Source: Astropecten irregularis (taxonomy: Eukaryota; Echinodermata; Asteroidea; Paxillosida; Astropectinidae). From it: a stretch of DNA of 64,000 bases. The stretch covers positions 3,658,001-3,722,000 of the forward strand of contig OZ020255.1 in the NCBI GenBank assembly GCA_963971285.1, given 5' to 3'. The translations under genes and the position numbers were made by a program. Positions within the stretch are counted from its first letter, which is position 1, and each line of letters begins with the position of its first letter. This document shows positions 1-64,000 of the stretch, piece after piece. The notes beneath the pieces were generated by a model. It did not search any database and was not told the origin of the DNA. It saw nothing but the letters and a program-made list of their open reading frames with translations.

Positions 1-114
1 CCTCCTATTTCTAGGCTACCTCCATGATTTGGCCAAACAAAATGTGGAGATTGAAGAGGAATTGTTTAAATTATCGTGAGATCTCCGTTGTACTTGTAGC
101 TAGTTATGTTGCAA

Positions 115-163
115 ACCTAGACCGTCAACCCCAAAAGTAAAAAAAGGGAGTTCAGCGCCCCAG
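115..163 (+). repeat. Truncated copy of the 60-bp CTGGGG terminal module
   Basis: This piece matches the right-hand terminal module of the element at 4,961-5,986: ACCGTCAACCCCAAAA, an A-rich run, then GGGAGTTCAGCGCCCCAG, followed in both places by TTACT. The left part of the module is missing. It is therefore a fragment of the same family. Confidence 0.6.
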
Positions 164-1916
164 TTACTCATTTTTAATACTGGGTGGGTGGGTCTAACTA
201 AGTCGTCCGGTCATGTGTTTTCACCCGACATGTGTTTTCGCTCCCCAAATTCGACTCCCGTTTATCGCGAGATCGTGCGAGATTCTTTGTGATCAGTATC
301 CCTGAAGTGATGACTACACTCAGGGCTATCTCCGACATTCAGGATGTTGAGAATAAAGTTTCCAGTCGTGAGTGATACTCAAAAGTTAAAATATTCTGTG
401 ATTTTGGGTGTTTTTACTAATGCATTTTAAGGCTAATGTTCAAACGTTTATAAAAGACACAATCTGTGGTCAAATATTCCAAACTAAACTGTTGTCTGCT
501 CAAGCAACTTTCATTCTTCAGATGTCAGACGGCAGCCCATGTGACCCTGTTGCGATCTGGGTTTTTATGGCATGCCAATGAGACAAAAGTGTTAAAGTCT
601 TTCTCTAATTTGAGTGACAGTGTTTTGTTGTTCTCTTTTAAATTTTAACTTTGATAAGCTGATGTATCCATGTTTAGGCCTCTCATAAAGATGCCAGATA
701 TTATGAAAAATGCTGTGATAATATTTCGCATCAAGATAAACAATTAGATTTAATTTTATTTGCCTTTAAATATGTCATGCATGATATTGTTGATAAATTA
801 TCTATAATTCACAATCTTGGAATCAAGACTGTTTTAGAACCTTTTTAAAATAAACTCAATTGACCCAGCAAGAAGAATCGAGTCAGGACAATCTTCCAGC
901 TGTTTTTGAGTGACTAGGTGCGCCATAGCTACCCCAATGTCAATGAACTTTGCCGCTCAGGCAAGGGGGTGAAAACACATGACGTCACGTTATAGCGGAA
1001 TTGGTGTCCCTGTAAATGACGGACAATATTTTCAAAGAAAAGACTTGAACTTTGAGGATTTTTACAGATAATAATCTGGAAGTGTCCAGTTGAAAGGTGT
1101 GAGGAGTGATTTTCTGATATTCCACTTCGTTTCCATTTTTGAGAAACTTTCTTATTATCGGAGCGAGCGAAAACCGATAACTGCAGGATAATGCAGGCCA
1201 TATCATGATTCATGAATGAAGTCAGATGCCAAGAAAACAAGTTTTTAGCCAGCATGCAGCACTTTTGCATTTTCAAAATTGAATGAGGATTGGTAAGATG
1301 TAACATTATTTAAGACCCTCCCACACCAGCCTGCATCGTTTGTGCCCAACTAAAGTTGGGTATGACACGTGCCCCGAACACAGTTGGGGCATTTGGCCAC
1401 AGTTGGAAACGTAGGCCTAACGTTAGGCTACCTAACGTTAGCCACGGTTAGGGGGCCTACCTCGGGGGGCTCGGTCAGAGCGTTAGCATGGTCAGACTCA
1501 GTCAGAGCATGGAAAAAACAGTCAGAGGCTCGGTACTTGTCCCAGCGGTAGGATAGTAACTCAAAAGTGTCGTCCAACAAGCTAGCTGTTCTGAATACGT
1601 TTTCCCGATATACCAGTATACAGGCAGCACTTTACCGACATGAACGAAGTAAATCAGACCTCGAACTGTCGACCGAACATGCATATTACGCGCCCGCACG
1701 AACCATGTTAGTCAGGTTCCCTGAACAAGAATCTCAGACTATAAGATTTTTAATAAGAGTCGTCAGGGAATCTTTGGGCAGGGAAACTTCCTGGAAATGC
1801 ATTGTGGGGCCGTTTTACAGGGTGAGTTCGTTTAGCATCCACGAGTCTATACTAGGCAACCTCCTACCCTCTCACATGTTTTGTACAGTACTAGTTTAGT
1901 AAAACAGGCGAGGCAT

Positions 1917-1924
1917 TATAAAAA
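1917..1924 (+). promoter_or_regulatory. Possible TATA box for the sorcin gene
   Basis: TATAAAAA lies about 190 bp upstream of the predicted sorcin start codon, on the same strand. No initiator or transcript evidence is available, and A/T-rich octamers occur by chance, so this is only a candidate. Confidence 0.2.
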
Positions 1925-2106
1925 TGCACGCAACCCTTCCCAGGTCGGGGCTGCCTGTTGGAAGCTAAACGGACGCACCTTGAAGGGATAGGCAGTAGGT
2001 TGGGGTTGGCCGCTGTACTGTAGTTGTAAAAAGGTGGAAAGGTACACAGTAAACAGTTACGGTGAACAGGTGAATCGTTCCTGCTTTCCCTAAATTCAAG
2101 ATAAAG

Positions 2107-2142
2107 ATGGCTTACCCTGGATATGCCCCGCCTCCTCAAGCT
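2107..2142 (+). CDS. SRI: Sorcin coding exon 1
   Basis: It encodes [12 protein letters not shown]. The ATG is chosen because MAYPG is the conserved start of sorcin and grancalcin. The donor GTATGT follows immediately in phase 0. The 36-nt length makes this an unusually short tail for the family, and an additional small Gly/Pro-rich exon in the 10.8-kb intron cannot be excluded. Confidence 0.8.
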
Positions 2143-5100
2143 GTATGTAATTAATTTTATTTTTCCTTAGCATTCAGAATATTTAGATTTTCGTTATTAT
2201 TAACGTTAGGGCCTAACGAACTTTAGAGTAGGCCTACCCAGAGTTTTTCGGAACTAGAGATAGGCCCTAACTAGTTAGATGCTATGTGTTGCGTCTGGCC
2301 AGATGAAAGGGGCTACCTGATGTACCATGGAGGTAGAAATCTATTTCTACCTCCAAGCCTGTACATTTTATAGATGTTGTGGCGCATCCGGGAAGGGGGG
2401 GGGGGGGGGGGGGGGTGGAAGCATGATGGGTATAGACATGTGCAAATCCTATTAATAATAAGTATTATGCATGGATATCTCAACAATAATGAAATAACTT
2501 CCTAGGGCCATTGGGGTTTTTTGTACGTGTTGTAATTGTGCTTAAATTTGGTGTGCGATAAACGTTTACATGGTGTTCTTGTGGTGAAGGATATGCAGGA
2601 TGGTAAGAATGTGGGTAACGGTGTACAAGCAAGTCCGATACCTGTAAAGGGAATAAAAACAACTTAATAGTTTCTACTGTTCCAAAATGATACTTTTTAC
2701 TTTCAGCAAATGTTCCTGAGTCCTTAAATCCCCAAATAAAAGAATTTTGTGCAACATTTCAGAGTAAAAATACAATTTTCTTACCTGTTTGTTGCAAACT
2801 TCAAAACAGACAGACAAAACAGTTTTATTCCCTTTATAGGTATTGGACCTGCTTGTACACCGTTACCGTGGATAAGATATCCCTCCCCGCCAGTGACCAA
2901 TAAAAGACAACGACACCATGGACCGTGTGTTGAGTGGCCTGACATAAGAGTAACGTTTATATTTGGGAAAAGTCTGTTGACCTCCAAAGTATAAACAGTA
3001 TTTAAGATAATTATTTTTTTTTATCAATGAGGGTCCAAACGTGAAGCAGGAAGTATACTCTCCTCGCAATGGTGATTGCTTCATTGACATAATTATGTAT
3101 GTCATCACTCACAAGTGAAGCAAGTATGGGAGCAAGGGAACAACCTCTCGAGAGGAGTATCAAGGAAGGGGGAAGTGTCGTGGCAGTATTGGAATGCCCT
3201 TATAGGTACACTCCCCTAGAGAGTGTACCTATAAGGGCAATGTGCATCAGAATTCTGCACCAGATGCATGCGTATTTACTGTACGGTGTAAATTAATGAC
3301 CCAAAATTTCCCGATATTTGAGTATACTTTGGCATTACAAATCAACATTTTCTCTAAGCATGACACTGCTGAATTTGGTACGAGATGAACACGTCTACAG
3401 GGTAAATGTGCAATGATTCGGACACTTAAGCAATTTTGGATTATTTGACCTTCTTAATGTTTGTTTCTCTCAACTATTTTCACTTATGAACAACAAAGTG
3501 TAGTTATTATATTTATCCAAGTTGATATTTTATGAAAGTTTTTTGTGTCCTTGAAATGAAATTGACTTGAAAATAACCTTAATTTTTGCCATGATTCGGA
3601 CACCCTGTCCATTATTCGGACACACATGAAAAAAACATGCCTTGCAAAATTATACTACCTCATCAATGCAGTGGGCAAATTCTTTTAAGTTGCCACCATT
3701 TATTTTCCAAAAAAGTGTCATTTAACTGCTCAGACATGTCAGAACTCAAAAAAGAAAATTGGTGCATGGGCACATCCAGGACTTATTTTCAGAGTTTTTG
3801 AAGGCAATGCCCTGATAAAAACGGGCCATTCCAGCCATATCGTGAAATTGGACTCCAAATCCGTGCGCTCCCGTGCCACGGGCCGTGCGCACGACTCTAG
3901 TGTGTACAAAGTCAACTTGGCATAGATATTTGACTCCAGCTATTGACAAAATGATCGGCAGTCAATGGAGTGGAGTGTAAATTCGGGAGATGCCGGCATT
4001 TCTCCAATTAACTTCTAAAATTGAACATACAGAATATACCAGTTTCATATCAAACAAATCCTGTTAAATTTCATTAATTTTCTGTGTTTTTAATGCATTT
4101 TCTCACAACCCTATTTTTAACAGGGCTCTTATTAGTCTTAACTTCTTAAGGATCACACTTTTTTGAAACTTGAGGCTGCACCCCTATTTCCTATCAGAAA
4201 ATGTGACATTTTATAATAGGAATTGGATCATGTATGTGGCACCGTTGTTAAGTCTAATAGGCCCTAGTGCACCTATCGGAAAGAATTCCACTGATGACTA
4301 TAATTTGTGCACAACTCTATAGAACCAACAGAGGGCGTTTTGAGCAAACTGGCTGTGTACAGTTTGTAGGTAAAAAGAACCCTATAAAACTCACTTTTCA
4401 GATATGCTACGCAAGTTTTCCACACCTGACATGCCTGAGATTGAAGTTTATCATAATTTGTATCCAATAAGTTAACTCTTGAAGGATATAATCCATTTTC
4501 CGTAATGGTGATCAGTGGAATTCTTTCCCATTTGCATTTGAATGCTTCCGAAAACGTTGCTTCCGAAGACCTGCCGAAGATGACGTTCTTTGTGACGTCA
4601 CAGGTCATTTAAATAAAGTAATAAAATTCACCTTTTGGCTCAGATATATACATGTACTGTTTCGTATGTTTTTCAGCGTTTCAAACCCTCTTGAAACCAT
4701 TCTAAGGCGTTCCATGCGATACAATGTCAAAATGTTGGCTACAACATACATATCTGGGGCATTTTTGGTCATTACCTGTTTTTTTTCTATGAAAGGAATT
4801 AAGAGTGTTCCGATAAAGCCCTAGTCGTGTGCAGCGCCACCTACCGGCGGTTCCGGGAACATTGCGTCCAGTAAAAAACTAGTCTAAGTAGGCCCTAGTA
4901 AGTTACGGTAGTTAATAGGCCTAACTCAGTAGAAGGCCTAGTTAGTAGTAACAGTATAAACTGGGGTGCTGAACTCCCTTAATTTTGACTTATGGGGTTG
5001 ACAGTCGGTCAGCGCCCCAGAGAATTATATTGGTTAAAATGTATTGTACACAGAAACTAAATTTTTTCACGGCACTTTCGCCGAAAATGTCCCCAAATGA

Positions 5101-8100
5101 CAACAAAAACATCACAAACAGAATTGAAACTCGCTCCATTGCTTCTACGAAAGTCAGAGATGAAATGCAGCATATTCATTTGTACTCACGATCATTCCTT
5201 ATTTGGTGAAAATTTATTTTGTGTGGCTCTGCTCCACTCAAAATGGCGGTCACGACGTCAGTGCATGAATATTAATTTTGGTAATTTGCATACTATGCGG
5301 ACATGTCAATACGTACATTGTAGATCACTTTGCCTTGGCAAAATTTCCGGCCCCCATATTATGTACTGTAACACGGATGGGAACAGTGCCGTGTGACGTG
5401 TGTGATAAGCACCGTGCTGATTGACGTCACGGAAACCATGTGCTGGCCCAACTCGTTACGCACGCACGCAGGGCCGTTGCAGGCACGTACGGAGCACGCA
5501 TATAATATGCGAAGTGCCTATTCAAGCACACAGGGTGTACGACTACGAAACGACCAACGGTTGGCCGTACGACAACTCCGGCGACCATGCAATTCTATGC
5601 ATATTCATGTGCCGCTCTTAGTATACAAATTACATGTATACACAACCAACAGACCCAACACACGTTGCTATGAATATTCAACGACCTACAATCACGCTCA
5701 GACGGTGGCGTGGTTTCGCGGTAAAATGGCAACAAAAAATACAGCTGACCAAAATATGCAGCCTATTTATTTGTACTCATTCTGTGTGATGAAAATCAAT
5801 GTTTTCCAATGGAAAACCAGACGACCACGATCGGAAGGTGGCCATCTTGTGTGGCTCTGCTCCACACATTTTGGCCGGCCTCCTGACTGTGCGCATGTCA
5901 CAACACATTTAACCTTTATGTGATTCTCTGGGGTGCTAGACCGACCGTCAACCCCAAAATTAAAAAAAGGGAGTTCAGCGCCCCAGTTACTGGATCTAGT
6001 GCATACTGATCTCCATGTTTTAACTGATTCTTACAACAGGGTCTCAAAATGAAATGTGTGTGAAATTACCTGGAAGAGAACAATATTCCTCATATCAAAA
6101 AGTGCACAACAGCTAGCTATAGGCGGCCGTTGACCAAGCACATGCCTTGAATTGCTGGGGTTTTTTCCAAGTCTGGTCCTGAGGCGTGAGAAAATGGTTG
6201 CTGGGCGTGTGAGCGTGAGAGAGAGCCCTGAGACGTGACTGTCACGCCAGAGGGTAGGCCAAGTAGGTAGGCCTTGTAGGAATGCCCGGTACTTACTGAC
6301 TTAGTACTAGTAGTAGGCCTAGGCCTGAATTTCTCGAACTGTGGACATCCTCTTCCATCATTTTGACAATGTCCAATTGTACCTTCAGTACGAAACCCTG
6401 GAGACTAGCCACCATAAATGAGGCTGACTGGTCGTCGTCCCAGTCGTTGGCCATACGACATGGTTCAAAATTACGTGATAAAGCGCCATAGGTTTCTCAA
6501 AAAATGAGCGGAAATTTGCCGGATGACGTGAGAAGGTGCCCTGCTTCACGACACTCAGTCTCCTGTAGTCTTTCAAAGCTACCTCACCGTCAAAACGGTC
6601 AGGCATAATGCTAGGCCACCTCACCCCGGGCCTGAGCTGTGCCTCATTTGCACCACAGCTGCAGTTGGATTGATGCCTCATACATGTGATTGTCATAAAA
6701 GGCTGTGGTTTAGAATGGGGAGGCACCTCAAGCCTTTCCCCATTGATCAACTCTGCTTTTTTCTCTCTTTCCTCAACTTTATCCCCAGCTGCTGGGAGTA
6801 GTAACAGGCATACAGCCTTACTGGTGAACCCCCCTCGGCCCTCCTACATGTATGGAGGTCTGTCCCCTGATCCTTGGCGAGAGGTCGGAAGGGACCTTTT
6901 CATTAGTATTCTTTTTATCAGCAAGGCCCCATTCTTCAGCAAGTGGGGATTCGGCTGGACCGTTGAGTTTCTCTCCTGAAGACCTAGCTATGCTGTTCAT
7001 TGCCTGCTGCAGCTCGGCCTATACTGGCCCGAACTTTAATAGCCAGTTCGTTGATCTTGCATTGCAACCAGCTGTCCCCTCCACCCGAGGTGATGGCTGT
7101 ACTGCGCACCTCACATTCATGAACGGAGGTGTCAATGCCTCCTGCATTTACCCTTTCCTTTAGGGTTATTAGCAGCATCCATTGTGTGTGTATGTCAGTT
7201 CTCTCATCAGGATAATGTAAAGTTCAGTGAAACGGACCTCCGTGTACCTCAAGGGAGGACTAAAAAAAAGTCCTCTTCTCGATACAAAAATTATAATTAA
7301 TCTTTTCATATTATTCTTTTCATATCTCAGAATAATTCAGTCGTGAATCCACAATTCATCCTAAAACCAAACGTTTTTGGAAATTCTTTAGACTTTACAT
7401 GCAGACAACTTCGCTCTTCTACTGCGGAAAGCAAGGAGAAGAGAGATATTTTTTATGGTTATTACGAAAGGCAATGCACCACAAATTGCATTCGTGTGGG
7501 CTGTGCTCGGACACTATTTGGCAGCGGACACTATTTGGCATGACACCTTTTTAACAACATTTGGTCCTTTTTCTTTAAAAACAAATCACTTTGGACAAAC
7601 AGTTTTACGGTTACCCAGGTTCTCAAAGATTATACTCAACACCAGCATTACATTGCACGCAGTGACCGGGGCGCTGTAATCTGAACGCTGAAATGTCCCA
7701 TTTTTTATTGATGGTTGTAATACCAGCATTACACCAACTTGTTGTTTACGCCTAATTTATATCAATTCACATATTTACCCTTAGTGTTTGTGTTAAGTCA
7801 TGGAGGTACATGTAAAAATACATACATAGAAATGTGTGTTAACAGATCGCTGACGTAACATCCTCAACATACTAACAACATCTGCAGGACGTGATAAAGC
7901 GACATGGGGTTTCTAAGAAAAAAAACGAGCAGAAATTTGCTGGATGACGTGAGAAGGTGCCCTGCTTCACGACACCAGTGACAGATGATGCCTCGTTCAA
8001 GACGTTAGAAAGCGCGATAATTTCCTGTCATGATCAGTGGATGATGGTTTATAATGCTACTTTGGATAATTTGGGTGGCGAGTGATGCTTACACTCGCTG

Positions 8101-11100
8101 TGTCTTACTTTTCTAGCATCGAAGCCTCAATTGGCTTCTAAAATCCCATCCTACTATCAGACTATTAACTCACACTTCACTGACTTCCTTGTCAACCCAA
8201 ATAGATCTTCCTTTTTTTCTCACCCCAACCAATTTCCTTGAAGTCACTCAAATCTGTAATGGTCAATGAAAGCTGTGGGTTTTATGACATCAGTCCATCT
8301 GTTATTAAATCAGTCATTTCATCTCTCATTTACCTTAGGTACAGGCTCTTTTCCTTCTTATCTTAAAGTTGCTAAAATAATTCCCATCTTCAAAAATGGA
8401 GATACCGGTAAATGTCACATCAGCAATACCTATTTCTATACTCCCTTGCTTTTCTATATCTTACTATAATAGGCTCTATAAGTTCATCTCTCAGTTTCAT
8501 CTGAACCAATCATTCTACAGACATGACACTTTTTCAATTTGTTGCTCGCGATCTCTCCAAAGCATTTGACAATTGATCATTCTGTTTTTCACAAACTCTC
8601 TTTCTATGGCATACGTGGCATTTGTACATGTACTTAAATGGCTTTCTTCATATCTCGCCAACAGGCAACAGTACACTTCTTTCAAAAACGTTAACTATCA
8701 TGGCATTCCACAAAGCTCCATTCTTGGTCCCCTTCTTTTCCTGCTTTACATCAACGACTTGAATGTTTCCTATTCTTATCTTTCTTTCACACTTTTCAAA
8801 TGACACAACTATTTCTTATTCTGACTTCAATATATACAAACATCATGAATACCGAACTGACCAAAGTCTCTTCCCGGTTCAAAGCCAACAAACTTTCTCT
8901 CAATCACAGTAAAACTAAATTCATGCTCTTCAGGAAATCCCCTCATCACCCTAACAACACACCTATTCTCCTTGAATATTCTCCTATCAGCAAAGTCCAC
9001 TCTCTAAACTTTTTTATGCACCGTCATCGACGATAAGCTATCTTGGTCCGACCACATCTATTCCACCACTGAAACAATTTCACACAGCACTTGTATCATG
9101 TTTAAGATTCATGCTTTTCTTCCTCCTAACTTTATACTTTATATAACTCTCTCATCCTTCCCTATTTCGACTATTGTAAAATCACATCGACTCACACTTC
9201 TAGTAACAAACTCCATTCACTTATCACTGTCAAAAAAGAGCTACTAGGATTTACACATACTCACACCCTCGGGAGCACACTGCGCCCCTTTTTATCAATT
9301 ACATACTCTAGCACTTCCAGATATCAACAAACTTCATACAGGCATCTTTATGACGTACAAATTTACTGACAACTTACTACATGTACCTTCATCCTTTACT
9401 TTTCATTTTTCACTCCAATTTGTGACACTCATGGGTATCCCACTAGCTCACGCACAAAGCACAGTCATTGGCAAACTGCAGTTCAGTGATCAGCTCCTCA
9501 ATGGTCCCCCTGGTCTGTGCAATTACAGTAGGCAGCGGAGATTGAAGTTACTGCCATCTGTTCTAAAGCGGATATGTAGATGCCATCTGCTATGTCTTCC
9601 TTTGCCTCACAAATCATCATGCTGAAGAATATGGAGAACAAAGTTGGAGCAAGCACACATCCCTGTTTGACATCATTTAAGATAGGTGAAAGTGTCAGAA
9701 TGTGAACCATTGTGCTTGACCTATCCTTCATGCATTTAGCAGTTCTAAGATGTTAAGGAACTTTGGGGCAACCAAGGCATTCCAGAATCTTCCAGAGACC
9801 TTCTTTGCTCATGGTGTCAAACTAAAGGCTACATACAGGCCCATGTTCTCTGGGCCCAATTTTATGCAATCCATAACAGCCTATTCTTGTGCTTATGTGC
9901 ACTGCAATGCGTGAAATCTATTTCGTGGAATCCGTAAGCAAGACTTTCGATTAGCAAAGAATTTCTAGGGTACATGTTACTGTGATTATTTTCTGCTAAC
10001 ACGCTAGCGAGAAAGACAGCTCTCTTCACTCTTCAGTCCTGTCTAGTACACTAACCATAACCAAAAAAATCTCCTACCGTAAGCGAAGAATTGTTGGTAA
10101 CAGTAATGGATTTCATGAAATTGGGCCCAGTTCTTTTCACTTCTCCTGGATCTGCCTCTACATGAAGACCATATCTGTGCTACCTCTGTTTGTTCGAAAA
10201 CCGCACAGACTCTCTGGTGTGTTTGCCTCAGTGTCTGTGGGGATTAGTCTATTCAACAGCAGGCGGCCCTGGATTTTGCTTGCTATGGAGAGCAGGGTAA
10301 TGCCACGGTAATTTGAGCAGTCCGATTTTTCACCTTTGGTTTGTGTAAAGGGGAACGATGATGACAAGTTATTTGGCGACCAGCGCTGAACGTCTCTGAG
10401 GGCGATCACTGCCCTCTGAATCCATCATTGTGCGTACATTCCAGCACGCGAGTTTCAAAATCTTCTTCTTTGTCGCACCGCGTAGTGAGTTGACCTGTTG
10501 GCAGCGGTGTGCCAACCAGGTTGAGATGAGACAAGCTATTTTTGGGCCACCTTTTCTAGGCCTGTTTCCATGGAGAGCAAGCAGAGCTGTCCCTGAAGAG
10601 GGCTGCTTGGTCGCTCAGGGCAGTGCCAGATGAGGTTAGCTGAAAGTATGTATCATTAAGACCAACTTTCTTTGACCAGAAGTATAGCACAAATTTCTTT
10701 ATTTATCCACGTCACATATACCGTAAATTGAACATTTAAAGCGACAAATAGAGTTTCTGAAAATGAAAAAGAAAAGCAGGCGCAGACAAAAGACCATGCA
10801 TATGTACGCCTCCATGGCTTTTAATTTGATTGCAAAATGGTTTGTGTGCACATGTGGTCGGAATGCTTAATGAATACACTGTTTATAGCTAGCCCATTTT
10901 GAGTGCCGGCTAATATACTTATTGTGAAGTGTAGCAAGCGGAACTCTCGCCCCTCACGGCCAGGGTCCAGGAGATAATACATGATAGCTATGAAAAGCAA
11001 GTCCGTATGTATGTGAGCATGTCACAGCAATATTCTGTTTTGTTATCGGGGATCTGGTCATTATATCTTTCCAAATTTGTCTCCAAGTTATTTTCAAGAT

Positions 11101-14100
11101 TTGTTTTGCCGGTCGGCAATATGATTTTTCATCTTGAATGCTGGTCGGAAAGGCTGAGTGCCGGATGTCCCCGACCGGTGCTGACCAGCGTGGCTAGAAC
11201 ACTGCCTATACACGAAATAGAACGCCCTATTAAACAAATCCTGAATGCACAAAAATGAAAAAGAATGTGATAATGAGGAAAAAGAAAGCAGAGTTTGCAC
11301 AGAGTTGAAAAATCTGTCGGAATCTGAATGCGTTTTAATGAAAAATGAACGTTCTTTTGCTGAAATTGGCCGGGAAAACCAATAATATGAAATTGATGAC
11401 TTTATGATGATGTTATTGCAGCACTTTTCAATGATTTCAATGAAATCATGTGTAGGGTTTACTAGAATGTACTCCATCATGTCACAAGATGATGTAATGA
11501 TGATTTTAAAAAACCCTTCGAGTTTACTTAAAGTGCTAAGATTAAAAAATGTGTACAGTAGTTGGGTCTGTCCAGACTAATGTATACATTTGATAACTTC
11601 TGGTGTGTAACGGGGGAAGTGGCTTTAAAATCAGGTTTTTATGCTAAATTTTGTTTCCTAAACATTCCTGTATTCATTCGTAGTTAAACTGAAAAATGAA
11701 TATAGGCTGATTCACTGGATAAGTAGGAAATTATAAGGTCATCTTTAAGATGAAATTAATGATAAAGTTTGTCATAAGGACAGACATTCTTGTATAGTGC
11801 AAGTATATTCTTGTCATAATTCAATGCAGACTTGTTACATTATATTACTTTAGTGAAGTGCAAATTTCATCACTAAAAATTAAAGCAACCTATTTGTTAT
11901 TTATGAAATTAGGATGAGTCTTGAATACTGTTCCAATACTTGTCCCAAAATGTCTGTCCCCGTAATAAACGTGAAATCTTGAAGATGTAGACACTGTATT
12001 CAAAAATACCTCGAAATAATAAACTACATGTACACCTAATTGACCAGTAGTCATCTCAGAATGGACAGCTTTGCATAAGGAACAAAATTTGGGATAATAA
12101 ATTATTTTCATTACTAATTTCCAGCATTTAATTATGAAATGTCTGTCCATGTTACAAATGTTACATCTTAAAGATGATCCTCTGTTATATCTTGAGTGCT
12201 TCGAAATCTATCAAACGTTTTGGCTGGCCAAGTTCTTACAAGTATATAGGTTGTAGTTAAAGAGAAAACATGGCAAATTACTTGCTGTTCCAACTCCTGT
12301 GCTTGGTTCCCTCCAAAAGTCACACAAATGTATGCATTAGTGTGGACAGACCCAGAATGTGTTTATGTAAATGCTGTTAATATGCAAATTAGGCTTGCCC
12401 TTCACCGACGTGGATGAGCACTGTATACTCAGTGCTTGTGAGAGCACGTGAGAAAAAATCACATGCTTGCTCAGGTGGGATTCGAACCCACGACCTCCTG
12501 CTTACTAGTGCAGATGCCTTACCTGCTAGGCCACCGAGCTACATGTAGCTGGGGTCTGCAGGGTGAATCAAATCCAATTTGCGTATTATCTATTTCCCGA
12601 CCAAAATCATTTAATATTCATAAATGCTGTTACATATGAATCTGTATTGTTCCTATTCATTATTTTAAAAACCCTTTATTAGATATTGATGTAATAATAG
12701 ATATTGATGGATTGGACATGCTTCTTAAATTCATAACGTTCATTCATAACGTGTACATCAAGCACATACATGTATACATAGGAACACTGCGGTGTGCTTT
12801 TTAATTGATTGAAATAATAGTTATCGTTGAAAGATAACGTAACAGTCATGCAGAATGGTTATCAACACACAATTATAAATGTAATTTGTATACAGACACA
12901 ATATAAAGATGCCCAACAAATCTTCAGCATGATAAACCCAGATTAACTTTTTTTTCTGCTTCTTTCAGGATCCCCTGTATGGATATTTTCAAGCAGTCGC
13001 AGGACAGGTGAGTTGTCCATTTACAACAGATTTTGTATTACTATACCTCATAAATATTCATGACCCATTTATAGCTGAATCCCAATTGGTCAAATCTTCA
13101 TCACATGCCAGAAGATATATTTGCTGGTCATCAGCCAATTGTAACTTACCAGTAGACATGAGCCAGATATTCATTCATTTATTCAAGTAATTTATTATAC
13201 TTACAAACCTGCAATACACTATTACAACAACATGTACATGTAGTAATGAATGGATTTGGAAGAAACTGATGTGAACCTTTTGTGTGATTTAACAGGACGG
13301 GCAGATTGAACCAATTGAATTACAGCAATGTCTTACATCATCAGGCATAGCAGGATCATACCAACGTAGGTCTTTCATTCTTTACAATGGCAGACTTTTG
13401 AGAACCGGTCTTCAAGTCAACAGTGCACGTGCACGTAATTGTGAGCATGCGCGCATTGTTTTTCGCGTGCGCTGTTTGTTGACTTGAAGACCGGTTCTCA
13501 AAAGTCTCCCATTCACTTAATTTATTAGTTCTGTAGCGAAAATTGGTTCTTGTTTACCTTTTTATAATCCATGCTTGCGTCTGCAGCTACGAGCTCCTGC
13601 GTGCGCATGGCTTCTAAATTGCGTCATCAAGTTGGCTATTTTTATCCTATAATTGGGCGCCTTTGCCACACGCCCGCGGCAGTGTATGTGTGTGTGTGTA
13701 GCATTATTTGTGCGCTTTTGGGCTTGTTATAAGTGGTTGCATATTAGCTTCCAATTGGGGGCTCAGGGATTTCTCTTTACACAAAATGTAGACCACGTTG
13801 GGCGCTTTTCACGCCCAAAGTTGTAGCGCAAAATTTAATGGTTGCTACGAACGCGCTAAGTAAACTTTTTCTCTCACTTGTCAAGTTGCTGCCAATCACG
13901 AGAGTTGTGCGCATGCTGTGCGGCGTTATTGTAAGGACAGTCTTTGTTCATCAATAATGGTAGACTAAATTCAAGCAGTCATTTCTTGGATGCTAGACGA
14001 ATTATGGTAAGCTTGTATTTGTCATTATAATCTTTCTGTGAATATTTGGCGAATATTTGGAATTGTTTTAAGAGAGTGAATTGTCACGATTTGTGTCACT

Positions 14101-17100
14101 CAGATTACATTTTTGTAATTGACGCACCTCCCGGAGGTGCTAGTGTAGGCCAGGGCCAATGATTTTCCGTTTCAGAAAAGGGCAAATTCCATTTTGAAAA
14201 ATCCTGAATTCCGCTTCAGGCTGAAAAAATTCCGTTTCACTTTTTTCAGCACAGAAATATGCATTAAAAAGGGTATCACATAGGTTAATTATTAACAAGC
14301 AAGAGTCTCAGTTTCATGCTTCAAATCTGTTGAAAGGAGGTTTGTAAAGAAATAAAAACTGACAAAACCGTGAGACCATGACTCGGTTAAACCATAAAAC
14401 CGAAAGCCCTAAACTAAAATAGGCCCTAATAATAATAGGCAGATAGGGGCCTATCGCAAATTGAAAGTCACAGACACAGGAACGCTACAACTTGATTCCA
14501 AAGATCACCATTCAGATTACAAAATGATCAAACGAAAAAATGAACGAACAAACGAAATAATGAATACACTTAATAATATTAACCGGTATAAATACAGCGA
14601 AACTCGCTACATTTGACGTATGCTCGCGTTTAGACTTCAAATTCACGTACCAGACCGCATGGGCAGCCATTTTGTACATCCATAGTCTTGATCCAAGACG
14701 TTCGACCGGGGTGCATCACACTAGTGTCCCATTGACTTTAGTGTAAAATGCCTCAACTTCACAGTTCAAAAAATCCCACCCAGGAGTCTCTCTGTGATTA
14801 GTGCAATATTGCAAAACAAAGCTTGAACCCTCATCTACCCGATTCCTTTCAATTTTTTCTTTGTTAGCCGATCAGATTTTTTGCTAATTGCCCCAAGAAA
14901 AAAACATCCCCAAAATGTCCTTTTTCCCAAACCAACTTGCAGCCGGTTTTCATGAAGCAACCCTACACGTTCAAAACAACGTAGGGCCACATTTTAAGCC
15001 AAAATTTCTCAAGTCTTCACAACAGGCTGAAGCACTGAACCCCCAGGTTGTGATAACCCGTCAAAATTACACAATATATTTATTGCACGACCCCCCAAAT
15101 CGCATATTTTAAAAGCATTTGAGGGTACACAGAATATGATAATCAGCTCAGCGCATTGATTTTTGCGCTATTTAGTGTGGTGCACCCACCAGTCAGAGCC
15201 GTAAATAAAGAGAGTTTGGCCAACTGCGCCATGTTGGGGACCTACGGTGGAGGCGCGTACACACGTGCGCGCGGGCGCGCAAACTATTTTAGCAATGGTT
15301 GTGTGAATAATAAACCCCTCAAAAAAGTTCTGCAACTCAAGTTTGAGCGATTATATCTTTTTTGTTACGGATCTATGAAGGGTGAAACTGACATCATTGG
15401 AAAGCTTCTTTATTCCTCTTTACAATGGTGTGCCATTTGTTGTGACCACAAAACCATGGAATGTGCATTTCTCCTGAATATAGGGCAAAGATGGAAGTGA
15501 AATATTGCAGTTGGTTGACTCAAAGTTGGTCCCCAACATGGCGCCTTGTAGTCACGTGAGGGCTATTGACCAATCATAAATGAGATGCCTGAAACCGAGT
15601 TGGCCAAACTCTCTTTATTTACGGCTCTGCCACCGGTGTTCAGAGCGCGCCCTCACACGCCTGATGCATACCATCACAATTACGTACATAAAAAAAAACG
15701 CTTCTAAAGTATTGCAAGAACCAAGACAAGTCTATTAATTCTGACCGCAACAAACCATGCATCGTGCACACAGCGGAAAATCCACACAGCACACACCGCG
15801 TGGTCGCTGTGTAGGCATCGTGCGATCGAGATGTGTGTGCCGTTGTGTGAGCTCTGTTGTCCGTGTACGCTGTGTATTTTCTACGCTACAGTCCGACGCT
15901 GTTTCGGCGCTTTACGACCAAAAAGGTGGCCTTTTCTTTCGCTTTTATCTTTATATATCTCTGGGTGCCTTTTGTAGTTATTACAAAGTTCTACGATTTT
16001 CAGCATGTTGTATAATAAAATATGACTGGAAAAGAGTTTATGTTGTCATCTTAAAAATCCATTTTCCGTTTCAAGGAGCCGATTCCGTGAATTCCGTCCG
16101 TTTTCCGCAATCGCGGAAAATCAGTGGCCCTACTAGTGTTTCTTTGTTTACTGAGGCGCTAGTGTTTCTTTGTTTTCGGAGGCGCTAGTGTTTCTTTGTT
16201 TTCGGAGGCGCTAGTGTTTCTTTGTTTACTGAGGCGTTAGTGTTTCTTTGTTTCCGGCCCTGAGGTGCTAGTTTTATGTTCATTCATAATTTATTGGCAT
16301 TGGCACTGCAGTAAGATTTTCTGCCAGCCTATATTTGCCTTGTAACTGGTTGTTGATTATTTAATTAATCATTGTTTTTATTGTTGTTGGATTCAAACTC
16401 TGTTCCCCAGTGTCTCTTACTCTGTCCATCCCCACTTGCCCATAGATTCAGGATATATTTTCCTGTAAACGAACGTCCCCTCAAGTCTGCACTCAGCCGC
16501 TCGGGTGCAGCTTGTTGAAATTCTTTTAGTTTATTTATTTTGGGTGCGATTGGTGGTCAAGGCTGAGATTTCTCATTGCAGTCAACGAGCGAGCCAATTT
16601 CCGGCAATTCCTCCCATCGGGAGAGTTTTCTTATCCCGCCACAGTTTTTAAAATTGTATAAAATTGCAAGTTTAGAATGAATGCAAAAAAAAAATGAACC
16701 AAATCTGTCATGCGCGCATTGTTTGCGCCGTGTGTCGTGACTGAGCATTTATCCAGAGCTACCAAGTCTCACGCATTGTGCGTGAGACTCACGCATTTAG
16801 GGTCCGTCTCACGGTCTCACGCATGACACCCATATTTCTCACGCATCGGGACCAGACAAGGAAAAAAAAAAAAGTAGCATTATTTGCATTGTTTCCCTTT
16901 TGTTTTTCAAAATAAATTTAAAAAAAGAGAAAAAGGTCACTTAAGTATGCACCAGATCGCACCATTAAGACCTAAAAATTGAAAAAGCTCCCTACCATGG
17001 GAGGGGGACACCCCCTCCCCCACTTGGTTGCTCTGCTCCCTCACTTTCGTGCATGTGCGCGCGCTGAGACGCCGCGTCATGAAAATCTCACTCATGAAAA

Positions 17101-20100
17101 ATTTTTGAACTTGGCATCAGAGATTAAGGTCTTTCTTTTTTAACATATTATTCGACCTCTGTGACCTCTACTTCCGGTCAAACTGGAAGTAGCTCCTCAT
17201 TTGAAAGTGGTAAGAGCTAGGATCACGATTCTTTTACCAAATATCAATGTAATAGGCAAGGTCTATCTTTGTGACACATACATGTACATATTTAGATATA
17301 TAATGTTCCATAGATTCATAAATTAATTTTAAAAACATGGTGCGGAAAAGCCCTATGCTCTGTTGCAGACAGACATAGATCTCTAGTTGAGATTACAATT
17401 GAGGTATCTTCCATATATTGTTTCAGTTCACCGCGTGCGTAACACCGGATGCAGGTCAACGTTAGGTCAGAGTTAGGTCAAACTTTGATAATCGTGCATG
17501 CGCAGTTTGAATAAGAATATCGTACCATTGTGATTAGGGTCGCGATTACTCAGCCTGTGTGGACACGACAGAAAATAATCGCGATTTGAATCACCCTTTT
17601 GTACTTTTTAGTGAGTTTGAACGTGCCTGGTCGACTGGCATTCCAGGGCTTTGTTATTAACGCAAAGCCTGATTAGTGGAGACTGGGAGGTTTTACCAAG
17701 TACTGAGCACAATGCAAACAGTACTTAGCAAAAGTATGAAAAGAAAGCCACGACTTGCTTGTTGTAATTAAACTATACTGTCGATTTGCCATCACTTGTG
17801 GTAAACATGACAGGTGGAACATCCAAAAATATTGCAGCAACTCTAAATTACAGTGTACACCATGTATATTCGTTGGAAAAACTCCCCAAATGGCACAATG
17901 AAATGTCATTTGTGGTGGGCCATTATATGGATTCCCTCACTGAAGGTCATTTTTGACTCCACCTTCAATAAATCAGTACACTAAAGTAATTTATTTAGTT
18001 GGAAGGTACCGGGTATTTATTTTAAGAGCTGCCTTAAATGGTAATATTTATTTATCAGGGAAGCGTCACTAAATAGTGAGTACAATATTCCATCTTTACA
18101 CTGGATTTGACATTATAATGAATCTTCAAAAATATCTGGTAATATTTACCATTCTACCATTATTCCTTAATACTTGTTGGATTGATCAAGTACATCAAAA
18201 AAGTTTGGTGTTGTTTTAGAGTTGTGATTGAACAAGTGTGGATGATCAGGTTTTAATAATCTCATGTGCAAGGTGTGTTATAATTTACAACTTTTGGAAT
18301 ATTTATGATTTTATACATTGTTATTCATTTCAGTCGTCAGTTGACATGGTTGAAGGAAAAAATCTTACTGAAGATTACTGATTACAATGATAGAGGATTA
18401 TTGATTACAATGATAGAGGAAGAATTTGGAGTTGCTCACCTCTAAATCCTTTTAAAAATTATTTCTCCTGAAGTTTGACAAATGAATACTATGTTAAGAA
18501 AGATTTGAGGCTTTGCATGGTGACAATTGGTATGTGGATCGGTTTGAGGAAACACCATGTAAGAATCGTTCGTACTTTCGCACTTCTCATCGTTGGCACT
18601 TCTTGCAATTAAGGTCTACGTAGAGACTAGTATGCTTAGATAGTCCTCATCAGGTTCTCACAGAAGATTGAGATATACATGTAACTTGTGATGCAGATCT
18701 TTTTGTGTGAATGTTTGTTTATTTTAAAGGCCCAAAACCCCCCTCATTTTCCGAAATATAGACTTTATGCAATAGGTGATATAACTACTAAGTTACATCA
18801 TATATGACATGACATTTGGCTTTTGTGGCAAAAAAAAGTTCCAAAAGGCCACAGTATACAGTGAGCCCCTTTTCGCCTTTTTCAGAAACACTCATTACGT
18901 ATTCATGATATATGCAAGTGTGCCAAAATACCACAAAGAGACAGAAGATAAATATTGTGCCGATCTGTACCAATTAATGCAACTTCCTGCGTACACACAC
19001 TTTACATACATGTAGGGTACGTTCAGACAGCGTGTTAAATTCGCTAAAACAACTGTTTTAACCCGATCGGTTTTAGCAATATGTGTCTGGACGCTCTAAA
19101 ACAGTTATTTATCTAAAACCGATCGGTTTTATCCGCCGCTAAAACACCAAAGTTAAAACTGCTCAGAAGGAGGGTTTAGTGCTTAAAACCGATCGAAATG
19201 ACTGCTAAAACGCTGTTGGGACAGAATAACTTTCCGACATCCTGTTTCAGTGCAGAGAAGCCTGGCGGCTGGTTACGTAACACATGTTGTGGCGCGCTTG
19301 TTTATATTCAACACACAGATAAATCCGCGCGCTTTATTTTATAACTGGAAGCTAGCACGGGGTCAAGGCAAAGTGCATGACCTCTTAAAACCAAAAATAA
19401 AACCAATCTGTTTTAACTGCAAACAGTAAAATGCTGTATGGACGCAACAGAATTTTAACTTACGACTTACCCCCCGCGGTTGCCGAGCGGTTTAACTCAA
19501 TTCGTTTTAAATACAAGGCTGTCTGAACGTACCCATATGTATGTCTGTACCATACAGCAAGGAAGCTACTTGGCCCAATCTTAATTCGCAGATCTTGTCC
19601 TTCGTCGGAGCAGTTTTGTCGCTATTATTAAGTATTAATCCTAACTGATAATCCTTCAATGTAAACCAAGTAAAACATGCCATGATCTTGTTTTGTTGGT
19701 GGCTGCGACATAACCGCCCGTACAGGAACCCTGACTTAAATTTCCGAGAGACAAAAAGTTAAATTGCACGCGTGTAGGCCAAGTTCGTGCAGACTATAGA
19801 CAAATTTCAAGTGAGCTTCGCAGTAGTCCGTGATCTTCAAAAGCATTTTCCAGAGGGTTCATTCGACAAGTCTACCCTTCTACAGAAGAAACCTGGGTTC
19901 AGCACCAGTTGTATGCAAAGCATAGAGCAAAAAAAACCCGAACAATCAAGTTCAAGCCCGTGCCTGGCGAAGGCTCCTTGATACATCCCGCTCAGCAGCT
20001 TCTGTCACGACTGCGAGTAATGTTGGGCCTCCCCTCTCCAGCCCGGTCACCACGTTCACGATGGTCATCACATCGAAGGCTATAACAGATATCATTAAAA

Positions 20101-23100
20101 AAGCATGGGGCATGGGGGAGGGTGGGGTTTAAGGGTCAGCGGATATTTGTTTCCTATTATGTATTCTGAAATTTAGATTACAATTTCCTTGGAACAAAGA
20201 TTATATAACGCTACGCGCAAGATGGATAACTTACCATATGGCGCGTGGTAATTGGCATGGAGGCCGCCATTCTCCATACAGATTATACACGATCCGCCAT
20301 GTTGGTGTGCAAATAGCAAGTAGTTTGTACACGGGACATATGGGAGCTGGGAGATTTATCAAAGAAAAGGGGAGTGTTAGACAAGATTTTGGCCCGGATT
20401 CGATTGAAACTTATTGTTTATTGTAAATAGAAATATTTGACATTGGTGTGAAGCAGCTGAATATGAAAACGGTGATTTTTTTTGGTTTTCTGGACCTACT
20501 TTTGCAAGTACCGCACCCATCGCTCATATTATCTCCGTACGTGGAGCGCGCGCCTCGGCGCCCATGGCAATTACACGTTTCAGGGAGAGTTCCCCATCAG
20601 GCGCGTAGCGCTATATAATCTTTGGTTGTGACACCGCACCGGACGTACGGTCTGGTCCATGTGGGGGCTAGCGTGCATGCCGCTGCCGGCTGCTGTATTG
20701 TAAATGTGCTAATATGATGCAGGATTTTCAAACTATACGGACTTTTCTTACTTGGTCACAATGTATCAATGTATTATACGTGTGTGTATACACATGTGTC
20801 TGGCATCTCTTTTTGACATACACAGCCCGAAAGAAAACACTGAAGTTGACCTCGGCTGTTCCGCAAATTGGCAATATTGGGGGTAGCGAGAAAATCCCTG
20901 TAGTCTCTCGTAGTGTCAATTTCAGCTGGTAAATCATGTTTATTTGTGTTTTTAGTTAGTTCATCTATTTGAAGAACCCTTAAACTCTAATTAACTCATA
21001 GACTTTAATAAGGTGTATTATGAATTTTCTGTTATTCAGAATTCAGCTTAGAGACATGTCGTGTGATGATAGCCATGCTGGATGTATCCTTTTTCAAAGC
21101 TAACTTAAAAGGTGTAAAAGAGCTTCTGTTTTAATACACATATATACATGTATGTGAAAGTGCACATTTTTGCCAACATCATTACTGTCAATATTGCCAC
21201 TTATGATATATGATCTTTTGTTGTATATTTGAGTTACTAGTGACATTAGTGTATTTCCTCATTCAGCATGGACCAATTTGTGCATCAATAATTTCTGTGA
21301 ACAGTTGTTCACTGTAGTATTCATAACTTGCATGACGATTGACACTGCTCCTACTGTTGGATAGTTTGACATCTGCAATGTGTCTTTGTTGGATTTTGTG
21401 GAATCAACTTTTTGGAACAGCTACAGCATCAGTCATGTCAGTACATATTGAGTGTGGCTGAGACTGTCAACCATACATGTAGTTACAGTGACTTCTGTAA
21501 ATCTTTACAATTATGGCCGTTTTCACAACACAATTGTTTTTTTCACAACACTTTTAGGATGTGTCTTAAAACGATCATATAACACAACCTTGACTGAAGA
21601 ATGCTTTCATTGGCAAAGAAGTGTAGCTATTGTTTGTCATCATTGTACGCTTCCTTAACAAAATTGTATATACACAGCGTGATTACTCTGGCAAGATGGG
21701 TTTCAATGAGTTCAAAGAACTGTGGACCGTCCTCAATCAATGGAAGACTACATTCATGCAGTTTGATGCAGATCGTTCTGGGACAGTAGAACCACATGAA
21801 CTAAATAATGCTATTAGAAGCTTTGGTATGTAACGGTAACTTATTCATTCTGTGGTTGTTTATTAATATATTTCAGACAATTTGCTTAAAATTATGTGTG
21901 TTATTTATCCTAGCATTGAACATGTTCAGAATGAAAGCAGCCTTGAAGCAAGGAGTTGATAAATGCAAGGAATGTCAGACTTCACATTTTAATCTGATTT
22001 CAGAATTTCAGGAAAGGAACGTTTAACTTTCAGCTTTTTCCCTTGATCATGTTGATGTTTTCCAATTGTTTTGGTGGCCACTCATATCCCTGAAATGCAC
22101 GTACAGTGTAATGCTTGTTGTTATTCACATAAAAACAAATTGCAGTGCCTGGATAAGTAATGTGGTATGATTTTTAACATAATGTGAAATTTACAGGGTA
22201 CAACTTAAGTCCTCAGGCATTGGGTGTGCTGGTTAAGCGCTATGAGAAGGGAGGACGCATCACTTTTGATGACTTTGTGGCATGTACGGTACGTCTCAGA
22301 GCCCTTACAGGTTAGTTTTACAATTTAAAGATACTAATTTTCTTCTACTTTGTGTACTTCAATAATATTTCATTCTTATACATTGTGATTTATTGCCAGC
22401 TAGTTAGGTTATAAATCTTTCTTTTTTTAATAAATTTATGTAAATGATTGTTTTTTTTAAATTTGTTTTTGTTTTATCTTGTTTGGTTGTTTGTATAAAT
22501 TTTGATCACACTACTCAAACTATGCACACACTCAACTTGTCATGCTTGTGTGGATATAGCCTGAATCGAATTGTGGCATTCTGTCAATGTGGACCAACAT
22601 ACATAAACAAAATGATTCTATTAAATCAGGATGTGCGAGTTGTGTGTTACTTGAATTGGATGTCGGTCACTTCACACACAACCATGTCACCCACAACCAC
22701 TTCACTCATTTACCATAAATGATTTTAAAAATACTTCCGTCAATTGTGCCATGTATTTCATTTTTGTAAATAACCAGATTACTGTTGATGTATACTGATG
22801 CCATTATGCTTAACATTATGCCCACCATTTAGCTATTTTCCAGGGTAGAGATGCACAGAGGAATGGTTATGCCAATTTCCAGTATGATGACGTGAGTACC
22901 AAATGACACTATTGTGTTTAGTTGCTTTTATGTTCTGTACAACAAATGAAAGGTTTTTCAATTTTGCTTCTGTGTCCATATAACTACCATGTTATTAGAA
23001 TTTTGGAATGTTAAAAGTGTCCGAAACACTTTTTATTTTTGAAGCTAAAAAAAAAAAGGTACAGTACAGGATTGGTTACATACGTAAACACAGATTTACG

Positions 23101-24637
23101 TATAACTTTCAGGATATGAAGGTGGTGCTGGTAGAAACATACCGTTAAAATATTTCCACCTGAAATGGGGCATTTATCATAAAATTAGTAGAACAAGATC
23201 GAAAACTGTTTTGATCTTGGGGTAAGATCAAAAGCGTTCTTTAAGTTATTATAAGAAAAATTGAGTCAAGTGTTCTCGACTTTTCGTGTGACTCAGATGA
23301 CCAATTGAGCTCAAATTTTCTGTTTAAAGGTAGTATCATACTTTGGTAAGAAACAAAAATAGAAATGTTCACAGATTTACGTATAACTTACAGGGTATGA
23401 AGATTGTGGTGGTAAAAACCACCAGAAATGGGTTTTTTTATCCAGAAATTAGTAAATCAACGACCGTAAATCTTTTTGATCTTTTAAAAGATCAAAAATA
23501 AAAGAGGAAAGCCTTAAGAAATGCTGTGGCTGTTTTTCACTGTTTTCTAAAAGAAAGTGTGCACTGTATGGGACTGAAATTTTCACAGATGACTGTTACT
23601 GTGTCTGTCTTGATATTTTCGCCTAGTATTTCTTTGATAAAATCCCAAACTATCATATTACCTTTAATATTTCGTGTACATGCTGGATTAGACGAAGTGT
23701 GAGTGTTGCATTGTGACCTTAACCAGTCATGTATTATACCTTTTAAAACAAATTGAGTATCGGAAGTCATTTTGATATTCAGCAGTCATGGCAATTACAG
23801 GAATATAAATGCAAAAAGCAGTTCAAGGTTGTGTACAAATGTTCTAGGCTTTACTTTTGGTATCCACACTTTTGCTATAGGGCTATGAATGTAAATGTTG
23901 CATGTAAATGTACAGTACAGCACTTGGGCAGAAGTCCTTGAGATATATGGTCCATCTGATAATCAGGAATGCCTTTTCCTGTTGTTCAAAAGTAGAAGTG
24001 CACGTAGCATGTAATGTGTCCAGCAAGGCAAACCATGATGATGCAATATTCCATTTTTCCCTATTGTTGCATGCCAATTTTCCCACTGAGTGTAAAGTAT
24101 GAGTTATCCTTCTTTGATTTACCTGAGTTTGCATTGTACTACAGATCCTTTAGATGCATTTTAACGATAAATTTCTATATGAATTCCATCAGAGGCCATA
24201 TTTTTTCTTTGAGAGCATAGCGCGTTATGCATTGTGTATTACTTCATTTGCAATTTGGTCTTGGCAAATTTACTATTTTGGTTGCAATTCATTTCAATTC
24301 TTTAAGTGTAATTTTTTTATTTTTGGTGAAAGCTCGTTAACGGCCCCAATTCATCACTGACTTGCAGAGTTGAAAACAAAGTATTACATCAACAGTTACA
24401 AAAAGGCTGGTGTAGGGTGCAAACTGGGTTTTTTCACCATGTGTTGTTTGCCAATTGACTTATCTCTTTATTTAAGGTACATGCACCATATTTATATTTA
24501 TTTTGGAAATATAAAGAAGGATCTGGAAAGAAGTAGCTGTTTTAACTTGATGTCTGCTCTGAAATTGTATTTACATGTACGTGTATTATTTTGTTGTTTT
24601 CCCTGTGCAGTTCATTCGTTGCATCATGAGCATTTAA
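2107..24637 (+). CDS. SRI: Sorcin, penta-EF-hand calcium-binding protein (8 spliced exons)
   Basis: Coding exons are 2107-2142, 12969-13007, 13296-13365, 21040-21083, 21678-21825, 22197-22310, 22833-22891 and 24611-24637. They total 537 nt, giving 178 residues and a TAA stop. All introns are GT/AG and all phases join. The N-terminus [12 protein letters not shown] is the short Pro/Gly-type tail of the family; human sorcin is 198 residues with a longer tail. Five EF-hands follow in order: EF1 near 20-35 ([14 protein letters not shown]), EF2 loop D63-E74 (D-x-D-x-S-G), EF3 loop D93-E104 (D-A-D-R-S-G-T-V), a degenerate EF4 near 126-139 ([14 protein letters not shown]) and EF5 near 157-171, ending FIRCIMSI. 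Known members dimerise through EF5, bind Ca2+ and move to membranes to regulate ryanodine receptors and other calcium-handling proteins. DPLYGYF and the FI-C-MS- ending favour sorcin over grancalcin. An alternative last exon is proposed at 28379-28405. Confidence 0.92.
2328..2355. repeat. Short perfect hairpin
   Basis: TGGAGGTAGAAAT is followed after 2 nt by its exact reverse complement. It lies in intron 1 of the sorcin gene, about 40 bp before a G-run. Confidence 0.7.
2395..2415 (+). repeat. Run of 21 G
   Basis: This is a homopolymer G tract in sorcin intron 1. Similar runs occur near 31,487-31,502 and 36,567-36,587. Such runs can fold as G-quadruplexes and are often miscounted in assemblies. 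Confidence 0.9.
2614..2867. repeat. Inverted repeat pair, 45-bp arms
   Basis: The left arm 2614-2658 (GGTAACGGTGTACAAGC...) and the right arm 2823-2867 are reverse complements with about four mismatches, separated by about 165 bp. The flanking sequence is weakly related in inverted orientation too, so it may be an old foldback element. No coding content is seen. Confidence 0.6.
3195..3239. repeat. Perfect 19-bp hairpin with 7-nt loop
   Basis: TGCCCTTATAGGTACACTC and its exact reverse complement are separated by CCCTAGA. It lies in sorcin intron 1. Confidence 0.8.
4278..4528. mobile_element. Foldback MITE with GGAAAGAATTCCACTGAT ends
   Basis: The left end GGAAAGAATTCCACTGAT and the right end (same sequence, opposite strand, 4511-4528) bound about 250 bp with no open frame of note. 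The target-site duplication is unclear, so no superfamily is assigned. Confidence 0.55.
4961..5986. mobile_element. 1.03-kb element bounded by inverted 60-bp CTGGGG modules
   Basis: The left module 4961-5020 and right module 5928-5986 are inverted copies of one another. Each module also carries its own short inverted ends (CTGGGGTGCT ... AGCGCCCCAG). The 0.9-kb interior has two related segments, each containing TGTGGCTCTGCTCCAC (near 5,220 and 5,850) preceded by a TTTGTACTCA stretch. Open frames of 99-176 codons cross the interior but resemble no known protein. A non-autonomous DNA transposon is the most likely identity. A third, truncated module sits at 115-163. Confidence 0.6.
6385..7180 (-). 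pseudogene. Possible degenerate retroelement gag-like region
   Basis: On the minus strand a broken frame includes [15 protein letters not shown] and, about 80 residues further on, a segment with [15 protein letters not shown]. The P-x-x-FDG-x-x-x-x-x-DY pattern resembles the start of gag-like domains of Ty3-type retroelements. The frame is interrupted and no protease or reverse transcriptase follows. The call rests on one short pattern and could be wrong. Confidence 0.25.
7891..7975 (-). repeat. Diverged second copy of part of the gag-like region
   Basis: This matches 6473-6555 (GTGATAAAGCG..., GGATGACGTGAGAAGGTGCC, TGCTTCACGACAC) with scattered differences. On the minus strand it reads [14 protein letters not shown] as in the first copy. 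The two copies are direct repeats 1.4 kb apart. Confidence 0.6.
8145..9434 (+). pseudogene. Degenerate LINE reverse transcriptase (+ strand)
   Basis: Frame-broken fragments keep the order of a non-LTR reverse transcriptase: [15 protein letters not shown] text near 8,360 ([15 protein letters not shown]), LAFDTIDHS-like remains near 8,560, [10 protein letters not shown] near 8,650, [20 protein letters not shown] near 8,703, [18 protein letters not shown] near 8,880, and a C-terminal [14 protein letters not shown] segment near 9,265. The FADD motif is lost to frameshift. Jockey/CR1-like affinity is suggested by the [18 protein letters not shown] motif, but the clade is not certain. It lies in sorcin intron 1 and is not functional. 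Confidence 0.75.
9435..10430 (-). pseudogene. Degenerate LINE reverse transcriptase (- strand), split by an insertion
   Basis: Read on the minus strand from 10,400 downward: a segment with [24 protein letters not shown] text, then [25 protein letters not shown], then (after a 281-bp insertion) [34 protein letters not shown], and [15 protein letters not shown] near 9,450. These are RT blocks in normal order. The catalytic FADD is FAND, and several stops are present. It meets the + strand LINE tail to tail. Confidence 0.75.
9850..10130. mobile_element. 281-bp foldback element inserted in the - strand LINE
   Basis: The ends CTGGGCCCAATTTTATG and CATGAAATTGGGCCCAG are inverted repeats. Both sides are flanked by TTCT (9846-9849 and 10131-10134), a probable 4-bp target-site duplication. 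Removing the element rejoins the LINE reverse transcriptase reading (…EK-KE | H-GP… to [10 protein letters not shown]). This independently supports the borders. Confidence 0.75.
11563..12354. mobile_element. Foldback DNA element with TGGGTCTGTCC ends
   Basis: The left end TGGGTCTGTCCAGACTAATG and the right end are inverted repeats of about 29 bp with two or three differences. Further inverted similarity occurs inside (CATCTTTAAGATG near 11,741 versus CATCTTAAAGATG near 12,165). No transposase is seen, and no target-site duplication was settled. Confidence 0.6.
12440..12560 (-). mobile_element. tRNA-derived SINE-like sequence
   Basis: The minus strand has a tRNA-type A box (TGGCCTAGCAGGTAAGG) and B box (GGTTCGAATCC) at normal spacing, with a 4-bp anticodon stem CTGC/GCAG around a loop containing TAG. 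The acceptor stem does not pair well, so this looks like a SINE head rather than a working tRNA gene. Confidence 0.55.
12969..13007 (+). CDS. SRI: Sorcin coding exon 2
   Basis: It encodes [13 protein letters not shown], the start of EF1, near-identical in pattern to vertebrate sorcin (DPLYGYFAAVAGQ). The acceptor is CTTTCAG and the donor GTGAGT. The exon is 39 nt, phase 0 at both ends. Confidence 0.92.
13296..13365 (+). CDS. SRI: Sorcin coding exon 3
   Basis: It encodes [20 protein letters not shown] then SYQ, completing EF1. The acceptor is TTTAACAG and the donor GTAGGT. It ends in phase 1 (C), which joins AA of exon 4 to make Q49. Confidence 0.92.
13386..13513. repeat. Hairpin with perfect 30-bp arms
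   Basis: Arms 13392-13421 and 13478-13507 (starting AGACTTTTGAGAACCGGTC) are exact reverse complements around a 56-bp GC-rich loop. After one C/C mismatch the next 5 bp also pair. It lies 21 bp into the intron after sorcin exon 3. Confidence 0.85.
14148..16132. mobile_element. hAT-like element, about 2 kb including an inner MITE
   Basis: The ends are similar in inverted orientation: left GGCCAGGGCCAATGATTTTCCG, right CGGAAAATCAGTGGCCCTA. The flanks CTAGTGTA (14140-14147) and CTAGTGTT (16133-16140) match at 7 of 8 positions, fitting an 8-bp hAT target-site duplication. The interior has no recognisable transposase. Without the inner MITE the element would be about 1.5 kb. Confidence 0.55.
15194..15629. 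mobile_element. 436-bp hAT-like MITE nested in the preceding element
   Basis: The ends CAGAGCCGTAAATAAAGAG and its reverse complement are extended by further inverted similarity (TTTGGCCAACT, ATGTTGGGGA). The flanks CCACCAGT (15186-15193) and CCACCGGT (15630-15637) match at 7 of 8 positions. The interior (GTTCTGCAACTCAAG ... CCTCTTTACAAT) recurs near 36,820-36,930. Confidence 0.7.
16134..16263 (+). repeat. 26-bp tandem repeat, five copies
   Basis: TAGTGTTTCTTTGTTT recurs at 16134, 16160, 16186, 16212 and 16238 with GAGGCGC between copies, an exact 26-bp spacing. The array directly abuts the right end of the hAT-like element, whose target site CTAGTGT matches the repeat. Confidence 0.85.
16765..16860. 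repeat. TCTCACGCAT motif cluster with hairpin
   Basis: AGTCTCACGCA and TGCGTGAGACT form a hairpin with a 3-nt loop. The word CTCACGCAT recurs three more times in the next 70 bp. Confidence 0.6.
17100..17396 (+). mobile_element. 5'-truncated Helentron-like element, family A, one core unit
   Basis: It carries one copy of the family core unit (GACCTCTGTGACCTCTAC, TTCCGGTCAAACTGG, AGCTCCTCATTTGAAAG) and the family 3' end with GCGGAAAAGCC, a short hairpin (TCTGTTGCAGACAGA) and terminal CTAG followed by T. The head and the CTT tract are missing, and the exact left border is uncertain. Confidence 0.6.
19015..19534. mobile_element. 520-bp MITE with GGGTACGTTCAGACAGC ends
   Basis: The left end GGGTACGTTCAGACAGC and right end GCTGTCTGAACGTACCC are perfect 17-bp inverted repeats. 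The interior repeats AAAACCGATCGGTTTTA-type palindromic words. Flanks ACATGTA and ATATGTA may be a target-site duplication. No coding sequence. Confidence 0.75.
21040..21083 (+). CDS. SRI: Sorcin coding exon 4
   Basis: It encodes (Q)[14 protein letters not shown], matching the F-x-LETCR-M---LDRD stretch of sorcin/grancalcin between EF1 and EF2. The acceptor is TTATTCAG and the donor GTATCC (weaker than consensus). This 44-nt exon supplies the residues that would otherwise be missing between exons 3 and 5. Confidence 0.9.
21678..21825 (+). CDS. SRI: Sorcin coding exon 5 (EF2 and EF3)
   Basis: It encodes [16 protein letters not shown], the helix [12 protein letters not shown] and the EF3 loop [12 protein letters not shown], ending in phase 1 with donor GTATGT. 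Loop residues of EF2 and EF3 are canonical, so both should bind Ca2+. The EF2 loop is split between exons 4 and 5. Confidence 0.95.
22197..22310 (+). CDS. SRI: Sorcin coding exon 6 (EF4)
   Basis: It encodes [19 protein letters not shown] and [18 protein letters not shown]. It enters in phase 2 after TTTACAG and leaves in phase 1 with donor GTTAGT. EF4 lacks the acidic ligands needed for tight Ca2+ binding, as in other family members. Confidence 0.95.
22833..22891 (+). CDS. SRI: Sorcin coding exon 7 (EF5, first part)
   Basis: It encodes (A)[19 protein letters not shown]. The acceptor is placed at CATTTAG rather than the nearby TTTTCCAG, because only the former keeps the frame and restores the residues after RALT. 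The donor is GTGAGT in phase 0. Confidence 0.9.
23090..23240. mobile_element. Fragment of the TTAA-flanked MITE family
   Basis: This contains the family interior (CAGATTTACGTATAACTTTC, GGTGGTGCTGGTAGAAACAT, ACCGTTAAAAT) without either end. It lies in the last sorcin intron. Confidence 0.6.
23338..23645. mobile_element. TTAA-flanked MITE, right end degenerate
   Basis: The left flank TTAA is followed by AGGTAGTATCATACTTTGG. The centre is the palindrome TTGATCTTTTAAAAGATCAA, and the right half (TGGGACTGAAATTTTCACAG) is present but loses the terminal repeat. It lies in the last sorcin intron. Confidence 0.65.
24611..24637 (+). CDS. SRI: Sorcin terminal coding exon 8
   Basis: It encodes FIRCIMSI and a TAA stop after the acceptor GTGCAG, in phase 0 with exon 7. 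Vertebrate sorcin ends FIQCVMSV, so both position and sequence fit. Only 27 coding nt, so it is easily missed by gene finders. Confidence 0.92.
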   Translation, partial: FIRCIMSI

Positions 24638-24891
24638 AGTCTATGCACATTACATGGCCCACTGACTGACTGATGTCACTCTTGGAAGGTGTTTCAATGT
24701 AAACAGCTCAGTAGTTATAGAAATTATTGTACTAAATTCGGAATCGGAATCACGATTCAACTTTTTTCTAGGAATCGATTCCATGAATTGATCGATTTTG
24801 TGTTTTGAGTTATGATTCCAAAATGCACCAAGCGATTCTTGGGTCGTTCGATCTTTCGGCCAACTGAAACGGTTCTGACATTCTTCTAAGA

Positions 24892-24897
24892 AATAAA
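24892..24897 (+). promoter_or_regulatory. Candidate polyadenylation signal of the sorcin mRNA
   Basis: AATAAA lies 255 bp past the TAA stop of exon 8, on the coding strand. A 3' UTR of about 280 bp would follow from it. Other AATAAA words occur further on (near 25,350), so the site used is uncertain. Confidence 0.4.
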
Positions 24898-25771
24898 GCC
24901 TGGTTGATTTCACGCATTGAAGAACTTACCTACATGCAGCACCGTCATACTTTGATTACCATTATTCTTTGCTGGCAAAAATTGGAATTGATTCCGTGTG
25001 GAATTGCAATTCCAGCTTGGAATCGGAATCGATTGCAAAAAAGCTGGAACCAACCAAGCCTTATATGTACCATCTGGTTTTTGCATTGTCATTAAATTTG
25101 TTTCAAATCTATAGTACACGTTTGGTAAAGGTGACAGAACAGCTGCGGTCTGTTCATAATTTGATTTGTCATGTTTGTACCAGGTCCATCTCTATACCCT
25201 GTAAGTTTGATAAATCTGTAAAAAAAATTTGTTTCGGTTTGTTCATTCAGTAGTATGTATAAAAACTAGCAAACGCTACTATTAAGTTCAAGCAAACAGC
25301 AAAAGCATTTACTACAAAGCAACCAGAATAAGCAAATATTTGAAGTGTGAATAAAATGTTTCTTTTATTGTTCAGCATCTGCTAGTGCAAATGCTTTGTT
25401 GATTGCACATCCCAATGATTTGTAACAATAGGGCTTTCAGTGTGTGTTAAAAAAGTGACCAGAAAATACTCAACATCTGAAGCACTTCTTTTTATTCATA
25501 CTGAACCAAGCAAATGCTAATGGTCAAGCTAAACCTTTAAAAGTAAACAATAAATATTTTTTTTTTTTACTTTCGAGTAAAAGCATTCACTTTGCTTTTA
25601 TTCATACAAAACGGGTAAATGCTTGGAAAATGGTAGTAAAAGCAGCTGCTACTTTTTATACATGCAACCCAATGAATATCCCGGTACACAAACATCCTAA
25701 TGTGAGGGGTACTTGAGTAGTAGTATTATTATCAATGTAAAATGGTGAATGTACAGTCAAATTTTGCTAGT

Positions 25772-26972
25772 TGGCTTTTCCGTGATAGCGGAAAAGCCTT
25801 TGTTTTTGTTCTGATTTTTTTTTTTTTTCTTCTTCTTCTTCTTCTTCTTGTCGAAAAAACCCATAGCCTCAGCACAGGGGTTTTATACGCCCCACTTTTG
25901 GCAGTTTTAAAGTTTTAATCTTAACTAAACTTGGTCCAAACAAAGTCCCTATAGAGTAGATGTGCCACGAAGATTTACGTCATCATGACGTCATCAGGTG
26001 TCAAATTACAAGCAATTTGAATAAAATTATCAAAATCTTTAAAAATCAACAAAAAATCAACCGTTTGAGATATTAGGTTCATTCTTTTACCAAATATCAT
26101 TGTTAGGCTAGGTCTTTCTTTGTGACACATTGCTTGACCTCTGTGACCTCTACTTCCGGTCAAACAGGAAGTAGCTCCTCATTTAAAAGTGGTAAGAGCT
26201 AGGATCATGATTCTTTCACCAAATATCAATGTTAGGGAGGGTCTTTCTTTTTGACACAATATTTGACCTCTGTGACCTCTACTTCCGGTCAAACAGGAAG
26301 TGGCTCCTCATTTGAAAGTGGTAAGAGCTATGATCATGATTCTTTCACCAAATATCAATGTTAGGGAGGGTCTTTCTTTTTGACACATTGCTTGACCTCT
26401 GTGACCTCTACTTCCGGTCAAAAAGGAAGTAGCTCCTCATTTAAATGTGGTAAGAGCTAGGATTATGATTCTTTCACCAAAAGTGAATGTTAGGCAAGGT
26501 CTTTCATTGTGACATAGTGCTTGACCTCTGTGACCTCTACTTCCGGTCAAACAGGAAGTGGCTCCTCATTTGAAAGTGGTAAGAGCTAGGATCATGATTC
26601 TTTCACCAAAAGTGAATGTTAGGCAAGGTCTTTCATTGTGACACATTGCTTGACCTCTGTGACCTCAACTTCCGGTCAAACAGACAGTAGCTCCTCATTT
26701 AAAAGTGGTAAGAGCTAGGATCATGATTCTTTTACCAAATATCAATGTTAGGCTAGGTCCTTCTTTGTGACATAGTACTTGACCTCTGTGACTTCAACTT
26801 CCGGTCAAACAGGAAGTAGCTCCTCATTTAAAAGTGGTATCTGAGATAGGATCATGATTCTTTTGCCAAATATCAATGTTTGGGAAGGTCTTTCTTGGTG
26901 ACACAATTCTCCAATTTATATCATATGCGGAAAAGCCTTATGTGCTGTTTGCAAAACAGCCATAACCTCTAG
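25772..26972 (+). mobile_element. Helentron-like non-autonomous element (HINE), family A, full length
   Basis: In order: head hairpin GGCTTTTCCG/CGGAAAAGCC, a T run and (CTT)n tract, a block with paired TACGTCA/TGACGTCA sites, six core units of 129 bp starting at 26135, 26264, 26393, 26522, 26651 and 26780, then CGGAAAAGCC (inverted copy of the head), a hairpin GCTGTTTGCAAAACAGC and terminal CTAG followed by T. Subterminal inverted repeats, a microsatellite tract, a tandem-repeat core and a 3' hairpin just before CTAG are the described layout of Helentron-associated elements such as Drosophila DINE-1. No Rep/helicase is encoded, so it would depend on an autonomous partner. It lies between the two candidate last exons of sorcin. 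Confidence 0.75.
26135..26930 (+). repeat. Six-copy 129-bp tandem core of the family-A element
   Basis: Each unit holds TGACCTCTGTGACCTCTACT (or a close variant), then TCCGGTCAAACAGGAAGT, AGCTCCTCATTT, GGTAAGAGCTAGGATCATGA and an ATATCAATGTTAGG-type stretch. Spacing between unit starts is 129 bp throughout. Confidence 0.9.
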
Positions 26973-27726
26973 TTTCTTCTTCTTCTTCTTCTTGTCGAAA
27001 AAACCCATAGCCTCAGCACAGGGGTTTTATACGCCCCACTTTTGGCAGTTTTAAAGTTTCAATCTTAACTAAACTTAGTCCAAACAAAATCCCTATAGAG
27101 TAGATGTGCCGCGAAGATTTACGTCATCATGACGTCATCAGGTGTCAAATTACAAGCAATTTGAATAAAATTATCAAAATCTTTAAAAATCAACAAAAAA
27201 AAACCGTTTGAGATATTAAGTTCATTCTTTTACCAAATATCAATGTTAGGCTAGGTCTTTCTTTGTGACAGATTGCTTGACCTCTGTGACCTCTACTTCC
27301 GGTCAAACAGGAAGTAGCTCCTCATTTAAAAGTGGTAAGAGCTAGGATCATGATTCTTTCACCAAATATCAATGTTAGGGAGGGTCTTTCTTTTTGACAC
27401 AATATTTGACCTCTGTGACCTCTACTTCCGGTCAAACAGGAAGTGGCTCCTCATTTGGAAGTGGTAAGAGCTATGATCATGATTCTTTCACCAAATATCA
27501 ATGTTAGGCTAGGTCCTTCTTTGTGACATAGTGCTTGACCTCTGTGACTTCAACTTCCGGTCAAACAGGAAGTAGCTCCTCATTTAAAAGTGGTAAGAGA
27601 TAGGATCATGATTCTTTTGCCAAATATCAATGTTTGGGAAGGTCTTTCTTGTTGACACAATTCTCCAATTTATATCATATGCGGAAAAGCCTTATGTGCT
27701 GTTTGCAAAACAGCCATAACCTCTAG
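26973..27726 (+). mobile_element. Second family-A element, headless, three core units
   Basis: This directly follows the CTAG of the previous element. It starts with the (CTT)n tract and repeats the rest of the family-A sequence, but with core units only at 27278, 27407 and 27536, and ends with the same hairpin and CTAG (27723-27726). The head hairpin is absent. Confidence 0.75.
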
Positions 27727-28378
27727 TTTGTTTTTGTTTTTGTTTTGTTTTGGTTTTTTTTAACAGTTTGTTGATCAAAAGGACAGTTTTAAGGATAAGA
27801 AAATGGAATGTTGCATTTTCATGTTAGTGGTACATGCATGCAGCGGTGTATGTTTTTTTTCTGTATTTGTGAATGTACTTTGATTTTGTGGTTTTAGAAA
27901 TTAGATTAAATAATGTACAATTTTCTGCACTAACAAAAATAAAGACATATTTAACCAGAGATATAAAATCAATTACTTTTGCTCACAAAAGAAATGATCA
28001 AGTTCCCTGATAATTTCCTATAAGCACAATTAAGTTCTGTGTGTGTTGGCTGTGTTGTTTATGAGTGTTTAGACCTGAACTTTACTAGTGATGTCTTTTG
28101 GAATTCCCTACTTTGAACACACAACTCATTGAACCACATTTCAGTGGGCAATACAACACTGACGTGGCTTTCTCTATTACTGGAAGTATTTTTATTATCC
28201 AGATTCAAGGACAACAGAACTTGAGTATCTGTATTTGCTTATAACAGGATAAAGGAGGAAATGCCTTCAAATATGATGTCACACATAATGCACTATCTTT
28301 TTGTCATGCAAATGTGTTTATATTTGAAGTATTAACAAGGTATATATATATGTGTGTATGTGTCATTATTTTGAGCAG

Positions 28379-28405
28379 TTCATTCGGTCCGTCTCATGCC
28401 TGTAG
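28379..28405 (+). CDS. SRI: Candidate alternative last exon of sorcin
   Basis: After the acceptor TTGAGCAG, the frame TTC ATT CGG TCC GTC TCA TGC CTG TAG encodes FIRSVSCL and a stop, in the phase left open by exon 7. Length (27 nt), acceptor ending (GCAG then TTCATTCG) and stop position match exon 8 (FIRCIMSI), so it looks like a diverged duplicate. Using it would skip exon 8 and change the C-terminus that packs in the EF5 dimer interface. No transcript evidence; it could be a dead copy. Confidence 0.4.
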   Translation, partial: FIRSVSCL

Positions 28406-31010
28406 AAGAGCACTTCAAGGATGATGTTAGAAGGATTGGACTCTCTCATCAGGATTCTGTTGTAGTTTGTAATGCTATAAGATGCATACCTTTCACACTT
28501 GTAGTATAGTGTTGTTATAGGCAGCAGATGATATTGTGGTATGTTTTATGTATACAAATCTTGTTTAATATTTTATATTTACTGCAGCTATATTGTCATA
28601 TATGGGTAGTATGAGTCTTTCGGTTCACAAATAGGAGCATTTGAAGTTTTTCATCCTGCCATTCCATAATTCCCAGCAAATGAGTAATTTTTATCTTGGT
28701 TCACTGCAAGCCTGGAAAATGGTTTGATACTAATAAGTCACTGAATGAAAGACAGAACTTGACTCAGGCAAAGGCTCCTGAACAATCAAGTTTCTTGTTC
28801 TGGTAAGTTTTATGAACTCAGTAAACAAAGTTGTTTGGTGGCTTGCACAATGTATCACAGACTTGCACCTTTTAGTTTAGTTTAGGAATTACCTTACCTG
28901 AATCAGAATATTGTGTACTGCACAATATTTTTGCCCTCAGTTGGAAAATATTGTGTTCAGAATTTGCAGATTAAGGTCCAGCAAAGTTCACATTTCAGTT
29001 TTGATGATTATATGTTGCTGTGTGTTGCAGCAGTGTCACCCTAATTCTCAAAACAGCTTGAATGTTTGTAAAAATTTGTCAAATACATCTTATCGTTGAT
29101 GTCATCTTTCTGGTGACAGAAATCTGCCAGACTCCAGATTTTCTCACAGATTAATGGCATGATGGGTGACGTGAAAGGCAGCATGATTGGCTGTGACATA
29201 ATTAGCAGTCACCAAACCTGGTATACTGTGGTCTTTGGGAGTTGTTATGTGGACATCTCCAGGAAGTTTCAATGAAATGGAAATTGAAAATTTTCTCAAG
29301 AGTGATGTAATTTCCAATGTGTTTACCATCAAAATTATATCAGGAGTGGCACAATGGGCAATGCGGTGTGTGTTATACAAATATTGACTGCTTGGAGTGT
29401 TATGGTTAAAACTAAGACACCTGAGGTGAGTGTTTTATTTTACAGAGGTATATTAAGTATGACATGCTTAGAGGATCACATCAGGTATCAATGTTTAACA
29501 AAGGCATGAGTCAAAGCAGTCAATACTTGTTTTATAATAGCCCATACATAGATTCTATACAATACTGTATATTAAAATTGCACATGAGACCCGTTACAAT
29601 TAATACAGGCTAGAGTGGCACAGTAATGTAATCTGAAAAGAATGACTGACTACTTTTATCCTCAGAGATGTTTGTCATTCTTGTATAAGACGTATATGGG
29701 GTATTGATATGCGTACATGCACAACTGCTTGGAGGTAGGACATAATACATAACAACATAATACAAAAAGAAACAAGGACGAGCATAACATTTTTCGGTTG
29801 CCTTAGAACACCATTGAAAAACAGTCTGGGCTAAGGTGTTCTAAAGATACCAGGAAGTTTAATTGTATTGTGTTATCCCGTTATCCTTTCGCTGACATGT
29901 GTTGGCTTGATGGTATGTGATTGTACATCAATATGTTTAGATGCATGAATTTCATGTATACAGAAAATGCTAGACATTGTTGATTACCATTAGAAGAACA
30001 ATTTGCTGTTTCAAGAGAATGTGATGGGTATAGTGTGGTGCATACTTTATTTTATTCCAGTTTGTGTATGGAGTAGCTATCTGCATCCAGTGCCTTGTTA
30101 GACAAACATCACTTAGGATTACTGTAATCAAATTTGGGAAAGGGATTAAAGTGCTTTAAAATTATTGCATAATGCATAATTAATGAGTATATAAATTTAT
30201 ATTTTTATGTGTGCTTAATTTTGACCCAAAAGTTTTAAAATCAGTACATGTATGCCCCGCCTCTCACAAAATCCCCCTCGCAACCAATCCATGAAATAAT
30301 GTGTGTGACGTCACCTAAAGAACAAGTAGGCTTGCACCACAGTAGCTCATGCTGTCTCACGCACATTGTATGTAGGATTGTGCTCTTCGATTAGAACAAA
30401 AACACGGGGTCGGGAGGTTTGTGACTTGTTATATACAATATTTTATTTGCACTTATAATGATTGACATGTCAGTTTTATAACAATTCCGATGGATTTTGA
30501 TTACAGTAAACCTTACACCGAGTAAACCTTACAGTAAACCACAGTACACTATTTATCAAACGCAATGGTGTGAATATGCAGTACTATAATAAACCACTTC
30601 ATAAATAGACACGTCACTTACAATTATCTTGAATTATTAAGAGTAATGGACTGTAAATGTCAAACAGAGGTTGGACACACACAGCCAAAAATAGATTTTC
30701 TTTAAACTATCCAGTTGCTCTTTATTTCTAAGAGGGCATTCCAGTCCATTATTTTCTGCACTTAATAATATACATAAGTCTATATTAAGATGACTTTTTT
30801 ATACATGTAGTTACATACACTGTATCCCTCAAACTTGTTTTTTTTTGTGATCATAAATTTGATATCATCTCTTGATTTTGTTTCCTATGGCTACTTGAAT
30901 TATTTTGCTTTTCTCCTTTACACATGCCTGTCGGAAGAAGTGGATGGATCAAATCTCAGTCAATTATAAATATAATACCTGTGACACAACCAAAAACTGT
31001 TTAAAGGTAG
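28406..31010. other. Intergenic stretch without recognised features
   Basis: No open frame longer than about 80 codons and no repeat with clear borders was recognised. The base composition is A/T-rich and similar to the sorcin introns. If the distal exon at 28379 is used, part of this stretch is its 3' UTR. Confidence 0.5.
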
Positions 31011-31360
31011 CATCATACTTTGGTAAGAGACCAAAACAGAAATGTTCACAGATTTACGTATAACTTACAGGGTATGAAGATGGTGCTGGTAGAAACATAC
31101 CGTTAAAATGTTTTCGCCTGAAATGGTGTATTTATCCAGAAATTAGTAAAACAACGACCGAAAATATTTTTTGATCTTTTAAAAGATCAAAAATAAAAGA
31201 GAAAAGACTTAAGAAATACTGTGGCCGTTTTTCACTGTTTTCTCAAAAAGTGGGCAACGTATGGGACTGAAATTTTCACAGATTACTTTTACTGTATCTT
31301 CCTTGATATTTTTGCACATGAATCTGTATTTCTTTGACAAAGTATGATACTACCTTTAAA
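31011..31360. mobile_element. Complete TTAA-flanked MITE
   Basis: TTAA then AGGTAGCATCATACTTTGG at the left, CAAAGTATGATACTACCT then TTAA at the right. The interior is partly palindromic around TTGATCTTTTAAAAGATCAA. The length is about 345 bp with no coding content. This is the most complete copy of the family, also found near 23.3, 35.8, 37.5, 46.6, 58.5 and 58.8 kb. Confidence 0.8.
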
Positions 31361-32199
31361 GCAAAAGTAATGTCCAAGTAAATAAGCATATCAACAATTG
31401 AATATGATTAAACCCGTCTTCTTACACAATTACACAAAGCAGGTCAACTCATACACCCAGTAGTGTACTAGACACGTCCTTAGACCGGGGGGGGGGGGGG
31501 GGTATGATCCTGTAGCTGGGTCATACTTCAAAACGTTAGCGCACAATGTATAAAATGAGGTGTGTAAAGAAATAATAAATAAATACACCAAACCGCACTC
31601 AAATAATTAGCTACAAAAAGTCATTAGTGTTCAAATTATTTTCATGTCATTTTGGCTGAAGAGCAGTTTGCAGCAAAAAACTTGTATTTTGTATCATCGT
31701 TATAAACAACTGAATATAAAAATGAACCAGAAAATCCTTCCAAGACAAACAAAAACCCCAAAACACACAAACATGATTGGCAAATAATGTTGTTTTTTTT
31801 TTAATAGTATTGCACTCAAAATAATGAAAAAAAGCATGCTTAGAATGTAGAAAGACAATAAATTGTACTTGTTCACACTTCTCGTTCTTATTATACATTG
31901 ATTAGCTCGATGTGCTTAGTTAATTTGTACTAGGGCCTATATGTTTACTACGACTTTTCGACTCTGGGAGGTGGAGGGGGTATCGGGGGTACCCCACTTT
32001 CCTTACCCTCCCCCGCTCGGTCGCTTCGCTCTCTCGCATAGTACACCAAATCACCAATCACCCCCCCCCCCCCCCCAAATCATGAAAACAAATCGACACC
32101 TAGGGTATGCGCCAGGCCCTCCTAAAACTCTAAGGTCATTTTGGCTGATGAGCAGATTGCATCAGTTTATTACTTGTATTTCTTTTAGTTATTTAATGT

Positions 32200-32315
32200 A
32201 ATCATCAAATAACCACAAGGGAAACTGACTGAATTGTAAGTCATTGAACAAAGAAAAATTGACTGGAGGGGGATTCAAACCCACGACCTCATTAATACCG
32301 TACAGGAGCTCAAGA
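32200..32315 (-). mobile_element. Fragment of tRNA-derived SINE
   Basis: On the minus strand: CTGTACGGTATTAATGAGGT, GTGGGTTTGAATCCCCCTCC, then AGTCAATTTTTCTTTG and, further on, AGTTTCCCTTGTGGTTATTT. The same order occurs in the copy at 51,370-51,680. The A-box half is missing. Confidence 0.6.
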
Positions 32316-32540
32316 AACCCAAACACCTTTTATAACTGTTTATAAAATGAAAATAATGTGATGGAGTTCACAGGAAAATTTGGGTTCATCAGGATGTTCA
32401 CAACTCAATCACAAGTTCCCTTGGTTGGTCCAGAATTCCCATGATTAATCAAATGCACACACAGGATGATTATGGATGATTAAAGGTTAATCTTGGATGT
32501 GATTTATGGAATTAGGTGTAATTTTTTGGGTAGAAATTAG

Positions 32541-32650
32541 GGGCCTGTTTGTTTAACGCACAGGATCCGATATTTTGAGATCCACCTCCTATGCAGGTTA
32601 CGCTAAAATGGGATCCGGATCCGCATGATTCGTCATAAACAAACAGGCCC
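32541..32650. mobile_element. 110-bp palindromic MITE
   Basis: The ends GGGCCTGTTTGTTTA and TAAACAAACAGGCCC are perfect inverted repeats. The inside contains several GGATCC words in inverted arrangement (GGATCCGATA, GGATCCGGATCC). It lies 47 bp from the large nested element. Confidence 0.75.
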
Positions 32651-32914
32651 ATAGGCTATAGTGGGCACTTAAAATAATCTATAACGTGATTGGAAAGGGT
32701 AACATATGTTGGTGCAACGCTGGGCCGAGTATTGAATACGCATCACGTACTACGTCCGTATCCGTATCCGGATCCGACCCCGAATCCGCACCACTGATAT
32801 TGCGCGCGCCTCTCTATACATTACTGTATGTACAATCGCCTGTATACTGTATGTGTACATGTACTGTACATGCACTGTTCACAGTGTATTCTGTGCCGCA
32901 CATGCACCCGAGTT

Positions 32915-33258
32915 ATTCTCGGCTGAGACGAGCGCTTACTCTTCACAGGGTTGCTCCACATCTTAACTTATACTAACTGTACATTGTAATAAATTATTCT
33001 CGGCTGAGACGAGCGCCTATACTCTTCACAGGGTTGCTCCACAACTTATCTTATACTCGTGTACATTGTAATAAGTTATTCTCGGCTGAGACGAGCGCCT
33101 ATACTCTTCACAGGGTTGCTCCACATCTTAACTTATACTAGTGTACATTGTAGTAAATTATTCTCGGCTGAGACGAGCGCCTATACTCTTCACAGGGTTG
33201 CTCCACAACTTATCTTATCCTCCTCGTGTATATTGTGATCAATTATTCTCGGCTGAGA
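32915..33258 (+). repeat. 82-85-bp tandem repeat with inverted continuation
   Basis: ATTCTCGGCTGAGACGAG starts units at 32915, 32996, 33078, 33160 and 33245. Each unit also contains CTCTTCACAGGGTTGCTCCA and an ACATTGTAATAA-type end. From about 33,250 to 33,418 the same units continue on the opposite strand, making the centre of the palindromic element. Confidence 0.9.
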
Positions 33259-33454
33259 CGAGAATAATTTATTACAATGTACACTAGTATATAAGTTAAG
33301 TTGTGGAGCAACCCTGTGAAGAGTATAGGCGATCGTCTCAGCCGAGAATAATAAACTGCAATGTACACTAGTATAAGTTAAGATGTGGAGCAACCCTGTG
33401 AAGAGCCGAGAATAAAAAACTCGGGTGCATGTGCGGCACAGAATACACTGTGAA

Positions 33455-34337
33455 CAGCGGCGTAGCTAGGATTTTTTCAGCAGGGGGGCACTGGGGGGGC
33501 ATTGGAATTTTGTGGGGGGGCACCCGGAATTTTTTCAAAACTGGAGATTTGCAAAATATGAGAAATGCAGGGGGGGGGCTGATCCAGCGGGCGTGGGGCA
33601 ACCTTTTCTTTAAGCAAAAAAAAAAAAAAAAAGGAAACAGAAAAAAAAATAAATAAATAAAAGGGAAACACAAAGACTCCAAAAGAGCTGAAAAAGAGGT
33701 GGAAGACAAAATTAGCTAGCTTTAATCTCCCCGAAACGCATCCATCGCTATTGAATTGGTGCATTTTATTTCCACGCTCCCTGGAAAATCATGGATAAGC
33801 GCGAAGGCCTTGCGGCCGGGGTCCAGGGCCCGCTTAAGGGCCCTGGAAGCTCAGGGGTTCTAGATATTCTCTGGTGCAATCTGAGCCTTATTTTGGAAGC
33901 AATTGTTCCGATAAATTTATTCATTTATTTATATTATTACTTCATTATTTCTTTTTAATCCAACACTCTTGAGCGGGAGAAATTCAATCTGGGGACCAGA
34001 TTAACTAGCCAAACCAGACAAAATGGCAGATGGGCTGTTTTGAAGTTCGCAACCGTAAGCGCGTAAGAAAATTGCATTTTTACACTGAAATGTTGCACAG
34101 ATTTCTTCACTGTAAAGTTTTAAGGACTCGGGAACATTTGCTGAAAGTAAAAAATATCATTTAGGAATAGTAGAAGCTGTTAAGTTGTTTTTTTCCCCTT
34201 ATAGCTAGCATAGCTTGCAGATAACGCTTAATTCTTTTTCTATACCCACGATTTTTTGTGGGGGGGCACCTGGGGGGGCACACAGAATTTGTGGGGGAGG
34301 CACGTGCCCCCCCAGGCCCCCCGTAGCTACGCCGCTG
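33455..34337. mobile_element. hAT-like element (883 bp) inserted in the palindromic element
   Basis: The ends are CAGCGGCGTAGCTAGG and TAGCTACGCCGCTG. Both flanks carry the identical octamer ACTGTGAA (33447-33454, 34338-34345), the 8-bp duplication typical of hAT insertion. The subterminal sequence is G-rich (GGGGGGGCAC) at both ends in inverted orientation. No transposase frame is seen. The insertion interrupts the inverted copy of CACTGTTCACAGTG at 32871, confirming it is secondary. Confidence 0.85.
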
Positions 34338-34378
34338 ACTGTGAACAGTACGTGTACAGTACAATACATTGTACATAC

Positions 34379-35356
34379 GGTTTCAGGTCAACTCGGTCCG
34401 TAACCAACTCGGTCCGAGTCAACTCGGTCCGTGACCAACTCGGTCCGTAACCAACTCGGTCCATGACCAACTCGGTCTGTAACCAACTCGGTCCGAGGCC
34501 AACTCGGTCCGTAACCAACTCGGTCCGTGGCCAACTCGGTCCGTGACCAACTCGGTCCCTATGGGAAAATGCACGCAAAAACGTCTGGTAATTTTGTTGC
34601 AACAAAACGAGTACGAAGTCTCGCAAATTGCGTGAATTAAACTATTTATTTAGGTCTATTTATTCATTTATTATCTTAAAAACATTAAAAGAATGAAAAA
34701 TACATTGGCAGGTGCTGCCAAGGGCCTGACAAAAAGTAAAAAAAAAAAAAAAAAAAAAAAACCTGTCTTCAAAAGACGTGCCTTCCCAAACACCTGCCAA
34801 TTATAAATCTTATGTTAAATTATGTTATATGTATATACACAGATTAATCAAAACAAAGCTAAAAAATCAAAAACAAAAACACAAAACAATCATCATTATT
34901 ATTCATTAATTGATTTATGAATTCTAAACATAAAAAGCACATTTTCATAAGGCATTTGACTTCGTGTATAATTTAATTAATATTTTAATTAAAATTGTAT
35001 TGTGCCATTTTATCAAATAATTATGGTATCAACATAATTTATTTCTTCACGGTTTCAGCCACAAGCAAAACATATTATGTTATGATGACATTAAAAACAT
35101 TAATGCAAATAGCCTACATGTTGTACACTGCTGCAGCAAACTGCATGGATTCTTGTTTGTGTACGTTTTCCCATAGGGACCGAGTTGGTCACGGACCGAG
35201 TTGGTCACGGACCGAGTTGGCCTCGGACCGAGTTGGCCACGGACCGAGTTGGCCACGGACCGAGTTGGCCACGGACCGAGTTGGCCTCGGACCGAGTTGG
35301 TCACGGACCGAGTTGACTCGGACCGAGTTGGTTACGGACCGAGTTGACTGGCACCC
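34379..35356. mobile_element. TU-like foldback element with 16-bp tandem-repeat termini
   Basis: The left arm (about 34,383-34,560) repeats CAACTCGGTCCGTGAC-type units of 15-16 bp about eleven times. The right arm (about 35,175-35,350) repeats the reverse complement about twelve times. Both arms end at the centre with CCCTATGGGAAAA / TTTTCCCATAGGG. The flanks are identical octamers GTACATAC (34371-34378, 35357-35364). The interior is A/T-rich and encodes nothing recognised. Long inverted termini made of tandem short repeats plus an 8-bp duplication match the described sea urchin TU elements. Confidence 0.8.
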
Positions 35357-35800
35357 GTACATACAGTATACAGGCGATTGTACATACAGTAATGTATAGA
35401 GCTAGAGAGGCGCGCGCAATATCAGTGGTGCGGATTCGGGGTCGGATCCGGATACGGATACGGACGTAGTACGTGATGCGTATTCAATACTCGGCCCAGC
35501 GTTGCACCAACATATGCTACCATTGGGAAGAATGTCATTATAATATTGGATACATTAAAATCACAAGAGGGCGCTATTCAAGATCACCTTGTACTGCTTT
35601 CTGTAACATTATTTAAATCCACATGTACCACTATAAAACTACTGCAGGAAATTTCGGATTATGGTTCTACGTTCTCCATGGACGGAGCCACGGCGACTTG
35701 CCTACTGTACTTGCTCTACATCAACGTTTGACACGAGCCTTCCACGAAACACATAATATTTACAAACTCACAAAACAATATTAAATCATTCGGTCGTTAA

Positions 35801-35945
35801 AGGTAGTATATCATACTTTGGTTTTTATCAAAGAAATACCGATTACGATTCATGGGCAAAAATATCAAGACAGATACAGTAACAGTCATCTGTGAAAATT
35901 TTAGTACCATATGCTGCCCACAAGTTATATTTAAATATGTGAACA
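35801..35945. mobile_element. Partial TTAA-flanked MITE
   Basis: TTAA (35797-35800) is followed by AGGTAGTATATCATACTTTG and the family interior, read from the opposite end (GATTCATGGGCAAAAATATC, CAGTAACAGTCATCTGTG). The central palindrome and the other end are missing. Confidence 0.6.
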
Positions 35946-36317
35946 TTTCTTTAAAATAATAATAATTATTATTATTATTTTGGTTGTTTTTTTTTTACTC
36001 TCGTGGCCAAGGGCAAAATTGCGGTAGAAATTACAATTATAAAAAGTGAAGAAATTTAAGATAACATAAGGAATAGGACTTAAAATAAATAGCAACAACA
36101 ATTTACTAGTGAAACAGATGATGAATAAGGAAAAATGCACAAGGGACATAAAAAGGCAACAACAACACCTGGTTAATGTATAGCGGGGAAAACATCACTA
36201 AAACACATTAAAACACAGTGGTGTGATTGCATATAAAATAAAAAGTTAAAAACAGATACAAATTGAAATACATATGTAGATGGCCATGCTATGACTGAGA
36301 CTGACTATTTTAATAAG

Positions 36318-36545
36318 TTAATGAAATATGGGATAGGACTGTTTTTGAAACGAGAAGTCCTGATACGCAGCTGGGAAGTTACGGGCATTTCGCAGATTAC
36401 GAGAGTAAATCTCGTATCTTGTTGGGGGTAGAAGATCCGCCGTGCATGTAGATTTTGGCAAACAACTGGCAGTGGTCATCTCTTCTACCTGACAGGGATT
36501 CAAGGTTACAATTGGTAAGGGCATCCTCATAGGAGATGAACTTAC
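36318..36545 (-). pseudogene. Possible C-terminal fragment of a LINE reverse transcriptase protein
   Basis: The minus strand encodes LLPPTRYEIYSRNLRNARNF followed by an SFQKQSYP-type end. LPP...YNLRNA...(R)..F..S--P is the usual closing segment of several non-LTR ORF2 proteins. The upstream part of the frame is low-complexity Pro/Gly from a G/C run, so the protein-level evidence is about 60 residues. Confidence 0.35.
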
Positions 36546-36765
36546 TATCACCCAGGATTTTGTCTTGGGGGGGGGGGGGGGGGGGGGCTCAAAGAAAAAT
36601 TCTGTCCCACAAAACGCCCAACAAACATTTTGTGACACCCCCCCCTCCCCCTCCTCCTCTCCCTTTCCCACTCCCCCATTTCTTTTTTCAGGGACCCTCT
36701 TGGGGGGGGGGCTCAAGCCCCCCGAGCCCTCCCCTCCCCCCGGGTGCGCCACTGCTTACTTCCTA
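36540..36765. repeat. G/C homopolymer-rich segment with a hAT-like end
   Basis: A run of about 21 G near 36,567 is followed by C-rich and G-rich runs and ends CCGGGTGCGCCACTG, the reverse complement of a CAGTGGCGCACCC-type hAT terminus. No partner end was found. The proline-rich open frames here are an artefact of the homopolymers. Confidence 0.4.
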
Positions 36766-36819
36766 ACATACGGCAAGCTCGACGCTGCGGTTGTTCGAAT
36801 AGATGATAATCCGTCTTCA

Positions 36820-37190
36820 AAAAAAGTTCTGCAACTCAAGGTCGAGGGATGATAATTATTTTCTTTTATTACTGATTTATGAACGGTGAAACTGGTATCA
36901 TCGGAAAGCGTGATTATTCCTCTTTACAATTATGTGTCATTTGTTATGTTCAACAATGAAATGTTGCAAAATTCGTTGCTTCAGTGGTGAATTCCAAATC
37001 GTTTGGACTGAGTTCAATCAACTTTGATGAATGGTGTTGATGCGCCGATGCGTGGAAAGTCCAAACATGAGTATTCTCATTTGCATTTTGCAACATTTCA
37101 CTAATTATTCAGGAGAAATGCACATTCCATGATTATATATCCTTGTAGAGATGAGTAATGAAGCTTTCCAATGGTACCCGTTTCATGGCG
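36820..37190 (+). repeat. Diverged copy of the interior of the 15.2-kb MITE
   Basis: AAAAAAGTTCTGCAACTCAAG, GGTGAAACTG-TATCATYGGAAAG (schematic) and CCTCTTTACAAT occur in the same order as in 15,310-15,430. The terminal CAGAGCCGTAAATAAAG sequences are absent, so it is a relative or a fragment. Confidence 0.5.
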
Positions 37191-37528
37191 TAACTAGGGA
37201 AAATGGCGCCTGGGGCCGCATGCACAAGCGCTAAAATAATAGCGTTCCGCACTAATGACGTCACACCATGCATGCACGCGCACACATTTTACCCCTCACT
37301 CATCAGACGTTTGCATTGCCGGTTGCAATGTTTGTCTGAGGTTCGGTGCTATTTTTAGCGCAAGTGCGCAGTGCTTTTCCAACCTGATGCCAGTGAAAAA
37401 GAAAATCAGACAATTTGAAATCGAAATCTTTCTTTCCATGTTACGTGGATCGGTTTGCGGAAACACCACGTAAGAGTTCGTACCGGCGCACTTCTTATTT
37501 CGTCGCACTCCTGGTTTATAGATCTTAA

Positions 37529-37835
37529 GGGTAGTATCATACTTTGGTTTTTGTCAAAGAATTACACTGAGATTCATGGGCAAAAATATGAAGGCAGATA
37601 TACATGTAACAGTCATCTGTGAAAATGACAGTCCCATACGGCGCCCACTTTTCTTTTAGAAAACAGTGAAAAACAGCCACAGTATTTCTTAAGTCTTTTC
37701 TCTTTAATTTTTTTATCTTTTAAAAGATCAAAAGTATTTTCGGTCGTCGCTTTATATTAACTAATTTCTTGATAAATACAACATTTCAGGCGGAAACATT
37801 TTAACGGCATGTTTCTTTCAGCACCATACAAATCC
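37529..37835. mobile_element. TTAA-flanked MITE, right end lost
   Basis: TTAA (37525-37528) is followed by GGGTAGTATCATACTTTGG, the family right-half sequence, the central TTTTAAAAGATCAAA palindrome and the left-half sequence to about ACCATACAAAT. The second terminal repeat is missing. Confidence 0.65.
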
Positions 37836-38749
37836 CCGTAGTGATATACCCGTTAGTTTGGGGTGCCAGATTGGATTCACGACATGGAGCCGGAGCCAGA
37901 GCCGGAGCCGCAGCCGAGGTTTGGAAAATTTTGACACTAGTCTGGTCACCGTTTAGAGTCTAGTAGACTGCATGTAGAAATGAGGCGGTGACAAGATAAT
38001 CGTCATGGGAACTGTTAAGGCCTTTTTACCAGAATAATAAGTTTTATTAATACACGTCTCTGTTATGTAGCTGTATTTATAAAACCTCTAGATTTTAGAT
38101 ATATTTTAAGAATTCAATACACGATTTTACTGACATTATATGAGCATAGTTTAACATTCACGAATTTTCATTTCAATGAAACTATTTGCAGTTGATGTAT
38201 TGATATCTCTGGTGATCAGTCTATCCCCAAGTAACCCTCTCACTGGTATTCGAGTACAATAGCAGCACATGACGTGGGGATTGGAACGCACCGGGCACCA
38301 GCGAAGAGAAAATGTTAGCCATGGGATCTTCTTCAATTCACGCGACGATATAGTCGATCAGGACAGGACTTGACTAGTAGTGTAACTGTGTCAGTTTTGA
38401 TGAATTGTAAGTTTTTTTTAGTCTATCACTAGTATCAGTGCTGTTTGCGCATTTTGTAGGATAATTTGTTTTGATACACTGGCGCTGTAGGTTATGTCAT
38501 TTTACTTGAAGCATACTGGGTAGGCCTAAGTTGTTATGACTTGCATGAATAACAAGATGGTTTAGGCCTAGGCCCTACTTTAGTTTTACTCTTGGCCTAA
38601 CGTTGTCGTTAGCATGGTTAGGCTATTCCCAATTAGGGGCCTACCGTTCGAAGATCCTGACCATGCTGACCTTCTTTACAACGTTAGCTTACTGTTGCCT
38701 ACTGAGTGACTAACAGTTAGGCCCTATGAGTACTGTTTTCACACAGCTC

Positions 38750-38980
38750 TGAAATTACCTGGGTAAGTAATTACCCGGGTAGGCCTAGTTAGCTGCACCC
38801 GGGTAAAAGGTTACCCGGAGAATCAGTTTCACACTACAAAATAGTTGCGATGATCGTAACCGTTAGGTCTGACATGGGGACTGGGACCTTGTCAGACCTA
38901 GGGTTACGATCATCGCAACTAACTACAAAATTAACCCCACAATTCAGCTTTACCCGCTTGGCGCGTACCCGGGTAAGTTG
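38750..38980. repeat. ACCCGGGTAA palindrome cluster around a 32-bp hairpin
   Basis: TTACCCGGGTA-type palindromes at about 38,770, 38,800 and 38,967 surround a hairpin with arms 38842-38874 and 38890-38921 (TAGTTGCGATGATCGTAACC...), complementary with about three differences. Probably a MITE. Borders were not fixed. Confidence 0.55.
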
Positions 38981-39535
38981 TGATGTTGTAACGAATCTTC
39001 GAATTGTCGTAGGCTATTTGCAAATTCGGTGCGACGAAACTAACGGGGAATCCTAGTTTCGTTAACGGATTTGCAAATCCGTTGTTGTATTCCAGAGGTG
39101 TTCGCTAATACCTGTGGTAACGTTTTTAAGGCACTATAATTCCTGTAGGCCCCTATATTGGCTGATTTGGTTGTGCTTTATTGATAGGGCCTATTATAGG
39201 ATTTAGGGGGTTAGGCCTACCCATAAAGCTATATTAAAGTTACTAGAGCGCTAGCTCCGTGTAGAAAGTGATGCCTGCTTGGCGCATCCATGTTTGTGCA
39301 CAAACCCATGGAAAGCCCACAATTTTGTACGTTTTTAGTACGTTCATTTGCATACTGCGTTGTGTTCTATACGGGTGCGTCATCGAAGCCAAATACGCCC
39401 AAAATCTGACGCACCCTCGGTAAATTCGCGTTTCATTTAGGACAGTGCGCGCACACGCTCTGCACTTCAGTCACGCAATGATTGCAAGCGTCATAAAGAC
39501 GCGCTAGGTACGGAATGTCAGACAAGTTGACCGTG

Positions 39536-39612
39536 GGACAACTCGACTCCAAAGACAACTCGACTCTGACAGTCTGAGACAGCTCGACTCCAAAGACAAC
39601 TCGACTCCGAGA
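39536..39612 (+). repeat. Short tandem repeat with CAACTCGACTCC units
   Basis: GACAACTCGACTCCAAA-type units of about 17 bp recur four to five times, partly disturbed. The CAACTCG word is shared with the termini of the TU-like element. Confidence 0.7.
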
Positions 39613-40278
39613 CAAGTCGACTCCATTCTATGTCACTTTGACATGTTTGACGCTAGGCTGGTGTGCGCGACGAAACAATATAAATTATTCAAATGAAAAT
39701 GTATGTGAATAAAAAAATGACACAGAAAAAATACTATTCCGATAGCAATAAATAGGAAGCAAGATGCTGCTCGTCGGCCTGTAAAAACAGACTATCAGTG
39801 GGCCGTGGCGTCATGTTGGCCGTGTCAATTTGCGGAGTTTTACACGAGACCGCCGAGCGCGGGGGCAGCGTAACACGGGCTCACGGCTGTGTAGTGGCCG
39901 ACGGCCAAGATGAGCATAGCGGGCACGCTGCAGCTGGCTAGTTTGAAGTACACCAGAGTCAATATTTCAATAATAAATATTGAATATTGATTGTTTTTTA
40001 AATATAATTCCGAGATCATTTCGAAGAATCGACTGTAGGCCTATTCCGACATTAATATATATAGGCCCTCTTGAGCATTTCATATAATTTATTTCAGGTA
40101 ATTATTTTGCTTAATTATTCTACTTATACTGTATATTTAATATTAAGCTATTTCGTCTGGATTATTACCTTATTAAGATATACCATTTCAATTTCTAGAG
40201 TTTCATCCTATGCCGTATGCTTTATTTCGGAAAAATCTAATTTATGGTAATTTTAATGGATTTAAAAGGAAACTAATA

Positions 40279-41564
40279 CAGTCGACTCCCGTTACTACGA
40301 GCTCGGAAATAACGACAACCCGGATTTAACGAGCATATTTTCCCAGTCCCGATCAATTTGTGCACATTACTATGGGGAAATATTTGGTTATTACGAGCAC
40401 GGGCATTACGAGATTCCGGGTATAACGACGACTTTGGCTGACCAAATGCGAGCAAAAACTTTGTTCTCAATCCATTTACAACGACATCTTTTCAAACCTT
40501 TTGTCGGCGATCTTTCAAGTTCCAATTCTGGCGAGGTAGCTTCACGAGTGTGCCGATCTTAAATCTATTCAATGGGATGGCGTGAATTAGCGAACGCAAA
40601 ACCATGCATGTCAAGTCTCTAATCCCCCGTTGCGGTTTCCTTAGCCCGACTAGGTTCATGACTCGGGCACCATGCCGCTGAGTAGGCATTGTAAACGGAC
40701 AATGGGGATAATCAGCGTAACTAAGCTTTGTAAGAAGAGATTTTAAAAGCATTGCTGCATTGGAACATCAGCAGCGGTGGGGTGTAATTGCTCCAAATTG
40801 TCGTGGTTATTAAAAATATATTTTAAAAATCGCACCCTGTCTTTTGAAAAAGGGTGATCGATAAAATGTTCAGCGGACGTCGCACGGTAGGCCTACGGGT
40901 CATCTGCGGTTGTCTGGGGGATCGCGGACATCTTTAACGCCGATGAAACTGATCTGTTTTATCGCCTGACCCCCGCTAAAACCATGGCTTGTAATTGGGA
41001 GAGCAGTGCCATGCTGGTAAAAAAAAAAACCGGTTTGATAAATAATTGAACTATCCCACAGAAATCATGTGACGCCAAAAATAATAATAAATAATCAGAA
41101 GCGTAAAAAATAATATTCCCTTTTTTAATGTAATATTATAGCGCCCTCCCTTGACTTATTCTAACAAATTAAAACCGGAAGCGAAGTCACTCGGCACGAT
41201 TTGTGCGAGTGAGATACTTACGTACGTCCGTGATTCTTCACAGCCATTCTTCACATCAGTTGATGCCGTCTACTTCCGATTCAGGTCGTCAATTATTATA
41301 CTCTTGAAGCAGTATTATTTATTTCATTTATTCATCATCATATACATGTACATTAATGACATACAAAAATAAAATCATGCATTTTGTTCGTGTTTTCATG
41401 AGTTCCCACGTGCGTTTCACAATTACAAGACGCACGTGTAAATATAGCACGTAACTTGGGCGCAACAAAATGGCGGAAAACTGCGCTCCGGTTGTAACGA
41501 GGTTCCGGTTACAACGACAAATTTGTGAAAGTCCGACGGACCTCGTAATAACGGGAGTCGACTG
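40279..41564. mobile_element. pogo/Tigger-like non-autonomous element, subfamily 2
   Basis: The ends CAGTCGACTCCCGTTACTACG and CGTAATAACGGGAGTCGACTG are inverted repeats flanked by TA (40277-40278, 41565-41566). Inside, GGGGAAATATTTGGTTATTACGAGCAC is related to the 49.4- and 57-kb copies. TA duplication and CAGT...TAATACGA ends are typical of pogo/Tigger members of Tc1/mariner. No transposase is recognisable in its 1,286 bp. Confidence 0.75.
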
Positions 41565-41692
41565 TAGTTGAAAATGACATGTCAGATAGTGCAAAAGTTG
41601 TGTCCGTCAATATTTTCTGCCTACAGTTCACTTTAGCGACATTTAAAGGGCAAAATTGCAACGAAATGCCGCCATCTTGGATTTCGCTATAT

Positions 41693-42162
41693 AAGGTGCA
41701 GACCAGTAAATAAATTCCCATAGGCTCCCACGCAAAATGGGCAATTAAAAAAAAATATTAAAAATACTCAGAAGTTTCTGAGGCAATCGACCAATACGGC
41801 AAAATAAAGGTGAAAACTTCAATTTTCATTTTCTTTTCAATTTTCTATATGTTAACCGATGACTTTTTGCCGAAAAGTACATTCAAAGAAAAATACCCCT
41901 AAAACGGTCGAATTGACCGGTGCCAGACTAAAAATAGTACCCCTCCACTACAGGGCAAAAATAGAGCGAATTTATGGCCTGATTTCATCCAAACGGCTCA
42001 AAGGTGAAAGTCCAAACTCTGGTGATCGGGTTCCATCCATTTTGTCTACATGAATTACCACGTAGGGCTCACCAGACGCTTTCAGAGAAAAGATTTTGAG
42101 GGTATACAAAAAATTAATGAGCTCTGCGGACCGATTTGGGCCTATTTACTGGTCTGCACCCT
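41693..42162. repeat. Possible foldback element around inverted GTGCAGACCAGTAAATA
   Basis: AAGGTGCAGACCAGTAAATA near 41,693 recurs inverted near 42,143-42,162 (TATTTACTGGTCTGCACC). The sequence between is not otherwise palindromic. The borders and identity are uncertain. Confidence 0.35.
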
Positions 42163-42275
42163 TCACAGACACGCACTCAAATTCAAAATGACTGCGCCCA
42201 GACGGCTTCAAAGCGGCTATCTCACGGAGAACGCAGAGCTAACGCTCTAGTAATTTTAATATAGCTCTATGTGCC

Positions 42276-42389
42276 TACCTCAGTTTAGTACACTCAGGGT
42301 AGGTGGTACCCAGCTTCTACAGTAAACTGACTTACCTAAATACGACTGGGTCTAGGTACCAGCCAACCTGAGTGTACTAAACTGAGGTA
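42276..42389. mobile_element. 114-bp palindromic MITE
   Basis: The left arm TACCTCAGTTTAGTACACTC... (42276-42310) and right arm (42355-42389) are inverted repeats of 35 bp with few mismatches, each ending in a GGTACC word. No coding sequence. Confidence 0.75.
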
Positions 42390-43769
42390 ACGCCGTTATT
42401 AGGATTGAATTGAAAACAACTTAGGAATAAAGTGGACGGCGAGGCCGAGGCTCGTCGATCGCCCGCGTTAGCTTAAACTTAAAGCATACCGGGTAGGCCC
42501 GACTTTCCGCCATCTTTATTAGACTGGTTCCCAGTCCACAATAGGGTTTGGGCACGCGATTCTGTACATTCAGAAAAGGATCTACAAAGATTGTCATCGA
42601 CCAGTACTTCAACATACTGATACAAGAATAAACATATAAACCGGAATAGAAACTTGTCTTTAAAAGGTTTGAATTAACAATACATAAAATAAATAAACAG
42701 TTGCTTAGATGCACCATAAACCATCGAACGCTATGCGCATAGGCTGCACATGCACATCACACCACACATGTGCTGCGGTGTTAGTCAAAACTTCACTGCC
42801 GCTGACATGGCTGAGGGCTGGCTGGCCATAGTTTTATTTTTTACTTGACATAAACAATATGGAGACTGGCAACGAGTCTACTTTAGTACGTAACGGATTT
42901 GCAAATTCGGTACCGAAATTAGAAATCGGACGATAGAGGGCGTTTATGATCTAGTTTTATCGGATTTGTAGATTTGTTGCAACAGTGACGGCATTCACAC
43001 TATCGAAGCACGGACCCGGAGAATGTGCACATTTATCTATCGCTTATAGATTAACCCACACGGATTGAACCTTTCCGTTTACTTATTTTCAAAAAAGGTT
43101 ACCGTATAGTTTCATGTATACGCTGCACCCATGTATACGGCACACCCCAACTTTTGACATCAGCCGGCAGAGAAAATAAATCAGCCGTGAACGACCAGAA
43201 AAATATAGAACACTGCATCGCTCATTTTTCTCAGCTCATTTGTGATGCAAATTCGAACAAAATAAAAACAATGAATTACTCAATCCAACTCACAACTTTC
43301 AGGGATGTTTTGCCTGAGTTTGCAACAACCTGAAGTGCATCAGTGTCACAAAACGCTGCACCATGCCAGGCCACGCCGCAGCGTACAGTATGTAATATCG
43401 TTAAGATATGTAAGACCTACATCCTGCCATGCACACGTGCAAACAGTATTCGATCTCCACCATTGCAGACTTCCTCAGCAGTCTACATATATTCAATGGA
43501 CATTCCCGTTCCGTAAGCCTCAATTCCAGTCATGTATTTTTTGTGTGAGCATGGTGAGTGGACAATTTGTTGCAAGCGCTGCGTGCACTTTCAATTTCAA
43601 ACATTCAGTAACGAGGATTTTCTTAGAGGGCAACCCCACTAAGGAACACAACCTGACAACTGAGCTTTGTTTGTGAAAACTTGTCAAAGCAATACCGATA
43701 TGACGAAATTGATAAGAACTGAAAGAAATAGACCCACCTGTGAAGCACATACCAATTTCTATCTTACTG

Positions 43770-43826
43770 GATGCGTCTCGCGGGCCGCACAAAAATCAAT
43801 GGCGGGCCGTAGGTTGCCCACCCCTG
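43770..43826 (-). mobile_element. Single hAT-like terminus
   Basis: GCGGGCCGTAGGTTGCCCAC followed by CCCTG is the 3' end type of hAT elements beginning CAGGGGTGGGCAA. The matching left end was not found upstream, so only this end is annotated. It lies about 45 bp before the acceptor of the first CFAP221 coding exon. Confidence 0.5.
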
Positions 43827-43871
43827 CACTAATTGATTTTTTAACTCATTGTGTGCTTGTTTACTCTCCAG

Positions 43872-43973
43872 GTTTACATGTATACACCACTGTACGTGAG
43901 TTGCTGAGAACTTGGAGCAAAGTTTTGCAATCCGTGGTCTTCAGCTGCTAGTGAGGTTTATGAAGATGCAACC
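43872..43973 (+). other. CFAP221: Probable 5' UTR part of the first visible CFAP221 exon
   Basis: A pyrimidine-rich stretch ending TTTACTCTCCAG at 43871 is a good splice acceptor, so transcription probably starts in an unseen upstream exon. An in-frame TGA at 43905-43907 precedes the chosen ATG, and none lies between. Alternatively the promoter is here. Confidence 0.45.
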
Positions 43974-44133
43974 ATGGCATTGGCGACACCCTTGAGCCAA
44001 GCCAACCCAACTACCATGGCCGGGAGTAATCATCTTCCTGGAATGCGCACCAATGGCATTCTTATGCCTGAAATTGATTCCCTTGTGGCTCCACCAAAGA
44101 CCAGACATGTGCCAAACCATCTGTTGGACACAC
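43974..44133 (+). CDS. CFAP221: CFAP221 coding exon 1
   Basis: It runs from MALATPLSQANPTTMAG to KTRHVPNHLLDT. The ATG sits in a favourable context (ACCATGG) and an upstream in-frame stop at 43905 limits extension. The donor is GTATGT after C (phase 1). The N-terminal 40 residues are not conserved. Confidence 0.85.
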
Positions 44134-47100
44134 GTATGTCTTGATATTCAGATACAATCCCACCTTCACTCAAGGCTTATGTTTTCCACACCCATTTTTT
44201 TAATAATAGGACAGGAGTAGAGTTGAGTTAAGACATTTGTATTGTTGTAGTTCATAAATACAATGGATGGCAATTTTTGCTTGTGTAAAAATATTATGTT
44301 TTGTGAAATGTTAATACCAGGAAAGAATATAAAGCGGCTTTCATAACTTATTTGGTTAGGTAAAGAAAATATTTACCACGTAAACTCGACTCTTCTTAAT
44401 TTTTTTTTTGGGGGGGGGGGAATATTGATTCTGGTCACAATGAAACTCTAAGGAAACATTCCAAAAACATCAAAGGCTCTCCAAAAGACCCTCTCTGAAG
44501 AACATATGAGTTGGTTGTTAGCCATGACAGATAATCAGGGGTGCGTTCCACTCCAGCTAACTACGCGCACTGCGCACAATGTGCGCCACCGTTTTCAAAT
44601 CGGAATGCGCTGTTCGCCAAATATGAACACAACATTTGCCTAACATAGCTAACGGTGTGGAGGAGGTGTTTGCTGAAGTTGGCCAACTACATTGAATGGA
44701 AGATAGATGCAGTACGCAACACATGTTCGGCATTTGTTGTGTGTGCGTTCCACTACAAAATCCAAGCATAACGCAAACATGTTCGCGTATGTTCGCGCAA
44801 GCGGAATGCACCCCAGGGGCCGATTTCACTAACGCTTTGCGATCATCGCTAAGCCCAAATCCATCGCTTAACGGAAAATTGATCGCTACTTTGTGTAGGA
44901 ATTTTCCGTTAAGCGATGGATTTGGGCGTAGCGATGATCGCAAAGCGTTAGTGAAATCGGCCCCAGATTCCAATACTTGCCTCCTTTTGAGCTTAATATA
45001 GTGGTACACAAAGTTGGCAACCTACATGCATAAATCTCCTGTAACTATCTTGGTGCAACAGAAGGACAACAATTTGTGGTGGGGAAAACAAAGCATTGCA
45101 CAGGGAATGCATTATTGTGCCGTACTAAATGGAAAATTCTCGGTGATTTAGACTTGTTAACATTTTGGAATTTTAAAACCTCTAAATAATTGCAGATTTT
45201 TTTGTTCCTGTTGCAGAATTGTTCCACAAGGTGTCTCACAATTCCGTTGTTCAGGCAGAACCAGTTGAAGTTCACTTTACAGGATTTGAGCCTGGTAAAG
45301 TACATAAACAGACACTGGTAAGTTAAGACTGAAGCTGCCATTTGATGGTGTGTTACTGTGTTATTTATGATTCATTGGATTTTGTTGACTTATTTTAGGT
45401 GGGAAGGTCAAATAATATTCAGAAAGAAGTAATCCCAACTGTGAGCCACATCGAGCATTGTCCCTGATTTGCAATGTGTGCTATTGACAGCTTCTATTTT
45501 GTAAAGTTAGGCCGTTTTTTAAAAATAACTTGGATTACGGAATTGCCACCGGATTTTGGACAAATAAAAAAAAAAGCCGTCAAAAATTGTCGATTTTGAT
45601 GAAACCCCCCCCCCCCAACAAAAAAAAAAAATTAGCACAATATCCGACACAAAATTGAGCAAATAATTCATAAAAGGTAATTAAAAAAAAAAAAATGTTC
45701 ACTTGTACGACAGGCCAAGCAAAATTTAAGTGCAAACTCGTTTTCTGACATGGAGTCATGTAACAGTCATGTTTCCATCGGGACATATCCTTATCATCAT
45801 GGGTAAAACGTCATGTTAGAGACAGAATTTCGATGCAACGTGAACCGCCATTTTGATTTGATTCTAGATGAATGCAATGAGATCGAGATCGACCAAAGCA
45901 GGTTAACTGGCACGCTGACCAACTCGTACCATAGAGTAAGGAAGAGCTTGTACGTAGGAATTGACCGTTTTTTAGTATCGGGAATTTTCACGAGATTTCG
46001 TTTGAGGGATTGGCAGTTTTCAGGATTATAAAATAAAATTTTTTGTTCTTTAGGGATTTCCTTTTTAGTGGATTGTGGGATTTCATTTCAAGGGATCGTG
46101 TTTTTTATTCCAGGGATACTCGATCAGGGGATTGGTATTGTGAAAGTGAAAAACTGAAGAAAAAAAAACCTGACTTTCCCAAATATCCTAAAAAAAACCC
46201 CAGAATCCTTCACATTTCAAAGTCATTTGAAAAAGTCATTTTGAAAAGTCAAATGGTGTGCGAGTTGCTCAGCGTACGAGTTAGTCTGCGTACGAGTTTG
46301 TCTGCGTACGAGTTGGACAGCGTATGAGTTGACCAGCATTCGAAATCCACTAGCCAATCATAAAATTAGTTACGCGCTATTCGGCTGACGATGAATTTTG
46401 TGATTGGCTCAGTGTGCCACAGATCAACAATCTGAGGCGCATTGAGCCAATCACAAAATTTGTACCAAGATATGTCGGCCCTACACATAGTCGCTATAAC
46501 ACGTGCGAGGTGTAGAGTAGGCATTTCTTGCGAGAAACATGAAGATATAGCGTTGGCATCGAGTCGTTAGGGTCATAATTTAATAGTTGGACACATAAGC
46601 GCTTGCACCACATACAGATTCATGGGCAAAAATATCAAGACAGATACAGTAACAGTCATCAGTGAAAATTTCAGTCCCATACAGTGCCCACTTTTTGAGA
46701 AAAGAGTGAAAAACGGCCACAGTATTTCTTAAGTCTTTTCTATTTTATTTTTGATCTTTTAAAAGATCAAAAAGATTTTCGGTCATTGTTTTACTAATTT
46801 CTGGATAAATACACCATTTCAGCATTTGAAATCCACTAGCCAATCATAAAATTAGTTACGCGCTATTCGGCTGACGATGAATTTTGTGCGGAAAAATGTT
46901 AACGGTAGGTTTTTATTAGCATCATCTTCATACCCTGAAAGTTATACGTAAATCTGTGAACATTTCTGTTTTGGTCTCTTACCAAAGTATGATGCTACCT
47001 TTAAAACACTGTCAGTACAAATAGCCCCACAAACAAATGAACACACTCTGTGAAAGATGTTTGGGCGGGTTGTTCCATAAAATAGGCTAGCTATTGTTTA

Positions 47101-50100
47101 AGTAGAAGCTTGTCATTGACAGTTTCAATTATACGGAAGATATGGAGACATTTGCAAAAACTATGAAGGTCAATAGACAAATTGTGGTACAAATAATTAG
47201 TCATACCAGTCATGTAAGTTGGTCATGCTGACTGTGCGGTGTGCATATGGCATGTGCGATGTTTTTCTTATTGATCAATGAATATGATTGCCGCTTTCGG
47301 AAGGATTTTTACCATTAATTTTTGAGATAAAGTCTGTGAAAAAATGTTTAGTCTGGGAGCCCATCAGGTTTTAATCATATTTATGAGTGCAAAAGGTTTG
47401 AAGTGTGGGATATGTAGGGCTGACAAGTACAGAAAGTGATTTCTTAAGGTTGGCAATTGGTGCATATGGAGGGGCAGCCCATTAAACTCACCCAAATATA
47501 ACACTATACATGTAATCATAATTTGCAAGCATGAAACAAATGTCAGTATGTTCTTAACGCTTCCCTGGAACCAAATATAAAGTTCTCCTAATTATATAGG
47601 TGCTATTCTGCTTAAAGAAATGAAACAAATACAAATCCTCGTTTATATGACATATAAGAACTTTCTCATAATATACAATGGGGCTGGTTTTTGTTTATTA
47701 TCTAGTAATATTGGAAGTAAAATTTGATAACAATTGTAAATTCTGAGGACTATTTACCCAAACTGGCCGTGGGTGGCGCTATTTAAATTTGTGTGTGACG
47801 TAGTCGAGGGGATATGATTCACGAATGAACCCCCTCGGTGCGCGGGAGTTGTATGGGATTTCCAATGAGTTTTGTGTACATGCGGTTTCTGTATGCTAAA
47901 ACTGTCTGAATCACTGCCCGAATGATCATTACTATCCGATGGGTACATTGTTTCTTCATCGATGCTGTATTCCTCCCAAGGACGGTCGCTATGTATCATT
48001 TTCAGCCATTTTACTTTTGAAATGATGTATTGCGTGTGGGTATGTAATATGCAACACACTGTGTATAAATATTCATAAGGAAAGCGAATCCCCTCTTCTA
48101 CGTCATCAACTTGAGGAAAACATGAATATTCATGATATGTAAATGAACAAAAAACCGGCAAATTCGAGAGAAAATTGCTAAGTATTTTTGGCGGATGCGA
48201 ACGGTAAAAAGTGGCTTAAAATTCACATCAAGAAACTTCTAATAGTGAGGGTTAATCATTATTTACCTTAAATGGAGCTAGGTGAACACAATTTTATGTG
48301 AACATCTTATTTTTCGAAATCGTTGGAGTCCAGCTTTAAGAAAGGGTCAAAGGGACAAAGATTAAAGGTCATTTAAAGTACATAACATTATATAACACTA
48401 TTAGTGTGGTATGGTATGTACTCAGGTGGGACGTTTTGGCTAATTTTTAAAACATTTTTGCAGTTTTGGGTTCTGCAGGGTCCAAACAATCAGTATTGAC
48501 GGGGTTCAACATTTTCTGTGGCCTCCTCCTATTTTGAGGGTGTGTCCTATTTGGCCCTGCCCCCAAAGCCCATTCCTGGGCAACCTTTTTAATTTCCATA
48601 CCCTGTACTAAAGTGATCAGTGCTCATCCAAGCATGAATCATTTTTGGACTTATTGATGTTATATTAAAGCTGAGTCTATGGGAGTCTATGGGATTTCCA
48701 TACATTTAACCCAAGAATCGTGTAATTTTTTTTTATTTAGTAGCCATTTCAAAAGTGTAAGTTTTTTTTTCTACAGTAAATAAAGAAAATCGAGACAGGT
48801 ATCAATCCTGAGGTATTCAGTCTCTTTGTTGGAAATCTTTTAATTTTTTCTTTCAGCGTTTGATCAACATTTCATCGGAATGTCAGAACATGCATATAAT
48901 TCCTCCAGCTACACGATACTTCAAAGCATGGTACACTAAGAGGGAGCGTTTGGTACCTGGCATGGCCATTGAAGTTGAGGTGGAGTTTAGGCCAGATGAA
49001 TGGAGATACTACTATGATTGTGTCAGGATTCACTGTCAGGTAAGCCAAATTAAGTTGATTCTGAATTTATTGGTCAAAATGGTTGAAGTATTATTTGCAC
49101 CTCTCTTGTTGAAAAAAAGGGAAACCCCCCGGAAATTGTGCTTCATTTTTTTGCTTAAAGACATGAAAGATGAATATTATTACCTTGGCCTGAAAATGTC
49201 AGAAGAAATTGAGTTGATTTTTAATTTAAAGAAAACAGATTGTGAAAAAGATAACATAGGTTAGCATGTCATAGTAAAACTTTGATGTTAGTCAAACTCA
49301 AACAAGTCGAAAGTCTGCTTGTGTCAAAGTGATGCTTCATTCCTGTTAAGAGGCCTTTATGTATACATACAGTCGAACCTCATTAATACGAGCTCTCTTA
49401 AGACGAGATCTCGGTTAAGACGAGCATATTCCGCCAGTCCTGACCGAGTTGTGCACTTTTCTATGGGGAAATATTTGCTTAATACGAGCACTGATAACAT
49501 GAAAAACCTTTTAATACGAGCGTTTTTGGCTGACCCAGTTGCGTGAAAGTCATTGTAAACAACCCATTTAATACAAGGATATTTTAATCTGGCTTCTTTT
49601 GGAATCGATTTTCGGATTTCTTTGCCTTAAGAAAAATCGTCGGCGTTGTTTCATGTTACCGAAAGCTAAATTCACCGCAGCGCTAATGCCCACTAATTCC
49701 CTCCTGCGGTTTTACCAGCAGCTTGGCCAGTGGAATGTGTGAACAAAAAACAGACAATGTACGGCTCGTCATATTTTGTTTTTATTGTGCGTGATCCACA
49801 TGGGTTTTTTTGGCTGTCACGAAAGTCAAAACCCGACCGAGGAAAACGGCGAGGTCTTCCATTTTGTCGATTCGTTTTTGTAAGGAGAAAAACTTCTTCA
49901 TTTTTTTTCCTCAAAAATCAAACCAAAGTCCACACTAATTTCCAGACAATTTTACCTTGCTGATGATGTGTAAAAAGGATTTTGGTCACAACAAATTCTT
50001 TAAAGTGTAGCCAACATGTATCCGAACAAAATTATATTCCATGAACGGACCGATACGATCCGACTGCGGCCCGACCGATTGGCCGATGTTACAGCTACAC

Positions 50101-53100
50101 GTGGTCACCATGCACATGATCGGATATGTGGCTAAACTGCAGCATGGGTTTCGTTCATGCAATGCTTCCGCTGATTGGTCACCGTTACGAAGTGCAGACA
50201 TAGCGCAAAATGATTGGCTACATGGAGGGGAGGGAAAAAAAGACAGATGTTGGGCTGCTAAAAAAAACCTGACATCTTAAAAAAATAATCTGTGTCAAAA
50301 AAAACCAAACATTACGAACGCACTTATTAATTTAAGTTAAAAAAGGCGCCCTCTCGTGTCCATGAAAATATCGCCGGCTCCCTGCGGTGCACATTGCTTC
50401 ATACTGCACACATTGTTTGGCAACCAACTTGTCTGAACGTGCGGTGCTAACGTTCGTCGCTGTCATCCACTCGCAATGTTCATGTCGTTTTCGTGCCGTC
50501 ATTATTTTTCTTTACTTGGTTTTTATTATTCTTACATATTGTAATGAAATCCCTTTTACATCCGTGACAATTCAACAAAATGAAATTTATCAAGCAAATT
50601 TATTAAGTATAAATTACTTCTAAAATGTAAACACGGACTTGACACGTAATTATGGGTTACCAGAGGGATAGTGCATGCTGTAATGTGCCGTGTACCGCAC
50701 ACACGTGCATTTCGGTTGACAAAATATGGATCCTGCATAATACGAGGCCCCGCCCCGGCGACCTCGTATTAACGAGGTTCGACTGTATATATATTTATAA
50801 TTACTTCTGCAAGCCAAAATACCTACAGCCAAAATTCTGTCAAAACAATTGTTTCCTGAACAATAAAGCCCAGTCTAAAATAGTTTTTTCCACATCAGTC
50901 AGTTGTGTATTTTGCATCATTGAGATTCAGCTTCCCTACTCTCTCTCATTGTGAATGAATAAGTCACCAGCGGCATCAGGACTGCTGTGATGTGATCATA
51001 ACATAAGCTGCGTTCATAGCAAGGATGTCAATGGCATTATATAACCAGGCATGCAATTTTTTCACAGATCTGCAGATTTCCACATTTCCTTAAAATCAGG
51101 CCACAAAAAGGTCATCATTTTCTTGTTTGTTCTGCCCTGCCACTGTGGCGCCTCGTGGATTGTGCGGAACCTTGCGCTTATTTATAAGATTGCTGCACCT
51201 GCTTGTATAGTATAATAAAGGATATCGTCTGGCTCTGTGGTTTGTGTACATTTATATGAGGCTAAATGGTGCAGGAAACAGACCCTTCTTATATTCTGTT
51301 CCATATATTTATGTCGCATTAACGAATACATTGGGTTATAGGTACTAAACCGCTTTCCGACTAGATTTACAAAGAAAAATTGACTTTGAGTGATCCCCCA
51401 TGTACCGTTCCTGGGTGGCAGCATTGTTGCGTGTATCATTGAAACGATCCCTGGGGTGTAGCGGTGTGTGCGTGGTTTCATGGCTTCTGACTGCCAAACG
51501 AACAAAGATAGTTGACTATTGGGGTCACCACCAACATAGGGCTGGATGGCTCAGTTGGTAGAGCGCCTGTACGGTGTTCAGGAGGTCGCCGGTTCGAATC
51601 CCGCTCCAGTCAATTTTTCTTTGTTCACTTTTCAATGACTTTAAACTCAGTCAGTTTCCCTTGTGGTTATTTCACGAATAGATTTACATTGTTAAAAACA
51701 TTTGGCATGGATCAGGCCTCGAATTTAACGGCTGTAGTGCCCTCAAGATCAGATATTTATTACGGCCACTACTGGCCAATGTGCCCTTCTTATATGCGCT
51801 GAGCAGTAAGTACAGAAAATTCTCACTGAGTCCATGCGAAAACATATCCAAAACATTGAGCAAATAGTGGTAACCTACCTCGCAACATTATTTTATAGCA
51901 TGTAATGCATCGTGAATAGAAAGCATGGTGCCCTGCGCTTTTGTTCTTATAACCTGCCTTGGGGAGTTAGGGTACATGTCTTGAGTTGAGCAGATAGCAT
52001 GGCGCTGCTGTGCTAATGTTATTATAAAATGACTAGCAACAGTCTCTCGTGAAAAGCAGAAGTTGTTTTTCGGTGAGCATGTGATGGACCAGAAAATTGT
52101 AAACTTGCCCACTCAATTTTCATTATATGCCCTGTGCCTGGTAAAAGTCTAATGGCATTTTCACAAACGAAAAATTGTCAACGCTGTCAATTTCATACAA
52201 AAACTGTGCTCATTAAAAAAATATATAATTAGGGCCTACTGTCTCATGGAAACTAGGAAATTCATACAATTTTAAAAATTATTAAAATTTGAAATACTGA
52301 AATATTAAAAAAGCCCAATAGGCCTATTCCATAAAAAGAACAAGTAAAGAAAACACCCTAGTTACATGTAACTTAAGATCCTTAAAAAATTGCATTTTTT
52401 TGACATGGCTCCAATGCCCTGACATGCCTTTTTACTTTTGCACATGGTGCCCTTTCCACTGGCCTTGGTGCCCTAATGTTTAAAAATTCTAGAAGGTCAA
52501 AGTGGTAGTGCCCTAAAAATTCCCAAATTCAAGGCCTGCATGGATGTGTTAACACGTTTAGGAGCGTGACCATAAAAAATCTAATGGTCTACACAAAAGT
52601 GTTGCATGGTTTCCAGGGGAATTACCCATGTTCATTGTATGATATTATATGAGTCCAGACATATGATTTGCCTTCTTAATAATGTCATTGACATTAGGAA
52701 TGAAAAGTGAATAGTCTATCAAAATACCTTTACTCTTACACTTACTCTACTTAAAATGTTATTATCAAGGGCCTATATGATAGCCATACTGGCCTCCAAC
52801 AGGAGGAGAACAACATGTCGTTGACCATCGCATTGATTTCTTGAAGAGCAATGCGCCATCCATGGAGTTTTTTCTTCGAGGAAAACCTCGTCAAGGATTA
52901 AGAGGAGGCAGAGAAGACAGGAAACTTGCTTCAATGTTCACTAATACCTCGGTCACATTTGCTATACGGCTAGAGTACGGCGGCTGTTTGTACCCAAAAT
53001 CGAGAGAAACTCAGGGTTGCCTTACGGCACATCCCTATTTTTTAAAGACCATAGGGGTGGCCGTAGAGTTATAGCGCGGAGTTATATCTCTTTTAATTTA

Positions 53101-56100
53101 TACGTTCGCCGTGGCAATTCGACCCGCCGTAGCCATCCTGTAGAAAGGTTTTTCGGTTCCCGTACGCTCGACGCACGCTATCCGTAACACTTTGGAAACA
53201 TTGCAATGAAATGACCATCGTGAAAAATCTTGATGTGTATGGCAACCCCCTCATTATCATACTTATTGTATGCTCCTGGCGCTTTGCAGCAAGCATGCGT
53301 CTTCCATTTTGGCAACGGCCGCCGCAGGGTCACCCTAAGGCGACCATGCGTCATTGCTTCAAAGGACGTACGGCAGCCGCAGGTTTTTTCTCCCCATAAA
53401 TAAAAAATACGCAGTGCGGCAACCCTACCAATGTGACTGCTACAGTGTGTCACCGTGGAAATACTGCGGTGACTATAATTTTTACTGGCCATAGATATTT
53501 CTAAGAATCCACGGCGGCCGTGGCAAATGTGAGCAAATGTGACCTAGGCATAAAGGAGCTTCATCGTCTACTCTTCCCTCGAGAGGGGACATGTTTTTCT
53601 CTGTAGTTTTCTGCGGTCAACACCTATTTCAAAGGGTCACGTTCATTTTGCAGTTGAGTACATGTAGTATCTCCTCCTGTTTTGGGAATTTCAGGCAGCC
53701 TCTGTGGTCTTCCCGGAGCAATCCCAAGGTCTTAGTTGCTTGTTTATCTCAGGCAGTTGTCACACCATTTTGGTCATCATTTGACATGTTGGAGATCTCT
53801 CACCCAGGACATTTGGTTTCTTCATTCTAGTCAAGGCTGCATATTTAGAAGTTCTTCAGTTCCCCTTTCAGTTACCGGAAGGAATACCGGTTTTGTTTCA
53901 GCCACTCAAGAAGGGGTTGCTCATACAGCAGCTTACTCCAAGGGGACTTGCTGGGGTCAATAGACCTCATGGACAGCCTATCTTTTGTACCCATTCATAT
54001 GGATCATTGCGTGTATCTCTGTTGTTTGGCACTACCAGATATTCCAGTTTGCTCGTCTCCCTTTTGGACTTCTGAGTGCTGCAAGAACATTCTCCAACGT
54101 CCTGAAGCTAGTTGCTGCTCACCTCCATCACATAGCTATTTGAGATGTCTTCTACCTAGTTAACGTACTATTTTTGGGCAGATTATCCGACGAATGCAAG
54201 GAGAAGGTTGTCAGCCACAACCAATTTGTATTTGTGGTCAGTCTTGACAAGTTTCAGCTAGTGCCGTCACAGCAGATATTCTGTTTTTTTCTTGTAAATT
54301 CCAAGACCACGACTTGGTCCTCGCCTCACAAGTAGGTCACTTTAATAGGTACTGGAACACTTTCAACAACTGTTAGATCTGACTGTCTTAACAGTACGAG
54401 GCTTGGCTAACTGCTCGGTCGCTTATCATCAACAATCGAAGCTGTGCTCCCAGCACCACTCTTCTACCACAGTCTACAACTGGACGGACAGCAACTTCAC
54501 CATCCAGACAGACGCATTGCTTCAAGGTTGGAGCAAATGTCTGGGAAGAAAATAGTGCCAGGGCTACTGGTCTCACAATGTACAGTTTCTACATATCATT
54601 CAGCTACTCTCAGTCTTCCATGCCCTTTGTTCATTAGACATAACTGTCTAGTTATCATTGATTTTGTTGTCCGTTACTTTTGATAGGATGAAGACAACCT
54701 GTTGGTACCAGTTCATGCATATCCTGCCTTAAGTACAACTGAGTTTCCAGAAGTTCTCAAGTTTCCTCCTGTCCCCATCTCAGAAAAGTAAGTATCCCTT
54801 TTCTTTGCTCAAAGACTTGCAAGCTGCATAGATGTGTACTAGTAATCTCAATTTCTGTCAGTGATGCATGTTGAGCTGTATTTGTGTACATGTTCACCTT
54901 CCACAGCTGTAGTTATAGGGTTATGAAAAAGACAATTGAATTGTTTTGATGGGAATTGATGAAAAGTTGTTTTGTTTAAAAAGTCTTCCAAAATAACTTG
55001 ATATGGGTGATAATTATTTTGTTCTATGAATACTATCTTTAAAAAAGATTCAACTTTATTGACTTTATTGAAATACAATTAATTACATGATATTCATCTT
55101 TGCAGTTGTACAAAAGTCATCCCATTACGATGCAATGCTCCAGTTGACTTTGAATATCAACTGACCTTCCTGCAACCCCACCCAACATTTACTGTTCAGC
55201 CAATAAGTGGTATTGTTCCAGCCAATGGAGAGGTCAACATCAGTGTCACCTTTGCACCAACAGAGTTCAGTACTGCATTGATGAAATTGCAGCTTACAAC
55301 ATCACAATTCAACTCCAAACCCTTGGTGTGCTTGGTCTCTGGATCATCTTCTCCGGGACTTGCAGAGTTAGTGAAAAAAACCCAAATTCTTGTAGGACAT
55401 AAAATGTAATCAGGGATAACTTGAAAATGTTAAATTCTTTATAACAATAGTACTAGGTCCTCTGCTGCTTTATTTATTTCCCGGTTTTGTTAGCATTATT
55501 ATTACTCTTAAGGACCCAAATATCTTTGATTGAAACTAAAATTCAAATTTGCATTGGAAGTAAATTTGGGTAGAATTTTCCAAAACATCATTACCAATGT
55601 TAGACTTGCAGAGACACCATGTATAACACTCTTTTTGGAAGATGTGTGGTCCTGAAAAGGACCGCTGAGAATAAATTCTCGACGTTTCTGCTAGTATGCT
55701 CTACTCGTCCTCAGGAGAGAGAACTAGAGGACGACTGAAGCACACTAGCCGAAACATCGAAAATTTACTCTCGGTTTTTTTCCTGACCACACATCTTCCA
55801 AAAAGAGTGTTATACATGGTGTCTACGCAAGTCTTACTCATTCTAGTCTCTCAACCGTTCAAAACTTCAAATCCTACTTATTAATTATTAATGTTGGTTT
55901 GATTTCTTAATTTTTTTGTATTGCAGTTAAATTTTTTTGTCTTTGTTTTATACACACTTTCATTATTCATCTTTCGCTAGAGCTGAAATGGCTGGCCGCT
56001 GCAATGGCCACTCCTCAAGACCTGATGATTCAATGCTCGACCCCCATTCGATCTCTCCTGTTGCCATGGCAAGGCGGAAAAAACGTACCAAGAGCCGCAA

Positions 56101-59100
56101 CCGCACTAGCTCTCGTGATACTTTGACAACAACCTCCAAGGAGATAGAAAGAGATGGGGTGAGGTTTCCCAGTAATTTGGACACCCAGCATTCAGTAAAT
56201 ACTGTTTTGATGCAGCAAGCGGGAAAACTTCGAGCCAAGGAACTTAGGGAAGGTAAAAGTCTTCTTGCTTCTTACTTACATGACATTTGTTTCATGAGAG
56301 TATTGTTGTCACAATCAAAACTTTACTCTTGACATAGCCAAGACAGCAAAGAATTAAAAAAATTATCGTAAAGTTTGTTCTTGTTCTATCATCAAAAATT
56401 TTTAATATCCTCTAACAAAGTAACCCTTTGGTATAATATTGGTAATCTTGTGGAAATTGTAATGTGTGTGCCTTCAAACTGGGAAAATGTATACCATTGC
56501 TGGGACAACGTGTCAGACAGTGTTCTAAAATATGACATACATATTACATATGTATGTCATATTTTATAATACTTTTTGAAATTTGCACTTCTTGATACCA
56601 GAGTCAGTTTGTGTTCTGTATATGTTGGGGGCATTTCATGTCAAGCCACCTAAATTTGCAACATATGTCTCAGGTTTGGTTGAATAAAGTTGAAAACGGC
56701 TTAAACCTACAAGATACGGGGGGCAGCTTCTGAACATCCCCCTCCACCTTTTTTTTCTATCAAATGTATAATGAATCTAGGAGTTTCACAGTACATGGTT
56801 GCCTGAGGCAAGGTGTGGCTTAATTAAACGTTCACTGACTTATAGCATAAACCCCTAGACGTACATAATGTATATATTATGTCTTGAATTTCAGGTCCGT
56901 TACGCCTAAGGTTTTGCAACTTAGTTAAAAAAACAGAAATTATTTATATATATATACAGTCGAACCTCGTTAATACGAGGTCGCCGGGACTTACCGAAAA
57001 TGCTCGTATTAAGCGGGGCCTCGTATTATGCGGGATACATATTTTGTCAACCAAAATGCACGTGTGTGCAGTACACTGCACATACAGCATGCACTATCCC
57101 TCCGGTAACCCATAATTACGTGTCAAGTCCGTGTTTACATTTTAGAAGTACTTAATAAATGTGCTTGATAAATTTCATTTTGTTGAATTGTCACGGTTGT
57201 AAAAGGGATTTCATTACAATATGTAAGAATAATAAAAACCAAGTAAATAAAAATATTGCAACACGAAAACGACATGAAAATTGCGAGTGGATGACAGCGA
57301 CGAACGTTAGCACCGCACGTACAGACAAGTTGGTTGCCAAACAATGTGTGCAGTATGAAGCAATGTGCACCGCAGGGAACCAGTGATATTTTGATGGACA
57401 CGAGAGGGCGCCATTTAAACTTAAATTAATAAGTGCGTTCGTGGTTTTTGGGGGGTTTTTTTGACACGGATTATTTTTTTTAAGATGTCGGGTTTTTTAG
57501 CAGTCCAACATCTGTCTTTTTTCCCTCCCCTTCATGTAGCCAATCACAAAATTTGCGCTATGTCGGCACTTCGTAACGGTGACCAATGCGGAAGCATTGC
57601 ATGAACGAAACCCATGCTGCAGTTTAGCCACATTATATCCGATCACGTGCATGGTGACCACGTGTAGCTGTAACATCGGCCGATCGGTCGGGCCGCAGTC
57701 GGATCGTATCGGTCCGTTCATGGAATATTATTTTGTTCGGATACATGTTGGCTACACTTTGAAGAATTTGTTGTGACCAAAGTCCTTCTTACACGTCATC
57801 AGCAAGGTAAAATTGTCTGGAAATTAGCGTGGACTTTGTTTGATTTTTGATAAAAAAATGAAGAAGTTTTTTTCCTTACGAAAACGAATCGACAAAATGG
57901 AAGACCTCGCCGTTTTCCTCGGGCGGGTTTTGACTTTCGTGACAGCCAAAAAAGCCACGTGGATCACGCTCAATAAAAGAAAATACTATTGGCCGTACGT
58001 TGTCTGTTTTTCGTTTACACTTTCCACTGGTAAAACCGCAGGAGGGGATTAGTGGGCATTAGCGCTGCGGTGAATTTAGCTTTCGGTAACATGAAACAAC
58101 GGCGACTTGATGGTGGTGGGATTTTTCTTAATCTGTACAAAGAAATCCGAAAATCGATTCTAAAAGAAGCCAGATTAAAAAATCCTCGTATTAAATGGGT
58201 TGTTTACAATGACTTCCACGCAACTGGGTCAGCCCAAAACGCTCGTATTAAAAGGTTTTTCGTATTATCAGTGCTCGTATTAAGCAAATATTTCCCCATA
58301 GAAACGTGCACAACTCGGTCGGGACCGGCGTGATATGCTCGTCTTAACCGAGATCTCGTCTTAAGAGAGCTCGTATTAATGAGGTTCGACTGTATACAGA
58401 TTTGTACTTTGTGCCTAAATGACTAGATGATAAGTGATAACACTCCATCAGTCATAGTTTTGTATAGAGGTCATTACTACTTTGGCAGTATACCGAAACA
58501 GAAATCTTCCCAGATTTACCTATATCTTACAGGGTATAAAGATGGTGATGGTAGAAACATACCGTTAACATTGTTCTGCCTGAAATGCTGTATTTATCCT
58601 GAAAAGAGTAAAACCAGTGACCAATTTTTTTTTTTAACTTTGAAAAATATTTGAAAAATCAAAAATAAAAGAGGAAAGACTTAAGAAATACTGTGGCTGT
58701 TTTTCCCTGTTTTCTCAAAAATTGGGCAACGTATGGGACTGAAATTTTCACAGATGACTGTTACTGTATCTTTGATATTTTTGCCCATGAATCTGTATTT
58801 CTTTGACAAAAACCAAAGTATGATGTTACCTTTAAAGTTACTATCATACTTCGGTAGCATATCTAAACAGAAATCTTCACAGATTTTCCTATAACTGACA
58901 GGGTTTAAAGATGGTGATGGTAAAAACATCTGAAAATCTGAAACACTGTATTTATCCAGAAAAGAGTAAAATCAATTCACCACAAACAATTTTGATCTTC
59001 GGAAGATCAAAAATCCTGTGAAATGATTTTAGAATACCTTTGGTGTTTTTCACTGTTTTCTCAAAAAGTGGGCACAGTATGGGACTGCAAATTTCACAGA

Positions 59101-60518
59101 TGACTATTCATAATGCTCATAATGAATCATTGAATACATTTCTTTGTCAAAACCAATGTATGAAATTACCTTTAAGTCTTTACAAACTCCAGACTGCACA
59201 TGTTGACATGTGTAAGCTGGTCATAACATTGGCAAAAAACCATGGTTTTACATGTACATAATGTATGTGATCTCTAAAAAATGTTCCTGAAAAGCCATCA
59301 GAAACTTAAAACAGCATCAAATACACTGCTTGTCCACGCCTCACAGTCAGTTTAGCCAGCATGAAGCTTTCACCACAGTATTTGCGCATGAACTGATGAA
59401 AGAGCCACGATTTTGTGGCATGCAGCAAAAGCAACCAGCGGAGTAAATTCCTAATCATGCTCAGGTGTTGGCACTAGGCATCGTAGATGATAAATTCATG
59501 TTGCAGAGACAAATTTTGTTTCAGTTGTAAGACTACAATCTACATTTTCAATATTTAAACTCAGCATTAAGATTTTATTGATAATTGAACAAAGAAAAAT
59601 TGACTGGAGCGGGATTTGAACCGGCGACCTCCTGAATACCGTACAGGCACTCTACCAACTGAGCTAGTAACCAGCCCTATATTTGTGGTATCCCAAATAG
59701 TCAATTATCATTGTTCGTTTGGCAGTCAGAAGCCATGAAACCATTCATGATGAGACATCATTAATCGATACTCACAGCAACGTGGCAACCTGAGAAACAG
59801 TACATGGGGGATCACTCAAAGAGAATGCGACTTTTTAATCAATATAATCATAAAAAAAACCACAAGGGAAACTAACTGAATTTCAGTCAGTTTCCCTTGT
59901 GGTTATTTTATGATTAAATTATAGATACAGAACATACATTTTCCATATATAAATCCTTTGTCATAAGAAAGTATAGGTCTTTAAAAAAATATTAGGGTTA
60001 GGGTTGATAAAGTGTAGGTTTAAACCATTTTGGATAATATCTCACAGACCAAAGTTTAGAAATATTTTAGCCTCCTTTCAGTTATTTTGGAGAAACACCT
60101 AATATTATAAATGAATTGCATCAAGCCATACAAATACCATGTAGTACCCTATATTGAGCAACTTTGATAATGTTTTTGGATTGTATACTTACTTTTTTTT
60201 CAGCGGTTCTGGCAAAGCAAGATGCTGTTCCAAACACAAGACAATTGAAGGTGAGATTCATGTTCTGTCTAGGAATAACTGACTAAAAATTCTTCTTTTG
60301 TTGAAGAAAACAATATCATCAAGGTAGACATTAAATGTGAGAAGAAACCCAGCTTTTGAACTGCATTGTATTTACGTGCACTGGTATGTATGATAAAACA
60401 GAATATTAATCTTGACTGTACTTAATTAATTAGTGTTTTTTTTATGTTGGCAGGAAGCACTCTTTGATCATGACGTTAAGCAAGATGTGCTTGCTGAGAG
60501 AAGAAACCAGCTCAGATG
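43974..60518 (+). CDS. CFAP221: CFAP221 (PCDP1), cilia and flagella associated protein 221, 5' part
   Basis: Visible coding exons are 43974-44133, 45217-45317, 48857-49039, 54687-54787, 55106-55366, 55981-56252, 60204-60250 and 60454-60518. They join in phase for 396 codons plus 2 nt and the gene runs off the window; human CFAP221 is about 840 residues. Landmarks: VPNHLLDT (about 46-53), LFHKVSHNSVVQAEPVEVHF (55-74), an Ig-like/ASH-type stretch with [20 protein letters not shown] and DCVRIHC, LLVPVHAYPAL, VIPLRCNAPVDFE, ISGIVPANGEVNISVTFAP, TSQFNSKP, VRFPSNLDTQHSVNTVL, GKLRAKELRE and EALFDHDVKQDVLAERR. All have close counterparts in vertebrate CFAP221 in the same order. The protein belongs to the C1d projection of the ciliary central pair; its algal homologue FAP221 binds calmodulin and affects waveform and beat. 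Regulation is not visible. Confidence 0.93.
44538..44814. mobile_element. MITE with GGGGTGCGTTCCA ends
   Basis: The left end GGGGTGCGTTCCACT and right end GCGGAATGCACCCC are inverted repeats with one mismatch over the core. The interior has several GTTCGCG and GCGCAC words and no gene. It lies in the first CFAP221 intron and abuts the next element. Confidence 0.6.
44816..44964. mobile_element. 149-bp hairpin MITE with 65-bp arms
   Basis: Arms 44816-44880 and 44900-44964 (GGGGCCGATTTCACTAACGC...) are almost exact reverse complements around a 19-bp loop. The GGGGCCGATTTCAC terminus type is common to MITEs of many animals. It begins one base after the preceding MITE. Confidence 0.85.
45217..45317 (+). 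CDS. CFAP221: CFAP221 coding exon 2
   Basis: It encodes (Q)LFHKVSHNSVVQAEPVEV then HFTGFEPGKVHKQTL. The acceptor is TGTTGCAG, the donor GTAAGT, entering phase 2 and leaving phase 0. It corresponds to the start of the Ig-like region. Confidence 0.93.
46261..46340 (+). repeat. 16-bp tandem repeat, five copies, CGAGTTNG core
   Basis: CGAGTT starts units at 46261, 46277, 46293 and 46309, with TGAGTT at 46325; unit type CGAGTTNGTCTGCGTA. Unit length and core match the minus-strand units of the TU-like element (CGAGTTGGTCACGGAC). Confidence 0.85.
46611..47000. mobile_element. TTAA-flanked MITE carrying a 68-bp local insertion
   Basis: The family sequence runs from CAGATTCATGGGCAAAAATA through the central palindrome to CCAAAGTATGATGCTACCT and TTAA (47001-47004). 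The left terminus is missing. Between 46821 and 46888 it is interrupted by a copy of the sequence at 46335-46402. Confidence 0.7.
46821..46888 (+). repeat. 68-bp duplicate of 46335-46402 inside a MITE
   Basis: AGCATTTGAAATCCACTAGC ... GATGAATTTTGTG matches 46335-46402 with a single T/C difference. The MITE family sequence is contiguous on either side (CCATTTCAG, then CGGAAAAATGTTAACGG). Confidence 0.85.
47754..48161 (-). other. 135-codon minus-strand open frame of unknown nature
   Basis: It contains an acidic Ser/Asp-rich stretch (YPSDSNDHSGSDSDSF) preceded by SDRPWEEYSIDEE and followed by a His/Thr/Ser-rich tail. No known domain is recognised. It lies inside a CFAP221 intron on the opposite strand, so it is probably a transposon-derived or chance frame rather than a host gene. 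Confidence 0.2.
48857..49039 (+). CDS. CFAP221: CFAP221 coding exon 3
   Basis: It encodes [40 protein letters not shown] and [20 protein letters not shown], closing with Q. Human CFAP221 has [16 protein letters not shown] at the same place. The exon is 61 codons, phase 0 at both ends, with acceptor TTTCAG and donor GTAAGC. Confidence 0.97.
49370..50785. mobile_element. pogo/Tigger-like non-autonomous element, copy 1
   Basis: The ends CAGTCGAACCTCATTAATACG and CGTATTAACGAGGTTCGACTG are inverted and flanked by TA (49368-49369, 50786-50787). The subterminal region repeats TTAATACGAG / TTAAGACGAG words. Length is 1,416 bp, without a recognisable transposase. It is collinear with the copy at 56957-58392 in the opposite orientation. 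Confidence 0.85.
51370..51680 (+). mobile_element. tRNA-derived SINE, plus strand
   Basis: The tRNA-like part (51,540-51,612) has GCTCAGTTGGTAGAGC (D arm and A box), an anticodon stem CCTG/CAGG with loop ACGGTGT (GGT anticodon position), and GGTTCGAATCC (B box). The acceptor ends do not pair. Upstream GAGTGATCCCCCATGTAC... and downstream AATTTTTCTTTGTTCA, then CAGTTTCCCTTGTGGTTATT, recur in the 59.6-kb copy, so the repeat unit is larger than the tRNA part. Confidence 0.7.
52947..53548. mobile_element. 602-bp MITE with CCTCGGTCACATTTG ends
   Basis: The left end CCTCGGTCACATTTG and right end CAAATGTGACCTAGG are inverted repeats with one mismatch. The interior is rich in CGGCGGC/GCCGCCG words in inverted arrangement. 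It lies immediately before the DIRS-like remnant and may have inserted in it. Confidence 0.55.
53549..54640 (+). pseudogene. Degenerate DIRS-like retroelement (RT to RNase H)
   Basis: Frame-broken segments read FQFARLPFGLLSAARTFSNV near 54,045, LGRLSSTIEAVLPAPLFYHS near 54,413 and TFTIQTDALLQGWSKCLG near 54,490. F--LPFGLSSAPR-FT, LLGR--S...AVLPAPL and I-TDAS--GWG are the DIRS/Ngaro-type reverse transcriptase and RNase H landmarks. Several stops and frameshifts are present. No tyrosine recombinase was seen. It ends about 50 bp before CFAP221 exon 4. Confidence 0.7.
54687..54787 (+). CDS. CFAP221: CFAP221 coding exon 4
   Basis: It encodes DEDNLLVPVHAYPALSTTEF and PEVLKFPPVPISE. The acceptor is TTTTGATAG and the donor GTAAGT; it leaves in phase 2, completing N182 with the next exon. 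LLVPIHAYPV is the human counterpart. Confidence 0.93.
55106..55366 (+). CDS. CFAP221: CFAP221 coding exon 5
   Basis: It encodes CTKVIPLRCNAPVDFEYQLT, then FLQPHPTFTVQPISGIVPAN, GEVNISVTFAP and LTTSQFNSKPLVCLVSGSSS, ending PGLA. The donor is GTTAGT at GCA GA, the only nearby site whose phase fits exon 6. Reading on without splicing gives a stop after 14 more codons. Confidence 0.92.
55601..55835. repeat. 235-bp near-complete hairpin in CFAP221 intron 5
   Basis: The outer arms 55601-55659 and 55776-55835 pair (TAGACTTGCAGAGACACCAT... with its complement), and pairing continues inward (GAATAAATTCTCGACGTTTC with GAAACATCGAAAATTTACTC, and TACTCGTCCTC with GAGGACGACTG). Almost the whole element folds back on itself with mismatches. 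Confidence 0.8.
55981..56252 (+). CDS. CFAP221: CFAP221 coding exon 6
   Basis: It contains AEMAGRCNGHSSRPDDSMLD, a basic stretch ARRKKRTKSRNRTSSRD, then DGVRFPSNLDTQHSVNTVLM and QQAGKLRAKELRE. The second half matches human LRFPVDLSNPFAVATVLN...GKLKIKELRE; the basic Ser-rich first half is poorly conserved. The acceptor is TTTCGCTAG (atypical but in phase) and the donor GTAAAA. Confidence 0.9.
56957..58392. mobile_element. pogo/Tigger-like non-autonomous element, copy 2, inverted
   Basis: The ends CAGTCGAACCTCGTTAATACG and CGTATTAATGAGGTTCGACTG are flanked by TA (56955-56956, 58393-58394). Throughout its 1,436 bp it matches the reverse complement of 49370-50785 with scattered differences. No transposase is recognisable. 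Confidence 0.85.
58468..58831. mobile_element. TTAA-flanked MITE, first of two abutting copies
   Basis: The family interior is complete in order; the left end is worn (AGGTCATTACTACTTTGG) and the right end CCAAAGTATGATGTTACCT is followed by TTAA (58832-58835). Confidence 0.7.
58836..59171. mobile_element. TTAA-flanked MITE, second abutting copy
   Basis: It starts AGTTACTATCATACTTCGG right after the shared TTAA and ends CCAATGTATGAAATTACCT then TTAA (59172-59175). The centre is TTTTGATCTTCGGAAGATCA, an altered version of the family palindrome. Confidence 0.7.
59585..59920 (-). mobile_element. tRNA-derived SINE, minus strand
   Basis: The reverse complement has TAGCTCAGTTGGTAGAGTGC, CCTGTACGGTATTCAGG and GGTTCAAATCC with the same flanks as the 51.4-kb copy. 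At 59,862-59,915 the tail sequence AACCACAAGGGAAACT occurs in both orientations, forming a small hairpin. Confidence 0.7.
60204..60250 (+). CDS. CFAP221: CFAP221 coding exon 7
   Basis: It encodes (A)VLAKQDAVPNTRQLK, counterpart of the human ...LDQGTEISKTRQMK segment. The acceptor is TTTTTTTCAG and the donor GTGAGA. It leaves in phase 0. Confidence 0.88.
60454..60518 (+). CDS. CFAP221: CFAP221 coding exon 8, last in window
   Basis: It encodes EALFDHDVKQDVLAERRNQL then R and the first two bases of W, as in human EALFEQKVRQDI...NHLKW. The donor is GTAACA in phase 2. No later exon was found up to 64,000, so the rest of the gene lies beyond. Confidence 0.9.
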
Positions 60519-61014
60519 GTAACACAATTTTGTTTTTCAAGGATATTTAAAAAAGATATTTTTAGTGATTTAGCAGTATAGATTTCAAAATATTTCCGGC
60601 TGATATGCTGTATTTACCTAGAAATGAGTAAAACCTTTACCAATCCTGTATTATGCCTTTCAACTGTGTAGTGATGTTATGCAGCTATCCTGTTCTGGTT
60701 TGTGTTTGAGCTTATGTGGTGTGTGTGTGTTTTCTTTGATTATCTATTGGTCTCAAGGTCTCTATCTTGGGCCATTGGGTTTTCTCCTTGGTCTCAAACT
60801 TAAAGGTCTCAGGTCTCTGTCTTGGTCTCACCTTTGAACCTGCTGGTCTTGGTCTTGGTCTCGGACTGTCTAGTCTGGACTGTAACACTGGTTGAATATT
60901 TTATTGTTATACAGTTAAAAATGCCAGCAGTTGGTACCCGCTGAGAGTGAGGGTGCGCTATTAAAATTACAATAACAGTGCTTTATCCGCTAACTTACCA
61001 TGAATAGATTTGAT

Positions 61015-61140
61015 GATAAAGATGAAAATACCGTGATTAGCGTTTTTCACTGTTATCTCAAAAAGTAGGCACCGAAAATAACTGCATTATTCTGCATCTC
61101 TTTGACAAAAACCATGAAGTATGAAGTTTCCTTTAACCGA
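61015..61140. mobile_element. Fragment of the TTAA-flanked MITE family
   Basis: GCGTTTTTCACTGTTATCTC, AAAAAGTAGGCACC and CTTTGACAAAAACCATGAAG, then TTTCCTTTAA, follow the family right half. The fragment is diverged and lacks the left half. Confidence 0.5.
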
Positions 61141-61487
61141 CACTCAGCCCAAGCAACGTTTAGTGCATTCTCTCTTTCTGACATTAAGTACATGCGAAAA
61201 CACAACTGGAGTGCCTCAAAGCAATGCACACAATTGGAATTATGGTTTGCGTATACATGTATGTACATGTCAGTGTTGTAGACCACTTTTTGCTGGTCTT
61301 GGTCTCAGGAGCTGTGGTCTCACTCAGTCTTGGTCTCGGTCTTGGTGCTGTGCATTTTCGGAGCTTTTGAAAACCGGACAATGCTTTGAAAAAAATGAAC
61401 TGAAAAAACAACTGAATTCAAGTGTGTATTGTACAATCTGCACTTTTGGGGTTGTTTAACATTAGGCAAATGTCGGTCTACTTTTTT

Positions 61488-61539
61488 GGCTTTTCCGTGT
61501 TCAACGGAAAAGGTATTGTTTTTGTTCTGATTTTTTTTT
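61488..61539 (+). mobile_element. Family-A Helentron-like head, body absent
   Basis: GGCTTTTCCGTGTTCAACGG and AAAAGG form the family-A head hairpin, then TATTGTTTTTGTTCTGA and a T run as at 25,772-25,820. The sequence then switches to a family-B head. Confidence 0.75.
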
Positions 61540-62686
61540 AGGTGTTTGGGTTCAAGCCGAACACCTATTGTTATTGTTCGAGTTTTTTTTAGGTGTTCGG
61601 GTTCAAGCCGAACACCTATTGTTATTGTTCCAGTTTAATTTTTTAGGTGTTCGGGTTCAAACCGAACACCTATTGTTATTGTTCGAGTTTTTTTTTTTTT
61701 TTTTTTTTTTTTCATTTTTCTTCTTCCCAAACTTGTCAGCACGACTTCTATATGACAGTTACAAGATATTGACTTGAAACTTGGTGGGAACTTCGGTCAT
61801 GTTGTCAAGTTGTATTTAGAAGATTGACGTCATGATGACGTCACCGGGTATCAAATTACACCCGTTTTTAGGAAAAACTTTGGTGCTTTATAACTTGAGA
61901 ACCACATGACCTATGATTTTGATATTGACATATGTTACTCAACACATGAATGTCAACAATTATTATATTCAGTGTTGTGTACAAATGACCTTCACTTCCG
62001 GTGTTACCGGAAGTTGAAGTTTGACTCAAAATAACTCTAAAACGGAAGGATTTGGGCACATAAAATGTATTTAGCTTAAAGATAGAGAAGGTCTTGCGCT
62101 TTCATAAAATATAAACGATGACGTCATACGGGCTGTATAGCGCCCTCTATGGTGGATTAAAGATATACAGTGATTACGTAATCCAAAAGTAAACAACGGA
62201 TATACGCCAAATTTGGTGAGTGTGAAGAACCAATGCACCTTGACATATGTGTGAAGTTTGAAATCTGTGACGTCATTTAACCGGAAGTTATGCATTTTTA
62301 AAGGAAACATGATGTAATTATTCAAATACTGTTTATTCGGTAATTACATGACGTACATCGGTGCAAATTGCAAATTTTTAACATGGTACGCATTTGATGA
62401 TTTCTGCAAATTTATTTTCAGTTGTTTGTGGTTAACTATAAACCGGAAGTTATCGTCCGGGCAATTTTACGTTATTTAAAGGTGACACCATTCCCTATAC
62501 GCTATCAGTCGGTTTACATATAATACGAATACACTGAACTCAGCATGATCAGTATTTGCTCAGTCACACAGTTTAAGTGTATTTATATATGCCACACATG
62601 CGTTCCAACAGACATTCTCATAACAGTTCCAGTACGAAATGAGACCCCGAACACCTAGTGGTTGTTCCCACAACCACAATGTCTAG
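61540..62686 (+). mobile_element. Three family-B heads followed by a full family-B Helentron-like element
   Basis: AGGTGTTYGGGTTCAARCCG plus AACACCT heads start at 61540, 61591 and 61645, each followed by TATTGTTATTGTTC and a T run. Only the third runs on into a body: long T run, TTCCCAAACTTGTCAGCA, a paired TGACGTCA block, ETS-type repeats (CACTTCCGGTGTTACCGGAA), then CCCGAACACCTAGTGG, a hairpin GTGGTTGTTCCCACAACCAC and CTAG (62683-62686) followed by T. CGAACACCT is the inverted copy of the head. The layout matches non-autonomous Helentrons. Confidence 0.75.
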
Positions 62687-63658
62687 TTTTAATTTTTTTT
62701 TTTTTTTTCTTCCCAAACTTGTCAGCAGGACTTCTTGGTGACAGGTACAAGATATTGAGTTGAAACTTGGTGGGAACTTTGGTCATGATGTCAAGTTGTA
62801 TTTAGAAGATTGACGTCATGATGACGTCATCGGGTATCAAATTACACGTGTTTTTAGGAAAAAATTTTGTGCTTTATAACTTGAGAACCACATGACCTAC
62901 GATTTTGATATTGACATATGTTACCCAACACAAGAATCTCAACAATTAATGTATGCAGTATTGTGTACAAATGACCTTCACTTCCGGTGTTACCGGAAGT
63001 TGAAGTTTCACTCAAAATAACTCAAAAACGGAATGATTTGGGCACATAAAACCGAGAGGGCTAAAAGATAGAGAAGTGCTTGGGCTTTCAGAAAATATAA
63101 ACGATGACGTCATACGGGCTGTATAGCGCCCTCTACGGTGGCTTAAAGATATACAGTGATTACGTAATCCGAAAGTAAACAACAGATTTCCGCCAAATTT
63201 GATGAGTGTAAAGCACTAGTGCACCTTGACATGTTTGTGAAGTTTGAAATTAGTAACGTCATTCAACCGGAAGTTATGCGTTCTTAAAGGGAAAATGATG
63301 TAATTATTCAAATACTGTTTACTCGTTAAGTACATGACGTACATCAGTGAAAATTGCAAAATATTTACATCGTACGCATTGAATAATTTCTGCAAATTTT
63401 CAGTTGTTTGTGATTACCTAACCGGAAGTTATCGTCCAGGCAAATATTACATATTTAAAGGTGACTCCATTTTCTATGTATACGCTATTTGTCAGTGTAT
63501 GAATACGGCAATCAGCATGATCAGTATCACGCAATATATTTACGCAGTATTTCAATATGCCATTGATTACATACGTTCCAACAAACATTCACATAATAGT
63601 TCCACTACGAAATGAAACCCCGAACACCTAGTGGTTGTTAACACAACCACATGTCTAG
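62687..63658 (+). mobile_element. Second family-B body, headless
   Basis: This is a 972-bp sequence collinear with the first body, starting in a T run and ending with CGAACACCTAGTGG, the hairpin GTGGTTGTTAACACAACCAC and CTAG (63655-63658). No head precedes it. Confidence 0.8.
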
Positions 63659-64000
63659 TTTTTTTTTTTTTTCTCCTTCAACCCAAACTTGTCAGCAGGA
63701 CTTCTTGGTGACAGGTGCAAGATATTGAGTTGAAACTTAGTGGGAACTTTGGTCATGATGTCAAGTTGTATTTAGAAGATTGACGTCATGATGACGTCAT
63801 CGACGTCATGATGACGTCATCGGGTATCAAATTACACGCGTTTTTAGGAAAAACTTTGGTGCTTTATAACTTGAGAACCACATGACCTACGATTTTGATA
63901 TTGACATATGTTACTCACCACATGATTTTGAATAATTAATATATTCAATGTTGTGTAAAAATGACCTTCACTTCCGGTGTTACCGGAAGTTGAACTTTGA
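63659..64000 (+). mobile_element. Third family-B body, headless, cut by the window end
   Basis: It starts in a T run directly after the previous CTAG and follows the family-B body to the CACTTCCGGTGTTACCGGAA block. The paired TGACGTCA site is duplicated here (63,781-63,820). Confidence 0.8.

Follow-up and report, generated by a model that had tools for sequence, protein, structure and literature searches.

Nested arrays of Helentron-type elements in Astropecten irregularis are consistent with serial insertion into a T-rich linker behind the resident 5' head

Towards the right end of a 64,000-nt stretch of DNA, hereafter the window (C19:3658001-3722000, in a 475.7-Mb genome of 168 contigs), hairpin-bearing 5' heads of repeated elements stand next to each other and are followed by a series of bodies, raising the question of how heads can accumulate on one side of an array and bodies on the other. 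The initial annotation listed one family-A head, three family-B heads and then three family-B bodies, each closed by a hairpin and a CTAG that abuts a T run; re-reading the coordinates confirmed this order, and such an end was recovered at every B body. Here and below, A and D are labels coined in this analysis for subfamilies. The features are as follows:

61488..61530, + strand: family-A 5' head, the outermost element; palindromic subTIR GGCTTTTCCG..CGGAAAAGG + TATTGTTTTTGTTCTGA; DNA hairpin z -5.4
61531..61539, + strand: left remnant of the A linker (T9), read as severed by the first B insertion
61540..61582, + strand: family-B 5' head 1, the outermost B; single substitution (GTTTGG); predicted partner is body 3
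61583..61590, + strand: left remnant of B linker 1 (T8)
61591..61633, + strand: family-B 5' head 2; predicted partner is body 2
61634..61644, + strand: left remnant of B linker 2 (TTTAATTTTTT)
61645..61687, + strand: family-B 5' head 3, the innermost
61688..61725, + strand: intact linker of the innermost B element, the landing pad; T run, then CATTTTTCTTCTT
61726..62686, + strand: family-B body 1, 961 bp; 3' subTIR, hairpin (z -4.2), CTAG
62687..62711, + strand: right remnant of an outer B linker, 25 nt
62712..63658, + strand: family-B body 2, 947 bp
63659..63681, + strand: right remnant of the outermost B linker, 23 nt
63682..64000, + strand: family-B body 3, running off the window at 64000 and ending at 64648 (L009:3648 in the downstream locus L009), with an A body then extending to 65677

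The heads share a layout of hairpin, TATTGTT(A/T)TTGTTC and T run, and all B bodies of the array end in CCGAACACCTAG, a hairpin and CTAG, directly followed by a T run. Across the window, the B 3' subTIR has 10 matches against 2.4 expected (12-mer, at most 2 mismatches), 8 of which fall in the array, and the 5' end has 4 against 2.8 expected (15-mer, at most 3 mismatches), this short motif alone not being significant. Single-strand DNA folding of two heads and two tails returned z values of -3.1 to -5.6.

The elements are of the Helentron type (HINE). Helentrons and HINEs have subTIRs of 11 bp or more that do not vary within a family, one close to the 5' end and the other some tens of bp short of the 3' end; here, family B has 12-bp subTIRs, TAGGTGTTCGGG at its 5' end (as seen in heads 2 and 3) and, approximately 40 bp from the 3' end, the complement CCCGAACACCTA, and family A has 11-bp subTIRs, GGCTTTTCCGT and, in the L009 A tail, the complement of it. 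The 3'-end palindrome of this class is likewise present, as an 8-bp stem in the B tail (z -4.2) and in the A tail (z -3.1). Canonical Helitrons (Helitron1), which have a 5'-TC end and A/T insertion, do not fit, the heads starting with AGG or GGC after T's. The 3' end of a canonical Helitron is CTRR, and the tails here end in CTAG before T's; the CTAG agrees with CTRR, whereas neither the 5' end nor the target is of the canonical kind.

The sequence beyond the window had been forecast to hold a family-A body with a (CTT)n tract and 129-bp units behind the third B tail. Indeed, past 64,000 there is neither unrelated sequence nor a fourth B body: the B tail at 64648 is directly followed by TTTCTTCTTC... 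/ TTTCTTCTTCTTC..., and then by a family-A body with the (CTT)n tract and 129-bp units, closed by an A tail (CGGAAAAGCC, hairpin, CTCTAG) that ends at L009:4677, window position 65677. The forecast erred on how this body begins, which is with GTCGTTTGAGTTACC and not with GTCGAAAAAACCC. The observed start suits nesting better than the predicted one, since the outer head is of subfamily A (CGGAAAAGGTATTG), since GTCGTTTGAG bodies adjoin the innermost A heads in two other loci (L031 and L032), and since GTCGAAAAAACCC belongs behind a different, D-type head at 25773. The full array thereby reads A( B( B( B( B) B) B) A).

Other repeats are found nearby. At 56956-58396 lies an inverted-end repeat (AGTCGAACCTCGTTAATACGAG ... 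CTCGTATTAATGAGGTTCGACT) that looks like a cut-and-paste DNA transposon and may be pogo/Tigger-like. A tRNA-like repeated stretch (GGATTTGAACC...) is present at 59600-59680 and again at L009:5300-5380; ARAGORN, run on the window, did not call the copy at 59600-59680, its only calls there being a tRNA-Thr (51540-51612) and an odd one (12465-12541).

We consider it very probable that arrays of this kind form by serial insertion of non-autonomous Helentrons (HINE type) into the T-rich linker behind a resident head, in line with the initial proposal of insertion into the T run behind the head. The element would comprise a 5' hairpin head, a T-rich linker of about 33 nt, and a body with 3' subTIR, hairpin and CTAG end. 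A newcomer would enter the linker directly behind the resident head and split the resident, such that the head and the left part of the linker remain on the left, and the right part and the body come to lie behind the tail of the newcomer; repeated rounds would then yield last-in-first-out stacks, with heads and bodies paired like brackets. Mobilization would presumably be executed by the Rep/helicase of an autonomous Helentron via a rolling-circle intermediate, and the T strand may fix the orientation (our search patterns covered same-strand stacks). Surplus heads would presumably derive from multi-headed units that move as one. Four observations made here support this reading: a bracket order that holds across families, linkers that are split, near-equal counts of the two junctions that an insertion creates, and neighboring bodies that look independent.

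The bracket order was read in mixed-family arrays. The nine listed here (heads / tails) are all mirrored, and none among those read has its bodies in head order; L009, L012-, L020+, L024+ and L027+ were drawn from 20 loci resembling the B element of the window, a sample biased by its query (the head stack of the window and its first body), L029 came from the list of A-then-B stacks, and L031, L032 and L036/L035 were fetched after a mirrored junction was known nearby, and are as such not independent of the positional test below:

L009: A BBB / BBB A
L012-: D BBBB / B D; 5 heads against 2 tails, four B heads and one B tail lying within the D element
L020+: D A BB / B A D; outer D and A heads degraded (4 mismatches each), B heads about 600 bp behind, outside the linker
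L024+: BB DD / DD, followed by the start of a B body
L027+: BB A / A BB
L029+: A B / B B, followed by a body of A type, the tail of which falls beyond the locus
L031+: BBB AA / A B, continuing; truncated where the locus ends
L032+: BB A / A B
L036/L035: BB AA / ...A, followed by a B body; linked through position alone

Head and tail numbers differ in L012, L020, L029, L031 and L032, and one further locus, L030, is degraded beyond reading. Genome-wide, a B head precedes a GGCTTTT (A) head at 33 places, a TTGTTTTTGTTC head precedes a B head at 6, and A-tail/B-body junctions number 31, with no match for the reversed-pattern control of any of the three. The mirrored A-tail/B-body junction occurs on the same strand within 10 kb downstream of 10 of the 33 B-then-A stacks (9 distinct junctions, two stacks sharing one), and within 45 kb of 13, a limit chosen after one case at 41.6 kb was known, leaving 20 of 33 without an exact one; upstream or on the other strand it was found for none of the 33. 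A same-order B-tail/A-body junction within 45 kb was likewise found for none, a null weakened by this pattern having just 18 distinct places and 2 control matches. The same pattern, with the same restriction, was not detected within 45 kb of any of the 6 A-then-B stacks, despite which L029 and L012- hold, by reading, an A- or D-type body at the corresponding point.

This order bears on the alternative that arrays are rolling-circle concatemers, in which a terminator that is skipped or missing lets a single event produce several bodies, or several 5' pieces, in tandem. There are precedents, as tandem Helitron arrays in bat and silkworm have been put down to terminator bypass (PMC4067079), and plant arrays with multiple 5' ends and a single 3' end are explained by terminator-less circle replication (PMC12628747 on Xiong et al.). 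Concatemers can however not place the body of another family behind a stack in reverse order.

The linkers were then compared as whole and divided sequences. Intact B linkers measure 24-47 nt, with a median of 33 (n=32), and consist of a T run and, after it, a signature that contains C. Left remnants, from head to head, have a median of 10.5 nt (n=44; one further run of the 45, in L023, was excluded as an overlap artefact), and right remnants, from tail to body, one of 23 nt (n=47). The two medians sum to 33.5 against 33 nt in the intact form, the samples being unpaired. Moreover, a C is present in the last 6 nt of 32/32 intact linkers and 47/47 right remnants, as opposed to 4/44 left remnants. 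Lengths and C position are what a single linker cut in two yields, and concatemers cannot split linkers. Helentrons and HINEs insert between T's and leave the target site unmodified. Here, all 47 right remnants start with TT and 42/44 left remnants end with it; considering that the medians sum to the intact length there is no long target duplication, and a 2-nt TT duplication is compatible with the data. One right remnant in L011 starts with TTGTTCGAG, as if the newcomer had landed at a TT within the resident head.

Junction counts allow a further comparison. Insertion into a head/body linker creates one head/head and one tail/body junction, tying the two counts, and insertion between X and Y in other runs (giving X/head and tail/Y) leaves the tie unchanged and generates tail/head junctions; concatemers would raise tail/body alone, and head duplication head/head alone. 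Genome-wide, the exact family-B patterns match 262 head/head, 237 tail/body, 108 tail/head and 268 head/body junctions, with 0 for each reversed-pattern control, and the near-equality of the first two is what insertion requires. These figures are approximate, since the exact patterns caught 25 of 42 relaxed head/head junctions (one an artefact) and 33 of 45 tail/body junctions in 24 loci, such that the true ratio is perhaps nearer 1.3. For context, exact 33-base B heads number 865 in the genome, and the pattern of two heads in a row, of any of these families, has 862 matches (470 + 392) against 189 for the reversed pattern, both including some TTGTTG microsatellites. The 69 B stacks, merged from 100 head/head places among the matches listed, have an exact tail/body junction within 10 kb downstream in 39 cases, upstream in 10 and on the other strand in 0.

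The same counts address unequal exchange or slippage between T runs, through which heads and bodies would be duplicated locally. The T runs are indeed long and mutually alike, linker lengths vary, and certain arrays look as if copied by segment, for example C1:13726070-13737713, where the junction spacing repeats (3919, 2827, 3919). However, exchange would leave head/head and tail/body numbers untied, in contrast to the 262 and 237 seen, and it provides no explanation of mixed-family nesting. The idea that a circle integrates through homologous crossover in the linker was dropped by reasoning, as this would produce head-body-tail-head-body-tail and no stacked heads. Large B arrays, at C9:4670347-4702712 (about 32 kb) and C10:5757079-5778905 (about 22 kb), show head/head, tail/head and tail/body junctions interleaved. 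Tail/head runs are exactly TT between CTAG and the next head in 20 of 100 such junctions among the matches listed, as judged by eye, most others being longer; the TT class may represent circle joints, in favor of concatemers, or direct abutment.

We also assessed how neighboring bodies are related. In an alignment of 60 B bodies, leaving out 13 of 73 B tails without a recognized B body start, adjacent pairs are 0.905 identical on average (27 pairs) compared to 0.898 between loci (1686 pairs), and only two of the 27 adjacent pairs are mutually closest (in L011, 0.989 identical, and L021, 0.972). Judged by their sequences, neighboring bodies thus look like independent arrivals, and the L011 and L021 bodies could be local duplicates. 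Concatemers would in contrast yield neighbors that are alike, which 25/27 pairs are not in terms of being mutually closest, and unequal exchange is equally at odds with adjacent bodies being no more similar than those of different loci. The D-type element at 25773-27726 is a different case, with a single head and two bodies, which hold 6.4 and 3.4 of the 129-bp units and agree at 95% over 685 bp, as expected for a concatemer; nesting alone does not explain it, and an outer head may have been lost or a terminator bypassed. Overall, concatemers are contradicted for the main arrays and highly improbable as their origin, and could account for a minority with near-identical neighbors or surplus heads, and unequal exchange we regard as more improbable still. 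Both had been put forward as alternatives in the initial annotation, and are disfavored by the order, junction, linker and similarity tests alike. The comparison of body divergence suggested there did not uncover an age gradient within arrays: using the best identity to a body at another locus as a proxy for age, the first body has a nearer relative elsewhere than the last in 8 of 17 runs, the reverse holds in 8 and one is a tie. In the absence of a gradient by divergence, the chronology rests on nesting.

Serial insertion into the linker predicts as many heads as tails, and the equal number that had been pointed out for family B holds at this locus (3 and 3), but not as a strict rule. Among 15 arrays, namely the clusters ending more than 1 kb inside their locus together with L009, the left end of which is visible in the window, head and tail numbers are equal in 9 (two of which are single elements) and one apart in 4; the difference is two in L028, where two further tails follow at a distance of 4.8 kb, and three in L012-. 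An artefactual row in L024, in which an A tail overlaps a D head, was excluded beforehand. Equality in only 9/15 suggests that a second process also operates, for instance transposition of units with several heads, or the loss of parts. The surplus of heads may be real, and would in that case agree with some transposition of multi-headed units. Self-insertion composites with several heads could jump whole, from the outer head to the first tail, so that part of the stacks would be copied rather than built in place, as proposed for Fusarium (PMC5148889). The four B heads and single B tail inside the D element of L012- agree with such jumping, as do the excess of heads over tails in L013, L031 and L032 (L031 being cut by the locus end) and the head surplus that the sensitivity-corrected counts hint at. 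Jumping of composites adds heads and not bodies, however, and can alone generate neither the mirrored body series nor the 237 tail/body junctions. We give such copying of part of the stacks a rather low probability as a contributor.

Is the linker a preferred target? The 61 kb of the window outside the array contain 45 T/A runs of at least 8 (extrapolating to about 348,000 genome-wide) and 2 of at least 15 (about 15,000). If 865 B heads went into such runs at random, with half as many B linkers on offer on average, some 1 to 24 B-in-B insertions would be expected as opposed to the 262 seen, an excess of about 11 to 245 fold that builds on a very small sample of runs and to which local hopping could add. 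An insertion is present behind 52% of B heads (262 + 33 of 262 + 33 + 268, the right neighbor being a B head, a GGCTTTT head or a CCCAAACTTGTC body), which is an upper figure as other body types are uncounted. It is possible, and we suggest it tentatively, that the head-proximal linker is a specific landing pad recognized by the transposase and not just any T run, the resident hairpin recruiting the Rep complex of the incoming copy. If so, the family would steer into its own copies, a host-sparing choice of target, leaving behind a stratified record of its insertions in bracket order, and the linker would represent a natural self-targeting site of a eukaryotic rolling-circle transposon, making target choice testable.

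Autonomous partners of Helentrons and HINEs encode Rep/helicase (and endonuclease) and have ends in common with them, and candidate machinery is present in the same genome. Helitron_like_N has 149 genome matches, many within open frames exceeding 3,000 aa, and no match in 14 well-known control genomes. On C15, two matches (+) lie between the BB AA stack of L036 and the A tail before a B body of L035, both on the - strand and 41.6 kb apart, and on C8, one match (+) falls within the approximately 20 kb that separate three B heads (L034) from B bodies (L033). The C8 interval also encloses a complete small B head/body (C8:20910806), and the Rep frame is consequently not tied to the B ends. Autonomous elements probably nest likewise, with Rep antisense, an arrangement also described for one Drosophila Helentron (PMC4067079).

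Serial insertion into the linker converts the old puzzle of Helitrons with many 5' ends into a countable process, the signature of which is mirrored order, tied junction counts and linker sums. Arrays formed in this manner reveal the relative order of insertion; they also represent one route from dispersed elements to satellite-like arrays.

Comparison with known systems places these elements close to the HINE/DINE-1 type, which according to the sections available (PMC4067079) shares 5' palindromic subTIRs, a 3' subTIR followed by a palindrome, T-rich insertion with flanking T's, internal tandem repeats and Rep/helicase partners, and the clusters of which are credited to terminator bypass or close-by insertion. 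Unlike this type, a T-rich linker of about 33 nt directly follows the 5' hairpin here, and about half of the B heads with one of three recognized kinds of right neighbor have another head there. Cg_HINE of the Pacific oyster (PMC7492417) is similar in its left module (subTIR, inverted repeat and microsatellite), central tandem repeats, right module (subTIR and palindrome) and T-rich targets; stacked left modules are not mentioned in the accessible portion of that report and the word 'nested' is absent from its main text, and oyster loci called 'shuffled', where one element sits inside another, have been described in a later review (PMC12628747). Tandem Helitrons of plant centromeres (Xiong et al. 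2016, via PMC12628747) share several 5' ends, and transposon dimers in Drosophila (McGurk and Barbash, via PMC12628747) share a tandem build-up by repeated insertion at a preferred site. As summarized there, the plant arrays have a single 3' end and are ascribed to replication, whereas heads and bodies are both multiplied here, mirrored and with neighbors that are unalike. In the literature searched, which covered papers outside subscription, we found no report of ordered stacks of this kind. The closest parallel is FoHeli of Fusarium oxysporum (PMC5148889), with multiple 5' termini ascribed to self-insertion and composite movement; a triple in Metarhizium is explained in the same paper by insertion into the 5' end twice or by rolling-circle replication. 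That self-insertion yields multiple 5' ends has hence already been proposed in Fusarium (PMC5148889), from few cases and, in the parts of the account at hand, without an order test or a T-run landing pad, in contrast to the hundreds of junctions, mixed-family bracket order and linker bookkeeping presented here. The present analysis goes further in a built-in T-rich landing pad, in its heavy occupancy and scale, and in a bracket order tested across families.
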